Shown here piece after piece: positions 1 through 61,389 of a stretch of DNA of 61,389 nt (within the stretch, counting starts at the first letter, position 1; each line of letters starts with the position of its first letter). A program made the translations under genes and the position numbers. Source of the DNA: Candidatus Roizmanbacteria bacterium RIFCSPLOWO2_02_FULL_40_13 (lineage in GTDB: Bacteria; Patescibacteriota; Microgenomatia; UBA1406; GWC2-37-13); NCBI GenBank assembly GCA_001789965.1, contig MGBA01000012.1, positions 1-61,389 of the forward strand, read 5' to 3'. The notes beneath the pieces were generated by a model. The model saw nothing but the letters and a program-made list of their open reading frames with translations. It did not search any database and was not told where the DNA came from.

Positions 1-315
1 ATAGATATTCAGGACTATTTTTCAATATACGAAAGACTCAATGAATCAACATATGTAAAGACAGATTATCTCTACGCAGATTTCTTAGGGCACTCGCGAG
101 ATGAAGCCGGGGAACTCGTTGCCTCGGTGGGAGATATTGCCATCAATTATCCGAGGCAATTTGCCAATGTAATGAAGGATATGGATCCTTCAGGTAGAGA
201 TGCAGCGATAAAAGCCCTCAGATTGAGTTTCACTCTTATCATCAACCGCCACCCCTCACTTTTGGGGTATCTTGCGAAGGTTGAAGCCGAAATACTCACC
301 CGCGCCAACTCATAG
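1..315 (+). CDS. C-terminal end of an unidentified protein (partial)
   Basis: The frame is open from the first base of the window to the TAG at 313-315, giving 104 residues without an upstream stop, so this is the tail of a gene that begins outside. The visible part is helical and mixed in charge (YFSIYERLNE near the start, ALRLSFTLIINRHP near the end) with no catalytic motif or membrane segment that I recognise. A possible internal ATG at 127 would leave only 62 residues and has no promoter, so the longer partial frame is preferred. Function unknown. Confidence 0.5.
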   Translation: MDIQDYFSIYERLNESTYVKTDYLYADFLGHSRDEAGELVASVGDIAINYPRQFANVMKDMDPSGRDAAIKALRLSFTLIINRHPSLLGYLAKVEAEILTRANS

Positions 316-349
316 ACTTCACATCCCAAAAAGTTTCAGTAAATGATCA

Positions 350-377
350 TTGACAAAGTCTTTTTTTCTGCAATAAT
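350..377 (+). promoter_or_regulatory. Promoter of the slipin gene
   Basis: TTGACA at 350-355 is followed after 16 bases by AATAAT at 372-377. The -10 ends 10 bases before the ATG at 388, so the mRNA would have a leader of only a few bases. This argues against the in-frame ATG at 343, which lies upstream of the -35. Confidence 0.7.
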
Positions 378-387
378 AGTGAGACCT

Positions 388-1137
388 ATGATATTTTGGC
401 TTATTGTTGTACTCATCATTCTCGTACTCGGCGTAAAAATCATCAACCAGTATGAACGGGGAGTCGTTTTAACACTTGGAGTTTTTTCAGGAGTCTACGA
501 ACCAGGGCTCCGCATCATCATTCCCTTAATTCAGAGAATGATAAAAGTCGATATGCGTATCACGACCACCGATATACCCCGTCAGGAAGTAATCACCAAA
601 GACAATGTACCGGTTGGGATCAATGCGGTGGTGTATTTTCAAGTAGAGAAACCGGATGACGCCGTTCTTAAAATACAAAATTATGCATACGCAGCAACTC
701 AATATTCACAGACCGCTCTTCGTGATGTGATTGGTGGCGTGGAGTTGGATACACTTTTAACTGAACGGGAGCAACTTGCCGAGCAAATAAAAAAACTGGT
801 GGATAAAGAAACCGCAGGGTGGGGGATCAATGTGACCGCTATTAAAATGCAAGACATAGAGATGCCTGCCGATATGAAAAGAACTATGGCTAAGCAGGCA
901 GAAGCTGAGCGTGAAAAAAGAGCAACGATAATCAACTCGGAAGGAGAGGTTATTGCCGCAAAAAATCTTGCAAAAGCAGCGCAACTCATGCAGGGAGCAC
1001 CTGGCGCTCTTCATCTTCGCACTCTAAACTCGATTAATGACGTTTCATCCGACGCATCAAACACCATAGTTTTCGTAACTCCGATAGAGATACTCCGCGC
1101 AATAGAAGGCCTTAACCGCAAACTCTCACAGAAATAA
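388..1137 (+). CDS. Slipin / stomatin-like SPFH-domain membrane protein
   Basis: A 249-residue member of the SPFH (prohibitin/stomatin) family. An N-terminal membrane segment (about residues 3-18, FWLIVVLIILVLGVKI) is followed by the typical INQYERGVVLTLGVF entry and VEPGLR-like VYEPGLRIIIP, then the SPFH domain with TTTDIPRQEVITKDNVPV, and an alanine/glutamate-rich helix (KQAEAEREKRATIINSEGE) that drives oligomerisation. Length matches bacterial slipins. Family members form ring or cage assemblies on the membrane and are linked to membrane domains and protease control; the exact role here is not known. The start at 388 is chosen because a promoter lies between it and the earlier ATG at 343. 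No NfeD partner gene is adjacent. Confidence 0.88.
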   Translation: MIFWLIVVLIILVLGVKIINQYERGVVLTLGVFSGVYEPGLRIIIPLIQRMIKVDMRITTTDIPRQEVITKDNVPVGINAVVYFQVEKPDDAVLKIQNYAYAATQYSQTALRDVIGGVELDTLLTEREQLAEQIKKLVDKETAGWGINVTAIKMQDIEMPADMKRTMAKQAEAEREKRATIINSEGEVIAAKNLAKAAQLMQGAPGALHLRTLNSINDVSSDASNTIVFVTPIEILRAIEGLNRKLSQK

Positions 1138-1140
1138 AAA

Positions 1141-1183
1141 GGTCACTGCCCTTGACACATGGGCGACTTTTTATTAGTCTAAT
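1141..1183 (+). promoter_or_regulatory. Overlapping terminator hairpin and promoter
   Basis: GTC-ACT-GCCC pairs with GGGC-GAC around a 9-base loop and is followed by TTTTTATT, which resembles a weak intrinsic terminator for the slipin mRNA. TTGACA of the next promoter (1152-1157) lies in the loop; a -10 candidate (TAGTCT or TCTAAT, 1175-1183) ends just before the ATG at 1187. The terminator and the next promoter thus share the same 40 bases. Confidence 0.45.
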
Positions 1184-1186
1184 TGT

Positions 1187-1861
1187 ATGCGAAAGATTTC
1201 GTCTTTTTTGTTATTTTCTTTTCTTTTAGCCGCAGTCGTTGTTGTAAAAGCTGAAGATGTAAGTACAGACAGGGAGATATCTCTTGACCGGAGCCAAAAC
1301 GTAAAGGTTGCCGCCCAAGAGCGAAAAGAGGAAAGACAGGAAAAAAGAGCAAGTACAGCAGGAGAATTAAAAGCCCGACGGGAAGCCTTCAAGGAGAAAC
1401 TAAAGACAATAAAAGATCAGCGCAAGCAAAAACTCGTGGAAAGAATCGATGCAAAGCTTGTAGATATTAATAAAAGACGAACCGCTCACATGGTGAAGAT
1501 ACTGGATAAACTGGCAAGTATTGCTGCGCGACTAGAGGCGAAAATAAGCACTGCAGAAGCAGCTGGAAAAGACGTTACTGCTGCACGGGCAGCAATAGAA
1601 AAGGCTAATGATGCTATTGCGACAGCCCAAAGCACAGTTTCAAGCCAGGCCGGAAAAGAATACGTTATCACGATTGGTCAAGAAAGTGGCTTAAAAGGAA
1701 CGGTTGGAGAAACCATGAGTCAGCTTCAAGCTGATTTGCGAACTACTCACAAAGTCATAATAGATGCAAAACAGGCTGTTATGAACGCTGCAAGAGAAGT
1801 GAAGAAATTACAGGGAGATAAATCCCAACCCACCGGTACCAGTTCAGCAGAACCTCAATAA
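1187..1861 (+). CDS. Secreted or membrane-tethered helical (coiled-coil) protein, unknown function
   Basis: A 224-residue protein with a signal peptide (MRKIS followed by a hydrophobic stretch to about residue 20, ending VKA/ED). The mature part is almost wholly helical and very rich in K, E, R and A, with a long heptad-like segment (about 45-140, for example KARREAFKEKLKTIKDQRK), then a short GQESGLKGTVGETMS insert and a second helix. The C-terminus is a Pro/Ser/Thr tail. No enzyme motif is seen. Proteins of this style are common in Microgenomates and are thought to sit outside the membrane, but no function is established. It is followed after 6 bases by the next gene, so the two are probably co-transcribed. 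Confidence 0.7.
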   Translation: MRKISSFLLFSFLLAAVVVVKAEDVSTDREISLDRSQNVKVAAQERKEERQEKRASTAGELKARREAFKEKLKTIKDQRKQKLVERIDAKLVDINKRRTAHMVKILDKLASIAARLEAKISTAEAAGKDVTAARAAIEKANDAIATAQSTVSSQAGKEYVITIGQESGLKGTVGETMSQLQADLRTTHKVIIDAKQAVMNAAREVKKLQGDKSQPTGTSSAEPQ

Positions 1862-1867
1862 TCTTTT

Positions 1868-2185
1868 ATGGACGCATCAGTAAAAAACAGTACGCCGCTA
1901 CCTGATTTTCAAGGAAAACCTACCGGTAAGTCTTTCGTTAATAAGACTTTGGGTGTTGTCTTGGGACTTTTAGTAGTCGGTGCGATCGTAGTTGCCGCAT
2001 TTCTAGTAAGCAGCTCTATGGGTCTAAATCAACAACAAGTTCCTACTGCCCCCGCACAAGTAGTTGTTCCATCCGTTGCAGTTTCTCCGACCCCCAAAGA
2101 TGAGGAAGAGGAAGCAGCGACCATTGACGTAGGTGATGTTGAAAAAGACCTTCAGGACGTGCAAAAAGACGCGCAAGGACTCTAG
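1868..2185 (+). CDS. Small single-pass membrane protein, unknown
   Basis: A 105-residue protein with a polar N-terminus, one strong membrane helix (about residues 29-50, LGVVLGLLVVGAIVVAAFLV) and a Pro/Val-rich then acidic C-terminal tail (DEEEEAATIDVGDVEKDLQ). The topology suggests a short cytoplasmic N-terminus and an extracytoplasmic acidic tail. It starts 6 bases after the secreted helical protein, so the pair probably acts together at the membrane or cell surface. No family is recognised. Confidence 0.6.
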   Translation: MDASVKNSTPLPDFQGKPTGKSFVNKTLGVVLGLLVVGAIVVAAFLVSSSMGLNQQQVPTAPAQVVVPSVAVSPTPKDEEEEAATIDVGDVEKDLQDVQKDAQGL

Positions 2186-2191
2186 GAAATC

Positions 2192-2259
2192 GCATTTAGG
2201 ATTCGGCATTTAGCATTCGGCAACAGCTCCCTAAATACTACATACGAAATACTATATGC
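2192..2259. repeat. Heptad-repeat hairpin element, copy 1
   Basis: Left arm built of 7-base units GCATTTA, GGATTCG, GCATTTA, GCATTCG; right arm of units in the opposite sense, CTAAATA, CTACATA, CGAAATA, CTATATG. The arms can fold on each other around a GC-richer centre (GGCAACAGCTCC). Related copies lie at 19312-19386 and 55336-55400. The promoter of the next gene (TATAAT 2265-2270) follows directly. Confidence 0.6.
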
Positions 2260-2278
2260 TCAGCTATAATAGGACTTC

Positions 2279-3019
2279 ATGATTGTACGCCCTATCCGGA
2301 CCCACAAAATTACAGCAAAAGACAAAGACATATTCAAGATTTTGGATAGGTACGTCACTTCTTTTAAAAATAACTCCATTCTTGCCATAACCTCAAAAAT
2401 AATTTCTATTTGCGAAGGAAGCATTATCTCAACAGATTACGCAAATAAAGACAAGCTCATTACAGATAACGCAAGCCATTATCTGGAACGGGGAAAAAGT
2501 AAGTACAACGTAATGTTGACTATTACCGACGACAATTTAGTTCCGTCTGCCGGCATAGACGAATCAAATGGCTTTGGAAACTATATTCTCAGGCCGAAAA
2601 ATCCACAAAAAACCGCAAACTCTATAAGAGAATATTTACGCAAGCGGTTTAAGAGAAAACACGTAGGGGTTCTCATAACGGATAGCCGTACCACACCTCT
2701 CCGGTGGGGAACGACGGGGATGATGATTGCCCATAGTGGCTTTGAGGCTTTAAATGACTTCATTGGTAAACCGGATCTGTTTGGAAGAAAATTAATAATG
2801 ACCAAGGTTGGTATTGCAGATGGACTATCAGCAAGCGCTGTTTTAGTAATGGGCGAAGGCAATGAACAACAACCGCTGGTTGTCATTGAAAATACCCCAT
2901 TCGTAAAATTCCAAGAACGTAACCCGACTTCCAAAGAACTCCGGGATCTCCGGATAGCCATAAAAGACGATTTATATGCTCCGATACTTACCAAAGCTGA
3001 TTGGAAAAAGAAAAAGTAA
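2279..3019 (+). CDS. CofE-like (F420-0:gamma-glutamyl ligase family) protein
   Basis: A 246-residue protein matching the CofE / PF01996 fold: VRPIRTHKI at the N-terminus, the family segment LAITSKIISICEGS (about 36-50), DDNLVPSAGIDESN (about 83-96) which corresponds to the metal and phosphate binding loop, and HVGVLITDSRTTPLRWGTTG (about 126-145). In F420 producers this enzyme adds glutamate to F420-0. No other F420 gene is in the window and CPR genomes are not known to make F420, so the substrate here is probably different; a glutamate or amino-acid ligase role is inference. TATAAT at 2265-2270 ends 8 bases before the ATG, predicting a leaderless mRNA. Confidence 0.82.
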   Translation: MIVRPIRTHKITAKDKDIFKILDRYVTSFKNNSILAITSKIISICEGSIISTDYANKDKLITDNASHYLERGKSKYNVMLTITDDNLVPSAGIDESNGFGNYILRPKNPQKTANSIREYLRKRFKRKHVGVLITDSRTTPLRWGTTGMMIAHSGFEALNDFIGKPDLFGRKLIMTKVGIADGLSASAVLVMGEGNEQQPLVVIENTPFVKFQERNPTSKELRDLRIAIKDDLYAPILTKADWKKKK

Positions 3020-3024
3020 GTGGT

Positions 3025-3053
3025 TTGCATTTTGTCTCCCTGATATCTACTAT
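3025..3053 (+). promoter_or_regulatory. Promoter of the 773-residue gene
   Basis: TTGCAT at 3025-3030, 17-base spacer, TACTAT at 3048-3053. The -10 ends 8 bases before the ATG at 3062. Confidence 0.6.
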
Positions 3054-3061
3054 TAATGTAA

Positions 3062-5383
3062 ATGGTTGACATTGCTCCAGAACTACGCCCAAGACCTCCT
3101 GTTGTTGACACTACGCTATCAGCTCGATCAGGAGAAACAACTAAAGTCCTCAAAAGATTGGCAAAGCTTTCCCGAGATTCCGAGACAGAAGAAGCAAAAA
3201 ACCCGGAAACAGGAGAGAATGTAATAGTATTAAAACACCAAGAAGGAATTATCCGGAGATTACTTAAGAGAAAAGAAAAAACACCTACTAGTCGGACAGA
3301 AAATTCCGGTCAAGATGTTGAAAGAGCCCGACAACTTAAAGCGCTATGGGAAAATCAAAATCTTCCACTTCTTGCTTCTGCGGGTGCAGCTGGCGTACAA
3401 GGAAATATTTCCTTTTTAGAAGCCGAGATATTATCTCAACGAGTATTTATTGTTGGGGCAAGCGACGAGATAAAAGGATCGGTACTACGGCCTGTTGAAG
3501 AGGTAGGGAGAGATGCAAGAGAACTTATAACCAGGCTTTCAGATTATCCCTCCTTTTTGCCAAGTGATTTAACCGTAGAGCAGCTGAACTCAATCGTAGA
3601 AAGTTATTTAAATCCTCTTGAGGGAAAGCAACTCTATATGCGTCCGGGAATCGGTGGAGTCACCGATGTATTAAGAGATGGGTTTCTCTCGGACCAAGTC
3701 CTCCGTGAACGAACAGCTCAACATCCGGAAATAGATTTTGACGTATATCTTTCCGGTTTAGCTCCGAAAGTAGCAGAACAGGTAAAAAAACTCGCAGGCG
3801 AAGGAAAGATAGATAAATTAATCCAGCATCGCCCTTTTTCTGAGTATCAAAAGAAGATTGATGAAGTCGAAAAAAAAGAGTTTGTTGCAATAGCAAGCTC
3901 TATAGAAACATTCAGTTACGCTGCTTCTGCCATCGCATTAGAAAAAATCGATTTTGATAACCCTGCAACATTGCCATTAGAAGTACAATTCGTTCTTGCA
4001 AAAAATCCAAGTTTGGAAGGAGTATTCCGTGGTCTAATCGGGCAAGGTTTTGAGCTTGAACTTCAAAGAAGAGAATTCACGCCAAAAAAAGTTTTAGACG
4101 CGATAAGCACAATCGCAGTCGCATCTCAAGAAAACTTCATAATTACATGGCTTCCCGACTTATTACTAAGCGGAAAAATGCCACGACTTACACCGACAGG
4201 GCAAGGGATAAAACAGGCGCAACATATGGGAATAATAGAAGCGGATAAGCCAATTAACCAAAAAACTCTTGAAGAAGATTGTCGTGTTATCCAAGAAGCT
4301 CTGGGAGATTTTATCTCAATACGTCCGGTAAAGTCCGGCAATCTTTCGCCTCAAGTTGCAGAAGACTTAGCGCGCTTAAACGGAGAAATAGGTGAAATTC
4401 GCCAAGAATACGCAACGAGAAGAATGTTGTTTGATAATGCGCATGAGCGCACAGAAGGAGCACAGGAAGTAATAAAAAAGATGTTTTATATAGGACCGGT
4501 CGCACACTCGCTTGAAATGGCTCACTTAGGTATGTTGGCAAAAATAGTAACGGCAAATACGGATGATATGATGGGTGAGTATGCAGAAATAAAAGCGCTG
4601 AAGGGTTCCGGATTCTCAACAGATGTACTAAAAAAAAGGATTCCTCTTGCGACAGGAGCACTTTTAATGGCAGTATACGGCTCGACTCAGGTGGATCCGA
4701 TGTTACAGCAAGGTCACGATATCGAACCAGGTTTAATATTTGGGACATCAGCCGTTGCCCTCTCTCTTACTACTGCTGTGCAATCTGTAAAGATGTATCA
4801 TGAAGCGGCGCGAGCTCTTATCGAACAAGGGAAAACTCCAGCTCTTTCTCAGTTACCGGAGCCAATAGTAAAACTAATCAACTCAAAGGAATTCAAAAAG
4901 CGCTACAAGGAAGTAGAAGATACAGTACAGGCTTTTGACGGGGGGAAGATGGAGGAAGTATATGATTTGCTCAGGAGTGAATTGGTTAAGTCAAATATTC
5001 CTAAAAAGAAGGCAGACCAATTAATTGACGAGTATCGCGCTCTCGACGTAGACATAAAAGAAATAATGGCTGAACAACCTTCTTCTCGGGACTTATGGTC
5101 TTTGGCACTACGACAAGATTTCTCCAATCCGGCACGCTTAGGAATCTTACTGGGCGCCTCTATGGCTCCGGTTGTCGGTGCGCTAGCGGGAAAAGCCGGT
5201 CTTATGCATAACGGTTTCGCACTTGCCTTGATCGGTTCAATGGAATCTATAGTTGCAGGGGGGACAGTTCGTCTTGCAAGAAGCATCTCAGATAAAAGAT
5301 ACAAGCGGTTTTTAAAAGATGCCGTTTCTACAGAAAAAGCAAAAGTTCATTCGACACCATTACCGGCTACATTGGCTGCTTGA
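3062..5383 (+). CDS. Large uncharacterised protein with C-terminal hydrophobic segments
   Basis: A 773-residue protein of no family that I recognise. The first 100 residues are polar and charged, the middle (about 100-520) is soluble-looking with leucine-rich helices, and the last third contains several moderately hydrophobic stretches (about 525-545 LATGALLMAVYG, 555-580 GLIFGTSAVALSLTTAV, 695-720 LGILLGASMAPVVGALAG, 725-745 ALALIGSMESIVAGG) that could be membrane helices. A glycine-alanine patch appears also near residue 105 (ASAGAAGVQGN). It has its own promoter and is followed by the YtxH-like gene in the same direction. No catalytic signature is visible. Function unknown. Confidence 0.75.
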   Translation: MVDIAPELRPRPPVVDTTLSARSGETTKVLKRLAKLSRDSETEEAKNPETGENVIVLKHQEGIIRRLLKRKEKTPTSRTENSGQDVERARQLKALWENQNLPLLASAGAAGVQGNISFLEAEILSQRVFIVGASDEIKGSVLRPVEEVGRDARELITRLSDYPSFLPSDLTVEQLNSIVESYLNPLEGKQLYMRPGIGGVTDVLRDGFLSDQVLRERTAQHPEIDFDVYLSGLAPKVAEQVKKLAGEGKIDKLIQHRPFSEYQKKIDEVEKKEFVAIASSIETFSYAASAIALEKIDFDNPATLPLEVQFVLAKNPSLEGVFRGLIGQGFELELQRREFTPKKVLDAISTIAVASQENFIITWLPDLLLSGKMPRLTPTGQGIKQAQHMGIIEADKPINQKTLEEDCRVIQEALGDFISIRPVKSGNLSPQVAEDLARLNGEIGEIRQEYATRRMLFDNAHERTEGAQEVIKKMFYIGPVAHSLEMAHLGMLAKIVTANTDDMMGEYAEIKALKGSGFSTDVLKKRIPLATGALLMAVYGSTQVDPMLQQGHDIEPGLIFGTSAVALSLTTAVQSVKMYHEAARALIEQGKTPALSQLPEPIVKLINSKEFKKRYKEVEDTVQAFDGGKMEEVYDLLRSELVKSNIPKKKADQLIDEYRALDVDIKEIMAEQPSSRDLWSLALRQDFSNPARLGILLGASMAPVVGALAGKAGLMHNGFALALIGSMESIVAGGTVRLARSISDKRYKRFLKDAVSTEKAKVHSTPLPATLAA

Positions 5384-5399
5384 TTATTGTTATTGGGAC

Positions 5400-5428
5400 T
5401 TGCTAAATTAATCTTTTCTTGTTAAAGT
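5400..5428 (+). promoter_or_regulatory. Promoter of the YtxH-like gene
   Basis: TTGCTA at 5400-5405, 17-base spacer, TAAAGT at 5423-5428, ending 6 bases before a GTG start at 5435. This spacing supports the GTG as the true start. Confidence 0.55.
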
Positions 5429-5434
5429 AAGAGT

Positions 5435-5872
5435 GTGGAAGAAAAAAGATCCTCAAATTTTGGAATAGGATTACTACTGGGTGCCATCGGCGGCGCACTT
5501 GCCGGATTATTTCTTGCACCTAAAGCTGGAAAACTACTCCGACAAGATGCAAAAAAGAAATACGCAAAACTTCTTAAGGTAATGAAAGACAACGAGGTTG
5601 ATAAAAAAGTAAAACAGGTATTTGGTAAAGTAACCAAAGAATCAAAAAAACTCTATATTGAGGTTAAGGAGGAGTTAATGGTCGCGCTTGCAAATCTAAA
5701 GGAACAGGTAGAAGAGATAGATAGACCAACCTATGTCAAAAAAGTAGAAGAGACTATTGGAAAGCTTAAAAGCCCACTTTCTAAGCAATCAGTAACCGCT
5801 GCAAAAAAACTAAAAGATTCCCTTTCAAAAGATTGGGATAAGCTTGCAAAAGCTGCGAAAAAGCCTAACTAA
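5435..5872 (+). CDS. YtxH-like membrane-anchored protein
   Basis: A 145-residue protein with the YtxH signature: a glycine-rich N-terminal membrane hairpin (about residues 9-30, GIGLLLGAIGGALAGLFLAP followed by KAGKLLR) and a long lysine-rich amphipathic helix to the C-terminus. YtxH family proteins are small general-stress-type proteins of Gram-positive bacteria and CPR with no defined biochemical role. The start is GTG, supported by the promoter just upstream. It converges with the following minus-strand ATPase gene, overlapping it by 4 bases. Confidence 0.75.
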   Translation: MEEKRSSNFGIGLLLGAIGGALAGLFLAPKAGKLLRQDAKKKYAKLLKVMKDNEVDKKVKQVFGKVTKESKKLYIEVKEELMVALANLKEQVEEIDRPTYVKKVEETIGKLKSPLSKQSVTAAKKLKDSLSKDWDKLAKAAKKPN

Positions 5873-8025
5873 ACCTTCCTTCCAAATTTCTCCTTCGACT
5901 GTTGAATAATTTTCTCCTTATTATCATTTTTAAGATTGGGCAGGGGGAGAGTTTTTGCAGGAAAAGGAGCGGTCGTCATGTCCTCAATCGAAAGCTTCAG
6001 AACGATTTCATACTTTCCAAGCGAAACCAGATCGTTTTCCGAATAAATCTCAGCAAACTCTTTTGTCAAAATCTCCGCGTCCCGCGCGCCTACTACAAAC
6101 GAGATAAGTGTTCCTACATTGCCGAAGATCGCATCTTGAACCTCCTCTTCAAGCTGATCAATATATTGATTTGCAAGCGTAAGACAGAGCCGGTATTTCC
6201 GCGCCTCAGATAAGATCTTAATGAATGAAGAGGTGGCGAAGTTTTGAAACTCGTCCACATAGAGGAAAAAGTCTTTTCGGTCATCCTCCTTTTGATAAGA
6301 ACGGCCCATCGCAGCAAGCTGAATCTGGGTAATAATCATAGCACCAAGAAGCGCTGCATTATCCTCTCCGAGCTTTCCTTGAGACAGGTTTAAGATCAGG
6401 ATTTTTCCCTCATCCATAATCTTACTGAGATCTAAGGTTGATTTCGGCTCTCCGATTATATTGCGGATCATTTTCGAAGACACAAACTGACCCACTTTGT
6501 TTTGAATAGGAGAGACTGCTTCTGCCCGCATCTTATCGGTCATTCCTCCAAATTCTTTATCCCAGAATGTTTTAATAACAGGATCAGTGACATATTCGGA
6601 GACAACTTTTTTCCGGTAAGGAGCGTCACTCAAAAGTTTGAGAACGTCAACAAGGGTAGCACCCGGCACTTCAAGAAGCGTGAGGATTACATTACGCAGA
6701 ATATACTCCAGTCTGGGCCCCCAGCTGTCACCGTATAGTTTAAAAAAGATGGAGACCACGCCTGAAGCAATAAGATCTTTATGTTGTTTATTCCTTACTT
6801 CAAGAATGTTTAAGGAAAACGGGCGTTCGGTGTCAAACGGCTCAAGATATACGACATCCTTCATCCTCCTTTTTGGAATATAGTCAAGAATCGTTGAAGA
6901 AAGATCTCCGTGAGGATCAACGATCGCAACTCCGCGCCCGCGTCGGACATCATCGATCGCCATATTGGCAACAAGAGTTGATTTTCCGGCACCGGTTTTT
7001 CCGATAATATAGACGTGTTTTCGGCGATCGCGTGTGGTTGCGCCAAACGTAGTCTCTTTATTTTTATAGTCGGTTTTGGCAAAAAAGTTTACATCATCTT
7101 TTTCGGTTGCAGTCTCTTTGACCGGTAGATTTTCCGGCGCCTCTCCTGATAACGTTTTCCCCCATGCAATATTCTTAATTCCCGCCAAAAGATAGCCGGG
7201 AGGATGCCAGATCGTTGCCAGCTCCTGAGCATTTAAAATCTGTTCTTTTCGCTCAAAAAAGAAAGAAGTGCGGTTCTTAGCGCGTCCAAGAAAGCTTTTT
7301 TTAAACAGGTATTTCTTTTTGAAGACGAACTGGTTTCCTTCACCAAGTGAGAAACTTCCAAAAGTTCCTGCAAGATTTCGCAGATCATGCATAGTGTTTC
7401 TTCCATCGGACGCAGTGATGAGCCGGATGAGCGCTTTACCACCCTGAAAGGAAGCCTTTTTCATGATAGTCATCTTCTGTGGATTCAGTCCATACTTTTC
7501 AGCGGTTTCGTCGTATGACATTTTTTTTGCTGCTACGACGGCCCGATCCTGCCATGCAAATCGGGCAGGTTCCACCAGAATCTGAATTCCCGCTTTCAGA
7601 TCTGCGGGCTGCTTGGATAAGTACCCAACCAGTGCAGAAAGTGGGTCGATATCTTCAAAGTCACCGTACGTTTTTATCGGGAAATAAACATATGAATTCA
7701 AAACGAGCTCTCCTTCTGAAATACTTTTTGAGTTAAGAACCATGTCCAGCGGATCTTTAGTCTTTTTTAAAAGCGACTGAGGATATGAGGAAGTGAGGAG
7801 GCTCTGAACGAGAGTATCAGCTGAAGAAGGGGTTGTTATGTAAAAATAGATAGTTTGCGAGAGAAGATATATCTCAAATGAAAACTTACGAGGTTTTAGG
7901 ATGGGTCTTTTCCACAAGGGGACATAGGGATAGGGTAGCAGGGATGCGAAAATTTGCGTTGCGGCTTCGATCGGGGTTTCACTGTCTTTGGGGTTTCTTA
8001 TCTGGAAGTGGGAGAGTGGCTTCAT
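5869..8025 (-). CDS. VirD4/TraG-HerA-like ATPase (type IV coupling protein family)
   Basis: A 718-residue P-loop ATPase. Walker A is GKTGAGKST at about 342-350, followed by GVAIVDPHGDL (about 366-376) as in TraG/VirD4 and HerA proteins. Walker B with the glutamate is LYVDEFQNFAT at about 588-598, and a TraG C-terminal part follows (ILSEARKYRLCLTLANQY). The N-terminal 300 residues form a CPR-type domain without a known name. Family members pump DNA or protein across membranes. No relaxase, VirB channel or pilin gene is near. It is the last gene of a four-gene minus-strand run with glycosyltransferases, 24 bases behind the giant membrane enzyme, which hints at a role at the cell surface. Overlaps the convergent YtxH-like gene by 4 bases. 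Confidence 0.85.
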   Translation of the reverse strand: MKPLSHFQIRNPKDSETPIEAATQIFASLLPYPYVPLWKRPILKPRKFSFEIYLLSQTIYFYITTPSSADTLVQSLLTSSYPQSLLKKTKDPLDMVLNSKSISEGELVLNSYVYFPIKTYGDFEDIDPLSALVGYLSKQPADLKAGIQILVEPARFAWQDRAVVAAKKMSYDETAEKYGLNPQKMTIMKKASFQGGKALIRLITASDGRNTMHDLRNLAGTFGSFSLGEGNQFVFKKKYLFKKSFLGRAKNRTSFFFERKEQILNAQELATIWHPPGYLLAGIKNIAWGKTLSGEAPENLPVKETATEKDDVNFFAKTDYKNKETTFGATTRDRRKHVYIIGKTGAGKSTLVANMAIDDVRRGRGVAIVDPHGDLSSTILDYIPKRRMKDVVYLEPFDTERPFSLNILEVRNKQHKDLIASGVVSIFFKLYGDSWGPRLEYILRNVILTLLEVPGATLVDVLKLLSDAPYRKKVVSEYVTDPVIKTFWDKEFGGMTDKMRAEAVSPIQNKVGQFVSSKMIRNIIGEPKSTLDLSKIMDEGKILILNLSQGKLGEDNAALLGAMIITQIQLAAMGRSYQKEDDRKDFFLYVDEFQNFATSSFIKILSEARKYRLCLTLANQYIDQLEEEVQDAIFGNVGTLISFVVGARDAEILTKEFAEIYSENDLVSLGKYEIVLKLSIEDMTTAPFPAKTLPLPNLKNDNKEKIIQQSKEKFGRKV

Positions 8026-8049
8026 ACAAAAAGTATACTGATAAAACGG

Positions 8050-10911
8050 TTAAGATTCCTTTTTAAATACAGTGATTCCAAAAGCAAATACCAAAAGTAA
8101 AAATCCGGCAAATTCAAGATACTGCGGCCAAAAAATAATACTTACAGACTTTCCCGAATTTTGATCGATGCTCCAGCCATTTGCCCAGTTGTTTACCAGT
8201 ACATGTTCTTCAAGTTCTTTATTGTCCTGATAAGCTTTCCAGCCATTATCGTATGATTGACTAAGAATGAGAGTTCCCTTATCTGTATTTTTAAGCGCGA
8301 CATCATAGGTAAAGTAACTCGTTTTTTTAGCAGAAAAAACAGACTCCATACGGGATTTTTGCACCGTTGACCCTTTCCGCAAGAGGGCGAAATCCTTAAT
8401 TGCGTTATACGGAAATGCGTAAATCTTTACCTCTGCCAGTTCGTTTACAGAAGAAACGTTCTTGTAGGAGTTACCCTGAAAGGTGAGACCATATCCGAGG
8501 CCGTATTGGTACTTCGGCCCTAAAAAGAAATAATCTGTATCGCTCTGAAGTCTTTCCTCAAGATAGCTTTGCTTTTTGGTATCGTCAAGAATGTAGAAAA
8601 AAAGACGTCTTCCGACAAGGTTGCTATTTTTTACCTTGATAAGATACCCGTACTGTTGTTCAAGAAACGGATCATTGTATCCAAAACATGCGACAGCTCC
8701 CTGGTCAGAACCTACCCGGATGCCGTTTTTCAACGGAAGCTTTTTCACTATGCCTTTTTCCTGTCCGCAATCAACAAGTTCTGTTTTTGTTACGTCGATC
8801 GTTGACACGAGAGTTTTAGGTATGGTTGCAACTATTGTATGTGGCTCTACTTTTATCTGGTAGGCTACCTGAAATGTTTCTACTCCTCTTGGGGTATTGA
8901 GAGGCATTCCGTACTTTCCCGCTGATGTTTCTGCAACTTGAAAGTTTTCCGAATCAAAATTTGTCCTTAATTCAAAACTGCGCTCCGTTTCAACAAGGCT
9001 CCACTTTTTATCAGCCAATCTGGTGCGGCTCATTACATCACGGAATGGGTAAAACAGTATGGGTTTCCCATCTGTCATATACCCACCGGTTTTTTTATAT
9101 ACATTGTCATTATTCTCAGCGCTTACTGCAGGAGATACCGAGCTAAGAGAAGAGGCGAGTGAGACAAAATCCTCCACCTTGTGGTCTTGCATAATCTGAT
9201 ATATATCAATAACCTTGCCCTTTTTTACTAGTTTGACATGAGGATCTTTAAGAAGTTTTGTAAGACTCTCATACTGAAGACTTCTGGTAATGGACGAAAT
9301 AGAGAGATGAGACTTGTCAAAAATTACATACGCGACATCGTACTTAGTTAGTGTGTCTATAAAATCATCCTTTTTTTCACCATCGACTGCTTGTTTCAGC
9401 TCCCAGAAATACCGCTCGCTGGAACCGCTCCAGACATCAAACGTGCGCGAAAGCATTGGTTGCTCAATCCCGTACCACATAAATCCCGAACCATTGTATC
9501 CCCAGCTTTGATAAAACCAACCCCAGAAAGTATGGTCGGGTAAAATAGCGATCCTTTTATTTATGTCTTGATGTTTAAAATACTCGATTGCTTCAAGGTA
9601 TTCCTGAGGTAGTTTAATCTTCATCGATGGAGAGAAAAAGTACCCTTTAAATGAGGGAAGCGTATATGTCAATACGGCGAAAGCAAGAAAACAAAATGCA
9701 ATATTTTTTCCTTTTCCTGAAAGTTTTTTTAAAAGAATATGCGCTCCCTGGGCAAAAAAGAAACTTGAGACGAGAGAATAGGGAATTACAAATTTGGTAA
9801 AAGGAGAGCGGAATATCTGATTGAAAAAGCCGTTCGTACGGAACATATTATTTACTTCTGAGATAACGGGCGTTGCAGAAAGAAGGGCTATTGCGCAGAC
9901 TATATAGACAAGCAGAAAGGCTTTATGTTTCCGTCCCCGCATAAATACACCAATAAGTACAACAGCGGATAGAATATATGAAAGGATCTTAAAAGGAGCT
10001 TGCGAGAAATGATTGTGCCACTCAAGAAAGAGTCTTTCCTGATTGGAACGGAAAAGATCAAAATAGAAACCCTTAAACGACACGAAATTAGAAATCGTTC
10101 CCTTTTCATAATTTTGGAAAAAAACATCCTCGGTAGCCAACTGATTTATTTTTGCCTGCGTTATCACACCACCGTTGGCTATTAAAAAATACAGCTGAGG
10201 CAAGATCCAGAAAGAATTGACTAAAAAGAGCAAAAAGAAAAGCAACACCACTTTCTTTATCGACTGGAAAGATCTCTTGCCCCAAAGATACACAGAAGCA
10301 AGACAGGCCAAAACAATCACGTATACGACAAACAGTGTCTGAAGATATGCCTGCGGTGTCGAAAGAAGGTTTATGATCAAAAACAATAAAAGATTCCGCC
10401 GACCAGTCTTCTCTTTTAACACCTTGCTGAATATCCAGAGTTCCCACGGGAGCGCGGCAAAAAACCAGGAAAACGGTTCAAACGGCACGTAAAAAAGCTG
10501 AATCGTACCGATATTGAACATATAAAACAAAGCGCCCAAAAAGGCTATCTGTTTTTCCCGGGGTTCATAAAACTCAATAAGCTTATGTATTCCGATTGCT
10601 CCGGCAAGAAGCAAGAGGCAATGGACGACGTAGCGATTTAAAGACTGCGGAATTACAAGCGCCAATATGGAAACAAAAACCGCATGGATTAGATCCGAAG
10701 CGTGGGCCATTCCACCCACCAGTCCGAGACTCTGATATTCCTGCCAGACAGCAAAAAAAGCACGCTTCACCGCAAGAAGAGGATTAAGCTCGGTCGAAAG
10801 ATGATCCCACCCGATGAGATACGTACCCTCTTTTACGTTAGTTACAAAGACGATAAAGACGATGACGACAAGAGCGATGATGGCAAGATGCCGCTGTATG
10901 TAGGTTTTCAT
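8050..10911 (-). CDS. Giant GT-C membrane glycosyltransferase, AftD-like (DUF3367 type)
   Basis: A 953-residue protein beginning MKTYIQRH. It has an N-terminal membrane helix, then GWDHLSTELNPLLAVKRAFF, which fits the acidic-motif loop of arabinofuranosyltransferase AftD-like GT-C enzymes, about ten more membrane helices up to about residue 430, a long outward-facing domain (about 430-920), and a final membrane helix (PQYLEFAGFLLLVFAFG). Such enzymes use lipid-linked sugars to extend surface glycans. The start is placed at 10911 because the stop of the upstream gene overlaps this ATG (TAATG), a classic coupled junction; an in-frame extension to 11019 would run deep into that gene. Exact sugar unknown. 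Confidence 0.75.
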   Translation of the reverse strand: MKTYIQRHLAIIALVVIVFIVFVTNVKEGTYLIGWDHLSTELNPLLAVKRAFFAVWQEYQSLGLVGGMAHASDLIHAVFVSILALVIPQSLNRYVVHCLLLLAGAIGIHKLIEFYEPREKQIAFLGALFYMFNIGTIQLFYVPFEPFSWFFAALPWELWIFSKVLKEKTGRRNLLLFLIINLLSTPQAYLQTLFVVYVIVLACLASVYLWGKRSFQSIKKVVLLFFLLFLVNSFWILPQLYFLIANGGVITQAKINQLATEDVFFQNYEKGTISNFVSFKGFYFDLFRSNQERLFLEWHNHFSQAPFKILSYILSAVVLIGVFMRGRKHKAFLLVYIVCAIALLSATPVISEVNNMFRTNGFFNQIFRSPFTKFVIPYSLVSSFFFAQGAHILLKKLSGKGKNIAFCFLAFAVLTYTLPSFKGYFFSPSMKIKLPQEYLEAIEYFKHQDINKRIAILPDHTFWGWFYQSWGYNGSGFMWYGIEQPMLSRTFDVWSGSSERYFWELKQAVDGEKKDDFIDTLTKYDVAYVIFDKSHLSISSITRSLQYESLTKLLKDPHVKLVKKGKVIDIYQIMQDHKVEDFVSLASSLSSVSPAVSAENNDNVYKKTGGYMTDGKPILFYPFRDVMSRTRLADKKWSLVETERSFELRTNFDSENFQVAETSAGKYGMPLNTPRGVETFQVAYQIKVEPHTIVATIPKTLVSTIDVTKTELVDCGQEKGIVKKLPLKNGIRVGSDQGAVACFGYNDPFLEQQYGYLIKVKNSNLVGRRLFFYILDDTKKQSYLEERLQSDTDYFFLGPKYQYGLGYGLTFQGNSYKNVSSVNELAEVKIYAFPYNAIKDFALLRKGSTVQKSRMESVFSAKKTSYFTYDVALKNTDKGTLILSQSYDNGWKAYQDNKELEEHVLVNNWANGWSIDQNSGKSVSIIFWPQYLEFAGFLLLVFAFGITVFKKES

Positions 10912-12098
10912 TATTGAGAGAGAACTTGTACGTATTTTTTTCCGATTTTTTCCCAGGAACGGGTCTCTTTCATGGATTTTGAAAATGCCACGGTTTTTTC
11001 CAGATTTTTCCGGGTCCATTTTAGTTTATCAAAAAAGTCTTCTTTGTTGAGTTTAAAAACAAGATTGTTTTTGGTAACAGGATTTAACCGGAGAGATTTT
11101 TGAAAATCAGGGCTGTCGAAATATCCCTCAAGAGCTCGGGAAAGAAGCACCGGCTTTTCAAAAGAGAACGCGATGGAAAGCGGTCCGGAAGAAGACATAA
11201 AAGTTTTGTAAGGGAGAACCACGAGATCACATGCTGAAAAATAAAGAGGGATTTTTTTCTCTGAAATAAATCCTGTGGTGATAATCCCTTTTTCCCGCGC
11301 CTTCTTTTTCAATGCCGCCACAAACTTAGCATAGCTTCGTTTATTGTTATGATTTGGATTAGGGCCGCCGCCTATGATGAGGTGGACGTTTTTATACTTT
11401 TCCCACAGGGCAATCATGGAGTCCATTCCTTTGTAAGGTGAAATATATCCGAAACACAGCACGTAAAAACCGTTTTTTTTAAGCTTTAGTTTTTTTCTCG
11501 CCTCGGTCTTACTGATTTTTTTCATCGTCTCTACTGCGTGGGAAATTACCACTACCTTTTCATTATTTTTCAAAAGTTCTTTAAACTTTTTTTCAAACAC
11601 TATGGTTTTAAACGAAATATACAAAAGAGTAGGATAGAAAAAACTCTTGATTATATTGAGGACAAATGCTTTCAACTGGTTTTTTTCAAACGGTCTAAAA
11701 TCAGCAACCACCTGATGGAGGATGAGGTAGATTTTTTTCCCGCTGAGTTTCCACAATAACATCATATAGACAAACAAAAGAGTATGGCTTAATCCTCCGA
11801 CCATATAGCCTTCAAAAGGCACTATGACTGCATCAGAAGGTCTGTCGCTAATGGCTTTGTAAAGGCTCCAAAGGCTGTTGTAATCGCCGCGTTTCCAGAC
11901 ACGTTTAATGATCATGCCGTTCTCCCTATAAACCTCTTCTTTTTCGAGGGTTTCAGCCCAGACCGTAATCCGGAGATCCTTATGGAATCCGGTAAGCGCC
12001 TTTAATGTATTTTTAGTATATGAAGCAACGCCTACGGTATTGGTACCATGAAGCTGATTTTTTGCGGGATAACTGGAAACGATAAAAAGTCTTTTCAT
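10911..12098 (-). CDS. GT4-type glycosyltransferase
   Basis: A 395-residue GT-B fold enzyme starting MKRLFIVSSYPAKNQ. The N-terminal domain carries TNTVGVASYTKNTLKAL (acceptor side), and the C-terminal domain has the donor-binding pattern FYVLCFGYISPYKGMDSMI, LIIGGGPNPN, and the GT4 loop ACDLVVLPYKTFMSSSGPLS with the late acidic/serine segment near 320. It probably transfers a nucleotide-activated sugar to a lipid or glycan acceptor at the inner membrane face. The ATG at 12098 lies two bases beyond the stop of the upstream GT2 gene (TAATATG), so that start is preferred over an in-frame extension to 12182. Middle gene of the envelope operon. Confidence 0.82.
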   Translation of the reverse strand: MKRLFIVSSYPAKNQLHGTNTVGVASYTKNTLKALTGFHKDLRITVWAETLEKEEVYRENGMIIKRVWKRGDYNSLWSLYKAISDRPSDAVIVPFEGYMVGGLSHTLLFVYMMLLWKLSGKKIYLILHQVVADFRPFEKNQLKAFVLNIIKSFFYPTLLYISFKTIVFEKKFKELLKNNEKVVVISHAVETMKKISKTEARKKLKLKKNGFYVLCFGYISPYKGMDSMIALWEKYKNVHLIIGGGPNPNHNNKRSYAKFVAALKKKAREKGIITTGFISEKKIPLYFSACDLVVLPYKTFMSSSGPLSIAFSFEKPVLLSRALEGYFDSPDFQKSLRLNPVTKNNLVFKLNKEDFFDKLKWTRKNLEKTVAFSKSMKETRSWEKIGKKYVQVLSQ

Positions 12099-12099
12099 A

Positions 12100-12891
12100 T
12101 TAGCGTGCAAATCTGAACTTTCGCACCAAGCCAATTCTTTCCTGTTTAGCCAATTCATACGCTCCATTGAACGCATTTTCACGGATCGTAAACAGTTCGG
12201 ATAGAGAAGAGATCGTGTCGCGAACGATGCTCACCTTGGTCCGCTTATCATCGGTCCATCTTACCGCTACTTCACGGATCGGAAAGGATTGATGTACGGA
12301 AAGAAACAGGATCTCCGCATCATATCCCCATCGGTCAATCTTGGCAAAATGAAAGATAACGTCTCTGGCTTCTTTTGAGAATGCCTTAAACCCACAGGTA
12401 AAATCAGTCACATTTATCCCGAGTATGATATTTGAAAGAACAGTAAAGCCGCGGCCCAAAAGTTGCCGGTATAAAGGCTGGGCTTTTACCACGGTTGATT
12501 TTCCATTTTTCCGGGTTCCGATTATCACCGGGATCTCCTTTTCCATTAGGGGTATAAATTTTTTCAGCTGTGAAAACGGGGTAGACATATCACAGTCCAG
12601 AAGAAGGGAGTAGTCAGAAGAGGAGGCAAGCATACCCTTTTTTACTGCGAAACCTTTTCCTCTGTTTACCTTATAGGAAATAATCCGTACTTTTGCATCA
12701 AGGATTTTCTCAAGTTTCTTCTTGTGTTTTCTTACCTTTTCGGCGGTTCCATCGGTTGAGCCGTCGTTTACAAATAGCACCTCTTCAAGTTTTAGGCCGT
12801 CAAAAGTGAACCCTTGAGAAAGGGCCAAAATCGTTTTTTTTATTCGTTTTTCCTCGTTGTAGATTGGTATTACCAAACTTATTGTCTTCAT
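12100..12891 (-). CDS. GT2 glycosyltransferase, dolichyl/polyprenyl-phosphate sugar synthase-like
   Basis: A 263-residue GT-A enzyme beginning MKTISLVIPIYNEEKRI. Motifs: VNDGSTDGTAE (about 40-50), NRGKGFAVKKGML (about 75-87), LLDCDMSTPF (about 95-104, the DxD-like metal site) and GFKAFSK (about 162). This order is typical of dolichyl-phosphate beta-glucosyltransferase (ALG5)-like proteins, which load a sugar onto a polyprenyl carrier. That carrier product would feed the giant GT-C enzyme downstream in the same operon. A GTG at 12903 would add four residues but lies inside a strong hairpin, so ATG 12891 is preferred. First gene of the operon. Confidence 0.85.
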   Translation of the reverse strand: MKTISLVIPIYNEEKRIKKTILALSQGFTFDGLKLEEVLFVNDGSTDGTAEKVRKHKKKLEKILDAKVRIISYKVNRGKGFAVKKGMLASSSDYSLLLDCDMSTPFSQLKKFIPLMEKEIPVIIGTRKNGKSTVVKAQPLYRQLLGRGFTVLSNIILGINVTDFTCGFKAFSKEARDVIFHFAKIDRWGYDAEILFLSVHQSFPIREVAVRWTDDKRTKVSIVRDTISSLSELFTIRENAFNGAYELAKQERIGLVRKFRFAR

Positions 12892-12894
12892 ATT

Positions 12895-12947
12895 CTTAAG
12901 CACTTCTTTTTACCCACAAATTTTATGAGTAAAGGGAAGTGCTTAAG
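12895..12947 (-). repeat. Long hairpin directly before the GT2 start
   Basis: Arms 12895-12913 and 12929-12947, each 19 bases, beginning and ending with CTTAAG, pair with two mismatches around a 15-base AT-rich loop. It sits 4 bases upstream of the ATG at 12891 on the minus strand, where it would be the last structure of the 5' leader and would affect ribosome access. Confidence 0.6.
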
Positions 12948-13048
12948 GAGTCCTGTTTTTTCTGCCGCTGGAAGCGGGAGTAAGCCGAAGCTTACAAACA
13001 AAACTTTTCGCTCGAAAGCGATATCTCCTTGAATCAGGAGTCCTTAAG
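12942..13048 (-). ncRNA. Candidate structured RNA or mRNA leader upstream of the glycosyltransferase operon
   Basis: Outer arms 12942-12955 and 13035-13048 (CTTAAGGAGTCCTG type, 14 bp, one mismatch) enclose three small hairpins: 12965-12977 (5-bp stem), 12980-12995 (GTAAGC/GCTTAC) and 13008-13021 (TCGCT/AGCGA). Read on the minus strand, the last two loops are both UUCG, and one is the classic C(UUCG)G tetraloop, so the RNA is more likely made from the minus strand, in the same direction as the GT2 gene. The shape is a multi-branch fold. I do not recognise a known riboswitch. Confidence 0.45.
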
Positions 13049-13139
13049 GTGGGTTAGGAAACACCAAGACACTTCCTTATTGCATTCCAATGGGACTACG
13101 ACACTCCTTTCTGCTCAAGGGGCGAGCGGCGGGAGATCG

Positions 13140-14222
13140 CTACTTCACGGGGTAGAAGGAACTCTCACCCGTCGTAATGGTCGCGCCCGGATTGGCATCG
13201 ACCGTCTTTGAACCGTCCCAGTAGTGGGCGGTCCATCCGTTCGGGACGACGTCAGTTACGACGCTGCCCTTGTACTTGCAACCACCGTCTCCGATGGGCG
13301 TTGTTGCCAGACCGGCGAAGGTCGGGCATGTTGGCGCCGAACTGTCGGTGCTGTTCGACCCATTGCAGTTGAAGTTGCCAGCCGAAGCCGGGAACGACGG
13401 ATCCTCGTGTTGTCCGAAGGAGTCCTCTGCACGAGCAAGCTCGCACGGTGGATCCTCATGGACCTTGTCAGCTGACGGGTAACCCGCGACGAATCGCAGT
13501 GTGCCCGCTGAAGCGTTGACTGTGAGGCCGTCCTCTCCCTGGTAGACCTTCACGCCGCCATCGGCGAGTGTGAAGGTGCAGACCCAGCCGTCAGGGCAGT
13601 TTGCCGGATGCGTTTCCTGATCCGGGTCCCTGAAGACGAAGGCGCTGCACTCGGTGCCGAGCCGCTGGACGTCGAGGTTGATGACCTCCTTGGCCTCCTG
13701 TGTGGTAGGCCCGGGGTATCCCTCGGCGTTTGTCACGGCACTTGCACACGTGTCACCGTTGTCGCTTGGCTTGTCCCTCGGGGTGTCCCGGGGGTTGTCC
13801 TTCGGGGGCTGCCTGTCGACGATCGTGACGACCTTCTTGTCGTCTCGTGTCGCAAGGACATACCCAAGCGTGCCCGCGAGCAGCAGTGCAAGCACTGCCA
13901 GTCCGATGACTACCGGGGTGACCCAGCCGTGCCTGCCACTGTTGGGCGGGTCGTTGGCCGGAGCAGCCGGAGGTGTCGGTGCGGGTGGAGCCGCCGGAGG
14001 TACCGGAGGCGCGGGTGTAACGGGTGCCGTTGGAGCCGCCGCAGGGTTCCACGTGGCCGCAGCCGCGAGGTCTCCTTCACGCGCGATGCGTGCAAGCAGC
14101 GTGTTCCTCAGGGTGTCCGTTGACCCTGTGTTGTCGAGCGCGAGGCCGTTGCAAGCGTCTCGGAGCTCGTCGTCGGAGCGCAGGGGGTTGTTGACCCACT
14201 GACGCAGTTCATCCCAACTCAT
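13140..14222 (-). CDS. GC-rich SAP-domain membrane protein, probably acquired by transfer
   Basis: A 360-residue protein. Residues about 18-46 (DELRDACNGLALDNTGSTDT then LRNTLLARI) fit a SAP helix-extended-helix, a fold often linked to DNA binding. Residues 52-95 are a Pro/Ala linker, 101-125 a membrane helix (VVIGLAVLALLLAGTLGYVL), and the rest an extracytoplasmic domain with several Cys and repeated Gly/Asp segments. The base use is quite unlike its neighbours: one sampled stretch (13861-13920) has 39 of 60 bases G or C, with GCC, GTC and CGC codons prevailing. AGGAAGG lies about 8 bases before the ATG, a stronger ribosome site than most genes here. Family unknown; the style recalls Actinobacteria. 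Transfer is inference. Confidence 0.7.
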   Translation of the reverse strand: MSWDELRQWVNNPLRSDDELRDACNGLALDNTGSTDTLRNTLLARIAREGDLAAAATWNPAAAPTAPVTPAPPVPPAAPPAPTPPAAPANDPPNSGRHGWVTPVVIGLAVLALLLAGTLGYVLATRDDKKVVTIVDRQPPKDNPRDTPRDKPSDNGDTCASAVTNAEGYPGPTTQEAKEVINLDVQRLGTECSAFVFRDPDQETHPANCPDGWVCTFTLADGGVKVYQGEDGLTVNASAGTLRFVAGYPSADKVHEDPPCELARAEDSFGQHEDPSFPASAGNFNCNGSNSTDSSAPTCPTFAGLATTPIGDGGCKYKGSVVTDVVPNGWTAHYWDGSKTVDANPGATITTGESSFYPVK

Positions 14223-14418
14223 TGTTGGCCTTCCTGTTGTGTTCCGACATTACCTTACCGGTGTTTTTCTATCGCAACTCCTTTCCTTTGTTCCTTGGGA
14301 GGTTGATGAAGATGAGCCTTCGCTTTTTAATCGCACAGCGAATTCTTTCTCTTCTTCTTCCTCTTCTGTTCGGTCCGTTGGTCTTCTTATGTCTGATGTA
14401 ATCCCTCCTCTCATGTTA

Positions 14419-14468
14419 GTACGTTTCACTCTAACGACTAATTTTTTAACCATTACAGTGAAACGTAC
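14419..14468. repeat. Perfect 12-base inverted repeat spanning the promoter
   Basis: GTACGTTTCACT (14419-14430) and AGTGAAACGTAC (14457-14468) are exact reverse complements; TGTT and AACA flanking them extend the pairing with one bulged base. One arm sits between the -35 and -10 and the other about 20 bases downstream of the predicted transcription start of the minus-strand promoter, a layout expected of an operator pair. Confidence 0.6.
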
Positions 14469-14480
14469 AACATTGCTCAA
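14452..14480 (-). promoter_or_regulatory. Promoter candidate for the GC-rich SAP-membrane gene
   Basis: On the minus strand TTGAGC (14480-14475), 17-base spacer, TGTAAT (14457-14452). The start codon lies some 230 bases downstream, so unlike most genes here this mRNA would carry a long leader. Confidence 0.45.
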
Positions 14481-14681
14481 AAGAACAGATCTCATAAAAG
14501 AGACTCGTTCCTTTTCGCGTGAAAAGAAAGATTCTAATTTCCTAAAAAACCCACAATGTTAAGGTGCTGGTCGGATGTCTATTTATGCTTTCAAATAGAG
14601 CCAATCCATACCTTGGTCATCTTTCTTCACCGAATATCTGGCGGAAGCAATTACCACCGTCACGGTGGAGAAAGGCAAATT

Positions 14682-15323
14682 TTAACTCTTTTTTCGTAAA
14701 ATTACGCCCGTTCCAAACCCAAGCGCATTAATAAGCAGAATACCCAAGCCCATTTCAGGACCTGTGGAGGGGATTTGGGTAACATTTGTTACCTGTTTTT
14801 CAACTCTTTCCACACAAAACTGGGAAGTGTCTTCGTCGGATACAGATGAGTTGAAAGCCTGAGCTTTGTTAGTGCGGCAGGCGGTGCCAGTAGGCATGCT
14901 GTCTTTACCCACTGCACGCGTTTTTAAGGTATATGTCTTTTCCTCTTTTGGACCAAAATCACCCGCATTTATCGTAATAGTACGATTGGAAGAGTCATAT
15001 GATCCTGGAGTTTCAATAACGTCCACAAATTCAGGTACGAAATCTTTTACCGTAACATTGGTGAGTGTTTCATCTGTAGGATTCTTTACGGTGATTCTGA
15101 AGAAAACATCCTGTCCGGGAACAAAGCGTTGGTCAGAAGGGGAAAGGTTGTCAACAAAGTCAGAATTATTAGCCCGTTGAACGGTTTTATTGACATCAAT
15201 AGAGAGAACCGGAGATGGACCGTATGGTCCGTATTGGCCTCCATTTGCAGAAACAAGTTGTCCTGCGAAAACGAATATAAGCGCTGCAATTACGATAGTA
15301 ACTACTCGCGTCACCCTTAACAT
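14682..15323 (-). CDS. Secreted DUF11-domain surface protein with PxTGPE C-terminal anchor signal
   Basis: A 213-residue surface protein. A signal peptide (about 1-26, IVIAALIFVFAGQLVSA) is followed by one DUF11-type beta-sandwich (about 45-150; VFFRITVKNPTDETLTNVTV, then DFVPEFVDV), a Thr/Val-rich link, and a C-terminal sorting-like tail: IPSTGPEMG, a short membrane helix (LGILLINALGFGTGVIL) and RKKS. This resembles LPxTG signals, with TGPE in place of the usual ending, a form seen in CPR surface proteins. No sortase is in the window. The promoter is textbook: TTGACA, 17 bases, TATACT, 6 bases, ATG. Confidence 0.82.
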   Translation of the reverse strand: MLRVTRVVTIVIAALIFVFAGQLVSANGGQYGPYGPSPVLSIDVNKTVQRANNSDFVDNLSPSDQRFVPGQDVFFRITVKNPTDETLTNVTVKDFVPEFVDVIETPGSYDSSNRTITINAGDFGPKEEKTYTLKTRAVGKDSMPTGTACRTNKAQAFNSSVSDEDTSQFCVERVEKQVTNVTQIPSTGPEMGLGILLINALGFGTGVILRKKS

Positions 15324-15329
15324 CCAAGT

Positions 15330-15358
15330 AGTATACTACAGGCCTTAATGCTTGTCAA
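15330..15358 (-). promoter_or_regulatory. Promoter of the DUF11 surface protein
   Basis: On the minus strand TTGACA (15358-15353), 17-base spacer, TATACT (15335-15330), 6 bases, ATG (15323). The start codon coincides with the expected transcription start, so the mRNA should be leaderless. Confidence 0.8.
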
Positions 15359-15397
15359 CTATGGGTTATAGTGACCTATTCATGTATAATATACAGT

Positions 15398-15931
15398 ATG
15401 AAATTAAACGCTCAAGAGCTTCGCGATATAGATGAAAATGAGGCTAAATCAAGGCTAAAAGCCCTTAAAAGGAGGCCGATTTACCTGATTCTCGAGGACG
15501 TACTGGATACCTACAATATCGGTGGTTTATTCCGCCTTGCTGATGCTCTTACACTTGGAAAGATATATCTCTGCGGAGGGACTGAAACTCCACCAAATAG
15601 CCGTATTAAAAAGGCTTCTGTAGGGACTTATAAAGTAGTACCGTGGAAGTACAAGAAAACAGCAGTAGCTGCTATTGCGGAGTTAAAAAAGAAACATCCT
15701 AAGATTCAGATTATCGCAGTTGAACAGGACAAAAAAGCGGTCCCATACCAGAAGATTTCATACCGGCTACCGCTGGCGCTTGTAGTAGGGAATGAAACCA
15801 CTGGAATCTCGAAAAAAACCCTTCAAAAAGCAGATTTCGTAGCTGAAATCCCCATGTGGGGGATCAATAAGTCTCTTAACGTGATCGTGTCTGCGGCAAT
15901 CGTAAGCTATTTCAGCACTTCAAAACTCTAA
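15398..15931 (+). CDS. TrmH/SpoU-family RNA 2'-O-methyltransferase
   Basis: A 177-residue SPOUT methyltransferase. The SpoU motifs are in order: motif 1 DVLDTYNIGGLFRLADALTL (about 31-50; N and R conserved), motif 2 LALVVGNETTGISKKTL (about 127-143), and motif 3 IPMWGINKSLNVIVSAAI (about 152-169), which form the knotted SAM site. It probably 2'-O-methylates a ribose in tRNA or rRNA; the short length without an extra N-terminal RNA-binding domain resembles the single-domain members. TATAAT at 15385-15390 ends 7 bases before ATG 15398, which argues for this start and against a GTG at 15371. Overlaps the convergent next gene by 4 bases. Confidence 0.88.
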   Translation: MKLNAQELRDIDENEAKSRLKALKRRPIYLILEDVLDTYNIGGLFRLADALTLGKIYLCGGTETPPNSRIKKASVGTYKVVPWKYKKTAVAAIAELKKKHPKIQIIAVEQDKKAVPYQKISYRLPLALVVGNETTGISKKTLQKADFVAEIPMWGINKSLNVIVSAAIVSYFSTSKL

Positions 15932-16902
15932 GAAAAATACTGGTGGAGTAATAATCTTGCAGTTTTTAATACAGGCGTAGGAACGTAGTAATAGCGTAAC
16001 ATTTGAGGTCGTGCACCATTCGTACGCCTTTCTATAATCCGAACAGGATAGCCATTATCTTCTAACAATAGCGCCGCTTCATTTACGTTAAAGTTGTTAA
16101 CTTCTGGAATGAGCTTTCTCAACGGTACAAAAAAAGGATCACCGCCCTTCCGTAACTTTCTACAAAATGAGTCGCTGAACTCCGAAATTCCTTCTTTTAA
16201 AACTTCAAAATCAGTTGTCTGTCTTAATTCGTCAAGTGTTTTCATTCGACGAAAGTGCGTTTGATGATTTTCATGATATGTCTTTTCAGAAAGCTCTCTA
16301 TCTCCTTCATCTTGCAAGCCTTTTCTTATATTAGTTATCAGTTGCGAACTTAATCCTCCAAATAATTCGCCTATCTCATCAATAGTGAAACCTGCCCGTA
16401 AAAACGCAATTGCTTGCTGGGTTCTTGTTTGTCTGACCCCTAAAATCTCATCTTGATTAAAACGAGCTTTAGTATCTGGGGGCGCATCTTCATATAGGTC
16501 ACGGAGAACCTTTTTTAGTCTTTTATCTATTGCTTGTCTTGACAATCTAGCTTCTACTGCAATTTCTTCCTCGTTAGATCCCTGTATAAATTTAACAAAA
16601 CTATCGAGCCTCTGTATTGCAAATGCGGTAGATTGTGGAGGAGTGTATGGTGGGGCAGAATGAGGATATTTTTCCCTATATTTTTCAAGTCCCCCCGATT
16701 CAATACATTGAGCTGAAAACTCTGCCAGGAGTACGTTAGGATAAAAAATAAGCGACTCAGGACCAGTCATTCTATATTCTTCCCCAAGATGTCTTAGAAA
16801 ATCTTCTCCGGAAAGCCCGGTTCTTAATTTCACTTCCTCCTTGAGAGATCGGCGGGGTGGCGCAATGTCTTTAAGAGATGCGTTTTGACGACGTTCTGTC
16901 AT
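15928..16902 (-). CDS. Multi-HTH DNA-binding-like protein, unknown
   Basis: A 324-residue soluble protein with at least two helix-turn-helix-like segments: about 115-142 (EEIAVEARLSRQAIDKRLKK), which resembles sigma region 4 style HTHs, and about 172-198 (FTIDEIGELFGGLSSQLITN). The C-terminal part has a winged-helix look (NVNEAALLLEDNGYPVRII). No catalytic motif is present. It may be a transcription regulator particular to this lineage; two proteins of similar make-up lie at 48021-48758 and 52899-53792. TATAAT on the minus strand (16914-16909) ends 6 bases before the ATG. Confidence 0.65.
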   Translation of the reverse strand: MTERRQNASLKDIAPPRRSLKEEVKLRTGLSGEDFLRHLGEEYRMTGPESLIFYPNVLLAEFSAQCIESGGLEKYREKYPHSAPPYTPPQSTAFAIQRLDSFVKFIQGSNEEEIAVEARLSRQAIDKRLKKVLRDLYEDAPPDTKARFNQDEILGVRQTRTQQAIAFLRAGFTIDEIGELFGGLSSQLITNIRKGLQDEGDRELSEKTYHENHQTHFRRMKTLDELRQTTDFEVLKEGISEFSDSFCRKLRKGGDPFFVPLRKLIPEVNNFNVNEAALLLEDNGYPVRIIERRTNGARPQMLRYYYVPTPVLKTARLLLHQYFS

Positions 16903-16944
16903 ATTCTTATTATACCTTATAGTAATTCAATTTTGTAGCTAAAC

Positions 16945-16973
16945 TTGATCTTTCGAAGGAGAGTGAGTAAGAT
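16945..16973 (+). promoter_or_regulatory. Promoter of the HAD hydrolase gene
   Basis: TTGATC at 16945-16950, 17-base spacer, TAAGAT at 16968-16973, 6 bases, ATG. The purine-rich AAGGAGAG in the spacer looks like a ribosome site but would lie upstream of the transcription start. GAGTGA/TCACTC also forms a small inverted repeat around the -10. Confidence 0.65.
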
Positions 16974-16979
16974 TCACTC

Positions 16980-17696
16980 ATGCCTAGAAGAAAACTTGCG
17001 ATATTTGATGTGGACGGTACTATCTTCCGGTGGAGTCTTTTCATAGAGATTGTGGAAGGGCTTATTGAAAAAGGGTATTTTCCTCAAAAAGCATTCCAAG
17101 AGATTAATGCGAGATATCTCCAATGGATGGATCGAAAGATTCACTACAACATTTATCTTGAGCAGGTAATCCAAACATATTATAAATATCTGAAAGGATG
17201 TAAATATTCTGACGTGGAAAAAGTTGCACGGCACGTAATTTTAGAAAAAGGAAACAGAGTCTATCGTTACACAAGCACTCTTATAAAAACACTTAAAAAA
17301 AAGGGGTACTTTCTCCTTATTATTTCCGGCTCGCCAGAATTTATTGTCCAAGAATTTGCAAGATTATTTGGATTTGATCAATGGTACGGCTCGATTTATG
17401 AGGTTAAAAATGGAATATTTACCGGCGCTCCGATCAACCGCGACTCGGTCTTTAAAAAAGGAAAGGTTTTGGATAAATTTCTCAAGAGCGCTTCTTTTCA
17501 GGTCGACCTAAAAAATTCCATTGCAGTCGGTGATACCGCGTCAGATGCCCCGCTCTTAGAAAGAGTAGGAAAGCCAATTGCTTTTGATCCTGACCGTGAT
17601 CTTCTGGTTTATGCAAATAAAAAGAAGTGGAAAATCATTCTTGAGCGCAAAGACGTGATTTACGAGGTTAAAAGCTTCAAGACGGTTACCGTTTAA
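16980..17696 (+). CDS. HAD-superfamily phosphatase (HAD-IB, phosphoserine-phosphatase-like)
   Basis: A 238-residue HAD hydrolase. Motif I is FDVDGT (about 9-14) with both Asp residues, motif II is LIISGSPEF (about 112-120), and motif III/IV is GDTASDAPLLE (about 182-192). The alpha-helical cap between motifs I and II is of the C1 type seen in HAD-IB enzymes such as SerB and lysophospholipid-linked PlsC partners. The substrate is not evident. It has its own leaderless promoter and converges on the next gene with a 4-base overlap. Confidence 0.85.
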   Translation: MPRRKLAIFDVDGTIFRWSLFIEIVEGLIEKGYFPQKAFQEINARYLQWMDRKIHYNIYLEQVIQTYYKYLKGCKYSDVEKVARHVILEKGNRVYRYTSTLIKTLKKKGYFLLIISGSPEFIVQEFARLFGFDQWYGSIYEVKNGIFTGAPINRDSVFKKGKVLDKFLKSASFQVDLKNSIAVGDTASDAPLLERVGKPIAFDPDRDLLVYANKKKWKIILERKDVIYEVKSFKTVTV

Positions 17697-18085
17697 AACT
17701 GCAGATTTGCTACCATGGCCGCTCCGACAAACACGCCTCCTGCGCTAGCGATTAAGCCAAGTCCAACTCTTTCAGATGGTTTAAGATTCTTCCATATTCC
17801 TTCTACTTCATCATCGAATCGCGTGCTTGTTTCCGACGACCCTTTCGAATCTGTCCTCTCATTGCCATGCCTAACTTTTTTTAAAAGTTCATGAGGATCT
17901 TTACCTTTTCCTATTGCTTCTTCAATTAAACCTTTTAGCTCTCTTATGCGTGGAGAGGGAAGTTGGGTGACCTTTCCACGAGGAGTTTTCTCTACGTATC
18001 CACCTACTTTACGATCAAACACACCTTTCGTAGAGTCTTGATCGAAAAGGGTCGGTTGAACCGGAGCTCTTCGTACTTCTGCCAT
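17693..18085 (-). CDS. Small membrane-tailed protein, unknown
   Basis: A 130-residue protein: a polar, basic N-terminal region with Pro and Thr, a charged linker around 60-95 and one C-terminal hydrophobic helix (about 107-127, VGLGLIASAGGVFVGAAMVA). It looks like a tail-anchored cytoplasmic protein. No motif is recognised. The promoter (TTGACA 18123-18118, TATATC 18101-18096 on the minus strand) is overlapped by a 9-base inverted repeat that reaches the start codon. Confidence 0.55.
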   Translation of the reverse strand: MAEVRRAPVQPTLFDQDSTKGVFDRKVGGYVEKTPRGKVTQLPSPRIRELKGLIEEAIGKGKDPHELLKKVRHGNERTDSKGSSETSTRFDDEVEGIWKNLKPSERVGLGLIASAGGVFVGAAMVANLQF

Positions 18086-18114
18086 ATAACTTTAAGATAT
18101 ACTATAAGTTATAT
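18084..18114. promoter_or_regulatory. Operator-like inverted repeat over promoter and start codon
   Basis: ATATAACTT (18084-18092) and AAGTTATAT (18106-18114) are exact reverse complements 13 bases apart. They bracket the -10 of the minus-strand gene starting at 18085, so a bound dimer would block transcription. The high AT content makes chance pairing more likely. Confidence 0.4.
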
Positions 18115-18137
18115 CGTTGTCAAGCGTATTTTTACTT

Positions 18138-18665
18138 TTACTTTTTTTTGAAGAGTTTAAGCAAGGTTTTAGCTACAAAAATACCTACTATTGCTCCTGC
18201 AAGAGTATCGACAAGATAGTGGCAACCCAGATATATTCTGGAGAAAGCTATTAAAAATGAAAGGATATAGTAAAGCCAAAACCTCTTCTTATCAAAAAAA
18301 GCAAAGATCGTAGCTGCGGCAAATGCTACTGCTGCATGACCTGAAGGAAATGAAAACCCCGTAGGACAGGCAGTGAGAAATGTCTTAAAAAGAAAAACAG
18401 GGCGGGTTCGGGCAAAGAATGGTTTAAGAACAAACTCTACGAAGAAAAATGTGGAGCCGATGGACGAAAGCAAATACCAGATAAACTTCTTATTCTTTCT
18501 TTCTTCAAGGATCACGACGACGAGCAGAAGCACAAGCCACACCGCGATTGAAAAGCCGTAAATAGAAAAAAATGAGAAAACATCATTAAAGAATGAATTG
18601 TGGGGGATGAGATCGTGAAGAAAGACCGTCAGAGTTCTGTCATAGGCTACAAGCGTTTTATACAT
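18138..18665 (-). CDS. PAP2-family membrane phosphatase (undecaprenyl-PP phosphatase-like)
   Basis: A 175-residue membrane protein with about five helices and the three PAP2 signature motifs: KPFFARTRP (about 81-89), FSFPSGHAA (about 104-112) and SRIYLGCHYLVD (about 143-154), whose His residues make the acid-phosphatase site facing outwards. Length and motifs fit BcrC-like undecaprenyl pyrophosphate phosphatases, which recycle the peptidoglycan lipid carrier; lipid phosphatases of other kinds cannot be excluded. It starts within the end of the upstream methyltransferase gene (8-base overlap), so the two form an operon. Confidence 0.87.
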   Translation of the reverse strand: MYKTLVAYDRTLTVFLHDLIPHNSFFNDVFSFFSIYGFSIAVWLVLLLVVVILEERKNKKFIWYLLSSIGSTFFFVEFVLKPFFARTRPVFLFKTFLTACPTGFSFPSGHAAVAFAAATIFAFFDKKRFWLYYILSFLIAFSRIYLGCHYLVDTLAGAIVGIFVAKTLLKLFKKK

Positions 18666-19203
18666 AAGTATATTTATACACCACGTGAACCCCTTTCAAT
18701 TCCTGAACTTTCTTACCGGTGCTTTCTTTTGGGAGCGGATAAAGATACGATATCAGATCGAATTTTTTCAAATCCGTCCTGATTTTTTTTACTATCTTTG
18801 CGAGCAGCCACGGAGAAACATAGAGAAACACCGTTGTGTTTTTTGTTTTTTCCACTCTTCCAAGATCCAGCTTAAACATGTCTACCCAGAGAATCCTAAT
18901 ATTTTTCCCGTTGGAATGGAATAATCGCCGGATATGAAGGATGAAAACAAGTACGGGATTGATTTCTACTGCTACGAATGAAGCGTTCACTCCTCTTTTT
19001 TTAGCTTCGGAAGCAGCGCTAAATACAATAATTCCGTCTCCTGCACCCAGATCTATTACAGTGTGATTATTTTTGAGAGAAAGAACCTTTAGAATCAAAG
19101 GAATGTCCTTCTTATTTGACGGAAAGTAGGGAATTGGTGAAAACTGAGGAAATACAAAGAGGGCTATGACAATAAAGAGAATCAGCGGTACAAAATAGAA
19201 CAT
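18658..19203 (-). CDS. Membrane-anchored class I SAM methyltransferase-like protein
   Basis: A 181-residue protein starting MFYFVPLILFIVIALFVFP, an N-terminal membrane anchor. It then shows a Rossmann SAM-binding motif, VIDLGAGDGIIVFSAA (about 49-64), FVAVEINPVL (motif II) and ILWVDMFKLDL (motif III). The acceptor is unknown; small membrane-linked methyltransferases of this type occur in many CPR genomes. A longer in-frame start at 19236 lies inside the tRNA-Leu gene, so ATG 19203 is chosen. It lies 8 bases after the tRNA, probably on the same transcript, and overlaps the PAP2 gene. Confidence 0.75.
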   Translation of the reverse strand: MFYFVPLILFIVIALFVFPQFSPIPYFPSNKKDIPLILKVLSLKNNHTVIDLGAGDGIIVFSAASEAKKRGVNASFVAVEINPVLVFILHIRRLFHSNGKNIRILWVDMFKLDLGRVEKTKNTTVFLYVSPWLLAKIVKKIRTDLKKFDLISYLYPLPKESTGKKVQELKGVHVVYKYTYV

Positions 19204-19211
19204 AGAAGATG

Positions 19212-19297
19212 TGCCGAGGGTGGGAGTCGAACCCACATGATGCTTTCACACCATAGGTTTTTGAGACCTACGCGTCTGCCAGTTCCGCCACCTCGGC
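19212..19297 (-). tRNA. tRNA-Leu(CAA)
   Basis: An 86-base class II tRNA on the minus strand. Acceptor GCCGAGG pairs with CCTCGGC, discriminator A at 19212; D-arm GGCGGAACTGGCAGACGC; anticodon stem TAGGT/ACCTA around loop CTCAAAA with anticodon CAA; a long variable arm; T-arm GTGGGTTCGACTCCCAC. No CCA is encoded (CAT follows). The first bases of the downstream methyltransferase gene begin 8 bases later. Confidence 0.95.
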
Positions 19298-19311
19298 ATG
19301 ACCAGGTTATA

Positions 19312-19386
19312 GCATGTAGTATATAGCATTTAGGCATAAAAACAAAGATCCCGAATACTGCATGGCTGAATACTTAATGCTTGCAT
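19312..19386. repeat. Heptad-repeat hairpin element, copy 2
   Basis: Left arm GCATGTA-GTATATA-GCATTTA-GGCA and right arm of the opposite sense (CGAATACTG, GCTGAATACTTAATGC) separated by an A-rich centre. It lies between the start of tRNA-Leu(CAA) and the pepA promoter, related to copies at 2192 and 55336. Confidence 0.55.
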
Positions 19387-19390
19387 GGGC

Positions 19391-19419
19391 TTGACGTAGC
19401 AGAGCCTCAGGAGTAAGAT
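19391..19419 (+). promoter_or_regulatory. Promoter of pepA
   Basis: TTGACG at 19391-19396, 17-base spacer, TAAGAT at 19414-19419, 5 bases, ATG at 19425. The expected transcription start falls on the start codon. Confidence 0.7.
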
Positions 19420-19424
19420 AAGGT

Positions 19425-20951
19425 ATGATTGGCCGAATCTCCCTTAAAAAAAGCACATTCCCACAAAATAGCGAAGTTTTAGTCCTACCTGTTGCTGAAG
19501 GCGATCTAGCTATTCTCAAAAAGCTTGATCCGAAAGCCGCAAAGTCACTTCAAGATAAAATCAAAAAATTTGACTTCAAAGGAAAAGCAGGAGAGGCTCT
19601 CTCGACAGAAAACGTAGGATCCCACAAAAGGCTTGTCCTTCTGGGAACAGGTAAGAAAGAGAAGCTAACATCTATCATATTCCGCGAAAAACTGGCTGAC
19701 GTAATCCGTAGACTGCGTGATGAGAAAGCGTACTCAATGGAACTATACCTTGCGGATCTTCTACTTACCGAAGAAGCAGGAAAAAACATCGGACTCGCGC
19801 TTCATCTGAGCAACTACAGCTTCATAAAATACAGGGGAGAAAAGACAAAAAAACAACACCATGAAGTAAAGGAACTGACGGTTTTCGTCCCACTCGGCGC
19901 ATCCGCAGATGCAGTAAAAAAATTTGAAACCGGGCTGACTCTCGCAGAAGCTCTAGCAGAAGGCATTTATCTCAGCCGTGATCTGGTAAATGAACCTGCG
20001 TCCCATGTCGGCGCATCGGAGCTTGTAGACGCAGCAAAAGCAATTGAAAAAGAGTCTAAGGGTAATATAAAAGTTGAGGTTCTTGAGGAGGCAGAGTGCC
20101 GAAAACTTGGTATGGGTTCATATCTTGGAGTCGCGCAAGGAAGCGAGCAGAAACCAAAATTCATCGTCATCAGAGCAAAGACATCAGCAGGTGCTAAAAA
20201 AAAGATCTGTATTATCGGAAAATCGATCGTATTTGATACCGGCGGTCTTTCCTTAAAGCCGCCAAAGGCGATGATGGACATGAAGTTTGATATGGCAGGA
20301 GGAGCCGCAGTGCTGGGGTTTTTTAAGGTGTTGACGCGCGACCCGGCATTGTTTTCCGAACTTTCGAAAAAAGCCGAGATAGTCGGGATTCTTCCTGCAT
20401 GTGAAAATATGCCTTCGGGAAAGGCCATGCGCCCAGGAGACATCGTGACTGCGCTAAACGGCAAAACAATTGAGGCCCTTAATACCGACGCAGAGGGTCG
20501 TATGACACTAGCCGACGCCTTGTCATACGCTGAAAAACACCTTAAGTCAGATTATATAGTGGATCTTGCGACCTTGACCGGAGCATGTATTGTGGCACTT
20601 GGTGAGGATCTTGCAGGTCTTTTTGCAAACGACAAAGAGTTCGGAAAACTATTCCGCGAAGCAGCAGACACCACAGGAGAAGGGATATGGCCACTGCCTC
20701 TATATAAGCCGTATCTTAAGGGAATGAAAAACGGCATAGCTGATCTAAAAAATATTAGAGGATCAGGCTACGGTGGAGCAATAACCGGAGCACTATTTCT
20801 TTCCGAATTTGTAGAGAAGGCAAAATGGATACATGTCGATATTTCCGGACCCGCTTTTCGCGAGCAAGGACCCGTTGGGATTCTTCCGAGAGGAGCTACA
20901 GGATGGGGAGTTTTGACCCTTATTGAGTTTCTCAAAAGGATCGTCAATTAA
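19425..20951 (+). CDS. pepA: Leucyl aminopeptidase, M17 family
   Basis: A 508-residue cytosolic metallo-aminopeptidase that removes N-terminal residues from peptides. The catalytic C-terminal domain has the zinc site segments GKSIVFDTGGLSLKPPKAMM (about 265-284; Lys and Asp ligands), DMKFDMAGGAAVLG (about 286-299) and the M17 signature NTDAEGRMTLADAL (about 352-365). The N-terminal macro-like domain is diverged, as usual. Full length for the family. In CPR bacteria, which scavenge amino acids, it probably finishes peptide breakdown. Promoter directly abuts the start codon; the CBS gene follows after 9 bases and is probably co-transcribed. Confidence 0.95.
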   Translation: MIGRISLKKSTFPQNSEVLVLPVAEGDLAILKKLDPKAAKSLQDKIKKFDFKGKAGEALSTENVGSHKRLVLLGTGKKEKLTSIIFREKLADVIRRLRDEKAYSMELYLADLLLTEEAGKNIGLALHLSNYSFIKYRGEKTKKQHHEVKELTVFVPLGASADAVKKFETGLTLAEALAEGIYLSRDLVNEPASHVGASELVDAAKAIEKESKGNIKVEVLEEAECRKLGMGSYLGVAQGSEQKPKFIVIRAKTSAGAKKKICIIGKSIVFDTGGLSLKPPKAMMDMKFDMAGGAAVLGFFKVLTRDPALFSELSKKAEIVGILPACENMPSGKAMRPGDIVTALNGKTIEALNTDAEGRMTLADALSYAEKHLKSDYIVDLATLTGACIVALGEDLAGLFANDKEFGKLFREAADTTGEGIWPLPLYKPYLKGMKNGIADLKNIRGSGYGGAITGALFLSEFVEKAKWIHVDISGPAFREQGPVGILPRGATGWGVLTLIEFLKRIVN

Positions 20952-20960
20952 TCTAAAACT

Positions 20961-22049
20961 ATGGAGCTCTTAGATTTTGTTAAAACAAAAAACATAATCA
21001 AGATAGCTCCAGACACTACGCTTTCGCATGCTCTTTCTTCTCTGAAATCTTCACACGATGCGGCGTTTGTATTTGACGAGAAAGATAATTACATGGGTCT
21101 GGTAAATCCCTACTATTCGATTATCAAAACATCTCTTCCGGGAAATGCAAAAGTTGAACACTGTCTTTTTCATGCGCCACGCATCCGGAGAAATTTTCCT
21201 ATCGCCAAAGTTGCCAAGCTCATGATTGAGTCAAAGGTTCACTACCTTCCGGTTTTTGATCAAAATAACAAGTTTGTAGGAATTACTTCGGCCCGCCGTC
21301 TTTTAAATATTTATAGAAATTCATCTATTTACAACAGGGAAGTGGGGGAGTTTATCCGGAGGAAAAACCAAGCTGTCCTGACGGTTTACGATACGGATGT
21401 AGTCTCATCGGCAGTGAATCTTTTTAAAAAATCAAAGGTTTCAAAACTTGTCGTCGTAAATAAAAATATGAAGCTTTATGGAATTCTGACATACTATGAT
21501 CTTATTAATTTTCTTGTCACACCGCGCCGAAAAGTACACAGAGGAGATAAGGATGGGAACAGGAGCAGTTTTCAGTTCCAACAGGTTAAAAATTTTGCAA
21601 AGACATATGTTCTGACACTCCAGCCCGGAGACAATGTGCGGGATGCGCTGAATCTGATTCTCGATAAGAAAATCGGGAGCGTAGTAATCGTTGACGGAGC
21701 AAAAAATCCAATAGGAATTATCACGACGCGCGATCTTTTGGGGCTTCTTATACAAGAAAGAAGAGATAAACGATTTGAGATTACCCTGAAAAATCTTTCG
21801 GTTACAAGTAAACAAGCTGTCGAAGGTTTTATCACACAGCTAAAAATCTGGACCGGAAAGCTTCCCAATATAGAGACCATAAAGCTCTTCGTAAAAGAGG
21901 AAAAGCGGGGAGGATTATTTGAGGCGGTCGTGTCGCTCATTCCCCAGCGGGGCAAAAAACAGGTTATCAAAAGAGAAGGAAAAAATCTTAAAAAACTCCT
22001 GAAAGGTTTCGGCTCAGTCAAAAAAGCTTCTCGGAAAGATTCTTCTTAA
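20961..22049 (+). CDS. Four-CBS-domain protein with C-terminal HPF/RaiA-like domain
   Basis: A 362-residue protein with four CBS motifs in two Bateman pairs (about 1-57, 60-115, 125-180, 205-265); clear CBS endings are YLPVFDQNNKFVGITSARRL and SVVIVDGAKNPIGIITTRDL. CBS pairs bind adenine nucleotides and sense energy state. The last 90 residues (from about 272, FEITLKNLSVTSKQAV then IETIKLFVKEE, GGLFEAVVSLI, GKNLKKLLKGF) have the strand-helix pattern of ribosome-hibernation factor HPF/RaiA. A sensor that couples nucleotide level to ribosome hibernation is inference. Follows pepA by 9 bases and overlaps the convergent HAD gene. Confidence 0.7.
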   Translation: MELLDFVKTKNIIKIAPDTTLSHALSSLKSSHDAAFVFDEKDNYMGLVNPYYSIIKTSLPGNAKVEHCLFHAPRIRRNFPIAKVAKLMIESKVHYLPVFDQNNKFVGITSARRLLNIYRNSSIYNREVGEFIRRKNQAVLTVYDTDVVSSAVNLFKKSKVSKLVVVNKNMKLYGILTYYDLINFLVTPRRKVHRGDKDGNRSSFQFQQVKNFAKTYVLTLQPGDNVRDALNLILDKKIGSVVIVDGAKNPIGIITTRDLLGLLIQERRDKRFEITLKNLSVTSKQAVEGFITQLKIWTGKLPNIETIKLFVKEEKRGGLFEAVVSLIPQRGKKQVIKREGKNLKKLLKGFGSVKKASRKDSS

Positions 22050-22596
22050 TATACTTGAGGGCTTTTGTAAGAGTTGCGAATTTATATTGATACGGAAGTC
22101 CGCGGTCGAAGATATTATAAAGCCAAAAGATCTTTGTTCTTGAACCTTGTAGTTTTTGGACAATATCCCAGTTATCTTCGATAAAAACATCAAGATCAAG
22201 ATCCTTAATTACTTTTTGTTTAAACAGATAGGGTTGCTGATTATCTTTGTTGTGAAGTGCGTTTTTGAAATAAGATTCAGTCTCCATTTTTTGCAGCCAT
22301 TTTTCAAAATCGTCCACAAGAAAACCATACCTTCCGCTTACGATATAAGCTTCGATATCATTTTGAGAAATAAGATCTTTAATGTGTTTTACCCCGGGAT
22401 CTACAAAAAGACTGGAATAGTGGAAAAATTTCCAGATTAATTTATGAAGAGGGGTTTGAGGGATAAAAAACGTGGTCCCTTTCCTTTTGAGTATATGCCG
22501 CTTGATGAAAGAAACAAGAGGACGCGCGATTCGTGCAGGATTATACAAAAGGACACCGTCAAGGTCAAATCCTACCCGCAGTTTCCGTTTCCCCAT
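22018..22596 (-). CDS. HAD-like phosphatase or nucleotidase
   Basis: A 192-residue protein beginning MGKRKLRVGFDLDGVLLYN. The DLDGV motif (about 10-14) is HAD motif I with both Asp; AYIVSGRYGF (about 93-102) is motif II; DVFIEDNWDIV (about 143-153) is the motif IV acidic pair. The cap is small. Similar proteins are annotated as haloacid dehalogenase-like or 5'-nucleotidase-like; substrate unknown. The start is set at 22596 because a divergent pair of promoters occupies the 34 bases up to the next gene; a longer frame to 22710 would run through them. Confidence 0.7.
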   Translation of the reverse strand: MGKRKLRVGFDLDGVLLYNPARIARPLVSFIKRHILKRKGTTFFIPQTPLHKLIWKFFHYSSLFVDPGVKHIKDLISQNDIEAYIVSGRYGFLVDDFEKWLQKMETESYFKNALHNKDNQQPYLFKQKVIKDLDLDVFIEDNWDIVQKLQGSRTKIFWLYNIFDRGLPYQYKFATLTKALKYIKKNLSEKLF

Positions 22597-22630
22597 ATAA
22601 TTGGCAATTCTACACAATATAATTGGAGAT
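22597..22630. promoter_or_regulatory. Face-to-face divergent promoters in 34 bases
   Basis: TATAAT on the plus strand (22618-22623) ends 7 bases before ATG 22631, and TAGAAT on the minus strand (22613-22608 of the plus coordinates) ends about 10 bases before ATG 22596. Each promoter's upstream part must lie inside the other gene, so the two should compete for polymerase. Clear -35 boxes are not visible. Confidence 0.5.
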
Positions 22631-24253
22631 ATGCAATTCATAAAACGGGACCGTGTGCTTTTACTCTTCATAATCCTCATCGCGGTTTTTTTCCGATTCA
22701 CCGGAGTCAACTGGGATCAGGGTCATCATCTTCATCCCGACGAACGTTTTCTGACGTTGGTGGGAACGGCTATGAAAATACCTGGTTCGCTTTTTGATTA
22801 TCTTAATCCTGCCAAATCTTCAATGAACCCGGCAAATATTGGCTACCCGTTTTTCGTGTATGGTTTATTTCCTTTGACACTGACCAAACTTCTTGCGGCA
22901 TTTTTCAACATGGACACCTATGAGAGTTTTACCATTCTGGGCAGAATGCTTTCGGGATTCATTGATGTCATTGGAATACTCGCGCTGTATGGAATTGTTG
23001 CCCACTTAGAAAAGGAATATCATTTATCAAAAAAACTTAAATTTTTTACCGTCTTTTTATACGCAATTGCGGTCCTTCCTATTCAGCTCTCTCATTTTTT
23101 GGCAGTGGACACGTTTCTGAACGCATTTTTACTACTGAGTTTTTATGCCGTCCTCAAAAAAAAGACATGGGTTTCTTCACTTTTTTTCGGACTGGCAGCC
23201 GCATCAAAAATTACCGCTGTTTTTTTCCTACCGGTTTTACTATTTGTTTTATTTCAAAACTCACATTCAAAAAGAAAACTACTTCAAAACTTTGCTGTTT
23301 TCGGAATAACTTCATTTATTGTTTTACATCTGGCGAATCCTTATATGTTTATTTCCGGAAATCTTCTTGATCCGCGGCCATCAACCAGTTTTATAGGAAG
23401 TCTTACCCAGTTAAAAGGATTTGAGAATTCACAGGCATTATATCCGCCGTCAGTTCAGTGGATCCATAAGACCCCTGTTTTATATTCCGGATTTAACCTT
23501 CTGATATTTGGTCTGGGGTTGCCCTATGGAATCCTTGCGGTTTTCGGACTTTTTCTTCTCCTAAAAAAGCGATCGCATACAATGTTATTTCTTCTTGCAG
23601 TGTGGTCGCTTGCGATGTTTTTTTATCAGTCGGTACAGTTTGCAAAAAACATGCGATATCTCCTTTTTATCTACCCGTATCTTGCGCTTTTAGCTGCGTA
23701 CTGTTTTCTTTTGCTTTCAAAAAATAAACATATTCGTCTTGTGATTCTAATCTCTGTTTTAATCTGGCCGCTTGCATTTCTTTCCATTTATTTTCATCCT
23801 CATACGAGAGTCGACGCATCGTATTGGATCTCAGAACATGTTCCGTCGGGAAGTAGAATCCTAACTGAACACTGGGATGATCCGCTTCCGCTTTCTGTTT
23901 CAAGCAGTAAACCAAAAACCGTCATCATAACCGAACTGTCGGTTTTTGATCCGGACAATGCGCAAAAATGGGAGAAGATGAGCGAACTCCTTAAGAAAGG
24001 TGATTATTATATTTTATCGTCCAACAGGGGATGGGGAAGTATCCCGACCGTTCCGGAGAGATATCCTCACATGAAAGTTTTTTATGAAAAACTCTTGAGT
24101 GATCAAACAGATTACAAACTGTTAAAAACATTTACTTCCTATCCCTCATTTAAATATCTGGGACTTCCGTTTGAGTTTCCGGACCACATGGCAGACGAAT
24201 CTTTCACTGTCTACGACCACCCTGTGGTGATGATTTTTAAACACATCAAATAG
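22631..24253 (+). CDS. GT39/PMT-like GT-C membrane glycosyltransferase
   Basis: A 540-residue protein with about ten membrane helices in the first 400 residues. After the first helix comes the acidic loop GVNWDQGHHLHPDERFLT (about 20-37), matching the catalytic DE motif of the PMT/ArnT GT-C class, and a second loop NPANIGYPFFVYGL. The C-terminal 130 residues are soluble and face outwards. Such enzymes move a sugar from a polyprenyl-phosphate carrier to proteins or glycans. The start at 22631 fits the promoter spacing. It abuts the convergent GT4 gene with no gap. Confidence 0.8.
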   Translation: MQFIKRDRVLLLFIILIAVFFRFTGVNWDQGHHLHPDERFLTLVGTAMKIPGSLFDYLNPAKSSMNPANIGYPFFVYGLFPLTLTKLLAAFFNMDTYESFTILGRMLSGFIDVIGILALYGIVAHLEKEYHLSKKLKFFTVFLYAIAVLPIQLSHFLAVDTFLNAFLLLSFYAVLKKKTWVSSLFFGLAAASKITAVFFLPVLLFVLFQNSHSKRKLLQNFAVFGITSFIVLHLANPYMFISGNLLDPRPSTSFIGSLTQLKGFENSQALYPPSVQWIHKTPVLYSGFNLLIFGLGLPYGILAVFGLFLLLKKRSHTMLFLLAVWSLAMFFYQSVQFAKNMRYLLFIYPYLALLAAYCFLLLSKNKHIRLVILISVLIWPLAFLSIYFHPHTRVDASYWISEHVPSGSRILTEHWDDPLPLSVSSSKPKTVIITELSVFDPDNAQKWEKMSELLKKGDYYILSSNRGWGSIPTVPERYPHMKVFYEKLLSDQTDYKLLKTFTSYPSFKYLGLPFEFPDHMADESFTVYDHPVVMIFKHIK

Positions 24254-25372
24254 TTACTGAAGGAGGCTGTCGTAAAAGGAAAATATTTTTTGCTTTGAGA
24301 ATAATTCATTCGCTTTTTTTATTTTTTCTTCGGTTGCAAAACTCGCTTCTTTCTTCATGACTAATTGGATTGCTGAGGCAAGCGATTTAGAATCACAAGG
24401 TGCGACGAGAATTCCCATGCCGGTTTTTTGAATAGGGAGGCGGACTCCCGGAAGAGAAGTCGCAACAACCGGAGTTCCTTCCAACATTGCCTCGATTTGC
24501 ACGATACTTATTGCCTCGGTTTTATTTACAGAGGGAACGGCAACAACATCAACCGTTTTATAAAACGCCCCGAGTTGGGGCCGCGAAAGCATACCCAGAA
24601 AACGATGAGAAATAGAATGTTCTTTTAACAACCCATTTATTTTTTGGCGATACGTTTCTTCGCCGACTGCTTCAGGACCGACAAAAATTAATTTAATGGG
24701 AAGCTTCTCTTTTAGCAAATGAACCGCCTCAATAAGATACTCGATCCCTTTTTCTCGGGCAATTCTTCCGGCAAAACCAATCCAGATTTCATCTCCCTTT
24801 TGAGAAAGAAGCTTCTTTTGAAAAGACCGTTCTACTATGGGAGGATCAGCGATCGGAAAACAAGTTTTAAGTTTGCGTTGAAAAAATTCGCTATACCAAT
24901 GATCGGATAAATAATCCGGGTACGATACGATCACATCGCTGAGAACAAGTTGAATAAACGTTGCAAGACGAACAACAGCAGTAATTATCAAACTGCCAAT
25001 TCCACCTACGAGGTGGACGTCGCAGTGGTAGAGGACGATTACTTTTCTTCCAGATAGCTTTGCAATAAGCGCCATGAGAAGCGCCTCTACGTTTGGGAGA
25101 TTTATTACCACTATGTCGTTCACCTTTACACGATGGAAGAAGTAAGAAAGCGAGCTAAATGAAATAAAACCTTTCGAAACTTTAAAGTTCCATGGCATCC
25201 GGAACACGCGAATTTTGCCCATCTGTTCCTCTTTTTTTAGAGATTGGTCATGCAGAAACGTAAGAAGAGAAATTTTGTGTTTCTTGCCAAGGTAGTCGAC
25301 AATATGACGGGTTGTTGTAGTAATCCCCGAGACGTAGGGAAGAAAGTAAGATGAGTACCAAAGAATCTTCAT
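24254..25372 (-). CDS. GT4-type glycosyltransferase
   Basis: A 372-residue GT-B enzyme beginning MKILWYSSYFLPYVSGI, the usual GT4 N-terminus followed by TTTTRHIVDYL. The donor domain shows IWIGFAGRIAREKGIEYLIE (about 194-213), LIFVGPEA, and the GT4 loop DVVAVPSVNKTEAISIVQIE with the EAxSIVQIEA pattern (about 290-305) and ATSLPGVRLPI. It probably builds surface glycolipids or polysaccharide. A longer frame to 25393 exists, but TAGAAT on the minus strand lies between that ATG and 25372, so the shorter start is preferred. Confidence 0.87.
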   Translation of the reverse strand: MKILWYSSYFLPYVSGITTTTRHIVDYLGKKHKISLLTFLHDQSLKKEEQMGKIRVFRMPWNFKVSKGFISFSSLSYFFHRVKVNDIVVINLPNVEALLMALIAKLSGRKVIVLYHCDVHLVGGIGSLIITAVVRLATFIQLVLSDVIVSYPDYLSDHWYSEFFQRKLKTCFPIADPPIVERSFQKKLLSQKGDEIWIGFAGRIAREKGIEYLIEAVHLLKEKLPIKLIFVGPEAVGEETYRQKINGLLKEHSISHRFLGMLSRPQLGAFYKTVDVVAVPSVNKTEAISIVQIEAMLEGTPVVATSLPGVRLPIQKTGMGILVAPCDSKSLASAIQLVMKKEASFATEEKIKKANELFSKQKIFSFYDSLLQ

Positions 25373-25429
25373 AGTAACGAAAAATTCTATCACACAAAAA
25401 TACCATTATTTTGTATACTTCTTGGGTAT

Positions 25430-26257
25430 ATGCTTCCTGTCTTGCTCAACCTGCCGTTTCTGAAGATCTATACCTTTGGTGTTTTTCTGGTCCTCGCGTT
25501 TTTTTGGGGAGCGTTTATGCTCTGGAAAAACTTCCTCCTGACCTCATACAAAGAAGAGGATATTTTTGACGGATTATTTATTTCCCTGACAGGTGGCTTT
25601 CTCATTTCGCGTATCGTATACGTCGCTTTGCACTTTGACAAATTCGGCTTAAGCATTGTGAAGTTTTTTCTTATTAATGGATATCCAGGACTTTCTTTAT
25701 ACGGATTTATCTTTGGATCATTCTTAAGTTTTTATCTTTACGGATTAGTGAAAAAAATCAAGTTTTTGGAGGCTATGGATTATGTGATTTCTGCGACATT
25801 TATCGCGCTGGGATTTGGAAAACTTGGAGCATTTATCTCCGGGGCAGAGGTTGGTTCCAAAACCAGTTTTCCTCTCTCGCTGCGATACGTAGGACTGGAC
25901 GGAACACGTCATCTGACATCGCTATACGAAAGCCTCCTATTTTTTCTCGGCGCTTTTCTTTCATATAAACTGCTTTTTTCAATCCGCAGGGAGGGTTACC
26001 CGAAAGGATTTAATCTAGCCTTTTTTAGCACGTATTTTGCGCTTATATACCTGGCGTTTGATCCTCTGAAAGTAGATCGGGTAAAAACATATGGATTCAG
26101 CATTCATCAAATTATTTCGGCTTGTTTACTCTTGACTTTTGCAGTTTACTTTTTATATTATTTCAGGAGTTCCATATTTTCCCTTTTTAAGGGAATGACA
26201 AAAGTTTTTGACAAACATGGCAAAAAAACCGACAAAGTCACACATCAAAAAAATTAA
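25430..26257 (+). CDS. lgt: Prolipoprotein diacylglyceryl transferase-like membrane protein
   Basis: A 275-residue protein with about seven membrane helices. It fits Lgt: an N-terminal LKIYTFGVFLVLAFFWGAF, the SRIVYV segment (about 58-66; the conserved Arg), GYPGLSLYGFIFGSFLSF (about 86-102, the Lgt signature region), GFGKLGAFISGAEVGSKT (about 131-148) and RHLTSLYESLLFF (about 162-174, equivalent to HPTQLYE). Lgt attaches diacylglycerol to lipoprotein cysteines. Some conserved residues are replaced, so this may be a diverged Lgt; no lipobox protein is obvious nearby. TATACT at 25414-25419 precedes the ATG by 10 bases. Confidence 0.78.
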   Translation: MLPVLLNLPFLKIYTFGVFLVLAFFWGAFMLWKNFLLTSYKEEDIFDGLFISLTGGFLISRIVYVALHFDKFGLSIVKFFLINGYPGLSLYGFIFGSFLSFYLYGLVKKIKFLEAMDYVISATFIALGFGKLGAFISGAEVGSKTSFPLSLRYVGLDGTRHLTSLYESLLFFLGAFLSYKLLFSIRREGYPKGFNLAFFSTYFALIYLAFDPLKVDRVKTYGFSIHQIISACLLLTFAVYFLYYFRSSIFSLFKGMTKVFDKHGKKTDKVTHQKN

Positions 26258-26582
26258 AAGCGCGCTCGAACAGGAAAAAGAAAAACTCTTCCACCAGGTA
26301 GAGGAGCTTAAAAAAGATGATCCTTTCTCAGATCCAGACCACGCTTCAGACAATGCAGCAATCGACACCGATGTGCGCGAACAGGTAGGACACGAAACAA
26401 TTGTCGCGCAAATCAAATCACTCCAACGAAGACTTGCGGATATCGACACGGCTCTGGAGAAGATATCAAAGGGAAAATACGGTCTCTGTGAAAAGTGTGG
26501 AATGTCGATCCCACAGGCGCGCCTGAAGCTCATTCCTGAAGCACGTTGGTGTGTTTCCTGCTATCAAAGCCTCTACAAATAA
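26217..26582 (+). CDS. DksA/TraR-type zinc-finger protein
   Basis: A 121-residue protein with a coiled-coil N-terminal part (KSALEQEKEKLFHQVEELKK) and a C4 zinc finger CEKCGMSIPQARLKLIPEA followed by RWCVSCYQ (about 90-118), the DksA/TraR C-terminal signature. The middle DSDHASD-like DPDHASDNAAIDTD carries the acidic tip residues found in DksA-type proteins that reach into the RNA polymerase secondary channel. It is likely a transcription modulator. An in-frame TTG at 26208 is possible; ATG 26217 is preferred. It overlaps the end of lgt by 41 bases in another frame, so they are likely one operon. Confidence 0.85.
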   Translation: MAKKPTKSHIKKIKSALEQEKEKLFHQVEELKKDDPFSDPDHASDNAAIDTDVREQVGHETIVAQIKSLQRRLADIDTALEKISKGKYGLCEKCGMSIPQARLKLIPEARWCVSCYQSLYK

Positions 26583-26587
26583 GAGTG

Positions 26588-26616
26588 TTGACAATACCCC
26601 ATAGTATTGCTATACT
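26588..26616 (+). promoter_or_regulatory. Consensus promoter of the 228-residue gene
   Basis: TTGACA at 26588-26593, 17-base spacer, TATACT at 26611-26616, 9 bases, ATG at 26626. Among the strongest promoters of the window by match to consensus. Confidence 0.8.
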
Positions 26617-26625
26617 ATTTCAAAT

Positions 26626-27312
26626 ATGGCAATAGAACGCTGGGAACTCGCACAACGCCAAAAGGGGAATGTTGCTGGTGCCGAAGTGGCAAAAGCACTC
26701 CGTGATCAATACGGCGACGTACCTCTCCATCAATCTGTATATGATGTATCAAGGGAACAACCCACTGATTCTTCTGCAGTCGAAATGCCTTCTCCTGAAC
26801 TTCGAGCAAAGCTAGAACAAGCAGGATTTACCGCTATCTATCCTTTGACAAAACAGTCAATAAAAACTCTTCGTGATGAAGGGAAACCATTTTGGTCAAC
26901 TTGGCACAACGAGTACCCCGAGCTTGAAGCCTTGCCCTCAAGAGGAACATGGGTTGCAATAAATCCAGACCAGTTATTTTTGCCTGACTCAAACAGAAAA
27001 ACCCTGAAAGAACAAGAACAAATGGTTAAGAAATTTTCAAAAGACCTTAAAATTGATGGAGTTGAGGCTGTTATTGGCGAAATGCCCGACTATACCGAGC
27101 TTGCTTTTACCCATTTTGACGCTACAGGTGAACGCTTATTTGGAAAAAACTATAGCTACAATTACGCACGAACAAAAACCCCAACGAGCGGGTCCGACGT
27201 CGCCGTCGTTGGCAACTTCGGTGCCGATGGCGGCTTGGTTGTCAGCGGCTGGTATCGTGTCCGCGGCGATGACCATGTCTTTGCTTCTCCTCTGGTAGTG
27301 CCAAAAGCTTAA
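26626..27312 (+). CDS. Uncharacterised soluble protein
   Basis: A 228-residue soluble protein with no membrane segment or signal peptide. The N-terminal 70 residues are helical (ERWELAQRQKGNVAGAEVAK), the middle holds KPFWSTWHNEYPELEALPSR (about 87-106) with conserved-looking Trp and His, then a KDLKIDGVEAVIGEMPDYTE segment and a C-terminal glycine-rich beta region (DVAVVGNFGADGGLVVSGWY, about 189-208). I do not recognise the family or a catalytic motif. The strong consensus promoter suggests good expression. Confidence 0.65.
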   Translation: MAIERWELAQRQKGNVAGAEVAKALRDQYGDVPLHQSVYDVSREQPTDSSAVEMPSPELRAKLEQAGFTAIYPLTKQSIKTLRDEGKPFWSTWHNEYPELEALPSRGTWVAINPDQLFLPDSNRKTLKEQEQMVKKFSKDLKIDGVEAVIGEMPDYTELAFTHFDATGERLFGKNYSYNYARTKTPTSGSDVAVVGNFGADGGLVVSGWYRVRGDDHVFASPLVVPKA

Positions 27313-27319
27313 GTCTTGT

Positions 27320-27335
27320 TCCGCCAGCTGGCGGA
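27320..27335. repeat. Perfect 16-base palindrome TCCGCCAGCTGGCGGA
   Basis: A GC-rich perfect palindrome just after the stop codon of the 228-residue gene. No T-run follows on the plus strand, so it is not a standard terminator. From memory, this sequence recurs as a dispersed palindrome in many CPR genomes; only one copy is seen in this window. Confidence 0.5.
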
Positions 27336-27402
27336 TTGACTTCTTGGTTCTTTTGGTCTTTCCTTGATTTTTGGTATTCAAAATTTTATAGCATATAAAC
27401 CG

Positions 27403-27431
27403 TTGATTTTCTTAATTCCATGTGGTGTAAT
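27403..27431 (+). promoter_or_regulatory. Promoter of the small coiled-coil gene
   Basis: TTGATT at 27403-27408, 17-base spacer, TGTAAT at 27426-27431 preceded by a TGG extension, 9 bases, ATG at 27441. Confidence 0.6.
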
Positions 27432-27440
27432 TTTTAGTCC

Positions 27441-27755
27441 ATGATTACCAACGATGATATCAAAAAATTAAAGAGGGCTTTTGTAACAAAAGACTATCTA
27501 GACAAGAGACTGGATGATCGATTTGATCGATTTGAAAAATACATGGACTACCGTTTTCAAACCATCGAAGAAATACTCAAAGAGCTTCTAAAATTTAATG
27601 ATTTTGCCACCGACAAACTCGATTGGTTGGTTGGGAAATATCAAAAATTTGAAGATGAGCGTATGATATTAACCACGCAATACTCGTCAGTCAACAAGAG
27701 GCTTGATGTTCATGAAACAGACGTAAAGATATTAAAGAAAAAGATCCACGCATAA
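27441..27755 (+). CDS. Small coiled-coil protein, unknown
   Basis: A 104-residue protein that is helical and highly charged, beginning MITNDDIKKLKRAF with the repeating DKRLDDRFDRFEKYMDYRF pattern and ending KRLDVHETDVKILKKKIHA. The heptad spacing suggests a coiled coil of the kind also found in phage and DUF-type proteins. No membrane segment or catalytic site. It has its own promoter and precedes the Kef-type antiporter by 35 bases, which has a separate promoter. Confidence 0.6.
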   Translation: MITNDDIKKLKRAFVTKDYLDKRLDDRFDRFEKYMDYRFQTIEEILKELLKFNDFATDKLDWLVGKYQKFEDERMILTTQYSSVNKRLDVHETDVKILKKKIHA

Positions 27756-27790
27756 TTTATCTCTCAGCGAGTTTCTGCTATAGTTAATGT

Positions 27791-29518
27791 ATGCCCGAGA
27801 TTCCTGTTACGACGTTCTTTAACTACTTTTTATACCTCTTTATTCCCTTCGTTTTCGGCTTCCTTGCCAAAAAAATCAAAATCTCTCCGGTTATCGGCTA
27901 CATCATTGGCGGAATAGCCTTAGGAAACGTATTTTCAGGAGTGATTAGTCAAGAGGCGATCAGGGGCTTCGCATATTTCGGTATCATTCTTCTTCTTTTT
28001 ACGGTAGGTCTTGACATTAATCTTAATAAAATTACGATTCTAAAAAAGTTTATTGTGATTGGCGGGACGATTCAGATTCTACTCTCTTTATTTCTAATCA
28101 CTGTTTTAAGCACGTTTTTCGGCTTTTCTTTTCTTCAGTCCTTTCTCATTGGTATTGCTCTTACTTCTTCTTCAACGTCGATTGTCGCAAAGATAATTCA
28201 GGATAGAGGAGAGGAGAGCTCTTTTCTCGGAGAAGTTGCGCTGGGGGTTCTCATGTTTCAAGATCTCGCCTTCATTCCTTTTATTATTATCTTCACTTTC
28301 TTTAACGGCCAAGAGCAGTCGGTCTTCGAAGTAGTAAGGGATATTGGAATCGGATTAGTACAGGCGACAGTCATAATCTGGGTGATGTACTTTTTTGGAA
28401 AACGGTATATCCCAAAGCTCTTTAACGCAATTGCTAAAACTTCAAGAGAGCTTCTCAATCTCTTCGTGATCGTGTTTATTTTCATGACGGTTGCAATCTC
28501 TGCAAGTCTTGAAGTACCCGTTCTTATTGGTGCTTTTATGGCGGGCGTCCTTGTTTCGCAGACCAGCGAGCACTATCACATATTCTCACAGATCCGTCCG
28601 CTGCGCGACCTGATGGCAATCATCTTCTTTGTCTACATCGGCACACACGTTAAAGTGCCGGAGGTCATCTTTATGATCCCAAAAATAGCGCTCTTTGCAT
28701 TTCTTTTGGTTCTTATAAAGGCTCTTATTCTGCTTGCCGTCTTCCTTTATTTCAGATTCAGTTCGCGCATGGCTTTTTATTTGGCAATATTTCTTTTTCA
28801 AGCCAGTGAAAATGCCTTTATTTTGCTCTCTCTTGCCTTTACCAACAAGATTCTAACCTCAGAGCAGTATCTGTTCGTGCTTACCGCAGTTTTGATGAGT
28901 TTGATGTTTACCCCGGTCCTCATAAACAGTAAGGATTCTCTTTATCAATCTCTTCGTTCATTTCTCAAAAAATACGTTCCTGCGGTCGAGCTTTTTATCA
29001 AACACCGATTGGATTTTGATCAATCGCCACTGCAGGCTTTTCGCATACGCAATCATGTGATTCTCTGCGGATATGGAAGGATCGGCTCGCAGATCGGAAA
29101 AGCTTTGAATCTCGCCAACATTCCGTTTGTAGCCATAGACTACAATTTTCACACCGTAGAAAAGGCAAAAAAAGAAGGCGTCAATATTATTTATGGTGAT
29201 CCAACGGACTATGACGTTCTGGATTTTGCAGAAACAGAATACGCTCAGGCGCTCGTGATAGCGGTTCCGATAAACTTCGATCAAGAGCAGATTATATTAA
29301 ACGCAAAAAAACTTAATTCCAAAATCGTATTAATCGGAAGAGTTCACACCGAAAAAGATAAACAGAGAATGAAGGATCTAGGAGTGAATTCTGTCGTAAG
29401 CCCGGAACTTGAAGCATCCCTTTCTATTATTAAAAAACTGTTCATCATGAAGCGAATGGGTAAGGATGACATCATGCGGAGGATCCGGCATATAAAGCTT
29501 GTGCAAGGAATTATTTAG
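27791..29518 (+). CDS. CPA2-family K+/H+ antiporter with RCK (TrkA-N) domain
   Basis: A 575-residue Kef/YbaL-like protein. About twelve membrane helices cover residues 5-385, with the CPA2 features LLLFTVGLDIN (about 67-77), TSSSTSIVAKII and ALGVLMFQDLAFIPF. The C-terminal RCK domain starts near 415 with HVILCGYGRIGSQIGKAL (a Rossmann NAD-binding GxGxxG), AIDYNF and IIYGDPTDYDVLDFA. It exchanges K+ or Na+ for H+ under nucleotide control, protecting pH and ion balance. TATAGT at 27779-27784 ends 6 bases before the ATG. The next gene follows after 6 bases, suggesting an operon. Confidence 0.92.
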   Translation: MPEIPVTTFFNYFLYLFIPFVFGFLAKKIKISPVIGYIIGGIALGNVFSGVISQEAIRGFAYFGIILLLFTVGLDINLNKITILKKFIVIGGTIQILLSLFLITVLSTFFGFSFLQSFLIGIALTSSSTSIVAKIIQDRGEESSFLGEVALGVLMFQDLAFIPFIIIFTFFNGQEQSVFEVVRDIGIGLVQATVIIWVMYFFGKRYIPKLFNAIAKTSRELLNLFVIVFIFMTVAISASLEVPVLIGAFMAGVLVSQTSEHYHIFSQIRPLRDLMAIIFFVYIGTHVKVPEVIFMIPKIALFAFLLVLIKALILLAVFLYFRFSSRMAFYLAIFLFQASENAFILLSLAFTNKILTSEQYLFVLTAVLMSLMFTPVLINSKDSLYQSLRSFLKKYVPAVELFIKHRLDFDQSPLQAFRIRNHVILCGYGRIGSQIGKALNLANIPFVAIDYNFHTVEKAKKEGVNIIYGDPTDYDVLDFAETEYAQALVIAVPINFDQEQIILNAKKLNSKIVLIGRVHTEKDKQRMKDLGVNSVVSPELEASLSIIKKLFIMKRMGKDDIMRRIRHIKLVQGII

Positions 29519-29524
29519 CCCTTC

Positions 29525-30403
29525 ATGACAACGCAAAAAAATATTCGTTCAAGATCAAAACCTCTCACCAATATGTTCGGGTTCACTCTTCTTTTCTGCT
29601 TTTTAGTTGTCTTTGTTATCTTTTCATTTTCAAACTCGCTCTTCGTGAAAAACAAAGACAGGATAAATATTGTTGTTCAGACTAAAGAGAGGATGACGTA
29701 TTATTCGATAAGCACAAAAGATGACGTCAATTATCTTATTTACTTTAATCCCGATTCAAAACTGATTGCACCGGGAGGATATCAGTATTATCGTTTTGGC
29801 GCCCTCGCCAAACTTGCACATCTTGACAAAAAACCCGAAGTTTTGAAAAAAGCATTCTCTTCGGCAACTTCAAGTTTTATTGATTACTATTTTTATCCAC
29901 CGGATCCACCGGTCCTGTATGGCAGTAGTGTATCCGAACAGGTACATTTTCCCTCATTTGAGGAACTTTTTTGGTATAGTTCCAACGCAAATGTTTTAGA
30001 CAGGCTGTACCTTTACTTCCGATTCCTTTCCTCAGCAAAACCGCACTTCAACGTATTACCCTCACCAAAGCTTGTAGAGGATTACGCGAAAAGTTATCAA
30101 GGCTTTTTCTACAATAGGACTTATAGAAAAGAACGCAAACTTGTACAAATAATATATACAAAAAAGTATGAAACAGCTGATTTGATAAGTAGAATCTTAG
30201 AGGGTAATGGAATACAAGTAGTAGACGTATCATACGAGAAGAAATCCTATAATATTTGCCTTGTTGTAGAAAATTCCGATCGGTTCTCTAAAACCGCATC
30301 TGATCTTGCAGATTTCTTTTCGTGCAAACTTCAAAAGGGAAAAACCGGAACATTTGATATACTATTCATGTTAGGTAACAGAGAAGACGATTGGGAAGCC
30401 TAA
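29525..30403 (+). CDS. Membrane-anchored protein with LytR_C-like domain
   Basis: A 292-residue protein with a cytoplasmic basic N-terminus and one membrane helix (about 17-40, MFGFTLLFCFLVVFVIFSF). The outer part begins with a domain that looks like a diverged LytR/LCP-related module (TYYSISTKDDVNYLIYFNPD, about 57-76), and ends in an 85-residue segment (VQIIYTKKYETADLISRILE then GIQVVDVSYEK and DILFMLGN) that fits the LytR_C pattern of strand-helix-strand. LCP and LytR_C proteins act in attaching glycopolymers to the wall; this protein lacks the LCP catalytic Arg/Asp set that I would expect, so the role is inference. Operon with the Kef antiporter. Confidence 0.6.
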   Translation: MTTQKNIRSRSKPLTNMFGFTLLFCFLVVFVIFSFSNSLFVKNKDRINIVVQTKERMTYYSISTKDDVNYLIYFNPDSKLIAPGGYQYYRFGALAKLAHLDKKPEVLKKAFSSATSSFIDYYFYPPDPPVLYGSSVSEQVHFPSFEELFWYSSNANVLDRLYLYFRFLSSAKPHFNVLPSPKLVEDYAKSYQGFFYNRTYRKERKLVQIIYTKKYETADLISRILEGNGIQVVDVSYEKKSYNICLVVENSDRFSKTASDLADFFSCKLQKGKTGTFDILFMLGNREDDWEA

Positions 30404-30410
30404 GTAATAT

Positions 30411-30578
30411 ATGGCATTATTTTTAAGCTTTTTAGTAATACTCGCAATCTCCTTTTTTCTTGGGTTGGAGTCAATGAAAGATTTTGATTCTGCAAATGAG
30501 GTGAGGGGATACATACGCAGGAAGAAAAAAGGCACGATTGTATTTCTTAAAGATAAAGTGAAGCACTATTCCTCTTGA
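30411..30578 (+). CDS. 55-residue membrane protein, previously easy to miss
   Basis: ATG at 30411 opens a 55-codon frame ending in TGA at 30576-30578. The first 20 residues are hydrophobic (MALFLSFLVILAISFFLGLE) and the rest is charged and basic (SMKDFDSANEVRGYIRRKKK, then GTIVFLKDKVKHYSS), a plausible single-pass membrane protein. It starts 7 bases after the LytR_C-like gene, the spacing of an operon, and its 3' end overlaps the convergent TPR gene by 13 bases. Without a family match it stays tentative, but the composition is not that of a random frame. Confidence 0.5.
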   Translation: MALFLSFLVILAISFFLGLESMKDFDSANEVRGYIRRKKKGTIVFLKDKVKHYSS

Positions 30579-31372
30579 TCTTCATCGTCCGTACGCGATT
30601 CAGCCTGATACATCAGATTCAGATCTTTCTCGTCCGAAGAGAGAGTTTCTGCAAGTTTTTCCAGATCGCTTTCAAGTACGTCTTCATCCTGCCCTTCTTC
30701 ATCGCCGGAACCTTCTTGCGTCGAGACCTTTGCCATATCAACCTGAATGTTTCGTGGAAACGAGGAGTACCTCTGGACTTTCTTACCTCTTTTTTCCTCC
30801 CGGATAAATACCACAATGCGGCTGAGACTGACATCCTTTATAAACGCCATGTACTGACTGCCCGCCTTCATAAAGAGGAAAAGCCGCTTCGAAAGATCGT
30901 CCGGTAGGGCTCCAACATAATCATTTCCTTCTGTCCGGATTTCCATCCGTCTTTTTTTAGGCTTCACAAAAATCTCTTGACCGATTACCAGATGGGCGAG
31001 CGTATTTTTTTGCCCGAGATTGACCAAGGTGGAACTTTTTGTTTTCCCCGGCAATTCCAGAAAAAGATTTGGGTCAAGTTTGACATCTTTCTTCGGAGGT
31101 TTTTTTGCTCCTCGCAATTCTAAAATCTTGATCCTCTCAAGATTTTCTTCTGCGATTTGATTACCTTTTTGAAGCCTTAAAACCTTCTTATATGCTGTTT
31201 TGGCCTCTTTCAACTTATGAAGCTGTATGTAGGCGTACCCAAGTCTTAGTTGCGCTCCCAGGTTTTTCTTGTCCAGACGGGAGATTTTCTTATTGTAATC
31301 TATTGCAATCTGCCAATGCGCATTGATTGCTGCATCAACGGCATTTTGTTCAAGAAAATCGACATCATTCAT
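30566..31372 (-). CDS. TPR-repeat protein with HIRAN-like domain
   Basis: A 268-residue soluble protein. The N-terminal 95 residues are two to three tetratricopeptide-type helix pairs (AINAHWQIAIDYNKKISRLD, GAQLRLGYAYIQLHKLKEAK, TAYKKVLRLQKGN), used in protein binding. The middle (about 130-205) has strands with NDYVGALPDDLSKRLFLFMK and AGSQYMAFIKDVS that look like the HIRAN or a related small beta fold, and the last 60 residues are acidic. Role unknown. The start is placed at 31372, after a consensus promoter that overlaps a longer in-frame start at 31399. Confidence 0.65.
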   Translation of the reverse strand: MNDVDFLEQNAVDAAINAHWQIAIDYNKKISRLDKKNLGAQLRLGYAYIQLHKLKEAKTAYKKVLRLQKGNQIAEENLERIKILELRGAKKPPKKDVKLDPNLFLELPGKTKSSTLVNLGQKNTLAHLVIGQEIFVKPKKRRMEIRTEGNDYVGALPDDLSKRLFLFMKAGSQYMAFIKDVSLSRIVVFIREEKRGKKVQRYSSFPRNIQVDMAKVSTQEGSGDEEGQDEDVLESDLEKLAETLSSDEKDLNLMYQAESRTDDEDQEE

Positions 31373-31381
31373 AATTAAAAC

Positions 31382-31409
31382 AGTATATGGTATTTCCAAA
31401 ACTTGTCAA
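31382..31409 (-). promoter_or_regulatory. Promoter of the TPR gene
   Basis: On the minus strand TTGACA (31409-31404), 16-base spacer, TATACT (31387-31382), 9 bases, ATG 31372. It lies inside what would be the N-terminal codons of a longer frame, so the longer frame is rejected. Confidence 0.75.
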
Positions 31410-31460
31410 GTATAATGCCAGAAGGTTAACTTTCAATTCAAAATTTCCAATTTTCATGCT

Positions 31461-32201
31461 ATGTCAGGACACTCTAAATGGTCTACAATCAAACGGAAAA
31501 AAGGGCTGAAAGACGCCCAAAAAGGAAAGATTTTTTCCAAGCTCTCCCGCTTGATCACGCTCAGCGTTTCAGAGGGAGGAGGCTTTCCTGATCCTACTAA
31601 AAATGTAAAACTCCGCCTTGCTGTTGAAAAAGCCCGGCAGGCCAATATGCCAAAAGACAACATCCAAAGGGCGATAGAAAAGGGGAGCGGCCCCGGGAGC
31701 CAAGCCTTACAGGAAACAATATACGAAGGTTTTGGACCAGAGGGAAGCGCTTTACTTGTTCAGGTAACGACAGACAATGCAAATAGAAGTCATTCAGAGG
31801 TAAGGAGAATCTTTGATAAATATGGAGGAAAAATCGGAGGTCAGGGCTCTGTATCATACCTTTTTAAAAAGTGCGGATTGATAACGTTTTCAAAAAAACA
31901 AAACTCAGAAGACAAAATACTGCAATTTGCAGAAGCGATAAATGCTTTCGACATTGAGGAGAGCGGAGAAGGGATGTTGGTATATTTTCCTTTTGAAAAT
32001 CTAGGAAAGGTCGCGGGACTTGTTACCGAGCTCGTACCTGAGTCTAGCGCAGAGGTAGATTACAAGCCTCTTTCAACAATTAAGATTGATGACGCTCAAA
32101 AAGCAAAGAAAATTCTTCAATTTATCGAACGTTTAGAAGATCATGATGACGTACATAATGTCTATGGCAACTTTGAAATTCCCGATGAGCTCATGAGCTA
32201 A
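31461..32201 (+). CDS. yebC: YebC/PmpR-family protein
   Basis: A 246-residue YebC family protein, nearly universal in bacteria. It begins MSGHSKWSTIKRKKGLKDAQ with the signature GKIFSKLSRLITLSVSEGGG, then PTKNVKLRLAVEKARQANMP and KDNIQRAIEKGSG (about 45-80), YEGFGPEGSALLVQ and the RSHSEVRRIFDKYGG motif (about 112-126). YebC proteins have been described as transcription regulators and more recently as helpers of ribosomes at proline-rich stretches. Full length. There is a leader of about 45 bases from a TATAAT at 31410-31415, so this is one of the few genes in the window without a leaderless start. Confidence 0.95.
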   Translation: MSGHSKWSTIKRKKGLKDAQKGKIFSKLSRLITLSVSEGGGFPDPTKNVKLRLAVEKARQANMPKDNIQRAIEKGSGPGSQALQETIYEGFGPEGSALLVQVTTDNANRSHSEVRRIFDKYGGKIGGQGSVSYLFKKCGLITFSKKQNSEDKILQFAEAINAFDIEESGEGMLVYFPFENLGKVAGLVTELVPESSAEVDYKPLSTIKIDDAQKAKKILQFIERLEDHDDVHNVYGNFEIPDELMS

Positions 32202-32241
32202 CGTCGATGCTTTCTACTCATTTTTTTCATATAATATCCCT

Positions 32242-33069
32242 ATGCTCAAAGCTTTGGTGAGGCCTTTAAAAGAGTTTGTAAAAAAACCTCCGCGCTGGAT
32301 GTACCGGGTAGAGAAACGGTTCAGATTTGTAATAAGTGTGGGGATAATGACTGTCGCAATGCTCTTTGCCACATTTTTCTTTTTCGACAAAGCGTGGCTC
32401 TTTATCCCTCTTTTTATTCTTATTTCGTATTGCTTGGTTTTTTATTCAATCCTCGAAGGAGTAGAGAAGCTTGAGTGGATCATGTTGTTCCTTATGCCGG
32501 TTATCTTTACCGTGTCGCTCTACTTTTTTTATTTTCTGTTTCCGGTCAGATGGTTAACCCGCCTGCCCTTCGTTGCGATATATGCTATTTCTTTTTACGC
32601 CCTCCTTCTCACCTCAAACATTTTTAATGTCGGAGCAGAGAAGAACCTTCAGCTTTACAGGGCAGCCTTTTCTGTAAATTACTTTTTTCAGACCTTTGTA
32701 GCGTTTTTGTTGTTTAATATTTTATTTTCACTTCGTCAAGATTTTATCTTCAACGGACTTGCAGTAGGGGTATTGGTATTGCCGCTTGCGGTCCAGTTGT
32801 TGTGGAGCATTAAGCTGGATCTTGCGTTGGATCGGCAGATTGTTCTCTACGGATTATTTTTAGCCTTGCTCCTTATGCAATTGGGGATATTTGTTTCCTT
32901 TGTTCCATTCCGTTCAAGCGTTGCATCGTTGCTTCTTGCGGCAAGCTATTACAGCTTTACCGGCCTTACGACCGCATACCTAGATAACCGGCTTTTCAAA
33001 AATACGGTCCGCGAATATCTGTTTGTGCTTGCGTTTGTATTTGCAATTTCGATCTTGACCATTGGCTAA
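32242..33069 (+). CDS. Polytopic membrane protein, unknown
   Basis: A 275-residue protein with seven or eight hydrophobic segments after a basic N-terminus (RPLKEFVKKPPRWMYRVEKR). Segments include FVISVGIMTVAMLFATFFF, WLFIPLFILISYCLVFY and IVLYGLFLALLLMQLGIFV. No catalytic motif is visible. Proteins of this type are found in Microgenomates genomes but no function is known. TATAAT at 32230-32235 ends 6 bases before the ATG. It is the last gene before the 1.1 kb gene-free palindrome tract. Confidence 0.65.
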   Translation: MLKALVRPLKEFVKKPPRWMYRVEKRFRFVISVGIMTVAMLFATFFFFDKAWLFIPLFILISYCLVFYSILEGVEKLEWIMLFLMPVIFTVSLYFFYFLFPVRWLTRLPFVAIYAISFYALLLTSNIFNVGAEKNLQLYRAAFSVNYFFQTFVAFLLFNILFSLRQDFIFNGLAVGVLVLPLAVQLLWSIKLDLALDRQIVLYGLFLALLLMQLGIFVSFVPFRSSVASLLLAASYYSFTGLTTAYLDNRLFKNTVREYLFVLAFVFAISILTIG

Positions 33070-33121
33070 AAATTAAGGGGCAAGGCGCGGAGAAGAGAGA
33101 AGAGGGTAGTTTCACGGACGT

Positions 33122-33176
33122 GCATTAATTAACCTATAGTAAGTATTTGACGACTATAGGTTATTTTAATTAATGC
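33122..33176. repeat. Long imperfect inverted repeat at the left edge of the gene-free tract
   Basis: GCATTAATTAACCTATAGT (33122-33140) pairs with ACTATAGGTTA plus AATTAATGC (33153-33176), whose arm has a 5-base insertion. The loop is 12 bases. A hairpin or the end of a decayed element are both possible. Confidence 0.6.
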
Positions 33177-33841
33177 CAAAATAAAGCTATTATTTTATAA
33201 TCAACAAAATTCGAACAATATTTTGAAGCTAAAAACACTATTTTAGACTATTACTACACTCTAGAATATATCTCCATATCGAACTATATCAATTCCAGCC
33301 TCGAAAGCGGGAAATATAGCCTCAAAAATTAATAAACAGACTAATCTGACAGGCTAAACTACGCTCTTACGCAAAACTATCTTATATTTTTAGCCTTTAA
33401 TATCAATATTTAGACTATTATGACAATCTAAATAAAACTATTTGTGGAGAGCTCTGCCCGGGAAGAGAGGCGTGGGAGGCATTGTAAGAAATAACACTTT
33501 AACAAATAGAAATATTAGCTTTGAAAATTTAATTTTGGCTTATCGTAACAGTCTGAAACTAACTCTATTCGATGTCATCAATACTGCACTATTTAGCCTC
33601 AAAAGTATCAATTTGGGCTGACACAACAGTCTAAATTAAACGACATCCAAAACCCGGAAGAGAAGAAGATGTGAGTAGCAGGTTAACTGAAGAAATGACA
33701 GAAAACAAAGAACCACGAGCATTTTTAAAAGAAGTAATAGATTCCTAAGGCAGAGTGGTGCTCTTCCCGAAAACAGATATATCGCAAAATTCCCGGAGGC
33801 ATTTTTAGAGGGACATGAACTAGGAGAATGAAGTCACTACA

Positions 33842-33869
33842 ACGTCGTAAATTGTATCTTTTACGACGT
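33842..33869. repeat. 10-base perfect inverted repeat inside the tract
   Basis: ACGTCGTAAA (33842-33851) and TTTACGACGT (33860-33869) are exact reverse complements with an 8-base loop. A TAGCCTCA motif follows directly. Confidence 0.6.
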
Positions 33870-34124
33870 GTATAGCCTCAGCAAGAGAGAAGGTAGGTAA
33901 AATATATAGATTTTAAATTTCAAATTCTCTTGCATTAATTCTCTATTCTTAAATGCACTGTACCCTAAAATATGCCTCATTTACCCCCTGGTCATATTGG
34001 TCCCTTTTTTGAGCTTCTACCCTATTTTTAGATATAATTTAGGTTGTTATAACAGGCTATTCTCCCCTATTCCCCGGTTTTTAGCCTCAGTTTTTTTATT
34101 TTCCATATAGTCAATTAATGAACC

Positions 34125-34152
34125 TTGAAATCATATCTTCGTCTGATATAAT
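34125..34152 (+). promoter_or_regulatory. Promoter of the tandem hot-dog gene
   Basis: TTGAAA at 34125-34130, 16-base spacer, TATAAT at 34147-34152. The ATG is 19 bases further, giving a short leader of about 13 bases. Confidence 0.6.
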
Positions 34153-34171
34153 GACCTCAACTTAAACGCAT

Positions 34172-35164
34172 ATGTCACCCGAACCGAGAAGACGACGCCC
34201 TGACGTCCCGTCAAACGAACCCAAAGATGCTGCCGGTATATTATCTACATGGTACGGAGCAGGCGCAATATACGTTGACAAAGTTGCAATATTTACAGGA
34301 CAAGGTGGTCTTAAAAAAGGGACAGGTGAGGCCGAAGTGACGTCCTTATTAGCTGACAAACAACATGATCCGGCGTATGTTGACTATCTTACATCTTCCA
34401 AACCTGACAGCGTGATAGGACGTCTATTAGTAAGTTCCGCCCACATGGTTGGACATTTTAGGGAGGATTCTGATTTTTTTCCTATTCTGCCGGGCCATAA
34501 ACAAATACGTGCAGCAGTGCAGACTCTTGAGGCATGGATGAGACAAAGGATAGGAGATCATGCATTTGCCCAGCTCCGCTCATTTGAAGGCATTCAATTT
34601 GTAAGCATGGTTCCACCGGGAAGCGAACTTGAAATTGAGGTCGCAGGAATTCGCGTTGGCGAAGCCCTTAAGGGAGATCGTATGGTTTCAGCTGACGTAA
34701 AGATTGTAAATATTGCAAATGAAGGAAAACCTGCGGCAATAATCAATGGTTTGGTTATTGAAACGCGCAAAGAGGTCCCTTATTCTCATAATTCAAGTTT
34801 GACCGCTGACCAAATGATGGAAGGCGTGGCTCAGACTGCAGGACTTGTAAGCGGCGTAATGAGTGCCGAAAGTACTACTAGGGTGCCTCTTTTCGTAAAC
34901 ATTGGTCCAACCAGATTCTTACAGGAAGTAGCAAGCGGTCTGCCGGTAGTATATGAAGTTGAGGTCGAATCGGTTGAGGCCGAATCAAAAGAGCCGAGCG
35001 AATTTAACGCTTCTGCGAAAATAACATTCGGCGGCGGAACAAGAATTGGTACAAGCGAAGGAGTAAGGGCAATGGTATTGCCAAAAACATCAGTAGACAA
35101 GCTTTATGAAAAAGCAGTGGATGCCGTCTCAGCGTACCGCGAACAAGCTCTAGGTGATTCTTAA
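34172..35164 (+). CDS. Tandem hot-dog-fold protein, FabZ/FabA dehydratase-like
   Basis: A 330-residue soluble protein that reads as two hot-dog folds. The first half has SSAHMVGHFREDSDFFPILP then GHKQIRAAVQTLEAW (about 88-122), close to the FabZ catalytic GHFP...P(G) motif; the second half has SLTADQMMEGVAQTAGLVSG and FVNIGPTRFLQEVASGLPV (about 209-257), like the dimer half with the PGVLxxE-type helix and the substrate FxxxVxPG loop. FabZ-like enzymes dehydrate 3-hydroxyacyl-ACP. CPR bacteria often lack fatty acid synthesis, so a role in lipid use or a non-enzymatic role is open. Own promoter; the 657-residue unknown follows. Confidence 0.68.
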   Translation: MSPEPRRRRPDVPSNEPKDAAGILSTWYGAGAIYVDKVAIFTGQGGLKKGTGEAEVTSLLADKQHDPAYVDYLTSSKPDSVIGRLLVSSAHMVGHFREDSDFFPILPGHKQIRAAVQTLEAWMRQRIGDHAFAQLRSFEGIQFVSMVPPGSELEIEVAGIRVGEALKGDRMVSADVKIVNIANEGKPAAIINGLVIETRKEVPYSHNSSLTADQMMEGVAQTAGLVSGVMSAESTTRVPLFVNIGPTRFLQEVASGLPVVYEVEVESVEAESKEPSEFNASAKITFGGGTRIGTSEGVRAMVLPKTSVDKLYEKAVDAVSAYREQALGDS

Positions 35165-35231
35165 CCCTTCTCAATAAGAAATGGCCTACTCTCTCAATCT
35201 GAGCTTAATTATGCTATAATGACCGATTAAT

Positions 35232-37205
35232 ATGGCTAGTACACCAGCAGAAGGATTCGTAATGTTTAGCAGACATTTAAAGCTTGGACACGACGCGGAT
35301 CCTTTAAGAAAAGAGATGGATTCTACAAATAGAGAAATAGCGATGTGGAATGAGACACTCCCTCTCTTAGTAGTAAATAATCCTCGAAGTGAGCAATTAG
35401 TACTCGAAATAGGCAGATCAGGCGGAATCTTACAAAGGACGAAGGCTTTTATGACCGAACTTTTACAACCCACAGAGGATCACAGTCGAGATGTAAACGA
35501 TGCGTTCCTTCTCATCGGAGCTCAGATGACCTGTCTTGAGCAGGTAGAAAAACAGACAGCGCTTTTTGGAGATCTCGCCAACGGAGACCACAAGGAGCAG
35601 ATAGACAGAGTCGTTGAACTTGATGCATTCAGACATTCAACCGCACTTTTCGTTAAGCTCTGTGGTGTAACTTTTCGAGAAATAGCGGAAGATAGAGGTC
35701 CCGCGACCATAGCAGCATTTCTGAATTTTATTGTTGAACCTCAACTTTTTATGCAGGTAATTGGTGATGTGACCCTGGAAGAATTTATTGGAGAAAATCA
35801 AGATTACCCTGCAGGAAAATATCCCAATATCACAAAACAAGGACTTCATTTGGCAATCGTCTTGCTTCTTGGATTAGACAACGTTGACAGAGAACTCATG
35901 TTTCGTGAATCCAGAGATCTTGGATCAAGAGGTCAAGCTGCTACAAATGCTCTTAGACTAATAGATAACCTTAATCAGAGACGCAAAGAAACGGGTGATA
36001 TATTACTTAACCCAGAGAAAGCACCTGAAAAACACGACGAGCTAGTAGGCGTCATTGGTCGATATATTGCAGAAGACGATCCTGAAGAGAGGGCTTTATT
36101 GTGTGCTCTTCGAAATATGATGTTGTTGGAAGAAGATCAAATTGCTCGTGTCTATAGAAAAACACGAGAACTAGCTAATGAAAGAGAGGGTTCAGATATC
36201 TACAATAAAATTGCAGATCGATTAATAAAATATTTGAAGGATCACCCTAAAGAATTCGGTTCTTTTACGCATCCTGACGATGCCGAAGCTATATTTGATG
36301 CGTCTCAGTTAGATCCTGATCGACTTGAAAGTCTTTTGTGGGAAGAGATTAGTAAAGAAGCTCAGGAGATAATTAGATTCTCGTATCGTAAAAAGTTCGA
36401 CGTTGATCCATCTATTATTTCTGAAGGTCTTGGCTTTTCTCAAGTCGGCTCGATTCAAGTCGAATTTAAACCACAGCATCCCCGCTCAGCATACATCGTC
36501 ATTGAATGGAAGAAAGAAGATTCAGAAGAGTCAATACGATTCGAATTCGAATTGAATGCAAAAGAAAAGAAATTAAAGTGGTCGATACTGGACTCGCCTG
36601 ACGATCCCAATCTAGAAGAAAATTTAGTAGCGTTGAAGATGGCTTGCGAATCACTCGCTCATGTAGCGCTTACGGATATAAGACGACAGAGACAAGAAGA
36701 AGTAGCTTCTCATTCGCAACCAGCAAGGATTCATAGCACCAGGGAGATTCAGCAAAATGATGGCATCCCGGGCGAAAAAAGACGCAAAAAAAGACTTGCT
36801 CGTAAAAAAGAAAGCAACGGAGATAAGGGAATTCATGAAGGTCGGCCAAATGGGAATCCTCAACCAAAAGACAAGAAATTGATAGAGGGAGCAGATGATG
36901 AAGAATCCGGAAAAATATGGGAAGGAATGGCAAAGAGGGTTACAAAGCACGTAGCTCAGGTCACTCGCGCAATAAAAAGATTTTCCGAAGAAGGAGTCGG
37001 CGTCCTTCATCATTATAAGAGCGGTTCCAATGGGAAGAAAGATGGAGATTTGTACACACTTCAGGTTCAAACACCAGGTCAGACCGTATGGGTGATACTC
37101 CGCAAGCATGAAGACGAAGGAAGCGAAAAAGAAGAAAAAGCTGAGCATTACAGTGTGGAAGATGTGACTCCCATAGATAAAAAAATTCATCACTCTAAGC
37201 GCTAG
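35232..37205 (+). CDS. Large uncharacterised soluble protein
   Basis: A 657-residue protein without membrane helices. The N-terminal 280 residues are helical (for example EMDSTNREIAMWNETLPLLV), the middle (about 290-500) has DEDDPEERALL-like acidic segments and VQVEFKPQHP / SAYIVIEWKKEDSEESIRFE beta-rich parts, and the C-terminal 150 have a basic low-complexity run (GEKRRKKRLARKKES), then YSVEDVTPI near the end. No family is recognised. It lies after the tandem hot-dog gene on the same strand with its own -10 (TATAAT 35215-35220) 11 bases before the ATG. Confidence 0.7.
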   Translation: MASTPAEGFVMFSRHLKLGHDADPLRKEMDSTNREIAMWNETLPLLVVNNPRSEQLVLEIGRSGGILQRTKAFMTELLQPTEDHSRDVNDAFLLIGAQMTCLEQVEKQTALFGDLANGDHKEQIDRVVELDAFRHSTALFVKLCGVTFREIAEDRGPATIAAFLNFIVEPQLFMQVIGDVTLEEFIGENQDYPAGKYPNITKQGLHLAIVLLLGLDNVDRELMFRESRDLGSRGQAATNALRLIDNLNQRRKETGDILLNPEKAPEKHDELVGVIGRYIAEDDPEERALLCALRNMMLLEEDQIARVYRKTRELANEREGSDIYNKIADRLIKYLKDHPKEFGSFTHPDDAEAIFDASQLDPDRLESLLWEEISKEAQEIIRFSYRKKFDVDPSIISEGLGFSQVGSIQVEFKPQHPRSAYIVIEWKKEDSEESIRFEFELNAKEKKLKWSILDSPDDPNLEENLVALKMACESLAHVALTDIRRQRQEEVASHSQPARIHSTREIQQNDGIPGEKRRKKRLARKKESNGDKGIHEGRPNGNPQPKDKKLIEGADDEESGKIWEGMAKRVTKHVAQVTRAIKRFSEEGVGVLHHYKSGSNGKKDGDLYTLQVQTPGQTVWVILRKHEDEGSEKEEKAEHYSVEDVTPIDKKIHHSKR

Positions 37206-37237
37206 TTCTTCCCATTCCTCAGGTATAATAAATCTCA

Positions 37238-38155
37238 ATGAATTCTATCCTACAGGTTTCAAATCTTTCCAAACGATTTGGCACTTTTACCGCTGTAGAC
37301 AACATTTCTTTTAGCCTTAAAAAGGGTGAGGTTCTTGGATTGCTTGGGCCCAATGGCGCGGGAAAATCAACGACCATTCAAATGCTCCTTGGCATAACGA
37401 CCCAGTCTTCCGGGGCGATTTCTTATTTTGGTAAAGACTTTGACAAATATAAAAGAGAGTCTTTACAGAGGATAAATTTTGCATCGTCCTTTAATAGCCT
37501 GCAGGGAAAGATTTCCGTGCTTGAAAATCTATTAGTATTCGCCCTTTTATATGACGTGAAAAATCCAATGGCAAAAATCAAAGAGCTTTTAACGTATTTC
37601 GAAATGGAAGATTTGAAAGATAAGGAATATTGGGATTTATCATCAGGACAAAGGACGCGGATTAATATTGTGAAGTCCCTCATTAATGATCCGGAGATTA
37701 TCTTGATGGATGAACCAACCGCCTCACTTGATCCCGATATAGCTGACAAACTCATAAGCCTTATTGAAAGATTGAGAGAAAATAAAAACCTTTCCATTAT
37801 TTATACCAGTCATGATATGGATGAAGTTTCGCGTCTATGCGACCGCGTGGTCTTTTTAGATCAGGGAAAAATCGTAGCTGAGGACACTCCATTAGGACTC
37901 ACAAAAAGGATTAAAAATGCTAGACTGCAGCTCACATTTGACGGTAAAAAATCTGATTTAGAAAAACTTTTAAAAACCGATAAACTCAAGTATCAATTCA
38001 TCAATGATTACGTCGTCCATATCGTGGCAAAAGAAAAAGAGATTCCGACAATAATTTTTAAGGCAAGCGAAGCAGGAGTATGGATTACTGACATCGAAGT
38101 TAGTAAGCCGACACTTGAAGACTTTTTTTTACAAATTGCACGAATCAAAAAATGA
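37238..38155 (+). CDS. ABC exporter ATP-binding subunit
   Basis: A 305-residue ABC ATPase of the drug/polysaccharide exporter type. Walker A is GPNGAGKST (about 38-46), the Q-loop is near 81, the signature is LSSGQRTR (about 136-143), Walker B is IILMDEPTASLDP (about 155-167), and the H-loop is in TSHDMDEV (about 189-196). The C-terminal extension (about 220-305) is of the DUF4162-like kind. With the adjacent ABC-2 permease it forms an exporter, probably for a glycan or lipid given the neighbours. TATAAT at 37224-37229 ends 8 bases before the ATG; the permease overlaps its end by 4 bases. Confidence 0.93.
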   Translation: MNSILQVSNLSKRFGTFTAVDNISFSLKKGEVLGLLGPNGAGKSTTIQMLLGITTQSSGAISYFGKDFDKYKRESLQRINFASSFNSLQGKISVLENLLVFALLYDVKNPMAKIKELLTYFEMEDLKDKEYWDLSSGQRTRINIVKSLINDPEIILMDEPTASLDPDIADKLISLIERLRENKNLSIIYTSHDMDEVSRLCDRVVFLDQGKIVAEDTPLGLTKRIKNARLQLTFDGKKSDLEKLLKTDKLKYQFINDYVVHIVAKEKEIPTIIFKASEAGVWITDIEVSKPTLEDFFLQIARIKK

Positions 38156-38946
38156 AATTGCATCTTCATACAATAAAAGCGATTTTACTCCAGGAGTTTT
38201 ACATGACAAAAAGATCCCTTGAAATAATAGTGGACGTTTTTTACTTCTCAGTGGTTACGGTGGTAGTGTACGGTCTTACCACGAGTTACTTTACCAGACA
38301 ATCAAATCAGATCTATCCCCACTACTTATATGTGGGTTTGTTGTTGTGGGAAATAATAAGAATAAATCAGTACACATTGTCAGTAGGAGCTTTATGGAAT
38401 ATCTGGTCTCACAACTTGACCAATATGTTTGTGGGTCCTTTGTCAATTGCCGAATACCTTTTTTCCTATATGTTTTCCGGCTTATTCAAATCAATAATCG
38501 TTTTTGTAGGGATTTCATTGATGGCGAAATATTTATTTCAATTTGATATTTTCTCTCTCGGATGGATAAATTTAACGACCTTCTATATCAATCTCACTAT
38601 CTTTTCATGGACTACCGGAATACTCATTCTCGGTCTCATATTTAAATACGGAACCCGGATTCAGTCAATCGCATGGGGATTGGTATTTATTTTTCAGCCT
38701 TTAACCGCTTCGTTTTTTCCGGTTGATGCTTTGCCGCCACTACTTCAGAAGGTCGCATATTTCATGCCGCCTACCTATGTATTTGAAGCAGCTCGAGCAG
38801 GTCTCACTAATCCCCTAGTCGACTGGCATAGTTTTTGGATTTCCCTTGGATTGAATGTTGTATATTTTGCATTATCGATCTGGTATTTTAACGCGATGTT
38901 TAACTCATCAAAGATGAACGGCCAGTTTGTTAAAAATGAAAGTTGA
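38152..38946 (+). CDS. ABC-2 type exporter permease
   Basis: A 264-residue membrane protein with six helices of the ABC-2 family. The helix region includes VVTVVVYGLTTSYF (about 28-41), IVFVGISLMAKYLFQFDIF, TTGILILGLIFKYGTRIQSI and the family end FFPVDALPPLLQKVAYFMPP (about 183-203, the P-rich loop before the last helix). It is the membrane partner of the ATPase it overlaps by 4 bases. The substrate is unknown but could be a wall or surface polymer, since a FemAB-like transferase follows in the same run. Confidence 0.9.
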   Translation: MKLHLHTIKAILLQEFYMTKRSLEIIVDVFYFSVVTVVVYGLTTSYFTRQSNQIYPHYLYVGLLLWEIIRINQYTLSVGALWNIWSHNLTNMFVGPLSIAEYLFSYMFSGLFKSIIVFVGISLMAKYLFQFDIFSLGWINLTTFYINLTIFSWTTGILILGLIFKYGTRIQSIAWGLVFIFQPLTASFFPVDALPPLLQKVAYFMPPTYVFEAARAGLTNPLVDWHSFWISLGLNVVYFALSIWYFNAMFNSSKMNGQFVKNES

Positions 38947-38947
38947 C

Positions 38948-39967
38948 ATGATGAATATTCAGATTGTTGAGTCCAAACAAGACTGGGAGACTTTTTTACA
39001 GATTCATCCCGAGGCGAATTTTTTGCAGTCATGGCAGTGGGGAGAGTTTCAAAAAGCGCTGGGAAAAACAGTAATCCGTACCGGACTTTATAAGGATGGA
39101 AAGCTCGCCGGAGTCTTTCTTTCGGTTGTTGAGCCTGCGAAAAGAGGAAGATATATGACGGTTGCAGGAGGGCCAATCCTCGATCTGTCAGATCAGCAAT
39201 CCTTTGAGGCGTTTGTATCCGAAGTGTCCCGAATCGCTAAGGAAAATTCGTGCGTATTTGTGCGGGTTCGGCCTCAACTTATTGAAAATGAGATTTCTAA
39301 AAAGCTGTTTGAAAAAGCAGGCTTTAAATCTGCTCCGATGCACCTAACCGCCGATCTTACTTCTCAACTCGATCTCTCTCAAGATGAAGAGACACTGCTC
39401 CGCAATATGCGAAAAAACACCCGATATGAGATAAATAAAGCCATTAAGGAAGGAATCCGGATAGAGGCCTCTTCTGATCCTGCAAATATCAAGGAATTCT
39501 ACGATCTACAGCTTGAGACCGCAAAGAGGCATGATTTTGTGCCGTTTTCCTATGAATTTCTTCACGAGCAGTTTAAAGCGTTTGTTCAAAACAATAGCGT
39601 TCTTCTTTATAAAGCATATAAAGACAACAAGCTTCTTGCCGAGGCGTTTATCATCTTTTACGGCTCTGAGGCGACCTATCACTATGGCGCAAGCACCGAT
39701 GAAGGTCGCAATTATCCCGGTGCATATCTGATTCAATGGGAGGCTATAAAAGAGGCTAAGAAACGCGGCATATCAAGATATAACTTCTGGGGTGTGGAAC
39801 GCCTAGATAATCCAAAGCACCGGTTCTATGGTGTTTCCGTATTCAAGCGCGGATTCGGCGGCCAGGACGTCCAGTATCTCCACGCCCAAGACCTCGTAAT
39901 GAACCCCGTAGCTTACTCCTTGAATTATGCGCTGGAGACAATAAGAAGGAAATCACGACGCCTCTAA
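38948..39967 (+). CDS. FemAB/FemX-like peptidyltransferase (lipid II amino-acid transferase)
   Basis: A 339-residue protein of the FemAB double-GNAT fold. Recognisable parts are FLQSWQWGEFQKALGKTVIR (about 25-44), GRYMTVAGGPILDLSD (about 70-85), MRKNTRYEINKAIKEGI (about 152-168, a FemABX signature) and FYGSEATYHYGASTDEGRNY / PGAYLIQWEAI (about 232-262). These enzymes use aminoacyl-tRNA to add amino acids to lipid II or the peptidoglycan stem. It follows the ABC permease with a tiny gap; the start is ambiguous between 38936, 38948 and 38951. Overlaps the convergent DegT gene by 15 bases. Confidence 0.85.
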   Translation: MMNIQIVESKQDWETFLQIHPEANFLQSWQWGEFQKALGKTVIRTGLYKDGKLAGVFLSVVEPAKRGRYMTVAGGPILDLSDQQSFEAFVSEVSRIAKENSCVFVRVRPQLIENEISKKLFEKAGFKSAPMHLTADLTSQLDLSQDEETLLRNMRKNTRYEINKAIKEGIRIEASSDPANIKEFYDLQLETAKRHDFVPFSYEFLHEQFKAFVQNNSVLLYKAYKDNKLLAEAFIIFYGSEATYHYGASTDEGRNYPGAYLIQWEAIKEAKKRGISRYNFWGVERLDNPKHRFYGVSVFKRGFGGQDVQYLHAQDLVMNPVAYSLNYALETIRRKSRRL

Positions 39968-41167
39968 GGCGACTATATCAAGGACCCTCTCCGCTTCCTT
40001 TTGGGAAACTGTGGTTGGAAGGTTGAGGATTTTCGAGCATATGTTTTCAGCGACAGGACAACTGCCGGTTTGATATCCCAACTTTTCCAGTGGTAATTCT
40101 TTCGGTCCGACTACCTGGTCATACCAGCGCCCGATGAAAAGATTCTTCCTTTTCGCGGTAACGATTACTTTTTCACGGTCTTGGGAAAGGAGTGGAAATC
40201 TGATAAGCGGCTCAGGCTTGGAGGTCTCTTTATTTTTAAAAAAGTGCGATTTATATTGGCTTACTGCATATAGCCTATTAGCATTAATTTGATCAAATTG
40301 TTTAAACTGATTTAAAAGGAGGTGTGCCAGTGCATTTGGGTATGCTTTTATGAAGATCGGATCAAACTCTCCCCTCTTCTCTATTGGGGAAACTTCCCGT
40401 GGAACCACTTGTAAAATATTCAGAACTGCATGAACGACTTTTCCCAAATATACATCATATGTCTTCTTGATAAAGAACGCCATTGGCTTGTACCAAAGGG
40501 CTTTCCAGACAAAGGTCGCTGACGGATAACTGGATGCTTTTTCTACCTCTTTCAGTTTTTTATTGACCATTTCATCAGCTGAAAGTATTGCTCCCCCAAA
40601 GACCGAAGAGAGACTTTTTGAGCGCCCAAAAGAAAGAAGCAATATTGATCTTTGAGGCTTTGTATCAATAGTTTTAGAGCTAAAGGAATAGAAACCATGA
40701 GCCAAATCCTCTATTACCAGGAGGTCCCTTTCTTTTGCAAATGCGAGTATTTTTTCACGGTTCTTCGGCAACATCCCGAAAGTATGTTGAAGAACTAAGA
40801 CCTTGGTTTGAGGAGTAATTTTTCTTTTCAGATCTTCAATGTCCATAGAAAACGTCTGAGGTTCAATGTCAATATAAAGAGGTTTTAGCTTCAATTCTAT
40901 GAGGGGAAGGACTACGGCTTCACAGGTGAAACCCTGTACCGCCACTTCTGAATTCTCGGCGAGACTCAAAGCCTGTAAGACTCTGTATAAAGCCGCTCGT
41001 CCTGTAAGGTACAGAAAAACCTCATATGGTCCAAAGATACGTTTTAGTTTCTGTTTCAATCTTCCTATGGCTTTTCCTTTTCTCCATCGCCATGGTCTCA
41101 CGAGCATTAAAAGTGCGGCATACGCATCTGAAGAGGATTCATTAGGAGCAAAGTCTGCCGAGATCAT
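39953..41167 (-). CDS. DegT/DnrJ/EryC1-family PLP-dependent aminotransferase-like enzyme
   Basis: A 404-residue PLP enzyme. The cofactor features are LYLTGRAALYRVLQAL (about 51-66, phosphate loop), IEDLAHGF (about 151-158, the Asp that binds the pyridine N) and LSFGRSKSLSSVFGGA (about 177-192) holding the Schiff-base Lys. Family members aminate keto sugars for surface glycans, but some DegT-like proteins have lost that function. It is the last gene of a four-gene minus-strand envelope run (DsbA-like, hydrolase, Mur ligase, this), 26 bases after the Mur ligase stop. Exact substrate unknown. Confidence 0.82.
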   Translation of the reverse strand: MISADFAPNESSSDAYAALLMLVRPWRWRKGKAIGRLKQKLKRIFGPYEVFLYLTGRAALYRVLQALSLAENSEVAVQGFTCEAVVLPLIELKLKPLYIDIEPQTFSMDIEDLKRKITPQTKVLVLQHTFGMLPKNREKILAFAKERDLLVIEDLAHGFYSFSSKTIDTKPQRSILLLSFGRSKSLSSVFGGAILSADEMVNKKLKEVEKASSYPSATFVWKALWYKPMAFFIKKTYDVYLGKVVHAVLNILQVVPREVSPIEKRGEFDPIFIKAYPNALAHLLLNQFKQFDQINANRLYAVSQYKSHFFKNKETSKPEPLIRFPLLSQDREKVIVTAKRKNLFIGRWYDQVVGPKELPLEKLGYQTGSCPVAENICSKILNLPTTVSQKEAERVLDIVALEAS

Positions 41168-41193
41168 ATTGAGATAATTGTATCAGAAATTAC

Positions 41194-42630
41194 TTATTTT
41201 AGACTGCCTTCTGGCTCTAGTTTAGCGATAAATGAAGGGCTAAATCTTCCTTCAAGGAGCACCGCTGTTTTTGAGTCAATGTTTTTAATAAGGTCTATTG
41301 CAAGTAGCTGTTCATTTTTAAAGTACGCCACTGTTTCTTCAATATCCAGAGTTTTGAAAACCGGATCAGTGGTATAAAGCGCAATCTTCTTTTTATGAAG
41401 CTGATCCAGAATCCGCTTATATGAGCTTTCTTTTTCTTCCCCCAGTTCAATGATTCCTTTAGATACGGCTATACGCTTGGATTGTTTGGTGTTTGCTAAA
41501 GGTTCCAGAGCAGCCAAAAATCCCTCTACGCTTGAGTTTGCGGTGTCGCGGATGATAACGGCCTTACGTATTCCCTTACTCCTGCTCAGTTTCTCTTTTA
41601 AGACTGGAAGAGATCCTAGAGACTTCTCAATCTGCTCGGGATTCATGCCCAGATCAAGCGCAAGTCCTATGCAGGGAAGAAGCGTCTCTAAAGCGTAGGG
41701 CACATGGCTGGGAACCGGAAATGAGACCACGTTTCTTTTATACCGCAGAGCGTATTGAGAGCCTTTTTTTGAAACGCTAATGTCAGCCTGTTTCTTGGCA
41801 GAATAAAGCACTATTTTTGTCTTTATGCTTCTTACCAAAACGCTTTTGTCGTCGATATCTGCATTTAAGTAAATGCGCCCGTTAGGAGGAACTTCTTCAA
41901 GGAGTTCTTTCTTTGCAAGTATGAGCTTTTCCTTTGACCCAAATAGATCCAGATGCTGATTCCCGATTGCCGTAAGGATGGCGTAAAATGGCTGTATTAC
42001 CTTGCATGCCCGGCGGATTTCCCCTTCGGTATATGCTCCTACTTCTGCGATGAAAAACTCGGTCTCGGCAGTAACATTTTTCAGTACAGACATAGCTATT
42101 CCCACATCGGTATTCATATTTTCATCGGTTTTGGCAACCTTAAATTTCTGTGAAAGAATATGCGAAAGGTACTCTTTTGTTGTGCTTTTTCCATACGAGC
42201 CGGTAATACCTATTCCTACAACCTTTTTATTTTGGAGAAACTCTTCTGCGTCTCTGATAATAAGTGCTCTTTTTATTCGCGCAAGAATTTCAGTGAGAAG
42301 AACGCCGACACTTACCAAAAGAAACGAAATCACCGGAGAGGTCAAAAGAAAAAGAAGTAATAGCAAAAAAGAGGCGGATTGCATGTAAAAAAGGATGAAA
42401 GCAAGAAGACATAAAGAAATTATTGCAACAAGTAAATTACGGATACTCTTTGCAGGAAACCGTGGATCTATTTGATACAGATAAGATATGCCGCCATTTT
42501 CCTGTAGAGAGACAATAAACCGGTCAAAACGATATTCTTTTACCTGAAAAAGGTAGATAAGCTGAAGGATTTTTGCAAGACCGATAACGGTACCGCCATA
42601 CAGTACGAGAAATCTGAGAATCTGATTCAT
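41194..42630 (-). CDS. Membrane-fused Mur ligase (MurF-like)
   Basis: A 478-residue protein. The first 135 residues carry three or four membrane helices (FLVLYGGTVIGLAKILQLIYLF, LLVAIISLCLLAFILFYMQ, LLLLFLLTSPVISFLLVSVG), and the rest is a Mur-ligase: Walker-like GITGSYGKSTTKEYLSHIL (about 150-168), MNTDVGIAMS (about 182-191), EVGAYTEGEI (about 206-215), GNQHLDLFGS (about 231-240, metal His) and the C-terminal Rossmann part. It resembles MurF, which adds D-Ala-D-Ala to the stem peptide; the membrane domain is a CPR-type fusion. ATP is used. Overlaps the hydrolase gene by 4 bases. Confidence 0.85.
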   Translation of the reverse strand: MNQILRFLVLYGGTVIGLAKILQLIYLFQVKEYRFDRFIVSLQENGGISYLYQIDPRFPAKSIRNLLVAIISLCLLAFILFYMQSASFLLLLLFLLTSPVISFLLVSVGVLLTEILARIKRALIIRDAEEFLQNKKVVGIGITGSYGKSTTKEYLSHILSQKFKVAKTDENMNTDVGIAMSVLKNVTAETEFFIAEVGAYTEGEIRRACKVIQPFYAILTAIGNQHLDLFGSKEKLILAKKELLEEVPPNGRIYLNADIDDKSVLVRSIKTKIVLYSAKKQADISVSKKGSQYALRYKRNVVSFPVPSHVPYALETLLPCIGLALDLGMNPEQIEKSLGSLPVLKEKLSRSKGIRKAVIIRDTANSSVEGFLAALEPLANTKQSKRIAVSKGIIELGEEKESSYKRILDQLHKKKIALYTTDPVFKTLDIEETVAYFKNEQLLAIDLIKNIDSKTAVLLEGRFSPSFIAKLEPEGSLK

Positions 42631-43340
42631 AAGAATTTCTCCAAACTTTTATATACTTTTTCCGGCTCATAAACCGGTAGGCCGTGTCCTATTCCCTTAA
42701 ATATCTCCAATTGTGAGTCCTTGATAATTTTTTGAAGCCTGCGTCCATGAGAAACGGGGACGTAGGAATCTTTATCTCCCCACAAGATGAGTGTCGGAAC
42801 AGTAATCAATTTCATGTCCGCACTTACGTCCTGAGTTACGATCTTTCTAAAGTTGGGTTCGAGGTGGGGATATTTATACAGCTCTGAAGTAGGAAAGAAG
42901 ATTCCATATAAGAGGCGTTTAATAGGTCGAGGAAATGCGTTTTTTAACAGTGACGCAAAAGGAGCCTTTTTTCCTCCTCTTTTATATGAAGGTGCGCAAA
43001 GCACCAGTTTTTTTACCAGTTTTGGATATCGTACCGCAAGATATAGCGCAAGCGTACCTCCAAACGAATGCCCAAAAACATATACCGGCGAAAGTCTTTG
43101 TTTCTGAAGAAACCGGGCAACGATAGCTGTATATTCATCAATACCCCACGATGGGTCGGGATTCTCACTTCTGCCAAACCCCGGAAGATCTATAAGCACT
43201 GCTTTGTACTTTTGAGACACGCTTTCCGCAAGCTTTCTCAGGCTCTCGCGGGAGCCTCCCCACCCATGAATAAAAAGAACTGTTTCTCCTTTTCCTAAGA
43301 CTTCAAACGAAACCGTTTTGCCGTGAATTTGGGTAAGCAT
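42627..43340 (-). CDS. Alpha/beta hydrolase
   Basis: A 237-residue alpha/beta hydrolase fold enzyme. The oxyanion segment is LFIHGWGGSRES (about 22-33), the nucleophile elbow GHSFGG (about 91-96) with catalytic Ser, the acid in LILWGDKDSYVPVSHG (about 184-199) and the His in GIGHGLPVYEPE (about 217-228). A short cap lies between about 118 and 165. The substrate is not deducible. It is translated in a coupled run with the Mur ligase, so an envelope ester or peptide substrate is possible but unproven. Confidence 0.85.
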   Translation of the reverse strand: MLTQIHGKTVSFEVLGKGETVLFIHGWGGSRESLRKLAESVSQKYKAVLIDLPGFGRSENPDPSWGIDEYTAIVARFLQKQRLSPVYVFGHSFGGTLALYLAVRYPKLVKKLVLCAPSYKRGGKKAPFASLLKNAFPRPIKRLLYGIFFPTSELYKYPHLEPNFRKIVTQDVSADMKLITVPTLILWGDKDSYVPVSHGRRLQKIIKDSQLEIFKGIGHGLPVYEPEKVYKSLEKFL

Positions 43341-43345
43341 ATGAG

Positions 43346-43993
43346 TTATTTTACGGCGTTTTCAAGAAGGTTTTTAAATTGATCAATTGTCTCGACCTCA
43401 ATCTTTTTTCCATTGAGAAAAAACGTAGGAGTTGAATTCACCTGCACGGCATATCCCGAAGCAGTATCCGCGTCGATCTTTTTTTGAACCTCAGGAGATT
43501 TCATATCTGCAGTGAATTTTTCAACATCAAGCTTAAGTTTTTTAGCAAGGTTGACAAAATAATCGGTCGGATTTCCGAGTTGTGACCACGACCCCTGCTC
43601 GTCGTACAAAAGGCCGCTCATCTCGAAGAACTTACCCTGACGGCCAGCGGCTTCAGCAGCTCGTGCGGCAGGAACAGCGTTTTTGTGCATCGTAAGCGGG
43701 AAATGTCTAAATGCAAAAGTGACTTTTTTTCCGATCTCCGGATCGCTCTCAAATTGTTTAAGGACAGAATGAAACGATTTGCACGCAGGACATTGAAGAT
43801 CTGCATATTCTATCAACAGGGTCTTTTTTTCAGGCGACCATTTTATATGGTCACTAGTCAAAAGTGTTTTCGCTTGTGAAAATTCCTGTCCTCCCTGATT
43901 GCTTGGATTATTGCTGAAAGCATATACAAGAAACAAAAACCCAAAAATCGCAATCAGAGAAAAAATCGTTATGAGAATAGCATTTTTTTGCAT
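43346..43993 (-). CDS. Membrane-anchored DsbA-like thioredoxin-fold protein
   Basis: A 215-residue protein with an N-terminal membrane helix (about 5-26, AILITIFSLIAIFGFLFLVY) and an outward-facing DsbA-type thioredoxin domain. The active site is LQCPACKSF (CPAC, about 68-76), the cis-proline loop is VNSTPTFFLNGKK (about 187-199), and an alpha-helical insert lies between. This is a thiol oxidoreductase helping secreted proteins fold, as in BdbD-type proteins. First gene of the minus-strand envelope run; the hydrolase follows after 5 bases. A divergent gene (YibE/F-like) starts 73 bases away. Confidence 0.88.
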   Translation of the reverse strand: MQKNAILITIFSLIAIFGFLFLVYAFSNNPSNQGGQEFSQAKTLLTSDHIKWSPEKKTLLIEYADLQCPACKSFHSVLKQFESDPEIGKKVTFAFRHFPLTMHKNAVPAARAAEAAGRQGKFFEMSGLLYDEQGSWSQLGNPTDYFVNLAKKLKLDVEKFTADMKSPEVQKKIDADTASGYAVQVNSTPTFFLNGKKIEVETIDQFKNLLENAVK

Positions 43994-44066
43994 ATCTGAC
44001 GCTCTCTAATGCTACTAGGTGTAGTGTGCCTTTTCAATGGTAAAATAGAGATCTGAGGTAATTTCT

Positions 44067-45113
44067 ATGAAAAAAATCGTAACCGGCATCATATGTTTCC
44101 TTCTTTTTTTCACTCTGGTAGCTCCACTTTCTTTTGCGCAAGAAACTTCTACCGTATATGAAGGAACGGTAACTCAGGTTAAAGGCAACTCAAATGTGAC
44201 GGTTCAAATTGCCACGGGTCCCCATAAGGGAAAAAGCTTCCAGATTAACACCAATACCGCACAAACCGTCCAAAAGGTGCAATACTCCAAAGGCGATGAA
44301 GTGATTGTATCATTCAGTAAAGGACCGGGTGGAAAAGACGCTGTCTACGTAGTAGATTTCGTGCGAAACAAACAACTTCTCCTTTTATTGTTCCTTTTCG
44401 CGGCCGCGGTTTTCTATATTGGGAGATGGAAAGGACTGACTTCATTTGTCGGCATGATTTTTTCATTTATGATAATCGGGAACTTTATCATTCCTCAGAT
44501 CCTTTTAGGAAACGATCCAGTACTCATCACGCTTATCGGAGCGCTCTTTATGACGCCGATAATTTTCTACCTTGGGCATGGCATCAATAAAAAAACCACG
44601 GTTGCCCTTATCGGAACCTTCCTGTCGCTGATAGTTACCGGACTCCTAGCCTATCTGTTTGTTTTCTTCTCCCACCTCACCGGTTTTTCAGCAGAAGAAG
44701 CTTCCTATCTTCAGTTGATCAAGGGTGGAGCGGTAAACATACGGAGCCTGCTTCTTGCAGGAATCATCATCGGCGCACTCGGAGTTCTTGATGATACGAC
44801 CATTTCTCAGGCTGCGCTTGTTGAAAAGCTCAAAGAAACCAATAAAAATTTCCATACAAAAGAACTTTATAAGCATTCAATGGAAGTAGGAAGAGACCAT
44901 ATTGCATCGCTGGTGAATACTCTCGTACTTGTCTACACTGGCGCTGCCCTACCCCTTTTTCTTCTCTTTTACAGTTCACAGCAATCTTTTACCACAGTGG
45001 TTAATCAGGAAGTGATTGCCACAGAAATCGTGCGGACATTGGTCGCAAGCATTGGGATCATCCTTGCAGTTCCACTGACCACCTTCATCGCCTGCCTCTT
45101 TTATAAAGACTGA
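44067..45113 (+). CDS. YibE/F-family membrane protein
   Basis: A 348-residue protein with a signal-anchor N-terminus, an outward-facing beta domain (about 28-105, VYEGTVTQVKGNSNVTVQIA and GDEVIVSFSKGPGG) and about seven membrane helices thereafter. The YibE/F (PF07907) signatures are RWKGLTSFVGMIFSFMII (about 119-136), GHGINKKT, and GALGVLDDTTISQAALVEKL (about 233-252). The family is widespread but has no firm function. GAGGT lies about 8 bases before the ATG, a clear ribosome site on a leadered mRNA, in contrast to most neighbours. ZIP transporter gene follows. Confidence 0.85.
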   Translation: MKKIVTGIICFLLFFTLVAPLSFAQETSTVYEGTVTQVKGNSNVTVQIATGPHKGKSFQINTNTAQTVQKVQYSKGDEVIVSFSKGPGGKDAVYVVDFVRNKQLLLLLFLFAAAVFYIGRWKGLTSFVGMIFSFMIIGNFIIPQILLGNDPVLITLIGALFMTPIIFYLGHGINKKTTVALIGTFLSLIVTGLLAYLFVFFSHLTGFSAEEASYLQLIKGGAVNIRSLLLAGIIIGALGVLDDTTISQAALVEKLKETNKNFHTKELYKHSMEVGRDHIASLVNTLVLVYTGAALPLFLLFYSSQQSFTTVVNQEVIATEIVRTLVASIGIILAVPLTTFIACLFYKD

Positions 45114-45139
45114 AGCGGTGTTACAATAAGCCTTATCAT

Positions 45140-45889
45140 ATGTCGTCAGCTTGGTTTTATTCGCTTTTAAGTGTTGCAATTGTAAGTCTTATTTCTTTTG
45201 TTGGGGTTTTTACACTTTCATTAAATAAACAACGACTGCAAGACTTTCTTCTTTACTTTGTTAGTTTTTCAGCAGGCGCGCTACTCGGAGACGTATTCAT
45301 TCACATACTCCCGGAAATAGCAGAGGAAAAAGGATTCACTCTTTCCTTATCGTTTTATATTCTGGTTGGAATCGTTACAACATTTATTCTGGAAAAAGTT
45401 ATTCACTGGCATCACGCGCAAGATGCAAATAAACATAAACATCTGCACCCCGTTACGTTTCTTACTCTTTTTGGCGACGGAGTACATAATTTTATTGATG
45501 GCGCGATAATCGCAGCAAGCTTCATGTTAAATTTTCAGCTGGGAATTGCGACCAGTATCGCTGTGGTACTTCATGAAATTCCACAAGAGATTGGAAACTT
45601 TGGGGTGCTTGTTCACGGAGGATTTACAAAAGGAAAAGCACTCTTCTATAACTTTCTTTCGGCTCTCACGGCTGTCATAGGAGCGTTGGTAGTTCTCGTA
45701 TTGGGTTCACAACTTGAAGGATCTTTGACAATACTAACTGCTTATACAGCAGGAACTTTTATCTATATTGTAGGCGCAGATCTCATCCCAGAACTACATA
45801 AAGAGGTATCAATAAGGAAAAATCTTATTCAGTTCGTTTGGCTTCTTCTCGGCATCGTAGTAATGTTCTCCCTCCTTCTTCTCGAGTGA
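45140..45889 (+). CDS. ZIP-family divalent metal transporter
   Basis: A 249-residue protein with eight membrane helices. ZIP metal-site motifs are HNFIDGAIIAASF (about 115-127) in helix 4 and HEIPQEIGNFGVLVHGG (about 145-161) in helix 5, and a His-rich cytoplasmic loop HWHHAQDANKHKHLHP (about 92-107) precedes helix 4. ZIP proteins bring zinc, iron or manganese into the cytoplasm. TACAAT at 45123-45128 ends 11 bases before the ATG. The tRNA-Ser gene follows after 44 bases. Confidence 0.93.
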   Translation: MSSAWFYSLLSVAIVSLISFVGVFTLSLNKQRLQDFLLYFVSFSAGALLGDVFIHILPEIAEEKGFTLSLSFYILVGIVTTFILEKVIHWHHAQDANKHKHLHPVTFLTLFGDGVHNFIDGAIIAASFMLNFQLGIATSIAVVLHEIPQEIGNFGVLVHGGFTKGKALFYNFLSALTAVIGALVVLVLGSQLEGSLTILTAYTAGTFIYIVGADLIPELHKEVSIRKNLIQFVWLLLGIVVMFSLLLLE

Positions 45890-45933
45890 TCGTGAAGCTC
45901 CCTCAAGCTCCATATGATAAAATTAGTTACTTT

Positions 45934-46020
45934 GGAAGGGTGCGAGAGTGGTTGAATCGGTACGCTTGGAAAGCGTATATAGCGGCAACGTTATCATGGG
46001 TTCGAATCCCATCCCTTCCG
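45934..46020 (+). tRNA. tRNA-Ser(GGA)
   Basis: An 87-base class II tRNA. Acceptor GGAAGGG pairs with CCCTTCC, discriminator G; anticodon stem TACGC/GCGTA around loop TTGGAAA with anticodon GGA; variable arm ATAGCGGCAACGTTAT; T-arm ATGGGTTCGAATCCCAT. No CCA is encoded. A TAAAAT box lies about 15 bases upstream. A palindromic repeat cluster starts directly after its 3' end. Confidence 0.95.
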
Positions 46021-46083
46021 CCTTCGTTCGACGAAGCTTTAGCGAAGTCGAAATTCGTCGAACTTCGGCGGACACAGTCCGCT
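46021..46083. repeat. REP-like palindromes after tRNA-Ser
   Basis: GTTCGACGAA (46026-46035) and TTCGTCGAAC (46054-46063) are exact reverse complements; the loop contains CGAAGTCGAA, related to the CTGAG..GTCGAA core found elsewhere in the window. A second hairpin, GCGGAC-ACA-GTCCGC, follows at 46068-46082. Confidence 0.6.
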
Positions 46084-46149
46084 TGAATCAATATGTTTAT
46101 GGCTTATTTCCCGTTGAAAAGCATTTGGTTTTTTCAATAATCTATTTGT

Positions 46150-46386
46150 GTGTTTTACGTCTACATACTAAATTGCTCAAATGGGCAATCATACTTGGGT
46201 TGCACAAAAAATCTTAAAGAAAGATTAAAAAGACATCAAAAGGGCTATGTTCCAGCAACTAAATCCTTACTTCCATTAAGGCTTCTTGCGTACTTTGCTT
46301 TTCCCAACAAATACACCGCTTTCAATTTTGAAAAATATCTTAAATCAGGTTCCGGAAGAGCGTTCATGAAAAAACATTTCTACTAG
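46150..46386 (+). CDS. Small GIY-YIG-domain nuclease
   Basis: A 78-residue protein that is almost only a GIY-YIG domain: FYVYILNCSNGQSYLGCTKN (about 2-21) matches the GIY...YIG strands with YLG in place of YIG, LKERLKRHQKG has the catalytic Arg, and FNFEKYLKSGSGRAF holds the metal Glu. Single-domain members are of the YhbQ type and may act in DNA repair or recombination. The start is GTG at 46150; no ATG is available. It overlaps the convergent folK gene by 4 bases. Confidence 0.75.
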   Translation: MFYVYILNCSNGQSYLGCTKNLKERLKRHQKGYVPATKSLLPLRLLAYFAFPNKYTAFNFEKYLKSGSGRAFMKKHFY

Positions 46387-46856
46387 ATAATCGACTTTTG
46401 ATTATCAGAGAGTTGCAAATAGAGATCCTTCAACTTCTTCTTCAAAACAGGATGAACAAAATCTTTTTCAATGTCGAGAAAAGGTTTCAAAACAAAATCT
46501 CTCTCATGCATGCGCGGATGAGGAATTTCTAATTTTTTACTCCTATAAATAAGTTCTTTGTAAAAGATAATATCGATATCTATTTCTCGCGGTCCCCATC
46601 TAAATCTCTTCACTCTCCCCATCTTTTTCTCAATTTCTTTTACAAAGTGAAAAAGCTCAATAGGTTCAAGTGAGGTCTCACCTTTTAATGCGGTATTAAC
46701 AAAATTGTCCTGTTTGGTATATCCAACAGCTTTTGTCGTGTAAAACTTTGCAACCTGAACTTTTCGAACCTTTTCTTTTAATAGTGAAATCGCATCCTCA
46801 ATATTTTGTTTACTGTTCCCGACATTTGATCCCAAGGCAAGAAAAATAATACTCAT
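46383..46856 (-). CDS. folK: 2-amino-4-hydroxy-6-hydroxymethyldihydropteridine pyrophosphokinase
   Basis: A 157-residue HPPK, the enzyme that activates the pterin before it is joined to p-aminobenzoate. Motifs are FLALGSNVGNSKQNI (about 5-19), the catalytic segment RFRWGPREIDIDIIFY (about 84-99; the two Asp bind Mg) and LEIPHPRMHERDFVLKPFLD (about 109-128). Full length. Its ATG overlaps the folP stop (4 bases), so folP and folK form a coupled operon with folP first. Confidence 0.95.
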   Translation of the reverse strand: MSIIFLALGSNVGNSKQNIEDAISLLKEKVRKVQVAKFYTTKAVGYTKQDNFVNTALKGETSLEPIELFHFVKEIEKKMGRVKRFRWGPREIDIDIIFYKELIYRSKKLEIPHPRMHERDFVLKPFLDIEKDFVHPVLKKKLKDLYLQLSDNQKSII

Positions 46857-47707
46857 CGCGAGACCCTTTCCAGCGTCGTTACAAACTTTTTAGTTTCAAG
46901 TACGTCATGCGTGCGAATTATTCTTGCACCATTTACATATGCGATAGCAGTTTCTGCGAGTGCAGCTTCTAGTCTTTTTCCGGAAGGTGGAATTTTTTTC
47001 AACTTTAATTCATCCATAAGAATTCTACCGAGATGACTTTTTCTCGACGTCCCAAATGCGATAGGAAGACCAAAACTTTTAAATTTATCTAGTTCTTTCA
47101 CGATTTTAATATTTTGCTCAAAAGTTTTCCCAAATCCAATGCCAGGATCAATAATAAATTGATTTTTCTTTAATCCCGCCCTCTCCCCTATTTTTATTTG
47201 ATTCTTAAAGAATTTTTTTATTTCACCTATCAAATCCTTGTAAACGTTATCTCCTTGTTGCATGGTTTTTGGTTCGCCTTGAATGTGATAGATAATGATC
47301 GGGCAATGAAATTTCCTAACAACATTTGTTAATTTTGGATCAAAGGCAAAGCCTCCTAGACTGTTTACAATAGCCGCACCGTTTTTCAGAGCTCGCAATG
47401 CAACGTTTGATTTATATGTGTCTATAGAGACAGGGATGTTCTTATCAATTCTTTTTATAGCTTTGATTACGGGTAATACGCGGTTAAGTTCTTCTTTTTC
47501 GCTTACTCTTTCTGAGCCGGGTCTCGTAGATTCTCCACCGACATCGATTACATCAACTCCCTCGCGAATCATTTCCTTAACTCTTGCAATCACCCTCTTG
47601 ATGTTTTGGTAATAAAGTCCTCCATCCGAAAACGAATCAGGAGTAATGTTCAAGATTCCCATTATTACGACTCGTTTCTTTTTAAGAAGTTTTTCGAAGG
47701 GTTTCAT
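46853..47707 (-). CDS. folP: Dihydropteroate synthase
   Basis: A 284-residue DHPS that joins the activated pterin to p-aminobenzoate in folate synthesis. Signatures are MGILNITPDSFSDGG (about 16-30), DVIDVGGESTRPGSERVS (about 52-69), IPVSIDTYKSNVA (about 90-102), DPGIGFGKTFEQN (about 187-199) and the end RTHDVLETKKF. Full length. Many CPR bacteria lack folate synthesis, so the pair with folK is worth note; no other folate gene is in the window. The promoter region carries a palindrome (47708-47726). Confidence 0.95.
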   Translation of the reverse strand: MKPFEKLLKKKRVVIMGILNITPDSFSDGGLYYQNIKRVIARVKEMIREGVDVIDVGGESTRPGSERVSEKEELNRVLPVIKAIKRIDKNIPVSIDTYKSNVALRALKNGAAIVNSLGGFAFDPKLTNVVRKFHCPIIIYHIQGEPKTMQQGDNVYKDLIGEIKKFFKNQIKIGERAGLKKNQFIIDPGIGFGKTFEQNIKIVKELDKFKSFGLPIAFGTSRKSHLGRILMDELKLKKIPPSGKRLEAALAETAIAYVNGARIIRTHDVLETKKFVTTLERVSR

Positions 47708-47726
47708 GTGTAGTATTTTACTACAC
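47708..47726. promoter_or_regulatory. Palindrome over the folP promoter
   Basis: On the minus strand GTGTAGT-AAAAT-ACTACAC is a 7-base inverted repeat that contains the -10 candidate TAAAAT and ends directly before the folP start codon. It has the shape of an operator. The tRNA-Leu promoter (TATAAT 47742-47747) lies divergently nearby. Confidence 0.5.
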
Positions 47727-47773
47727 GATCCTTATAGCTTGATATAATAGTCCTTATGCCGATGTGGCGGAAC

Positions 47774-47849
47774 CCCGAAGCAGAACAAAGTTCGCTACGG
47801 GCACGCTGGTAGATTTATCCTGAAGTCCTGAGTTTGTCGAAGGATCGAA
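47774..47849. repeat. REP-like palindromes inside the broken tRNA-Leu
   Basis: A first hairpin, CCCGAAGCAGAAC paired with GTTCGCTACGGG (47774-47801), sits after GGAAC of the tRNA. A second, ATCCTGAAGTCCTGAGTTTG to CGAAGGAT (47816-47844), has the CTGAG-TTTGTCGAA core also seen at 54460, 59356 and 59436. Each interrupts the tRNA sequence with short duplicated bases at the joins. Confidence 0.55.
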
Positions 47850-47863
47850 GGACGCGCAGATTA

Positions 47864-47950
47864 GGGCGAGTGGCGGAACTGGCAGACGCGCTAGCTTTAG
47901 GAGCTAGTGAGAGAAATCTCGTGTGGGTTCAACTCCCTCCTCGCCCACCA
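47864..47950 (+). tRNA. tRNA-Leu(UAG) with encoded CCA
   Basis: Acceptor GGGCGAG (47864-47870) pairs with CTCGCCC; discriminator A and CCA (47948-47950) are encoded. D-arm TGGCGGAACTGGCAGACGCG; anticodon stem CTAGC/GCTAG around loop TTTAGGA with anticodon TAG; variable arm TGAGAGAAATCTCG; T-arm TGGGTTCAACTCCCT (one mismatch likely). It is complete and probably functional. The CCA is encoded here but not in the Ser, Gly or Leu(CAA) genes of the window. Confidence 0.93.
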
Positions 47951-47998
47951 TGAGTTCTCCGACGTTTCAGTCGGAGTCCGACACGAAAGTCGTCGGAC
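47951..47998. repeat. GC-rich palindromes after tRNA-Leu(UAG)
   Basis: TCCGAC-GTTTCA-GTCGGA and GTCCGAC-ACGAAA-GTCGTCGGAC form two adjacent hairpins between the inner tRNA CCA and the 3' fragment of the outer tRNA. They resemble the palindromes after tRNA-Ser in design. Confidence 0.55.
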
Positions 47999-48020
47999 AA
48001 GTCCCTCCATCGGCACCAGA

Positions 48021-48758
48021 TTATTTTAGTGTTTCTTTCAGTCTATTCCTGTTTCTTATAAGAGCAGCTTCGATCTGCCACACTTCGCAATTGAGTTCAT
48101 TTGCGACGTCCTTGTAAGTGGGTTTTTTCCCCGTTTCTCTTAACTCTTCGAATGTACTCTCGACTTTAGCATCAAAAGCCTCTAGTTCTTCCGGCGACCT
48201 TCTTGATTTTCTCAACCGCTTTGCTTTACCAGTTTTCATTTCGTCTCCCAGTGCGCGAGTTACGACACCTCTTGGAAATCCAGTTCTTTTGACAATCTCA
48301 AGATCTCCCATCCCAAATATATTTCTTAATCTCACTATTCTTTGTCTTTTTTCTTCTGTCTGCTCTCTTCTTGAAGGAATTCTTTCACCGGATCTTTTTA
48401 AGCTGTTTCGAACGACCTCTCTATCAACATTAACGATCTGTGCGATACCATTTATAGATTGACCTTCACGATAAAGCTCGAGAACTATTGGATCAAAATA
48501 CTTTCGCAAAACAACAACTTTTCCCATTCGTGGCGGGAAAAGACTGTTTGGATAAAGTCGATCATAATAAGTTCTTACAAGTTCACGTGAACATCCTACC
48601 TGTCCGGCAACTGCTTTCAGATTTACAACGTGATGAGGAGCTTCCATCGCGTGTTCTAAAAGAACTTCTCGTATGACAAATAGAAGATTGGAATTTTCTA
48701 CCCCTTTTTTTGGCAATGGTTCCTGAAGTGGAAAAAGTCCCCTATATTCGACTTTCAT
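48021..48758 (-). CDS. Multi-HTH DNA-binding-like protein
   Basis: A 245-residue soluble protein made of three or four helix-turn-helix-like units: VNLKAVAGQVGCSRELVRTY (about 46-65), YREGQSINGIAQIVNVDREV (about 94-113), DLEIVKRTGFPRGVVTRALG (about 151-170) and TYKDVANELNCEVWQIEAAL (about 213-232). Several Arg/Lys runs lie between. It may bind DNA along several turns as a regulator. Similar makeup to the proteins at 15928 and 52899. TATACT on the minus strand ends 7 bases before the ATG. Confidence 0.68.
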   Translation of the reverse strand: MKVEYRGLFPLQEPLPKKGVENSNLLFVIREVLLEHAMEAPHHVVNLKAVAGQVGCSRELVRTYYDRLYPNSLFPPRMGKVVVLRKYFDPIVLELYREGQSINGIAQIVNVDREVVRNSLKRSGERIPSRREQTEEKRQRIVRLRNIFGMGDLEIVKRTGFPRGVVTRALGDEMKTGKAKRLRKSRRSPEELEAFDAKVESTFEELRETGKKPTYKDVANELNCEVWQIEAALIRNRNRLKETLK

Positions 48759-48813
48759 GCCCCGTAGTATACAACGTAACGATCTGTATTCCTAGACTCC
48801 CAAAGTGGCAGGT

Positions 48814-49938
48814 TTATTGTAGCGTCTTTGGATTTATTCGGATTAGCTTGTCGTCGTTTTCTTTTGGTATTCCCCGTCCATCTCTGTTGCTTGTTGTTAT
48901 GTAAAGCAACCCTTCTGGTCCGACTCGTACTGCACGCAATCTTCCGTATTCGTCTTTGAGATGTTTTTTAAGTTCGCTGACAGTTTTTCCATTAAGTTTC
49001 GTCTCATATAATGTTGCTCCCCGCAGACCTACAAAAAATACACTTCCGTTTAAAAACCCAGCTCCTGCGGGCGCCCATGTTTCTGAAGCTCCGGAGTTGA
49101 CAATAGGCGTCACCATCCCGTCTCTTTGCTCATTTCCCTGGATGACCGGCCATCCATAATTCTTTCCCTTTTCAATAAGATTCAGCTCATCAAATCCGGA
49201 TTGTATTCCGCTTCTTCCGTGTTCGGTCGCCCACAGGTTTCCGTCTTTGTCCCACGTAAGTCCCTGCACGTTTCGGTGGCCGTATGAATACACTGCATTC
49301 CCAAAAGGATTATCAGATGGGATTGAGCCGTCATCTTTAATACGAAGAATTTTTCCGTTTAGCGATTTAGTATTTTGCGCAAGGTCAGGATTTTCTGCGT
49401 CGCCGGTTCCGATATATAGATTTCTATCCGGACCAAACGCGATTCTTCCTCCATCATGATTAGATGATCCAAGAATTCCCGAGAGAATTACTTTTTTTTC
49501 TGAAAGAGAATTACCGACAAGCTTATATCGTTCGAGTTGATTTGTTAATCTTCCTTGTCCCCCTGTCGTAAAATATAGATACAACAACTGGTTCTTTCCA
49601 AAATCGGGATGCAGTGCGAGTCCCATAAGTCCTCCTTCTCCTACATGTTGGACTCCTTGAATTTCAATTACATTTCGGTCCTCGCCAATCTTTAGGAGTT
49701 TCCCGGGACGTTCTGTTATAAGCATTTCACCGTCCGGTAAAAACGCTACTTCCCATGGGATATCAAGATCTTGGGCGACGACTTCTCTGTCTTTGGTTTC
49801 TTCTACCGAATTATTTTTGGGAAGCGCTTTCCCAACAAATTCCGTTAGTTTTTTGGTAGGTTGAGCAAATTGTTTGAAGAAAACAATAAATACAGCGGCA
49901 AGAATAAGAACCACTAATAAGAAGAAGACTTTTTTCAT
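48814..49938 (-). CDS. PQQ-dependent sugar dehydrogenase-like protein (soluble GDH fold)
   Basis: A 374-residue six-bladed propeller protein of the sGDH/YliI class. A membrane anchor (about 4-24, VFFLLVVLILAAVFIVFF) is followed by DLDIPWEVAFLPDGEMLITE (about 58-77), RPGKLLKI, GLALHPDFGKNQLLYLYFT (about 105-123), SSNHDGGRIAFGPDRNLYIG (about 158-177, the His-Asp site), and GYHRNVQGLTWD-like YGHRNVQGLTWDKDGNLWAT (about 221-240). Enzymes of this group oxidise aldose sugars using PQQ. CPR bacteria do not make PQQ as far as known, so the cofactor would come from outside, or the propeller may serve otherwise. TATAAT ends 6 bases before the ATG. Confidence 0.85.
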   Translation of the reverse strand: MKKVFFLLVVLILAAVFIVFFKQFAQPTKKLTEFVGKALPKNNSVEETKDREVVAQDLDIPWEVAFLPDGEMLITERPGKLLKIGEDRNVIEIQGVQHVGEGGLMGLALHPDFGKNQLLYLYFTTGGQGRLTNQLERYKLVGNSLSEKKVILSGILGSSNHDGGRIAFGPDRNLYIGTGDAENPDLAQNTKSLNGKILRIKDDGSIPSDNPFGNAVYSYGHRNVQGLTWDKDGNLWATEHGRSGIQSGFDELNLIEKGKNYGWPVIQGNEQRDGMVTPIVNSGASETWAPAGAGFLNGSVFFVGLRGATLYETKLNGKTVSELKKHLKDEYGRLRAVRVGPEGLLYITTSNRDGRGIPKENDDKLIRINPKTLQ

Positions 49939-49990
49939 AAATTAATTATAGCATCTAGACAAGGGATTCCCTTATTTGATACAATTTTAT

Positions 49991-51034
49991 ATGGCTTCTT
50001 CTAGGGTTTTTTTTATTTTTTTTATAGTCCTTTTCCTTGGTGGTGCGTTGTATTTTTTAACTAATAAGGACGAGTCCCAAAAGATTACAGAGACATTAAC
50101 TGATGTAGTTCAGGAAAACATAGAGGAAATTGCGGATGCAACCTTTCCTCTTTCAATAACCAACTTAAGAAACGGTAAATATGAAGGAAGCGATATCGTA
50201 ATTGAAGACACGTTAGACCCTGGAAGCAATTACAGTCGATATTACGTCTCTTATAAATCAGAAGGACTAAAGATTTTCGCATTACTTACTGTTCCAAACG
50301 GGAAAAAACCAAAAAGTGGTTGGCCAGTAATAGTCTTTAATCATGGTTACATTCCACCGATAGAGTACAAAACTACAGAGCGCTACATCGCATATGTTGA
50401 TGGTTTCGCGCGCAATGGTTATATCGTCTTGCGCCCTGATTATCGCGGTCATGATCGTTCGGAAGGAGAACCAAGCGGAGCATATGGTTCAAATGGCTAT
50501 ACCATAGACGTCCTCAACGCTACTTCTTCGGTGAAAAAATATAAAGATGTAGATCCCCAAAAAATCGGGATGTGGGGGCATTCTCTCGGAGGATTTATTA
50601 CTTTGAGAAACATGGTTGTACGAAGTGACATCAAAGCGGGCGTCATATGGGCGGGTGTTGTAGCGTCATATCCTGACTTATTATCCCGTTGGAGAAGAAA
50701 TCCTCCCCGTCCTACTATTCCAAGCGCCGCCCGTGGTTGGAGGCAAACTTTAATTGATCAATTTGGAGACCCCGAGAAAAATCCTGAATTCTGGAATTCA
50801 ATCTCTGCAAACTCTTATGTAAAAGACATATCAGGCCCCTTACAACTACAGCATGGGACTGCTGATTCTTCGGTGCCGGTTGAGTTTTCTGAAACCCTTG
50901 CAAAGCAGATAAAAGAAGCAGGAACAACAGTCGAGCTTTATACGTACTCCGGAGATGATCACAATCTCTCAAATAATTTCAATACCGCCATGCAGCGATC
51001 CATCGACTTCTTCAACAAGCATCTAAAGAAGTGA
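49991..51034 (+). CDS. Membrane-anchored S9-like alpha/beta hydrolase (prolyl oligopeptidase family)
   Basis: A 347-residue protein starting MASSRVFFIFFIVLFLGGAL, a membrane anchor, followed by an outward-facing alpha/beta hydrolase. The oxyanion segment is PVIVFNHGYIPP (about 108-119), the nucleophile is GMWGHSLGGFITL (about 193-205), the acid HGTADSSVPVEFSE (about 288-301) and the His GDDHNLSNN (about 322-330). The substitutions fit secreted dipeptidyl or acyl peptidases. An in-frame TTG at 49976 is rejected because TACAAT (49980-49985) lies between it and ATG 49991. Divergent from the PQQ-type dehydrogenase gene, sharing the 52-base promoter gap. Confidence 0.85.
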   Translation: MASSRVFFIFFIVLFLGGALYFLTNKDESQKITETLTDVVQENIEEIADATFPLSITNLRNGKYEGSDIVIEDTLDPGSNYSRYYVSYKSEGLKIFALLTVPNGKKPKSGWPVIVFNHGYIPPIEYKTTERYIAYVDGFARNGYIVLRPDYRGHDRSEGEPSGAYGSNGYTIDVLNATSSVKKYKDVDPQKIGMWGHSLGGFITLRNMVVRSDIKAGVIWAGVVASYPDLLSRWRRNPPRPTIPSAARGWRQTLIDQFGDPEKNPEFWNSISANSYVKDISGPLQLQHGTADSSVPVEFSETLAKQIKEAGTTVELYTYSGDDHNLSNNFNTAMQRSIDFFNKHLKK

Positions 51035-51076
51035 AAATTTCCACGATTATATAGCTAGTAAACGAACGTTTAGGGC

Positions 51077-51105
51077 TTGATTTTTATTATAGGACATGCT
51101 ATATT
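51077..51105 (+). promoter_or_regulatory. Promoter of the 242-residue gene
   Basis: TTGATT at 51077-51082, 17-base spacer, TATATT at 51100-51105. The in-frame codon at the position expected for a leaderless start is ACG (51112); the first usual start codon is TTG at 51148. Confidence 0.6.
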
Positions 51106-51147
51106 TTCAGTACGGGAGAAAGAGATAGACAAGAGCCAAGACCTTCT

Positions 51148-51876
51148 TTGGGACTCTCTCAAATCAGAGAGAGGCTTCGTGTTAATCCTAAGCTATTCTA
51201 CGCAGGAGATGTAACTTTCAATAACGTTGACTTAGATGGAGTACCAACAGGTGGGTATAGCGTTCAGACAGTAGATATTATTGTAGCTCCGAAGAAACCT
51301 TTATTCGATCCAAAGAAACTTAACAAATTCATGCGTAGATTGCTTCCTGAAATGCCACCCTACATGTCAGATGGTGCCCGTTACAATGGCGGAACCTATG
51401 GCTTAAGCCTTGGAAGGATGACGTATCAGGAGCACCTTGGCACCTGGACTTTTAAAGCAGACCAAACTGTAACTGTGGAAAACGAGGATGAATTAAAGGA
51501 TAGCGGGTTGACAGTGGGAGATGCAACTATAACGAAAGCTGAAGATTTAAGTAGGCGCATTTGGGTAAGGGTTTATCCTGATCCTGTATCTGCGACCATT
51601 GTTCATGGTAACTTAGCCTCTACTGCTCAAAGGCTTGAAGGTAAAAGAGACGGAACACCCGAAGAGCCCTTAATGCAATTTTGGATAAATCCTCTCGAAC
51701 TTATAATCCTTTCGAAAAGTCAGGAAGAAAATCCCAAGAAAGTTGCTAGAGTACTTGAGCGAGCTGCTGAGGAGTATGGCGTAACTGAATTGGCTAAACT
51801 AGTAAATCCTACACAAAATGTAGATATGGCTCTAGATATGGCTGCAAGTGAGATTATGCGCCAAGTAGCTGCGTAG
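51148..51876 (+). CDS. Uncharacterised soluble protein
   Basis: A 242-residue soluble protein. The N-terminal 40 residues are basic (GLSQIRERLRVNPKLFYAGD), followed by a beta-rich part (VDLDGVPTGGYSVQTVDIIV) and helices such as DPKKLNKFMRRLLPEMPPYM. The C-terminal half contains IWVRVYPDPVSATIVHGNLA and KVARVLERAAEEYGVTELAK. No membrane segment or catalytic motif is seen. The start is uncertain: TTG 51148 is the first common start, but the frame stays open upstream and a promoter places the transcription start near 51112. Function unknown. Confidence 0.6.
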   Translation: MGLSQIRERLRVNPKLFYAGDVTFNNVDLDGVPTGGYSVQTVDIIVAPKKPLFDPKKLNKFMRRLLPEMPPYMSDGARYNGGTYGLSLGRMTYQEHLGTWTFKADQTVTVENEDELKDSGLTVGDATITKAEDLSRRIWVRVYPDPVSATIVHGNLASTAQRLEGKRDGTPEEPLMQFWINPLELIILSKSQEENPKKVARVLERAAEEYGVTELAKLVNPTQNVDMALDMAASEIMRQVAA

Positions 51877-51896
51877 AACTTCTAATCTTCACACCA

Positions 51897-51925
51897 TTGA
51901 CTTCTCTTTCAACGTCGCTTAATAT
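51897..51925 (+). promoter_or_regulatory. Promoter of the Xer recombinase gene
   Basis: TTGACT at 51897-51902, 17-base spacer, TAATAT at 51920-51925, 7 bases, ATG at 51933. It lies inside a longer in-frame TTG start, which is therefore rejected. Confidence 0.7.
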
Positions 51926-51932
51926 AAAAGAT

Positions 51933-52871
51933 ATGGGAGTAAAAGAAGCCGTTCTCCGTTTTCTTGAGTATTGCGAGCTTGATAAAGGTCTTTCCGTCAA
52001 GACAGTCCGCATGTACGGCTACTATCTTGAATTTTTTCAGAACTGGCTTTTGAAAGCGCAAAATGCAGAGGATTTCAACGTAGAAAAGATAGATGAGGAA
52101 ATCGTCCGCAACTTCCGCCTCTACCTTTCCCATACTTATAAGAATCCCCACAAAGGAGATCTCAAAAGACAAACCCAGAATTATTTTCTCGTGGCGCTCC
52201 GCTCTTTTTTTAAATACCTGACCAAGCAAAAACTTCCTGTTCTCTCAGCTGAAATGATCGATCTTGCTAAAGCACGGGACCGGAACATAAAACATCTGCA
52301 GAAAAATCAACTCGAGGATCTTTTTAAAAGCGTTGATACTCGGGACGAATCAGGTATACGGGACCGCACCATCCTCGAAGTCCTCTTCTCCACCGGACTT
52401 CGTGTGTCCGAACTTGTTGCGTTGAACCGCGAGCAGGTAAACACAACCTCCGGCGAATTTGGGGTTATTGGAAAAGGTGGAAAAGCCCGTGTCGTCTTTC
52501 TTTCAAAAGATGCTAAAGAGTGGCTCGAGAAATATCTTGATAAGCGGTCTGACAACTATCGCCCTCTGTTTATCCGCTACTCAGGTCCTAAAGGTAATGA
52601 GGAGCTTACTGATGAAAAAAAACGACTTTCTGTGCGTTCCATTGAGCGGTTAATAGAAAAATATCGGAAAAAAGCAGGAATTCTCTTCCGGATCGGTCCA
52701 CACGTACTCCGCCACTCATATGCTACAGATCTCCTTACTGCAGGAGCGGACTTACGCTCGGTACAGGAGATGCTTGGGCATAAGAACATCTCAACTACTC
52801 AAATCTATACCCATGTCACCAATACACGCCTCCGCGAAGTCCACGAAAAATACCACTCAGGCAATAAGTAG
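51933..52871 (+). CDS. xerC: Tyrosine site-specific recombinase, XerC/XerD type
   Basis: A 312-residue tyrosine recombinase. The N-terminal SAM-like core-binding domain (about 5-105, FLEYCELDKGLSVKTVRMYG) is followed by the catalytic domain: Arg I in STGLRVSELVALNREQ (about 150-165), Lys in GKGGKARVVFLS, His-x-x-Arg in HVLRHSYATDLLTAG (about 253-267), His/Trp in LGHKNISTTQIYTHV (about 278-292) with the nucleophile Tyr. Length and order fit XerC/D, which resolves chromosome dimers at dif. As a single Xer it resembles the XerH or XerS solo systems. No dif-like site was identified in the window. Leaderless promoter. Confidence 0.92.
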   Translation: MGVKEAVLRFLEYCELDKGLSVKTVRMYGYYLEFFQNWLLKAQNAEDFNVEKIDEEIVRNFRLYLSHTYKNPHKGDLKRQTQNYFLVALRSFFKYLTKQKLPVLSAEMIDLAKARDRNIKHLQKNQLEDLFKSVDTRDESGIRDRTILEVLFSTGLRVSELVALNREQVNTTSGEFGVIGKGGKARVVFLSKDAKEWLEKYLDKRSDNYRPLFIRYSGPKGNEELTDEKKRLSVRSIERLIEKYRKKAGILFRIGPHVLRHSYATDLLTAGADLRSVQEMLGHKNISTTQIYTHVTNTRLREVHEKYHSGNK

Positions 52872-52898
52872 ACTTGGCGTGGTATAATTTAGCCCATC

Positions 52899-53792
52899 AT
52901 GCCGCTCGAACGAACCATTACGCCATCACCTCCTGACTTGCTGATCGTATACATGCTTGGTGTCCCTCCTGCTCTTTCCGCAGTAATTCATCCCGATCAC
53001 CCTGCCCACCCCGGAACCCTCGCACATTTTAGAAATGTGATATCAAATGATTTTGACAATGGAACGGCTAATCTTCTCGTTCATAGACTTCTCAAAGGAA
53101 TAGGTACCGAAGGCGAATTCTGGACAGATGAAAGAAGGAAGGGGGCCCTCACACTGCTACAAAGAACTCCTCTCATACGTATTCCCACCGTAGGAGCAAG
53201 TTTGGAGTCAGTTGTGGAAAGTCTTACTCCGGATGGTTTTATCATAAAAGGAAGCGTAACTGATGCGATCAAAGCAATAAAGATATGCGCGCCCTATCTC
53301 ACCGATAAACGATTTAATTCGATCATGGAGAAGATGGAAAAATTAGGATCAAAATATGATGAGGATGGAGGACTTTACATCAAGCTTCAACTTGAAGAAA
53401 TAGAGCCACCCGATCAATCAGAAAGAGTTTATAAATTGAAAAAGCTTTACAGTATCGAGGAAATGCTTGGATTGATGGATCCTGACGGAGATCTGACAGA
53501 GGTTGAACAAAAGACTGCGCGATTACATCTAGAAGGTGCAGCGATGACAGACATAGTGAAGAAATTAAAAACTACCACAAATGATGTCGCAGAAACTTTA
53601 CATAGAATGGGACTTATTAAGAGGCCATTAACAGCAAAAGAACGCGTAGATAGAGATAGGAAGATATTGAGATTGGATTTTCTAGGATGGTCACTCCAAG
53701 ATATTGCAACTGAATTACAATCAAATACTTCAACGATGAGGAAACGATTGAGAGAGTTAAAAGCGAGAGAAAAAGAAAAAGAAATAAAATAA
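52899..53792 (+). CDS. Multi-HTH DNA-binding-like protein
   Basis: A 297-residue soluble protein. The C-terminal 110 residues show three HTH-like units: YSIEEMLGLMDPDGDLTEVE, LHLEGAAMTDIVKKLKTTTN (about 215-234) and FLGWSLQDIATELQSNTSTM (about 266-285), each of the length of resolvase or sigma-type HTHs. The N-terminal 180 residues hold helices and VESLTPDGFIIKGSVTDAIK. It has the same make-up as the proteins at 15928 and 48021, suggesting a lineage-specific regulator family. TATAAT at 52883-52888 ends 10 bases before the ATG. Confidence 0.65.
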   Translation: MPLERTITPSPPDLLIVYMLGVPPALSAVIHPDHPAHPGTLAHFRNVISNDFDNGTANLLVHRLLKGIGTEGEFWTDERRKGALTLLQRTPLIRIPTVGASLESVVESLTPDGFIIKGSVTDAIKAIKICAPYLTDKRFNSIMEKMEKLGSKYDEDGGLYIKLQLEEIEPPDQSERVYKLKKLYSIEEMLGLMDPDGDLTEVEQKTARLHLEGAAMTDIVKKLKTTTNDVAETLHRMGLIKRPLTAKERVDRDRKILRLDFLGWSLQDIATELQSNTSTMRKRLRELKAREKEKEIK

Positions 53793-53830
53793 CAAAGAAC
53801 TTCTAAAAACATTTACAATATAGTAAATAC

Positions 53831-55336
53831 ATGATCTTCCTAAAAAAATATTGGATAAAGTTGACCTTAACTCTTTTAATACTTTGTTATTCGATCTATT
53901 TTTCTTGGTTTACGGTTCTTCGGTATCAGACTCTTTACGCTTCCTATTTTGACTTGGGGATCATGCATCAGACTGTTTTTAATACTTATAAAGCACTGCA
54001 GACCGGCGATTATTCCCGTTTCTTAGAATTTACCGACCCTTTGGGTTCAAGTCAGATTAAACGAATGGCTTTTCACAACGATATAATTCTTGCTCTTCTT
54101 GCGCCGTTTTATTTTTTTAGCTCAACTCCCGCGACGTTGCTCGTGATTCAAACTCTTGTCGTAGCATTTGGTGCATGGGCTGTGTTTCTCATCTCACAGA
54201 CTGTTTTTGAAAAACTTAAATACAAGGACGTTCTTTCGTTAACCTTTGGTTTTTCCTACCTGATGAACCCTGTTCTTCAAAGAGCTAATATCTATGATTT
54301 CCATGCAGTTACGTTGGCAACCACTCTTCTCTTATTCATGTTTTATTTTTGGCTAAAAAAAAGATATTATTTAAGTTTTCTTTTTCTTATTCTCTCCCTT
54401 ATGACAAAAGAACAGGTCTCTTTAACCACGGCTTTTTTCGGACTATATGTCCTATATTCTTCGAGCTTGTCGAGAAGTAGTTCTCGATTTCACTCGAACG
54501 ATAAAGTCTTTTCTTTAACAGTTCTGATAACAAGCGTTGTATGGTTTATTGGATCCATTTTCGTTGTGATCCCCTATTTTCGAGGAGGTCATCACTTTGC
54601 GCTTGCCCGGTATAGCGACTTTGGAGATACACCGAGCAATGTCTTACTGGGCTTTTTCAAAAATCCCTTAACTATTATCCAGAGAGTTTTTCATCCTGAT
54701 ACTTATCGCTATCTTCTTTTTCTTTTAGGTCCTGTTGGTTTTCTTTCTTTACTCTCACTCCCGGTTTTTCTTATAGCTACTCCAGAGTTTGCGATAAACC
54801 TTCTCTCAAAAAACTGGAATATGAGAAACGTCATTTACCAATACACCGCGGTTATTCAGCCCTTCATATTTATATCTGCAATCTATGGGGCAAAAGCTGT
54901 TATCGACTATGCAAAAAAAAGACACAATCTTAAATTCATTGAAAAATACATAGCAATATATATCCTGCTCGCCACGTTGATTTTTGCAGTCTGGAAGGGG
55001 CCGCTTCCTTTCTCTTTTGAGAAAAACATTCATCCATTTGTGTATCCTCAAGAGGAGCGCGTCATAGTCCGGGAATGGGCAGCAAAATTAAAAAATGATA
55101 ATGTTTCCGTAACCACGACCGGTCAACTTTCCCCTTTCTTTACAAACAGAAGGTATTTTTACAATTTTTCTCCTGATTACCACTTGGCTGACTATGTTGT
55201 GTTGAGGCTTAATGAGATATATAATTATCCTGAAAAGAAGATATTGATACCGGTATACGAACAATTAGTCCGTGATCCCAACTATATGCCGGTATACCAA
55301 GTTGAAAACTTCGAAGTTTACAAAAAAATCAAATAA
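53831..55336 (+). CDS. DUF2079-family GT-C-like membrane protein
   Basis: A 501-residue protein with about ten membrane helices. The DUF2079 signature is near the N-terminus: SYFDLGIMHQTVFNTYKALQ (about 37-56), then AFHNDIILALLAPFYFF (about 80-96). It ends in an outward-facing soluble part (NDNVSVTTTGQLSPFFTNRR). DUF2079 proteins look like GT-C glycosyltransferases but have no proven reaction. The short polar stretch SSSLSRSSSRFHSNDK (about 210-225) is encoded by a palindromic repeat (54460-54498), inserted in frame in the middle of the membrane domain. TATAGT at 53819-53824 ends 6 bases before the ATG. Confidence 0.8.
   Translation: MIFLKKYWIKLTLTLLILCYSIYFSWFTVLRYQTLYASYFDLGIMHQTVFNTYKALQTGDYSRFLEFTDPLGSSQIKRMAFHNDIILALLAPFYFFSSTPATLLVIQTLVVAFGAWAVFLISQTVFEKLKYKDVLSLTFGFSYLMNPVLQRANIYDFHAVTLATTLLLFMFYFWLKKRYYLSFLFLILSLMTKEQVSLTTAFFGLYVLYSSSLSRSSSRFHSNDKVFSLTVLITSVVWFIGSIFVVIPYFRGGHHFALARYSDFGDTPSNVLLGFFKNPLTIIQRVFHPDTYRYLLFLLGPVGFLSLLSLPVFLIATPEFAINLLSKNWNMRNVIYQYTAVIQPFIFISAIYGAKAVIDYAKKRHNLKFIEKYIAIYILLATLIFAVWKGPLPFSFEKNIHPFVYPQEERVIVREWAAKLKNDNVSVTTTGQLSPFFTNRRYFYNFSPDYHLADYVVLRLNEIYNYPEKKILIPVYEQLVRDPNYMPVYQVENFEVYKKIK
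54460..54498. repeat. REP-like palindrome inserted in frame in the DUF2079 gene
   Basis: TTCGAG-CTTG-TCGAGAA, a GTAG loop, then TTCTCGA-TTTCA-CTCGAA: 13 paired bases with a 4/5-base internal loop. GAGCTTGTCGAG is the reverse of the TCGACAAGCTC seen at 59356, linking it to the repeat family at the tRNA genes. It encodes Ser/Arg-rich residues that look out of place in the membrane protein. Confidence 0.6.
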
Positions 55337-55400
55337 CATGTAGCATTAAGCATTTAGGCAGTGTGTCCTAAATACTAAATGCCAAATTCTAAATACTAAT
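55336..55400. repeat. Heptad-repeat hairpin element, copy 3
   Basis: Left arm ATGTAGCATTAAGCATTTAG; right arm of opposite sense CCTAAATACTAAATGCCAAA and TTCTAAATACTAATC. As in the copies at 2192 and 19312, 7-base units run in inverted order around a short centre (GCAGTGTGT). It lies between the DUF2079 gene stop and the GT2 start. Confidence 0.6.
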
Positions 55401-55402
55401 CA

Positions 55403-56293
55403 ATGATAAGCGTCATTATTCCTTTCCACAACGAAAAAGACAATCTTCTCCTTTTGTATAAGAAATTGAAAGCGGTTTTCGGTAGACTCAAAAAGGAGTT
55501 TGAAATTGTCTTTGTTGATGACGGTTCTACCGACGATTCGCAAAAGGCTATAAAAGGTCAACCTCATACAAAGCTCGTTTTTCATAAGAAGCGTATGGGT
55601 AAAGGAAAAGCCCTTATGTCGGGATTTGCAGAGTCTACGGGTGAAGTGATTCTCTTTATGGACGCAGATCTTCAAGATGACCCTGAAGACATCGAATTAT
55701 TTCTTAATGAACTGGAGTCCGGTTATGATTTTGTAAACGGCTGGAGGAAATTCCGCAAGGATCCATTCTTCAAGAAGTTCTATTCGTCTATTTTCAACGG
55801 CTTCCTGCTTAATTCACTTCTCAGGTCAAAATTCCACGATATTAACTGTGGTTTTAAAGCAATGAAGCGCGAGGTTCTGGAGCATATTCCCCTATACGGA
55901 GACAATTATCGCTTTACGCCAATTCTTGCAGACAAGGAAGGATTTCGTACTACGGAAGTGGTGGTACATCATCATCCCCGCCTCCACGGATCATCAAAAT
56001 ACGGACTCTTCAGAGTTGTCTCTGGCTTTTTTGACACACTGACCACCTACTTTATTTATACGTACTCCGAAAAACCTCTTCATTTTTTCGGACCGGTAGG
56101 CGGTGTGGTTTTTGCAATAGGATTTATAATTTGCGCTTACTTAGCATTTGAAAAAATTTTCTTCGGAGTCCTTTTGTTTCGAAGACCTGCGCTACTTCTG
56201 GGAGTTTTATTGATCATCGTGGGGATCCAGATTGCCATGACCGGAATTATCGGCGAACTCATCGTCTACTTTAGCAATAAGAACAAGAAATGA
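55403..56293 (+). CDS. GT2 polyprenyl-phosphate glycosyltransferase (DPMS/GtrB-like)
   Basis: A 296-residue enzyme. The GT-A domain has SVIIPFHNEKDNLLLLYKKL (about 3-22), EIVFVDDGSTDDSQKA (about 35-50), RMGKGKALMSGFAESTG (about 65-81) and LFMDADLQDDPED (about 86-98; the DxD and QDDP motifs), typical of dolichyl-phosphate mannose/glucose synthases and bactoprenol sugar transferases. Two C-terminal membrane helices (about 230-255 and 265-290) anchor it. It loads sugar onto a lipid carrier for GT-C enzymes. The GalE gene overlaps its end by 4 bases, pointing to a shared sugar pathway. Confidence 0.9.
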   Translation: MISVIIPFHNEKDNLLLLYKKLKAVFGRLKKEFEIVFVDDGSTDDSQKAIKGQPHTKLVFHKKRMGKGKALMSGFAESTGEVILFMDADLQDDPEDIELFLNELESGYDFVNGWRKFRKDPFFKKFYSSIFNGFLLNSLLRSKFHDINCGFKAMKREVLEHIPLYGDNYRFTPILADKEGFRTTEVVVHHHPRLHGSSKYGLFRVVSGFFDTLTTYFIYTYSEKPLHFFGPVGGVVFAIGFIICAYLAFEKIFFGVLLFRRPALLLGVLLIIVGIQIAMTGIIGELIVYFSNKNKK

Positions 56294-57303
56294 AAAAGAT
56301 ACTTATAACTGGTGCTGGTGGATACATCGGCTCGGTTGCAACCTACCAGCTACTCCAGCTTGGGCACACTGTCGTGGCCTTAGATAATTTCTCAACCGGC
56401 TATAAAAAGCCGATAACCGTACTGCAAGAAAAATTTGGCGCTGAAAAATGCATTCTTGAAGAGGCCGATCTTCAAAACGATCTTTCTGAAATATTTAAAA
56501 AACACAACGATATCGATTCCGTACTTCATTACGCTGCTTCATGCTTGGTTGATGAATCAATGAAAAACCCGGGTAAATATTTTGAAAACAATATTTGGGG
56601 AACCTTAAACCTCGTTGAAAGTCTTATTAAATATAAAATACCTCGTATGGTATTTTCCTCAACCTGCGCTGTCTATGGCGAAGCTCAGCATGTTCCTGTT
56701 GACGAGAAACATCCTACCAATCCTAAAAGTCCTTATGGAGAGTCAAAACTTATGGCGGAAAACATCATTAAGTGGTTTGGAGAGCTGAAAGGTCTTCGAT
56801 ATGCCATTCTTAGATATTTTAATGTCTGTGGAGCATCCGATGACGGCCTTATAGGTGACTCGAAAAAGCCATCCGTACTTTTAGTTCAAAATACTGTAAG
56901 AGGAGCTTTGGGGATTGAGCCATTTTTTCTCACCTATCCGGAAGTCGAAACTCCTGATCATTCCCCTATTCGTGACTATATTAATGTGGTTGATCTCAAC
57001 GAAGCCCATATAAAAGCACTCGAGTATCTGGAAAAGGGTGGCGTAAGCGAAGTAATCAATCTGGGTACTGGCGCCGGTGATTCAGTTCTAGAGATCGTAG
57101 ACAAGGTAGAAAAAGCAACGGGTAAGAAAATAGAGCGAAAAAAAGCTACAGAACTCCGTCAGGGAGAGTATGCAAAGATGATTGCATCGATAGAAAAAGC
57201 TTCAAAAGTACTTTCGTGGAAACCAGAGCGTACGATTCAGCAAAGCGTAGAAGCACTCATCAAGTGGTATTCTGTCCACCCTCAGGGTTGGGAAAGCGAC
57301 TGA
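56290..57303 (+). CDS. galE: UDP-glucose 4-epimerase-like SDR enzyme
   Basis: A 337-residue extended short-chain dehydrogenase. NAD-binding GAGGYIGSVATYQLL (about 7-21), DNFSTG (about 33-38), HYAASCLVDESMKNP (about 80-94), the Ser/Thr site SSTCAVYG (about 121-128) and the catalytic YGESK (about 145-149) are in place, with LRYFNVCGA (about 170-178) and SPIRDYINVVDL (about 222-233). This fits GalE, which interconverts UDP-Glc and UDP-Gal or the N-acetyl sugars. It overlaps the GT2 gene by 4 bases and the convergent holin-like gene by 22. Confidence 0.92.
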   Translation: MKKILITGAGGYIGSVATYQLLQLGHTVVALDNFSTGYKKPITVLQEKFGAEKCILEEADLQNDLSEIFKKHNDIDSVLHYAASCLVDESMKNPGKYFENNIWGTLNLVESLIKYKIPRMVFSSTCAVYGEAQHVPVDEKHPTNPKSPYGESKLMAENIIKWFGELKGLRYAILRYFNVCGASDDGLIGDSKKPSVLLVQNTVRGALGIEPFFLTYPEVETPDHSPIRDYINVVDLNEAHIKALEYLEKGGVSEVINLGTGAGDSVLEIVDKVEKATGKKIERKKATELRQGEYAKMIASIEKASKVLSWKPERTIQQSVEALIKWYSVHPQGWESD

Positions 57304-57620
57304 AGAAAAGAGTTTACGATAGATAAAACCAGACTGAATCCTAAAGCCCACCAAAAGCTTTCCACCGTAAAACCAGGTACTATTTTTGCCACCAGTAATA
57401 TAAGTAGGGCGTTAATAACAAAAATAAAAAGCCCAAGGCTCAATACTGTGATCGGAATAGTGAGAAGAATCAGTAGTGGTTTCAGGACTGCGTTGACTAT
57501 GCCTAAAATTACTGCAACTATAATCGCAGTAAGAAACCCGTCCACGTTTACTCCAGGGAGAACATATGAAGTGATCCATACCGCAAGTCCATTGACAAGA
57601 GCTCTCATCAGAATTTCCAT
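57282..57620 (-). CDS. Phage-holin-4-superfamily (YvlD-like) membrane protein
   Basis: A 112-residue protein with four membrane helices of the PF04020 type, once named after mycobacteriophage holins but widespread in bacteria as YvlD-like proteins. Conserved parts: LVNGLAVWITSYVLPGVNVD (about 8-27), GIVNAVLKPLLILLTIPITV (about 40-59), FIFVINALLILLVAKIVPGF (about 66-85) and the final WWALGFSLVLSIVNSFL. No phage genes are near, so it is not evidence of a prophage. Promoter TTGATT, 17 bases, TAAGAT, 7 bases, ATG. Confidence 0.9.
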   Translation of the reverse strand: MEILMRALVNGLAVWITSYVLPGVNVDGFLTAIIVAVILGIVNAVLKPLLILLTIPITVLSLGLFIFVINALLILLVAKIVPGFTVESFWWALGFSLVLSIVNSFLQSLSQP

Positions 57621-57627
57621 ACGCTAA

Positions 57628-57656
57628 ATCTTACTTAAGTGCTATTTCAAAATCAA
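57628..57656 (-). promoter_or_regulatory. Promoter of the YvlD-like gene
   Basis: On the minus strand TTGATT (57656-57651), 17-base spacer, TAAGAT (57633-57628), 7 bases, ATG 57620. Its -35 stands back to back with the plus-strand TTGACA at 57660. Confidence 0.7.
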
Positions 57657-57659
57657 GCC

Positions 57660-57686
57660 TTGACAGAATAGTCTTTCTGTTATAAT
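57660..57686 (+). promoter_or_regulatory. Promoter before the nucleotidyltransferase gene, with a short leader frame
   Basis: TTGACA at 57660-57665, 15-base spacer, TATAAT at 57681-57686. An ATG 6 bases downstream (57693) opens a 17-codon frame that ends at 57746, before the real gene at 57779. Its place at the usual leaderless distance makes it a possible leader peptide. Confidence 0.5.
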
Positions 57687-57778
57687 TGCAACATGGACCG
57701 ACAGACAGGTATAAAACCTAATTCTTCCACCGGCCATCTTTCATAAACAATACCAATTTATTGTATTTATCTAAATCA

Positions 57779-58537
57779 ATGAATAAACCATCAACTGCCT
57801 CCATAATTCTTGCGGGAGGCCAAGGAAAAAGACTCAATTCCAAAGAAGTAAACAAGGTGGTATACCCATTTTTGGGTAAGCCTATGATCAAGTACGGAGT
57901 CGATCTTTTCAAACGGGTTTCCTCTCCGGTTATAGTTGTTGTCGGGGCTTTTGCAGAAAGCGTGAAAACAGTATTAAAAGATGAAAATGACGTGCTTTTC
58001 GCCTTTCAAAAAGAACAACTCGGTACGGGACATGCAGTACGAGTTGCGCTAGAAGCATTGGGCAGTCAGCCCGAATTGGTGCTTGTGGGAATGGGAGATC
58101 ATATGATGTATTACAGCAAGAAAACACTTGAAGATTTACTGGCGCTTCATAAAAAAGAATCTGCAGTCGTAACCTTCGTTTCAACCAAGTTGGATGATCC
58201 TGAAGAAGCGGCTTGGGGTCATGTGGAACGTGGCGCAACAGGAGCGGTTGTTGACATTATCGAACACAAGGACGGAAACGAAACGCAAAAAAAGATAAAA
58301 GAGGTAAACGCCGGTTTATATTGCTTTGACTTTAAGTTTTTGAAGACTCATATAAGCTCAATTCAGAAATCACCCGTTACTGGAGAGTATTACCTGACCG
58401 ATATCATCAAAGTAGCATTTACTGATAAACTTCCGGTTGCAGCGCTCATGGTCCCCTTTCAGGAAGTAGGAATCGGTGTTAATCGTGCGGATGAGCTTGA
58501 AAAAAGTCAGGTTTACTACAAAAAAACCCACGAGTGA
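57779..58537 (+). CDS. Sugar-1-phosphate nucleotidyltransferase (GlmU N-terminal domain-like)
   Basis: A 252-residue nucleotidyltransferase. The signature ASIILAGGQGKRLNSKEVNK (about 7-26) holds the G-x-G-x-R-x loop, FLGKPMIKYG follows, then QLGTGHAVRVALEAL (about 79-93, uridine binding), VLVGMGDHMMYYS (about 100-112; metal Asp) and EVNAGLYCFD (about 178-187). This is the pyrophosphorylase half of GlmU; the left-handed beta-helix acetyltransferase half is absent. UDP-GlcNAc or a related UDP-sugar is the likely product. ATG 57779 is preferred to an upstream TTG at 57761. A 17-codon open frame precedes it. Confidence 0.85.
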   Translation: MNKPSTASIILAGGQGKRLNSKEVNKVVYPFLGKPMIKYGVDLFKRVSSPVIVVVGAFAESVKTVLKDENDVLFAFQKEQLGTGHAVRVALEALGSQPELVLVGMGDHMMYYSKKTLEDLLALHKKESAVVTFVSTKLDDPEEAAWGHVERGATGAVVDIIEHKDGNETQKKIKEVNAGLYCFDFKFLKTHISSIQKSPVTGEYYLTDIIKVAFTDKLPVAALMVPFQEVGIGVNRADELEKSQVYYKKTHE

Positions 58538-58551
58538 GCTTAAAATCTCTT

Positions 58552-59211
58552 TTAATCCCGATGAAGGGAAAATGAAAGAGATAATTCAAGACCTGTAAAA
58601 ACCATGCTTAAAGCTGGGTCTTCCACTGCAGGCCCTCGAGATCCAATAGGAACACCCCATTTCTCAATTTTTTCCCTCTCCTCAGGATTGGTGCAGGCTG
58701 CTAGTCGTTCCGCTTCGGTTTCTGCCGCTTCCGCTGAGGCTTCGAGATTTCCAGCATACAGATCCCTCTCTACAAGAATAAGATGTTTTTTATATCTTTC
58801 TATTTCTTCTAAAGTTGCAGGAAACGGTTCCGGCTCAATATCCTCCACCATATCAACCCGTTGAGCGGGAGCTCCTGCAAATGTTGTCTGATCGGGATTT
58901 TCGTAAAAATAAAAGCTCTGCCTTCTGGTCATCACGCGGTCGGAACCTTCTTCCCGATGTGCTTGACGGACTCTGACGATCTTAGTTGCAAAATGCCTTG
59001 AAGGAACAGGCATAGTCTCTTTTACCACGCTAACCGCATACCTGAGGTTAACTTCAGTATAAAGAAGAGGATCTACGCCAAAAGGAGTACGACCTTCATA
59101 TAGAGGCACACCGGATCGTTCAATGAGCATATCAATACCGCTACTACAGATAAGAAGCGTGTGTTGCGAGGGTTCCTGAGCTGGATGTCTTCTTCCTTCT
59201 GGTATTGGCAT
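58552..59211 (-). CDS. Uncharacterised soluble protein
   Basis: A 219-residue soluble protein beginning MPIPEGRRHPAQEPSQH. The first 115 residues are beta-rich with LLICSSGIDMLIERSGVPLY and VNLRYAVSVVKETMPVPSRH, and the rest is helical and acidic with a LVERDLYAGNLEASAEAAET run (about 143-162). No membrane helix or catalytic motif is seen, and the family is not recognised. The promoter TTGATA, 17 bases, TATTAT lies 11 bases before ATG 59211, which is preferred to a TTG at 59220. Confidence 0.6.
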   Translation of the reverse strand: MPIPEGRRHPAQEPSQHTLLICSSGIDMLIERSGVPLYEGRTPFGVDPLLYTEVNLRYAVSVVKETMPVPSRHFATKIVRVRQAHREEGSDRVMTRRQSFYFYENPDQTTFAGAPAQRVDMVEDIEPEPFPATLEEIERYKKHLILVERDLYAGNLEASAEAAETEAERLAACTNPEEREKIEKWGVPIGSRGPAVEDPALSMVFTGLELSLSFSLHRD

Positions 59212-59222
59212 AGAAAACAATC

Positions 59223-59251
59223 ATAATAGCAGTTTTAACGCCACTTATCAA
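59223..59251 (-). promoter_or_regulatory. Promoter of the 219-residue gene
   Basis: On the minus strand TTGATA (59251-59246), 17-base spacer, TATTAT (59228-59223), 11 bases, ATG 59211. Confidence 0.6.
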
Positions 59252-59282
59252 GCTAACCCAGATGGTATAATAATACTCTGAA

Positions 59283-59354
59283 GCGGGATTAGTTCAGTGG
59301 TAGAATGTCTGTTTTCCAAACAGAAGGTCAGGGGTTCGAATCCCCTATCCCGCT
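59283..59354 (+). tRNA. tRNA-Gly(UCC)
   Basis: A 72-base tRNA. Acceptor GCGGGAT pairs with ATCCCGC, discriminator T; D-arm TAGTTCAGTGGTAGAA; anticodon stem TCTGT/ACAGA around loop TTTCCAA with anticodon TCC; T-arm AGGGGTTCGAATCCCCT. No CCA is encoded. Its last 18 bases are duplicated at 59453-59470. Confidence 0.95.
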
Positions 59355-59470
59355 CTGGATTCGACAAGCTCACCATTCGCGTGGGATTGTTGAATCCAAA
59401 AAGGAAAAATACGAAGGGGGGATGAGAAGTTTACCCTGAGTAAAGTCGAAGGGAATCCCCTATCCCGCTC
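59338..59470. repeat. Direct repeat of the tRNA-Gly 3' end bracketing a 97-base insert
   Basis: GAATCCCCTATCCCGCTC at 59338-59355 (the end of tRNA-Gly) recurs exactly at 59453-59470, 115 bases later. The segment between holds a palindrome GGATTCGACAA / TTGTTGAATCC (59358-59398) and CCCTGAGTAAAGTCGAAGGG (59434-59453). The design is that of att sites at a tRNA gene, here with only a tiny insert left. Confidence 0.65.
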
Positions 59471-59561
59471 CAAATGACAATGGTATAACGTTTTCGGCAG
59501 TCCTCCTCTAGAAATTAAAATTTTCCCAAGCTCGAGGCATATTTTTTGATATAGTCTAAGT

Positions 59562-59909
59562 ATGAGCAAGCATGTAATTCATAAGCCTCAGCAAGAGAGT
59601 TTTAGCAAAGTTGGAGAAAAAGGTTTTATATTTCCGATTGATAAACTAACAAAGAAAACGGAATTTGTATTTATCGAAACGGATGAGGGGCACCAAACCT
59701 CTATTATTGAAAAGGAATGTGATTTTAGTTACTACATTCTCTCCGGAAAAGGATACTTTCTAATTAATGAAGAAAGAGAAGATTGCTCTGAAGGAGATTT
59801 GGTAGTTGTTCCTGCTGGCACGAAGTTTACCTACAAAGGCAAATTTAAGATGCTGCTAAATGTCACGCCGCCTTTCTTTCCCGAGCAAGAAGAAACTCTT
59901 AATCCCTAA
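59562..59909 (+). CDS. Single-domain cupin protein
   Basis: A 115-residue cupin. The conserved double motif is YYILSGKGYFLINEEREDCS (about 65-84), with EGDLVVVPAGTKFTYKGKFK (about 86-105). The usual metal His residues of motif 1 are replaced (FSYYILSGKG), so metal binding is uncertain. Small cupins act as isomerases, sugar epimerases or sensors; none of these can be chosen here. TATAGT at 59550-59555 ends 6 bases before the ATG. No partner gene is adjacent. Confidence 0.8.
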   Translation: MSKHVIHKPQQESFSKVGEKGFIFPIDKLTKKTEFVFIETDEGHQTSIIEKECDFSYYILSGKGYFLINEEREDCSEGDLVVVPAGTKFTYKGKFKMLLNVTPPFFPEQEETLNP

Positions 59910-59930
59910 ATAGTTTTTTCAGACTCTGGC

Positions 59931-59959
59931 TTGACAAATTTGGCTCTTCTTATTATGGT
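59931..59959 (+). promoter_or_regulatory. Promoter of the GT39 gene
   Basis: TTGACA at 59931-59936, 17-base spacer, TATGGT at 59954-59959, 10 bases, ATG at 59970. Confidence 0.6.
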
Positions 59960-59969
59960 ATAGGGGTTT

Positions 59970-61328
59970 ATGACAAAGCTTCAGGTATCTTGGAAAATTC
60001 TTGCGATTGTTTTTCTTCTTGCATTTACATTCAGACTTATTTCAATAGATCAGTCGCTATGGCTTGATGAGGCGACCACTGCAAGAGCAGTTTCTACACA
60101 CTCATTTAGTGAGATTGTCACTAAATTTTCTCCTCATGATTTTCATCCTCCTCTTTACTATCTGACGTTGAAAGTGTGGACCGCAATAGTGGGAGTTTCC
60201 GAGCCAGCATTACGTTTTCCCTCAGTTGTTTTTTCCCTCTTAACAGGTTGGGTTGTCTACTTAATCGGCAAAGAATTAAAAAACAAAAAAACCGGTCTTT
60301 ACGCTGCTATATTTTTCCTTTTTAATCCACTGATTGTTTACTATTCCCAAGAAGCACGGATGTATATGATGGTGACGTTTCTCCTTACTTCATTGTTGTA
60401 TTATCTTCTCCGATGCTCAAATCCCAAAAACAAAATAAAAAAGAAAGACATGGTGCTCGTTAACATCCTTATGGTGTTGAGCATGCTGACTTTTTATGGA
60501 TCGGCTTTCTTTATACTCGCGTTCTATATATTCACGTGGCGGAAAAAGGCGACTTTCCAACAAGTTTCGGTTTACCTTCCCGGTTTCATCATAGGCTTAC
60601 TTTTGGTCGAGCCGCTTCTTACCGTACAGCTTCTCAATGCGCAGGAGACCTTAAAAATAGTGCCAAATTGGGCATCGGTTTTGGGAAAGGCAAATCTTAA
60701 AAATCTTCTTTTAATTCCGGTGAAATTCAGCATGGGAAGAATCACATTCGAGCCAAAGCCCTTATATTACACCGTAGCGTTTTTCTGGGTAGGATTCCTT
60801 TTTTATGTGGCAGCGAGAAAAGCACGTCAATATAAGTTTCTTTCTACACTTTTTGTTCTTTCCATTTTTTTGGGTTTCTTATTTTCATTTTTTCGACCAC
60901 TACTGCAATATTTCCGGTTTATTTATCTAGTTCCAATTTTTTGCCTTCTTCTGGCGCTTGGGTCGCAGACCAAAGCTCAACGGGTACGGATCCTCTTAGG
61001 ATTTTTCTTTTTTTCTTGCGTCTATCTTTTTAATCCTGCGTTTCACAGAGAAGACTGGAAAGGTCTTCGAACTTCTCTTACTATGGTTTCAAAAGTATAT
61101 AGCGTCCCCACTGCGAATGACCCAATTTTGTATTACAAGCACGATATTGAAATCAAAGATATTCGAAGCATCACTCAAGGATCTGAGGACAGTTTAATCA
61201 TTGTTCCATACGCAGCAGAAATCTACGGTTTTGATTATGTGAAGGCTCTGAAGACAAAAGGATATTTTAGGATTCAAGTGATGTCATTCAGAGGACTCCA
61301 ACTGGAACAGTGGAGAAAGTCATACTAG
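59970..61328 (+). CDS. GT39/PMT-like GT-C membrane glycosyltransferase
   Basis: A 452-residue protein with about ten membrane helices. The acidic loop after helix 1 is ISIDQSLWLDEATTARAVST (about 25-44), the SLWLDEA pattern of ArnT/GT39 proteins, and a second loop has PHDFHPPLYYLTLKVW (about 52-67). PLIVYYSQEARMYMMV (about 115-130) is another family block. Enzymes of this class use polyprenyl-phosphate sugars outside the membrane. The stop overlaps a convergent frame at the window edge by two bases. Function in the same glycan pathway as the nearby GT2 and GalE is likely but not shown. Confidence 0.83.
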   Translation: MTKLQVSWKILAIVFLLAFTFRLISIDQSLWLDEATTARAVSTHSFSEIVTKFSPHDFHPPLYYLTLKVWTAIVGVSEPALRFPSVVFSLLTGWVVYLIGKELKNKKTGLYAAIFFLFNPLIVYYSQEARMYMMVTFLLTSLLYYLLRCSNPKNKIKKKDMVLVNILMVLSMLTFYGSAFFILAFYIFTWRKKATFQQVSVYLPGFIIGLLLVEPLLTVQLLNAQETLKIVPNWASVLGKANLKNLLLIPVKFSMGRITFEPKPLYYTVAFFWVGFLFYVAARKARQYKFLSTLFVLSIFLGFLFSFFRPLLQYFRFIYLVPIFCLLLALGSQTKAQRVRILLGFFFFSCVYLFNPAFHREDWKGLRTSLTMVSKVYSVPTANDPILYYKHDIEIKDIRSITQGSEDSLIIVPYAAEIYGFDYVKALKTKGYFRIQVMSFRGLQLEQWRKSY

Positions 61329-61389
61329 AACGCTTTTATTATTCCCCACAGATTTCTCAAGCGTTCTACAAAAATCGCAGGAAGATTAA
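61325..61389 (-). CDS. C-terminal fragment of a minus-strand gene at the window edge
   Basis: On the minus strand a frame stays open from the window end to a TAG at 61327-61325, reading NLPAIFVERLRNLWGIIKAF. The hydrophobic and basic tail and the 2-base overlap with the plus-strand stop match the dense convergent ends seen elsewhere here. Too short to name. Confidence 0.35.
   Translation of the reverse strand, partial: NLPAIFVERLRNLWGIIKAF

Follow-up and report, generated by a model that had tools for sequence, protein, structure and literature searches.

Structure of the tRNA-Leu locus

The window, that is, the whole analysed stretch of 61,389 nucleotides, comes from Candidatus Roizmanbacteria bacterium RIFCSPLOWO2_02_FULL_40_13 (genome G000; other G numbers denote its relatives). 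It contains a nested locus, in which an intact tRNA-Leu(UAG) at 47864-47950 lies between the ends of a second tRNA-Leu, 47758-47863 and 47999-48018, together called the shell. The features are listed in the order of their positions.

47740-47748, + strand: candidate extended -10 promoter box TGATATAAT, 9 nt 5' of the outer tRNA start (found by eye)
47758-47773, + strand: outer tRNA-Leu 5' piece 1, with acceptor strand GCCGATG, TG and D-stem GCGGAAC (sequence)
47774-47805, + strand: palindrome 1 in the outer D-loop, CCCGAAGC...CGGGCACG (sequence, fold)
47806-47813, + strand: outer tRNA-Leu 5' piece 2, D-loop CTGGTAGA (sequence)
47814-47852, + strand: palindrome 2, REP-like, TTTATCCTGA...GTCGAAGGATCGAAGGA (sequence)
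47853-47863, + strand: outer tRNA-Leu 5' piece 3, the D-stem 3' strand and the anticodon 5' strand, CGCGCAGATTA (sequence)
47864-47950, + strand: inner intact tRNA-Leu(UAG), acceptor GGGCGAG/CTCGCCC, encoded CCA (ARAGORN; Rfam RF00005, 52.7 bits)
47951-47957, + strand: TGAGTTC, possible remnant of the outer T-arm 5' side (sequence only)
47958-47998, + strand: two adjoining hairpins in the outer T-loop (sequence)
47999-48018, + strand: outer tRNA-Leu 3' piece from the T-loop to CCA, AAGTCCCTCCATCGGCACCA (sequence)

The outer acceptor partners, the three 5' pieces in tRNA-Leu order and the palindromes at their joins all lie where the first-pass annotation had placed them, and the intact inner tRNA with its own CCA is confirmed by both ARAGORN and Rfam. 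The outer acceptor strands pair at 7/7 positions (GCCGATG and CATCGGC). A 7-mer that stands directly before GGCGGAA and has its exact complement in the 3' part did not arise in any of 20000 shuffles, and thus the pairing of the outer ends is not due to chance. The 5' part of the shell reaches GCAGATTA (47863) and so extends into the anticodon loop. The 3' half of the anticodon arm, the variable arm and most of the T stem are missing, and neither ARAGORN nor Rfam scores the shell as a tRNA. Its best intact match is the tRNA-Leu(UAG) of the relative G009, with the 3' end identical at 16/17 bases. The fold of the whole 261 nt has z = -3.6. Relatives of palindrome 2 adjoin the genes of tRNA-Gly (59430), tRNA-Ile and tRNA-Ala in G000, and one occupies the same position in G027.

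Two earlier claims hold in part. A promoter had been placed exactly before the outer 5' end; an extended -10 box is indeed seen there by eye, but a consensus scan requiring a -35 box found no promoter before the outer tRNA. No further TATAAT-like box was seen in the sequence between TGATATAAT and the inner tRNA. The same box is also found 5' of shells or displaced tRNA pieces in G027, G073 and G012. The encoded CCA ends of both tRNAs, said to be unlike the other tRNAs, are indeed peculiar within the window; however, other tRNA genes of G000 encode CCA too.

Genome G000 (925 kb, 94% complete) is a draft of 25 contigs. Its tRNA-Leu set, as given by ARAGORN, consists of UAA, CAA, CAG, GAG and UAG, the latter being the inner tRNA. 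All five leucine isoacceptors are thus present without the shell, which makes the shell surplus. The inner tRNA is the sole tRNA-Leu(UAG) found in G000 and the only one found for CUA codons, which would explain why an insertion could be tolerated. An exact search with the core of the inner tRNA produced no matches in viral contigs and one match in genome contigs, a G027-like record from a groundwater Candidatus Roizmanbacteria MAG.

An intron and a split tRNA were considered and rejected. A group I or group II intron in a tRNA gene does not agree with the absence of the anticodon region from the shell; moreover, no Rfam intron match was found in the window or in six nested or related loci, and at a relaxed threshold the nested loci yielded tRNAs and chance matches only. 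The halves of a split or permuted tRNA could not give a full tRNA, as the middle of the shell is missing. Finally, the displaced end at the Leu locus of the window does not match the inner tRNA, as it would in an element using a tRNA gene as attB. Displaced 3' ends beside an identical intact tRNA do occur at the Gly, Gln and Trp loci of G000 and in several relatives.

Nested loci in related genomes

Complete nested tRNA-Leu loci were found in three more genera of the family, represented by G056, G073 and G079. The inner anticodon is CAG in G073 and UAG in G079 and G056. In G027, from another genus, the 5' half of a nested locus lies at a contig end, and the 3' side is off the contig. Its order is the same: first an extended -10 box, next a 5' piece that is broken and has a similar palindrome in the matching position, and then an inner tRNA at the same breakpoint. 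The counterpart of the outer 5' piece 3 is CACGCAGATGA. A pattern search for the outer 3' end in G027 gave one chance match inside a coding stretch.

The state of the shell differs between these loci. In G056 the shell has kept its own UAG anticodon and lost the acceptor pairing, as expected of a dying gene. In G079 the inner and shell acceptors are identical, and the inner tRNA may not be foreign there. The ends of the cassettes vary between loci, so that the cassette need not be the same one everywhere. A folK-folP pair adjoins the nested tRNA-Leu in G000 (46383-47707) and in G073 (locus L159, contig G073:C37, 6554-7911) in different orientations; folP is present in 3/72 genomes of the family.

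An unoccupied counterpart is available for the G073 locus. The shell in G073 is GCCGCAG..CTGCGGC followed by tRNA-Ser(GCU) and folP. At the syntenic place in its congener G070 there is an unbroken tRNA-Leu(CAG) with the same ends GCCGCAG..CTGCGGC, again followed by tRNA-Ser(GCU), with folP nearby. An intact Leu(CAG)-Ser(GCU) pair is also present on contig C4 of G000. The shell of G073 is thus a native Leu(CAG) gene in which the part from the D-loop to the T-loop has been replaced, and, given the unbroken native gene in G070, the nested state in G073 arose by insertion into a native gene and its replacement. The proposed comparison with syntenic loci therefore produced an unbroken tRNA-Leu for G073, but none for the locus of the window: a search via folP and the HTH gene that lies downstream gave no synteny that could be used in 72 genomes of the family, and the HTH gene was found in no other of them.

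Kinship of the inner tRNAs

The inner tRNAs of G000, G027 and G073 share 93-98% identity and fall into one clade of two UAG tRNAs and one CAG tRNA, whereas their shells differ. Between G000 and G027 the inner Leu(UAG) genes are 97.6% identical, the highest value among 37 shared isoacceptors, most of which are 63-88% identical. Pro(UGG), Ile(UAU), Gly(CCC), Met and Cys tRNAs are 93-97% alike, and the rest do not exceed 88%. This division into two groups may reflect a wider exchange of tRNA genes. The other functional tRNA-Leu genes of these two genomes are 75-78% alike, and a direct count gives about 76% identity for the 5' pieces of the shells, which have thus diverged like native genes.

The inner tRNA of G073 (CAG) is 92.9% identical to the UAG inner tRNAs; on the tree it joins them (84/90) and not native Leu(CAG), although the support values of a tree built on such short sequences are rough. 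By its body it thus belongs with another isoacceptor, as in tRNA remolding. A free-standing tRNA from another genus shares 97.6% identity with the inner tRNA of G056. Judging from these similarities, the kinship of the inner tRNA is foreign.

GIY-YIG genes and displaced tRNA ends

Besides the nested locus, the window contains two features of a related kind.

46150-46386, + strand: small GIY-YIG endonuclease ORF, tRNA-associated (Pfam PF01541, E 5.8e-13)
59283-59470, + strand: tRNA-Gly(UCC) at 59283-59355, then palindromes and a displaced exact repeat of its 3' end from the T-loop onward, AATCCCCTATCCCGCTC (about 59453-59470) (sequence)

The ORF lies 131 nt downstream of tRNA-Ser(GGA) (45934-46022) on the same strand, and the closest protein on the tree is encoded beside tRNA-Ser(GGA) of G016. 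The tRNA-Gly(UCC) locus represents an insertion of this type that has no ORF.

We surveyed 22 genomes of the family and order and found 105 small GIY-YIG ORFs (Pfam PF01541), in all of which (105/105) the catalytic residues Y, Y-x-G, R and E are invariant. Within the cut-off distance of 400 nt from a tRNA gene there are 51/105 ORFs, 41 of them within 100 nt, always on the strand of the tRNA; the expected proportion is 4.9% (P about 3e-38). In 25/51 tRNA-linked loci a displaced piece of the same tRNA lies beyond the ORF, with mononucleotide shuffles serving as controls. When the tRNA is downstream, a displaced 5' piece is found upstream of the ORF (20/30 loci); when the tRNA is upstream, a displaced 3' piece is found beyond the ORF (5/21 loci). 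The tRNA species cluster on the nuclease tree, with 28 changes against the mean of 36.7 in shuffled data, and none of 200 shuffles produced as low a number. A clade of 23 proteins, chosen after the tree was seen, has no members near tRNAs and provides an internal negative control (Fisher P 1.5e-8).

The tRNA neighbourhoods of G000 were read one locus at a time. Displaced ends of tRNA-Gly, Trp, Gln, Asn and Thr adjoin the intact copies, and several of these loci contain a small GIY-YIG ORF. By our estimate, based on word length and mismatches, about 0.02 matches would be expected by chance over 44 tRNAs. The Thr(GGU) locus (L022, G000:C6, about 1200-1640) contains two overlapping parts of a broken tRNA, with an intact tRNA-Thr and a GIY-YIG ORF in between; the anticodon arm of the broken tRNA forms a perfect palindrome, CCCCGCC-GT-GGCGGGG. 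In addition, the 3' end of tRNA-Trp is repeated exactly about 1 kb downstream of this tRNA (L029, G000:C14, 2289-2307).

Similar arrangements were found in the relatives. At the Leu(GAG) locus of G012 a displaced 5' piece is followed by a GIY-YIG ORF and then by the intact tRNA; the displaced piece has palindromes at the D-loop positions seen in the window, with a different palindrome at the position of palindrome 1. A separate palindrome family occurs in 9/373 genomes of the class, mostly at a broken tRNA end. In G004 (L170, G004:C2, 1-4646), 13 identical tandem units of 357 bp lie at a contig end, each made up of the 5' piece of a tRNA-Ser, palindromes and a GIY-YIG ORF; this 13-fold array could be either a real amplification or an assembly artefact. 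Downstream of an invaded tRNA-Leu(UAA) in G006 (L071, G006:C48), a broken tRNA-Thr precedes an intact tRNA-Thr(UGU) and differs from it in the acceptor stem.

No GIY-YIG match was found between 47758 and 48018, and no GIY-YIG gene is present inside the nested loci of G056, G073 and G079 or the visible part of that of G027. Hence the link between the nested form and the nuclease is indirect, and the nested Leu loci may be nuclease-less derivatives. Compared with the first-pass annotation, the new observations are that nesting recurs in other genomes and that it goes together with small GIY-YIG endonuclease genes at tRNA genes.

Origin of the nested loci

The data show the anatomy of the locus, its recurrence in other genera, the empty site of one sister case, the foreign kinship of the inner tRNA and a strong association of small GIY-YIG genes with tRNA genes and displaced tRNA ends within the same genomes. 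The explanation that we prefer, with a probability of about 0.72, is that a small mobile cassette consisting of a foreign tRNA-Leu(UAG) flanked by palindromes entered a native tRNA-Leu gene. The native gene would have been opened at its loops, and the cassette would have been copied in between the anticodon loop and the T-loop, with the loss of the native middle, so that only the ends persisted as the shell. The inner tRNA would then be transcribed from the native promoter and freed by ordinary tRNA processing. The empty site in G070, taken together with the clade of inner tRNAs, implies that a foreign cassette entered native tRNA-Leu genes and probably took over their promoter and decoding function. 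The same two observations bear out the earlier suggestion that the second tRNA was carried in, the empty site doing so for the G073 case; its alternative, that this tRNA was already adjacent, found no support. The entry of palindromic elements into the tRNA gene, also suggested previously, is borne out as well.

As regards the mechanism, the association described above suggests that insertions may be started by GIY-YIG cutting of tRNA loops and subsequent recombination, and homing elements that target tRNA genes may re-supply an intact tRNA. The displaced pieces and the clustering of tRNA species on the nuclease tree would agree with a specific cut at the target and transfer by recombination. 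The cassette of the window could have moved in this manner and be nuclease-less now. A broader possibility, which we consider to fall slightly short of an even chance, is that the tRNA genes of these ultra-small bacteria are mobile: nuclease-linked cassettes, each with a complete tRNA, home into the loops of native tRNA genes, destroying and replacing them, and a part of the tRNA set is exchanged horizontally with the cell remaining viable.

The main rival explanation assumes two successive insertions, one on the D-loop/anticodon side and the other in the T-loop, each displacing one end and re-supplying it. The inner tRNA would then be a rebuilt native one whose acceptor changed later. Both types of single-ended loci indeed exist, as the counts of displaced 5' and 3' pieces at GIY-YIG loci and the ORF-less examples demonstrate, and G079, where the shell and inner acceptors agree, may fit this scheme. 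However, the acceptors differ by several paired changes in G000, G027, G056 and G073, the shells of G000 and G073 still pair at 7/7 positions, and in G073 the inner tRNA clusters with the foreign UAG tRNAs, apart from native Leu(CAG), by its body and not merely by its ends. On balance we regard a two-step origin as unlikely.

It is distinctly less probable that the nested state is old and was inherited vertically from an ancestor shared by G000 and G027, with slow change of the inner tRNA and drift of the shell. The two loci do break alike, after GCAGATNA, with a similar palindrome at this point. However, given the 75-78% identity of the other tRNA-Leu genes, slow change of one tRNA would be odd, and the flanking genes are different in the stretch that can be seen. 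Besides, the differences between the shells include paired changes in the D-stem, typical of once-functional native genes and not of drifting scraps.

The first-pass annotation had allowed for a split or processed outer tRNA. A functional shell, whether a split, processed or structural RNA, could account for the perfect acceptor pairing, the stable fold and the promoter-like box directly upstream. This claim found no support: the 3' half of the anticodon arm, the variable arm and a complete T arm are not there to be joined, the five leucine isoacceptors are present without the shell, the shell of G056 is degenerate, and what corresponds in G070 to the G073 shell is an ordinary tRNA. We consider such a function very improbable. 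Mis-assembly of two tRNA loci, conceivable for a draft genome and for a structure within which the G027 contig ends, is less credible still, as contigs of independent assemblies contain this architecture in their interior (e.g. a G073 contig of 79 kb) and a related GIY-YIG/tRNA arrangement is found in the single-contig genome G007.

Invasion by a cassette carrying a foreign tRNA would provide a route for swapping an essential RNA gene for a foreign copy with its function kept, the old gene remaining as a fossil shell. It would also give a possible role to the numerous small GIY-YIG proteins encoded in these genomes, and it is relevant to the fact that tRNA identities between G000 and G027 are either 63-88% or 93-98%.

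Comparison with known systems

In the literature searched, mainly open-access journal papers, there is no account of bacterial tRNA-in-tRNA nesting or of tRNA-linked GIY-YIG genes in this group. However, partial analogies exist. Integrative elements use tRNA genes as attachment sites, and the combination of an intact tRNA with a displaced 3' end, from the T-loop onward, is similar. On the other hand, the inserts described here are about 0.1-0.4 kb long and contain a GIY-YIG ORF at most, with no integrase seen in the loci read, and 5' ends are displaced even more often. The palindromic elements of Rickettsia and REP/MITE repeats are short palindromes that enter genes, including RNA genes. Unlike them, the palindromes considered here are located at tRNA loops within displaced pieces, and the cargo of the nested loci is a complete tRNA.

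SegB of phage T4 is a free-standing GIY-YIG homing endonuclease of the tRNA region, encoded between tRNA genes (PMC2988022). It is tied to preferred inheritance of this region and drives tandem amplification of tRNA genes together with segB (PMC2988022; PMC13096335). The loci described here are analogous in that GIY-YIG genes with intact catalytic residues are situated at tRNA genes, and the 13-fold array of G004 recalls the SegB amplification. They differ in that they reside on chromosomes of reduced bacteria and encode small single-domain proteins. Moreover, the elements are located within tRNA genes; tRNA ends are displaced, palindromes occur and entire tRNAs are nested within others.

The rRNA genes of CPR bacteria carry GIY-YIG-encoding insertions that cannot be assigned to group I or group II introns (PMC11270868); the text of that paper does not mention tRNA. 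The situation is similar in that a GIY-YIG gene resides in a non-intron insertion in a structural RNA gene of the same broad bacterial group. However, the targets here are tRNA genes, and these are rebuilt or replaced rather than interrupted.

In tRNA remolding, or recruitment, a tRNA lineage switches its anticodon and assumes the role of another tRNA (e.g. PMC4783518). The inner CAG tRNA of G073 beside the UAG inner tRNAs is of this type. In contrast to remolding, the take-over observed here proceeds by physical insertion, and the ends of the old gene are left behind as a shell.
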